A stretch of DNA of 5,939 bases, from assembly GCA_007125255.1 (NCBI GenBank), contig SLDM01000382.1, positions 1-5,939 on the forward strand, given 5' to 3'. Of this stretch, positions 1-5,939 are shown in pieces; within the stretch, counting starts at the first letter, position 1; each line of letters begins with the position of its first letter. Source of the stretch: Phycisphaerales bacterium (lineage in GTDB: Bacteria > Planctomycetota > Phycisphaerae > Phycisphaerales > SM1A02). The translations under genes and the position numbers were made by a program. The notes below the pieces were generated by a model. The model searched no databases, was not told where the DNA came from, and saw nothing but the letters and a program-made list of their open reading frames with translations.

Positions 1-702
1 GATCGAGCGGACGAATGCGTCGAGGATGGCATTCGTGACCGGGCGCGGAAAGCGGCCATTGGGGCTGAGGAGTCCCTGGTTGACCTCCAGTTCGATGCCG
101 AGGTAGCAATCTGCGCCGAACGTGCGGCGCAGCGCGGTGGTCAGGCCGTCATCGCGGCCGCGGTAGGGATAGTTGCGGCGCACGCGGTGCTCCGGCAGGC
201 GGCGGCGCAGTTCGCGTTGCCAGCGCACGCACAGATCGCGTTCCGCTGTTCGCGCAGGATCGTAGAGCAGACCGATGGAGGCGTTACGGGGCCGGTCATC
301 GAGCACCGGGGTGAAGGTATGCACGCCCACGTGCACGACCGGCTGGCGGCGCGCCTGCAGCAATGTTTCGATCGCCTCAATCACGCTGGTGCGGTGGGGG
401 TGGTACCACCGCTCAAGCAGGCGCGTACGCTGCTGCGGGGTGAGCTCCCTGGTGATGTCACTGAGCAGAGCGCGGTGGTGCGGCGATCGGTTCAACTCCA
501 CCACAAGACGCGAGGTCGTGGAGGCGATGAGCGGTGCCCGCAGATGCCTGGCGAGCCGCCGGGCCAGGGCCAGCGCGCCGGGGTCCCAGCCTTGATGGCT
601 CTCAAGACGTTCCTGGTGCAGCCGGAAGAGGGGGGCGAGGGATCCGGGCACACGGTTGCCGCCGTGTTCACAGGTCACCAGAATCGATGGGCGCTTGGAC
701 AT
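1..702 (-). CDS. N-formylglutamate amidohydrolase family protein (3' end cut off by the window)
   Basis: This frame starts with ATG at 702 and stays open to the left edge, giving 234 codons with no stop. I translated it by hand. It begins MSKRPSILVTCEHGGNRVP. Family hallmarks of N-formylglutamate amidohydrolase (FGase, PF05013) are visible: CEHGGNRVP at residues 11-19, HQGWDPGA at 36-43, VELNRS at 68-73, HVGVHTFTP at 124-132, NYPYRGRDDGLT near 177-188 and GIELEVNQ at 202-209. These include the His, Glu and Asp residues expected to bind metal. The classical reaction hydrolyses N-formyl-L-glutamate to formate and glutamate in histidine degradation, but no hut genes are present. An in-frame TGA at 718-720 lies just upstream, so 702 is the earliest ATG. 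There is no good Shine-Dalgarno sequence. The gene starts 26 nt after the GCS2 stop, so coupling is likely. About 20-40 C-terminal residues are probably missing. In this cluster it may deacylate or hydrolyse a glutamyl product; that is inference. Confidence 0.92.
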   Translation of the reverse strand, partial: MSKRPSILVTCEHGGNRVPGSLAPLFRLHQERLESHQGWDPGALALARRLARHLRAPLIASTTSRLVVELNRSPHHRALLSDITRELTPQQRTRLLERWYHPHRTSVIEAIETLLQARRQPVVHVGVHTFTPVLDDRPRNASIGLLYDPARTAERDLCVRWQRELRRRLPEHRVRRNYPYRGRDDGLTTALRRTFGADCYLGIELEVNQGLLSPNGRFPRPVTNAILDAFVRSI

Positions 703-728
703 CCTGATTGAGGGGGCTCACGCCGCGA

Positions 729-1976
729 TCAGCTCTGAAACATCTGGCCGGTGCGCAGGCAGTCACACATCTGCCGGTACACGCCTTCGATGGCCGAACG
801 TTCCGGGTCACGGCCGATGGCGTTGACGATGCGCGTGGCCAGCGTGCCGCGCTGCAGGATGATCCGCAGTGCTTCGGCGAGGGATCGATCACACCCCGGC
901 GCCGTGAACAGGACATCTTCAAGCAGCGCGGCCCAGAGCTCGCCGGCGGTCATCGGCCGCTTCCCGTCGACCCCGAGGGCGCGACGGTAGGCCCCATCCG
1001 CGATCACGGCCGATTCGCCGTGCGCTATCGTCTCCAGCAGAATTTTCTCGAGCGGATCGATCGGCCAGCTCATCTGCTCTTCCAACCCGATCCACCGCTG
1101 ATCGATCAGTGCCCCGATGACCGCGCAGACCGCGCGAAGGATGGCCAAATCCGCCCTGGGGCACTCCTGGATATCCAGCACGCGGATCTCGATCGCGCCG
1201 CGATCAAAGCGGGCGATGGCGCCGCGGGCGTTGAGCCACTCTTCCTGCAGGATCTGGTCGGGATCGTACGGGGCAATCGCGCGGTAGAGCGGCTGGAAGA
1301 TGCCTTCGTCGTAGGCCGCCGCCGTGAAGAGCGGCTCCGGGATGACCCGGCCGCTGACCTGGGGCACGCGCCGGGCATTGTGGCGATAGACCTCCAGCCG
1401 GTGATCACGATGGGCGGTCGTGCGGCCGTCCATGATCGGCGAGCTGGCCGCCAGCGCGGGTAGAATCGGCAGGATCAGGCGGATTGCCGCGTGCAACCTG
1501 GCAAACTGCGCATCGCCGTTGAACGAAAGGTTCAGATGCACACTCTGCAGGTTGGCCCAGCCGTGGCCGCGACAGTCGAAGATGCGATTGAACGCTTCGT
1601 AGACGGGGCTGTACTCGTGCGGCCAGAGCTTCATTTCCGCAAACGGGTCCATCCAGGGGTGGGTGGCGGTGGGCATGAGCTGGGCACCGTGAGGCTCGAG
1701 CCGGGCGTTGACATCCGCAACGTGCCGTTGAAAGAGCGCGTCAAGCCCGTCAAGTGACTTCACCGGACCGTTGGTCTTCAGCTCAACCACATGCAGCGGC
1801 AGTTCGTTCGACCAGCACAGCTCGCCCATCTCGATCTCGGCGTCATAGCGCTGGACCACATCGTGGATGAGCCGGTCGCAGATCGGCTGCACGTTGAGCG
1901 TCTGCCGGTCCACGATCATGTACTCCAGCTCGACGCCGTAGCCTTCGAAGAGATTGAGCCGCGCCGGTGAGCTCAT
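729..1976 (-). CDS. GCS2-family carboxylate-amine ligase (glutamate-cysteine ligase-like, YbdK type)
   Basis: The 415-residue product matches the glutamate-cysteine ligase family 2 fold (GCS2, COG2170-like), which has a glutamine-synthetase-type catalytic core using ATP and divalent metal to join a carboxylate to an amine. Visible motifs are GYGVELEYMIVD at residues 12-23, with the metal-binding E16 and E18; VELKTNGP at 64-71; MPTATHPW at 101-108; NLQSVHLNLSFNGD at 142-155, with H147; MDGRTTAHRDHRLEVYR at 182-198; and RGAIEIRVLDIQECPRAD at 259-276. Length is in the usual range (about 370-430). The ATG overlaps the ligase stop upstream as ATGA (1973-1976) and is preceded by a strong Shine-Dalgarno sequence, so the start is secure and translation is probably coupled. 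Members of this family often lack true gamma-glutamylcysteine synthetase activity. Lying beside an ATP-grasp ligase, this one probably makes a glutamyl- or other aminoacyl-amide. The substrate cannot be read from sequence. Confidence 0.93.
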   Translation of the reverse strand: MSSPARLNLFEGYGVELEYMIVDRQTLNVQPICDRLIHDVVQRYDAEIEMGELCWSNELPLHVVELKTNGPVKSLDGLDALFQRHVADVNARLEPHGAQLMPTATHPWMDPFAEMKLWPHEYSPVYEAFNRIFDCRGHGWANLQSVHLNLSFNGDAQFARLHAAIRLILPILPALAASSPIMDGRTTAHRDHRLEVYRHNARRVPQVSGRVIPEPLFTAAAYDEGIFQPLYRAIAPYDPDQILQEEWLNARGAIARFDRGAIEIRVLDIQECPRADLAILRAVCAVIGALIDQRWIGLEEQMSWPIDPLEKILLETIAHGESAVIADGAYRRALGVDGKRPMTAGELWAALLEDVLFTAPGCDRSLAEALRIILQRGTLATRIVNAIGRDPERSAIEGVYRQMCDCLRTGQMFQS

Positions 1977-3454
1977 CGCCGCGCTCCTCCCTGCTTGAGG
2001 CCGCGGCCGCGAACCCGGGTGAGAAAGACCCGCATGATCCGTTCGTAGAGCTCATCACCCAGGACGCCATCCTCCTCACCCGCTTCGATGGTGGGATTGT
2101 CGTTGACCTCGATGACCAGGTTCCTCCGGCCGAACTGCTTCATGTCGACGCCGTACAACCCGTCGCCGATCAGGTTCGCCGCCCGGAGTGCGTTGCGCAG
2201 GATGCCGCGGGGGACGCCTTCCATCGGCACCGCTTCGACGGCCCCGTATCGCCGGCCCCCGCGCCCGTCCTGGCTGACGATCTGCCAGTGCTTCGGCGCC
2301 ATGTGATACTTACACGCATAGAGCGGCTTGCGATCCAGGATGCCGATGCGCCAGTCGAACTCCGTGGGCGTGAACTCCTGGGCGATGACGAGATCGGAAC
2401 GGTCAAGCAGTTCCGCGGTGTACTGCGCCAATTCGGCGGAGGTGGTCGCCTTGCGCACACCGGTGGAGAAGCTCCCATCGGGCTCCTTGAGAATGCACGG
2501 CAGACCCAGTTCCCGCTCGACCGATGCCGCGTTCTGGCGGTGCACGATCATCGTGCGCGGCCCGGAGATGCGGTGCCGATCAAGCATCTCGGCAAGAAAC
2601 ACCTTGTTGGTGCAGCGCACGATCGACTCCGGGTCATCCATCACCACCACGCCCTCTGCCGCAGCGCGGCGGGAAAAACGGTAGGTGTGATGATTCACCT
2701 GCGTCATCTCGCGGATCAACATCGCATCAAACTCGGCGACGTGTCCGAAGTCCTCCCGCGTGATCAGGTACACACCGAAGCCGAGTTCCTCGGCCGCGTC
2801 CGCGAACTTGCGCATTGCCTTCGGATCGGATGGCGCTGTATCGGGCTGGTCCGGCGCGTGCAGGATGGCCAGGTCGTACTGCGTCACGCGCCGCTGGCCG
2901 GAGGCGGGCCGCCGGCCGGCGAAGTACTCGGTGGCCGCGCTGAGGACGAACGAACGGTGGCTCTCCGGGACTTCATTCATCGAGACCGCCTTCACGCGCA
3001 GCAACTGCCACTGTCGACTGTCCCGGGCGAACTCCGCCCGCAACATCGGTGCCGGCAGCAGGTTGAAGAGCGCCCGGCTCAGCGCGGCGTAGCGCTTGGC
3101 CGTGTTCTGGCCGAAGTAGATGCTCAGAACGAAGCGCTGGGCCTGCAGGGGGCGCAGTGACCGCTGAATGAGATCGTGCAGGTCCTCCGTCACCGATCGC
3201 ACGATCGTGTGCGATTTGAGGTCCTGCATCGTGATGACGCTGGGAAGTGGGCGATGGCTCCGCGCGGCCGCGAGCAGAGAGACGTAGTAGCCGAGAGATT
3301 GATACTGGTAGGACCGGCACAGGTTGAAGACCCGCGTCGACCGCAGCGCGGCAAACGAGGCGTCCGTGAGGTATTGACGGCTGGAGACGACCTCCACGCC
3401 GGGAATGTGCAGCGGCCAGTCCTTCGGATCGTTCACAATGACCAGTGTTGGCAT
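1973..3454 (-). CDS. RimK-family ATP-grasp ligase with RLAN N-terminal domain
   Basis: The 493-residue protein has two parts. The N-terminal half resembles the RLAN (RimK-like ATP-grasp N-terminal) domain: FNLCRSYQYQSLGYYVSLLA at residues 43-62, then IYFGQ (112-116) and LPAPMLR (133-139). A RimK-type ATP-grasp module follows. Visible motifs are MDDPESIVRCTNKVFLAEML (272-291), the nucleotide-binding PCILKEPDGSFSTGV (319-333) with K323 and a Gly/Ser loop, EFTPTEFDWRIGIL (360-373), GLYGVDMKQ (432-440) with D437, and VIEVNDNPTIEAGEED (447-462), whose E449 and N451 fit the Mg-ATP ligands. ATP-grasp ligases activate a carboxylate as acyl-phosphate and couple it to an amine; RimK itself adds glutamates to the C-terminus of ribosomal protein S6. 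This protein is far longer than RimK (about 300 residues) and is unlikely to be the S6 modifier. ATG at 3454 is 2 nt after the peptidase stop, with no Shine-Dalgarno, which suggests reinitiation. The substrate is unknown. Confidence 0.93.
   Translation of the reverse strand: MPTLVIVNDPKDWPLHIPGVEVVSSRQYLTDASFAALRSTRVFNLCRSYQYQSLGYYVSLLAAARSHRPLPSVITMQDLKSHTIVRSVTEDLHDLIQRSLRPLQAQRFVLSIYFGQNTAKRYAALSRALFNLLPAPMLRAEFARDSRQWQLLRVKAVSMNEVPESHRSFVLSAATEYFAGRRPASGQRRVTQYDLAILHAPDQPDTAPSDPKAMRKFADAAEELGFGVYLITREDFGHVAEFDAMLIREMTQVNHHTYRFSRRAAAEGVVVMDDPESIVRCTNKVFLAEMLDRHRISGPRTMIVHRQNAASVERELGLPCILKEPDGSFSTGVRKATTSAELAQYTAELLDRSDLVIAQEFTPTEFDWRIGILDRKPLYACKYHMAPKHWQIVSQDGRGGRRYGAVEAVPMEGVPRGILRNALRAANLIGDGLYGVDMKQFGRRNLVIEVNDNPTIEAGEEDGVLGDELYERIMRVFLTRVRGRGLKQGGARR
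1984..1991 (-). promoter_or_regulatory. Strong Shine-Dalgarno sequence for the GCS2-family ligase gene
   Basis: On the minus strand the sequence reads GGGAGGAG, then 7 nt, then the ATG ending the ATGA overlap. It lies inside the last codons of the upstream ATP-grasp gene, encoding part of its QGGARR tail. It is the only clear ribosome binding site in the window and it fixes the start at 1976. Confidence 0.8.
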
Positions 3455-3456
3455 GT

Positions 3457-4167
3457 TCAGTCAGCCGGCTGCAGAATGAGAAGGTTGGCATCATACGTCA
3501 TGATGCCCAGCAGAATGGCATTGAGCAGTCGGTCGATCGGGATGTGGTAGAGCTGTTCGCTGGAGAGGGGGTTGGGCGACAACGGATCAGCCACGAGGAC
3601 CTGCTTGTGCTGCTGGTCGTAGCCGCACAATACGACGAAATGGCCCGTCGGCTCACCGCGCAGATCATCGTAGTTCATGCGTCCCGGCTCGACGTCAACT
3701 TCCCGCGGGCAGCGATAGAGATAGGTCGCGCTGAGCCCGGTCAGGATCGGCAGGCCGCGCTTGAGATACCGCCGAATCAGCGAACGGCTGAGCTCCTCAA
3801 AGACCAGTTCGCCGCCGAAGGCGAGATAGTCAATGTACCCCTGTGACGCCGCAAGCAGCTTCGGGTCAGACTTCACCCGCATCTGCGCCTCAAGCCGCTC
3901 GGTGAGATCCACCTCCGGCTGGTCAAACCAGGTCGGATCGAAGACACGCAGGTTGTAGGTGTAGATCCGTGCCGCAAAGCCGCGCTGCAGCGCGTGACTG
4001 GCAAGCTGGACGGCAAGCGTCCCACCGTCATCAAGTTGCGCAACTTCATTGATGATCGTATTCAACGGCTGGTCGATGCCGTAATAGCGATACACCGAAT
4101 GAAGGCACGTCGGCCCGCAGGTCATGTCATTCGGCTGGGCGTGGATGTCAAAGTTAAGTCTGGTCAC
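3457..4167 (-). CDS. Stand-alone C39-like cysteine peptidase
   Basis: The 236-residue protein has a complete papain-like C39 constellation: oxyanion-hole Q11 and nucleophile C17 in QPNDMTCGPTCL (11-22), H176 in GHFVVLCGYD (175-184), and D194 in VADPLSPNP (192-200). I see no signal peptide, membrane segment or ABC transporter domain, so it is probably cytoplasmic and not a bacteriocin exporter peptidase. The start is GTG at 4165-4167. An in-frame TGA sits two codons upstream (4171-4173), and the next ATG (codon 15) would delete Q11, so GTG is the best choice. No good Shine-Dalgarno sequence precedes it. The stop lies 2 nt before the ATP-grasp gene, a tight coupling that suggests a shared pathway. 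In pseudomonads I recall related C39 domains fused to a GNAT acetyltransferase next to an RLAN-RimK gene; no GNAT domain is present here. It may cleave or trans-amidate the ligase product. Function is inferred from family and context. Confidence 0.88.
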   Translation of the reverse strand: MTRLNFDIHAQPNDMTCGPTCLHSVYRYYGIDQPLNTIINEVAQLDDGGTLAVQLASHALQRGFAARIYTYNLRVFDPTWFDQPEVDLTERLEAQMRVKSDPKLLAASQGYIDYLAFGGELVFEELSRSLIRRYLKRGLPILTGLSATYLYRCPREVDVEPGRMNYDDLRGEPTGHFVVLCGYDQQHKQVLVADPLSPNPLSSEQLYHIPIDRLLNAILLGIMTYDANLLILQPAD

Positions 4168-4347
4168 GTGTCAGTACAGTATGCCTGATATCGCCCTGAA
4201 GAATCTTCGATGCACCGTGGCGTGCTTTGGGCCTGGACACGATTGAGCCGCCGGTCGATTGGATCAGGTTTCGGGTTTGAATGCAGGTCTCGCTGCTATT
4301 CGTGGTGTGGGACATGCCATGAATCTCTCGGATCATTCTATTCGCCG
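4168..4347. other. Intergenic gap within the cluster, no firm gene
   Basis: These 180 bp separate the metalloprotein stop from the GTG of the C39-like gene. About 57% of the bases counted in 4201-4320 are G or C, a little below the flanking genes. I find no convincing sigma-70 promoter, no hairpin followed by a T-run, and no tRNA-like fold. A 60-codon minus-strand frame (4336-4154) fills the gap and overlaps the start of the peptidase gene. Its translation (MIREIHGMSHTTNSSETC...) has no recognisable motif and no Shine-Dalgarno sequence, so I do not call it a gene. The gap could hold a second promoter or an untranslated leader. Confidence 0.5.
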
Positions 4348-5622
4348 TCAGATATGCTCGCTGCGCCGGAACTCGGAAAGATCAGCAGTCTCCAGACTCA
4401 ACAGGTCCGTGAAGGCTGCGTAGAGGAGGTGGGCTGCGAGACAGTGGCGATTCTTCGCCCATTCCGGCTCGTAGATCGGCGGCGCGATGGTGCCGGCTTC
4501 GAAGTACGGCTCCAAAGCGACGACATCCCCCAGCGTCATGCGGCCGGCAAAGAAGCGGTGGCAGAAGTCACTCTTGCCCTGTTGAATCGCCTTGCGGAGG
4601 AACGTGTGAACGATGATCAGTCCTTCGAGGTAGAGAACATCCTTCGTGAAGGCGACCCCGCCCCTCACATCCCCGCCGCGGAAGACGCGCATCGCCGAGA
4701 GACAGCTCTCCTGCTCGTTCTGGCCGGCGTCGAGGAAGAAACGAAAGATGTCGATGAAGTCCGCGCCCTCGAGCGCCTGGTGGACGGCCTTGATGCGCAG
4801 TGCAACCCGCCGAAGCCGGGCGAGATCAATCGTTCCGGTGATCAGTTCCGCGAACGTGGCGAGGCCTTCCTGCGCGCCGGTGGTGCGCGGCGCGCCGAGG
4901 CCGAGACTCTTGATGTGTGGTTGCTCCTTGCCGTTGAGAATCGTGGCGGTATGGACGAACGCTTCGTGGTGCAGGAGCTGGCCGATATCCATCTCCGAGT
5001 AGCGCGTCCCGCCGCGCAGGTTGATGCGGCGGGCGCCGGCGGTGGCCTTGGAAGGCAACTTCGGGTCGATCACGATATCGACGGTGTGCCGATCGAAGAA
5101 CGCGGCGCATTCGGTCCGCATACGATCGGCGACATGCTCCGCGGTGAGATGGAACTCGCTTGCGCCGAGAAAGGAACAGGCGCGGAAATCATCCGTCGCA
5201 TCGAGAAAGTGTTGGGCCGCGTCCAGGTTGGTCAGATCACCCCAGCCGATGTGGTCGCCGGGCATCGCGTAGAGGTGGCCGGACAGCGCGGAAAATTCAG
5301 GCGTGCCCCGGCTCTGCATCATCCGGGCCGCGATGATGTAGCTCTGGGCCGTGCGGTGGATGTAGTCGCCGAGCGGATCACCGCGGTCACACGCTTCGGC
5401 GACCGACTGCAGCGCGGCAATTTCCTGCGCGTAGTCCACGGGGCGATAGTCGATCTCGGGCAGTCGGGGTGAGCCGTTCTTCCAGCCTGTCAGGAAGTCG
5501 CGGCCGACCTCGATCGGCCAGTCGAGGTGCGCCAGAACGCGAATATCCCGGGCCGCCTGCACGAGGCGCGCGTCGAGTTCAATCATGCGGGCCAGGGCCG
5601 GATCAGTGGTGGGTGTTGCCAT
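4348..5622 (-). CDS. DUF1704 'QEGLA motif' zincin-like metalloprotein (MATCAP-related)
   Basis: The 424-residue protein belongs to the family often named 'flavohemoglobin expression-modulating QEGLA motif protein' (DUF1704/TIGR02421). The name-giving motif is GAQEGLATFAEL at residues 249-260. HHEAFVHTAT (218-227) contains a non-canonical zinc motif HExxxH: H219 and H224 as ligands and E220 as catalytic base, with E252 of QEGLA as the likely third ligand. FTKDVLYLEG (325-334) is another conserved segment. The family includes eukaryotic MATCAP (KIAA0895L), a carboxypeptidase that removes the terminal tyrosine of alpha-tubulin, so a carboxypeptidase-like role is plausible. All expected catalytic residues are present, and no signal peptide or membrane segment is visible. 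ATG at 5622 gives the full-length protein; it lacks a Shine-Dalgarno sequence, and an in-frame ATG at codon 13 is an alternative. It is the first gene of the cluster, 180 bp before the next. The true substrate in bacteria is unknown. Confidence 0.9.
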   Translation of the reverse strand: MATPTTDPALARMIELDARLVQAARDIRVLAHLDWPIEVGRDFLTGWKNGSPRLPEIDYRPVDYAQEIAALQSVAEACDRGDPLGDYIHRTAQSYIIAARMMQSRGTPEFSALSGHLYAMPGDHIGWGDLTNLDAAQHFLDATDDFRACSFLGASEFHLTAEHVADRMRTECAAFFDRHTVDIVIDPKLPSKATAGARRINLRGGTRYSEMDIGQLLHHEAFVHTATILNGKEQPHIKSLGLGAPRTTGAQEGLATFAELITGTIDLARLRRVALRIKAVHQALEGADFIDIFRFFLDAGQNEQESCLSAMRVFRGGDVRGGVAFTKDVLYLEGLIIVHTFLRKAIQQGKSDFCHRFFAGRMTLGDVVALEPYFEAGTIAPPIYEPEWAKNRHCLAAHLLYAAFTDLLSLETADLSEFRRSEHI

Positions 5623-5939
5623 GGTGGATGGAGAGCTGAGGGAATCGAGGGGTGCGGCGGGTCAGGTCGACGATCCTCGCATGGCATGCCCGGCGAGCAG
5701 GCCGAGGAAGAGTCAGGTTAAGAGCAGCGAAGCCGGACCACACGTACACGAGAAGATTGAATCGAAGCCGGGTATGGCCTCACCCGTGCGAGACTGAAGC
5801 CACCGCCGCAGGGTGCACGGAGCGCAGTTCGGATCCACTTCCTTGCGGGCCATGATTCTGTAGCCCAACAGGTTAACTGAATCGCCTCAACTTGAGCAGG
5901 CGACAAAGGGGCGGGATTGAGGGTTGCGTGACGAAGTGA
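5623..5939. other. Upstream region of the cluster, no firm gene
   Basis: This 317-bp stretch precedes the first gene and should carry the cluster's promoter and leader, but I see no -35/-10 pair with good spacing. It contains an imperfect inverted repeat at 5882-5903, an 8-bp direct repeat CAGGTTAA at 5714-5721 and 5869-5876 that is probably chance, and a 46-codon minus-strand frame at 5853-5713 containing four cysteines. Another minus-strand frame is open from the right edge down to a TAA at 5718-5720 and could in principle be the tail of an upstream gene. Its translation (arginine-rich, no motif) looks like non-coding sequence. No tRNA or intrinsic terminator is evident. Confidence 0.5.
5882..5903. 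repeat. Imperfect inverted repeat upstream of the cluster
   Basis: On the plus strand TCGCCTCAA, a single C, then TTGAG-CAG-GCGA form two arms that pair except for a 3-nt insertion. The inner core CTCAA-C-TTGAG (5886/5888 region to 5896) is nearly symmetrical. It lies about 260 bp upstream of the first start codon. It could be an operator or a weak hairpin. No T-run follows on either strand, so it does not look like an intrinsic terminator. A match this short can occur by chance. Confidence 0.25.

Follow-up and report, generated by a model that had tools for sequence, protein, structure and literature searches.

We asked whether the five genes lying side by side in this locus belong to one unit, and what such a unit might make or break. 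The window, by which we mean the whole 5.9-kb (5939-nt) stretch of DNA analyzed here, is an entire contig, and the gene for an N-formylglutamate amidohydrolase family protein (FGase) is therefore truncated. All genes are on the minus strand, in the order MATCAP, C39-like, RLAN/ATP-grasp, GCS2 and FGase (Table 1). A preliminary description of this DNA had reported same-strand genes, four of them spaced by −4 to 26 nt, which is exact by coordinates: the C39-like and RLAN genes are 2 nt apart, the RLAN and GCS2 genes overlap by 4 nt, and 26 nt separate GCS2 from FGase. The MATCAP gene lies upstream of this cassette across a gap of 180 nt from the C39-like gene, a spacing that sets it apart from the other four. 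The window has no match in Rfam, and a promoter and terminator scan upstream returned zero promoters and zero terminators, an uninformative outcome.

Table 1. Coordinates of the genes and predicted sites in the window.
Feature	Position	Strand	Remarks
MATCAP (PF08014, formerly DUF1704) metallocarboxypeptidase-like gene	4348..5622	-	424 aa, short stand-alone form
HExxxH motif (H219-E220-x3-H224), predicted metal site	4951..4968	-	invariant in 4 aligned sequences
QEGLA motif (251-255)	4858..4872	-	Q251-E252-G253-L254-A255 invariant in 4 aligned sequences
C39-like papain-fold peptidase gene	3457..4167	-	GTG start, 236 aa; predicted catalytic Q11, C17, H176, D194
RLAN + RimK-like ATP-grasp ligase gene	1973..3454	-	493 aa
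EVNDNP (449-454), predicted Mg/ATP site of ATP-grasp domain	2093..2110	-	E449, N451, D452, N453, P454 invariant in 35 sequences
GCS2-family carboxylate-amine ligase gene	729..1976	-	415 aa
FGase (N-formylglutamate amidohydrolase family) gene	1..702	-	234 aa, incomplete at contig end

The enzyme families named in the preliminary description hold up. Its two unrelated ATP-dependent C-N ligases both score above their Pfam cut-offs, the first with RLAN (PF14401, 163.1 against 25) and RimK (PF08443, 25.4 against 21), the second with GCS2 (PF04107, 94.1 against 21). A metal role of the EVNDNP motif is predicted, as is usual in the ATP-grasp family; in the GCS2 ligase, residues E16, E18, N57, E58, H147, N149, R166, E263 and R265 are invariant in 32 sequences. 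The C39-like protein exceeds the cut-offs of Peptidase_C39_2 (PF13529, 49.8 against 24) and PF03412 (34.2 against 22), and its catalytic residues Cys17/His176/Asp194, described as intact, are together with Q11 invariant in 49 aligned cassette sequences. The HExxxH zincin, likewise described with intact residues, belongs to the Pfam MATCAP family (348.6 bits against 27). FGase reaches 84.1 against 28.9 for PF05013 although the gene is incomplete, matches 2odf in the PDB (E 5.1e-21) and keeps E12, H13, H124, H128, R139, E204 and E206 invariant in 22 sequences.

Around 99 other RLAN genes, a C39-like gene adjoins in 87, a GCS2 gene in 87 and an FGase gene in 58, neighborhood counts that point to an association beyond chance; MATCAP adjoins in none. 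The four genes are kept together across bacteria of about a dozen phyla, and the conserved unit consists of C39, RLAN and GCS2, with FGase a frequent fourth member. The five-gene unit of the preliminary description is accordingly reduced to four: conserved gene order is borne out for the cassette genes, which do not scatter independently, whereas short-form MATCAP genes do. Among 61 relatives MATCAP occurs in one, the source genome itself, leaving 0 of 60 others, and an improved MATCAP profile gave 0 matches in 1.61 Mb covering 97 RLAN loci. We therefore reject the larger unit as regards MATCAP.

Neither a C39-like nor a GCS2 gene was found near 8 of the 99 RLAN genes within the locus DNA examined, and two plasmid-borne RLAN genes have none of the partner genes within 17 kb, indicating that the ligase can occur alone. 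The locus scan contained no ORF carrying two of the four families, that is, no fusion inside the cassette. Viral carriage of the cassette was considered and rejected, since the IMG/VR scan gave 3 loci with a ligase relative, each free of any further cassette or MATCAP match in the locus DNA examined. Scans of neighbor families covered 74 of 86 and 63 of 80 selected neighbors, and the 25 commonest of 105 and of 77 families were considered. No dedicated transporter or carrier is among these frequent neighbors, and no transporter, NRPS or carrier protein is recognized in the window, in agreement with what had been noted before, although the window spans only 5.9 kb and ends inside FGase. The cassette is not described in the literature searched, chiefly outside subscription journals. 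Our verdict is that it is real, widespread and uncharacterized, and that the fifth gene, MATCAP, was recruited locally. With a cassette spread over about a dozen phyla and each enzyme a single assayable protein, the question of its function is open to direct test.

MATCAP brings a link to tubulin enzymes that was absent from the preliminary description. Eukaryotic members of the family take C-terminal residues and glutamate chains off tubulin, and the HExxxH motif, its role and an EEG motif are described for human TMCP1 (PMC10499314). By analogy with that EEG motif, E252 is predicted to be the third metal ligand. The window protein shares PF08014 and the HExxxH and EGL(A) metal motifs with the eukaryotic MATCAP/TMCP tubulin carboxypeptidases; unlike them it is bacterial, with no tubulin, and by sequence it does not match the solved human protein significantly (E 0.083). 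It also falls below the NCBIfam cut-off of the QEGLA equivalog TIGR02421 (270.4 against 338.65). The literature searched, again chiefly outside subscription journals, does not describe a function for bacterial MATCAP/DUF1704.

The chances are evenly balanced that this gene is unrelated to the cassette, having been acquired horizontally and come to lie upstream by chance. The 180-nt gap and the absence of MATCAP from the other relatives and RLAN loci argue for such an accident, as does the finding that in genomes with both genes MATCAP and RLAN are seen far apart. The contigs of the closest MATCAP homologues and those of the closest RLAN homologues have no length in common. The shared strand argues for a connection, as do the 0 terminator-like sites between MATCAP and cassette, weak evidence given that 1.2 were expected. 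Co-occurrence likewise speaks for a connection: of the 54 genomes with MATCAP, 25 also have RLAN, compared with 68 of the 338 without it (p 1e-4 by Fisher's test, uncorrected for relatedness), and once 14 weak or partial RLAN genomes were dropped by hand the counts were 23 and 56, respectively (p 4e-5). We compared 61 further MATCAP genes from the same phylum, 23 N-extended and 38 short as in the window, seeking partners within 2.5 kb. Short-form genes again suggest independence, with tested partners near 3 of the 38 and none near 35, but N-extended MATCAPs are tied to a glutathione-synthetase-like ATP-grasp gene nearby (18/23) and to an FGase gene nearby or fused (16/23).

Operons of ATP-grasp, FGase and MATCAP genes occur in Shinella (L124), in planctomycetes (L176, L179, L182) and at further loci, and FGase-MATCAP fusions at loci L181, L183 and L184. 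Such operons resemble the window in encoding these three kinds of protein together; they differ in their glutathione-synthetase-like ligase, N-extended MATCAP, other FGase subgroup and lack of GCS2 and C39, neither of which was found within 2.5 kb at the 61 MATCAP genes examined.

That the product is a glutamate-containing peptide or tag, as the preliminary description proposed, is a fair inference from the enzyme families. We tentatively favor a reading, quite possible if somewhat short of probable, in which the cassette makes and degrades a small γ-glutamyl peptide in parallel to glutathione metabolism. The GCS2 enzyme would join the side-chain carboxyl of glutamate, or of a glutamate relative, to an amine or amino acid, like glutamate-cysteine ligase, and the RLAN ATP-grasp enzyme would add a further amino acid, taking the place of GshB in glutathione synthesis. 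A Cys-His-Asp acyl-enzyme mechanism would let the C39-like enzyme cut the product, in the way that the phytochelatin-synthase-like Alr0975 converts glutathione to γ-glutamylcysteine. FGase would take off or free the glutamyl end, and trimming at the carboxyl end would fall to MATCAP, a recruit of this lineage alone.

The parallel with glutathione synthesis (GCS/GshA and GshB) plus an Alr0975-like peptidase lies in a GCS2-fold ligase, an ATP-grasp ligase and a papain-fold enzyme resembling Alr0975. In the cassette, however, the ATP-grasp enzyme is RLAN/RimK-like rather than GshB-like, the GCS2 enzyme lies outside the curated GshA, YbdK and EgtA models, and FGase is extra. The structure model of GCS2 (pLDDT 92.6) ranks YbdK and plant glutamate-cysteine ligase first, while its scores stay below every matched NCBIfam glutamate-cysteine ligase/YbdK cut-off (TIGR02050, 51.2 against 176.4; PRK13517.1-1, 55.5 against 332; TIGR03444, 11.7 against 370.8). 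The model of the C39-like protein (pLDDT 94.2) matches the PCAT1 peptidase, PeiR and Alr0975, and lies no nearer to Alr0975 than to leader peptidases and an endoisopeptidase; none of the three stands out as its functional model. The protein scores 14.4 against 24.9 for Phytochelatin synthase (PF05023), a separate matter from its fold likeness to Alr0975. EgtC-like hydrolase genes adjoin 6 of 97 loci, with scores of 189.6 to 203.7, below the model cut-off of 218.65. By sequence, the RLAN profile is nearest to the solved RimK, MptN/RimK-like and LysX ligases of glutamate type, and GshB is not among these closest relatives. This RimK-type kinship, the ambiguous C39, the sub-cut-off GCS2 and EgtC-like scores and the RLAN genes that lack their partners count against the γ-glutamyl peptide reading. 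In addition, FGase need not act on a γ-glutamyl bond, and the distance correlation could mirror common species descent. For the HutG N-formylglutamate deformylase model TIGR02017, FGase scores 17.3 against 278.75, from an incomplete copy whose full-length form could score higher.

The main rival to that reading, which we regard as possible but on the unlikely side, is that the cassette puts a glutamate-type extension on a protein C-terminus and takes it off again, the ligases adding and C39, FGase and MATCAP removing, as RimK and RimB do on ribosomal protein S6 (RpsF) and TTLL, CCP and MATCAP enzymes do on tubulin. In the PDB, the RLAN profile best matches S6-modification and α-L-glutamate ligases (3vpd, E 3.3e-10; 7qyr, 1.5e-09), but the window ligase scores 20.3 against 331 for the RimK S6 ligase (PRK10446) and 53.3 against 143.4 for rimK_fam (TIGR00768). 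Enzymes of the MATCAP family target protein tails and trim down chains of glutamate (PMC10499314), and the pairing of RimK with a protease is established (PMC11957791). One MATCAP gene (L158) does lie near AstE-like and RimK genes, its RimK neighbor scoring 325.8 bits against the S6 ligase cut-off of 331; the other cassettes, however, lack MATCAP (0/99), known C-terminal tagging involves no GCS2 enzyme, and no candidate target recurs among the commonest neighbor families, although a target could lie elsewhere. RimABK resembles the cassette in encoding a RimK-like ATP-grasp ligase with hydrolases, whereas the cassette has an RLAN domain, a low S6-model score and additional GCS2, C39 and FGase, with RimA and RimB not seen.

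More doubtful is a bacterial counterpart of the tubulin tyrosination/glutamylation cycle, in which ATP-grasp ligases would add and co-encoded or fused MATCAP and FGase would remove, the window representing a MATCAP eraser joined to an RLAN-GCS2 writer cassette. Through the FGase-MATCAP fusions and the ATP-grasp-FGase-MATCAP operons, bacterial relatives of tubulin-tail trimmers gain a concrete biochemical context, which could show the origin and first chemistry of eukaryotic tail-editing enzymes. Salvage or detoxification of N-acylated or γ-glutamylated compounds in the style of γ-glutamyl-putrescine pathways, with hydrolases leading and the two ligases marking for breakdown with glutamate, is improbable: there are as many hydrolases as ligases, glutamylation of amines is within the reach of GCS2-fold enzymes and EgtC-like genes stand beside a few loci, but oxidase, aminotransferase and uptake genes do not figure among the 25 commonest families of either neighbor set.

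Neighborhoods of amidoligases and peptidases, in which ATP-grasp and GCS2-like ligases accompany peptidases of unrelated folds, were reportedly noted by Iyer et al. in 2009. We claim no link to osmotic stress from the MscS, CorA and ClC genes that stand beside single cassette loci.

The minus strand of the window carries five genes, encoding a 424-residue MATCAP protein (PF08014, metallocarboxypeptidase-like), a C39-like peptidase, an RLAN/ATP-grasp ligase, a GCS2 carboxylate-amine ligase and a truncated N-formylglutamate amidohydrolase (FGase). The last four form a tight cassette (C39-RLAN 2 nt, RLAN-GCS2 -4 nt, GCS2-FGase 26 nt), and MATCAP lies 180 nt upstream. GC content is 64.0% in MATCAP, 53.9% in the 180-nt gap, 59.5% in C39, 64.7% in RLAN, 64.9% in GCS2 and 67.7% in FGase. 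The window is an entire contig of a genome that is 63% complete and in 548 contigs. Phycisphaerales and Phycisphaerae proteins are among the best named homologues of the ligase, and we accordingly treat the host as a planctomycete.

The cassette is real and old. We compared 99 RLAN loci (97 distinct), comprising the 80 best of 581 relatives, taken from named genomes by likeness to the window, and wider stretches from 19 of 20 other RLAN-bearing relatives. Same-strand C39 and GCS2 genes were each found near RLAN in 87 of the 99 loci and FGase in 58; some of the 12 loci lacking C39 and the 12 lacking GCS2 are at contig ends. Judged by deposited titles and the general taxonomy of the organisms, the C39-RLAN-GCS2 trio spans about 12 phylum-level groups, including Planctomycetota, Pseudomonadota, Bacteroidota, Verrucomicrobiota, Nitrospirota, Desulfobacterota, Spirochaetota and Omnitrophota. 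Gene-to-gene distance correlations exceed all 2000 permutations among three-gene (n=81) and four-gene (n=54) loci, the weakest pair being C39-FGase in the latter (0.28 versus a best permutation of 0.27); vertical descent alone could be a sufficient cause of these correlations.

The preliminary description had placed all five genes in one cluster. MATCAP was found near RLAN in none of the 99 loci, and a better profile gave no match in 1.61 Mb from the 97 distinct loci. Conversely, neither C39 nor GCS2 occurs within 2.5 kb of any of 61 MATCAP genes (all 63 matches minus the window's own and a fragment interrupted by a stop codon). Across the 392 genomes covered in the phylum, MATCAP is present in 54, RLAN in 93 and both in 25, versus 12.8 expected from the margins with kinship ignored.

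N-extended MATCAP proteins keep other company. A glutathione-synthetase- or RimK-like ATP-grasp gene lies within 2.5 kb in 18 of 23, an FGase gene is nearby in 12, an FGase domain is in the same protein in four, and 14 have both ATP-grasp and FGase. By Pfam the fusion is clear in three loci (L181, L183 and L184) and exactly at the FGase cut-off in L201. In L176 and similar loci (L177, L179, L180, L182) the N-terminal extensions look alike by eye; the first 240-290 residues had no Pfam match in L176 (planctomycete) or L124 (Shinella). Apart from RLAN genes, the profile of the partner ATP-grasp matched nothing further in the 1.61 Mb of other loci. Short MATCAP genes have an ATP-grasp neighbour in 3 of 38 cases (two with an AstE-like gene as well) and FGase in none. 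The window's copy is of this short, seldom partnered kind, an argument against its sharing a pathway with the other genes of the window, and any role given to it here is therefore tentative.

Coordinates of MATCAP forms and cassette neighbours in the compared loci
Feature	Location	Remark
FGase-MATCAP fused protein	L181:8886-10910	glutathione-synthetase-like ATP-grasp gene overlaps upstream end
FGase-MATCAP fused protein	L183:3293-5293	glutathione-synthetase-like ATP-grasp gene overlaps upstream end
FGase-MATCAP fused protein	L184:9003-11006	glutathione-synthetase-like ATP-grasp gene overlaps upstream end
FGase-MATCAP fused protein	L201:6986-9676	Prok-RING domain just below its own cut-off
N-extended MATCAP	L176:7957-9963	likewise L177, L179, L180, L182
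~390-aa protein	L022:7911-9086, L023:8086-9243, L110:8012-9172, others	upstream of C39
EgtC-like class-II amidotransferase	L022:13433-14491, L040:1262-2119, L048:8205-9095	opposite strand to cassette; two distant groups

Every gene family of the cassette, and MATCAP, is already known, and Iyer et al. reportedly described neighbourhoods of this kind in 2009. This analysis adds the fusion of FGase with MATCAP and the counts that set the four-gene cassette apart from MATCAP; the literature we searched gave no earlier description of either, which may be in print elsewhere. GCS2-fold ligases join the glutamate gamma-carboxyl to an amine, and ATP-grasp ligases lengthen a carboxyl end by way of an acyl-phosphate intermediate. 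Alr0975 converts glutathione to gamma-glutamylcysteine, according to a reference cited in PMC7411734. Taken together, these activities make the cassette most reminiscent of a glutathione-type pathway running in parallel, which would have a peptidase and a glutamyl hydrolase of its own. Modification of a protein by a peptide tag ranks close behind, because RimK-type ligases are nearest to the RLAN enzyme, RimK and RimB are an established writer/eraser pair (PMC11957791), and eukaryotic MATCAP enzymes edit protein tails (PMC10499314).

Scanning 74 of 86 upstream and 63 of 80 downstream neighbours selected revealed no extra neighbour recurring across phyla among the Pfam families listed (25 each); the most frequent family reached 4/74 and 4/63. 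A ~390-aa protein lies 5' of C39 in 10 of the 99 loci, with perhaps one of these outside the planctomycete relatives, and one representative had no Pfam match at 1e-6. The EgtC-like amidotransferase occurs in eight loci, six distinct (four planctomycete-order, two gammaproteobacterial). In single loci, an MscS-type channel gene (L024:12715-16236) starts 13 nt past GCS2, a CorA gene adjoins an orphan RLAN (L061:2869-3846), and ClC channel and ZnuA genes adjoin another (L120:6060-7787), making an ionic or osmotic link possible. Four Pontibacter loci (L076, L086, L095, L096) have putative arginine-synthesis-like genes within ~7 kb of the cassette (aminotransferase, carbamoyltransferase, M20 peptidase, by the look of the sequence starts).

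The available DNA around 8 of 99 RLAN genes holds neither C39 nor GCS2, and the ligase stands by itself on plasmids of Pseudomonas aeruginosa and Azospirillum; it therefore has some use without partners. Three IMG/VR contigs (L188, L189, L190) also encode RLAN-type ATP-grasp relatives without other cassette genes. The orphan on the P. aeruginosa plasmid (L123:7902-9491) lies near ggt and glutamate/aspartate transporter genes, and its chromosomal counterpart is presumably PA1345. In PMC12802237, PA1345 is listed as hypothetical and ATP-binding, with a Cpx-type site.
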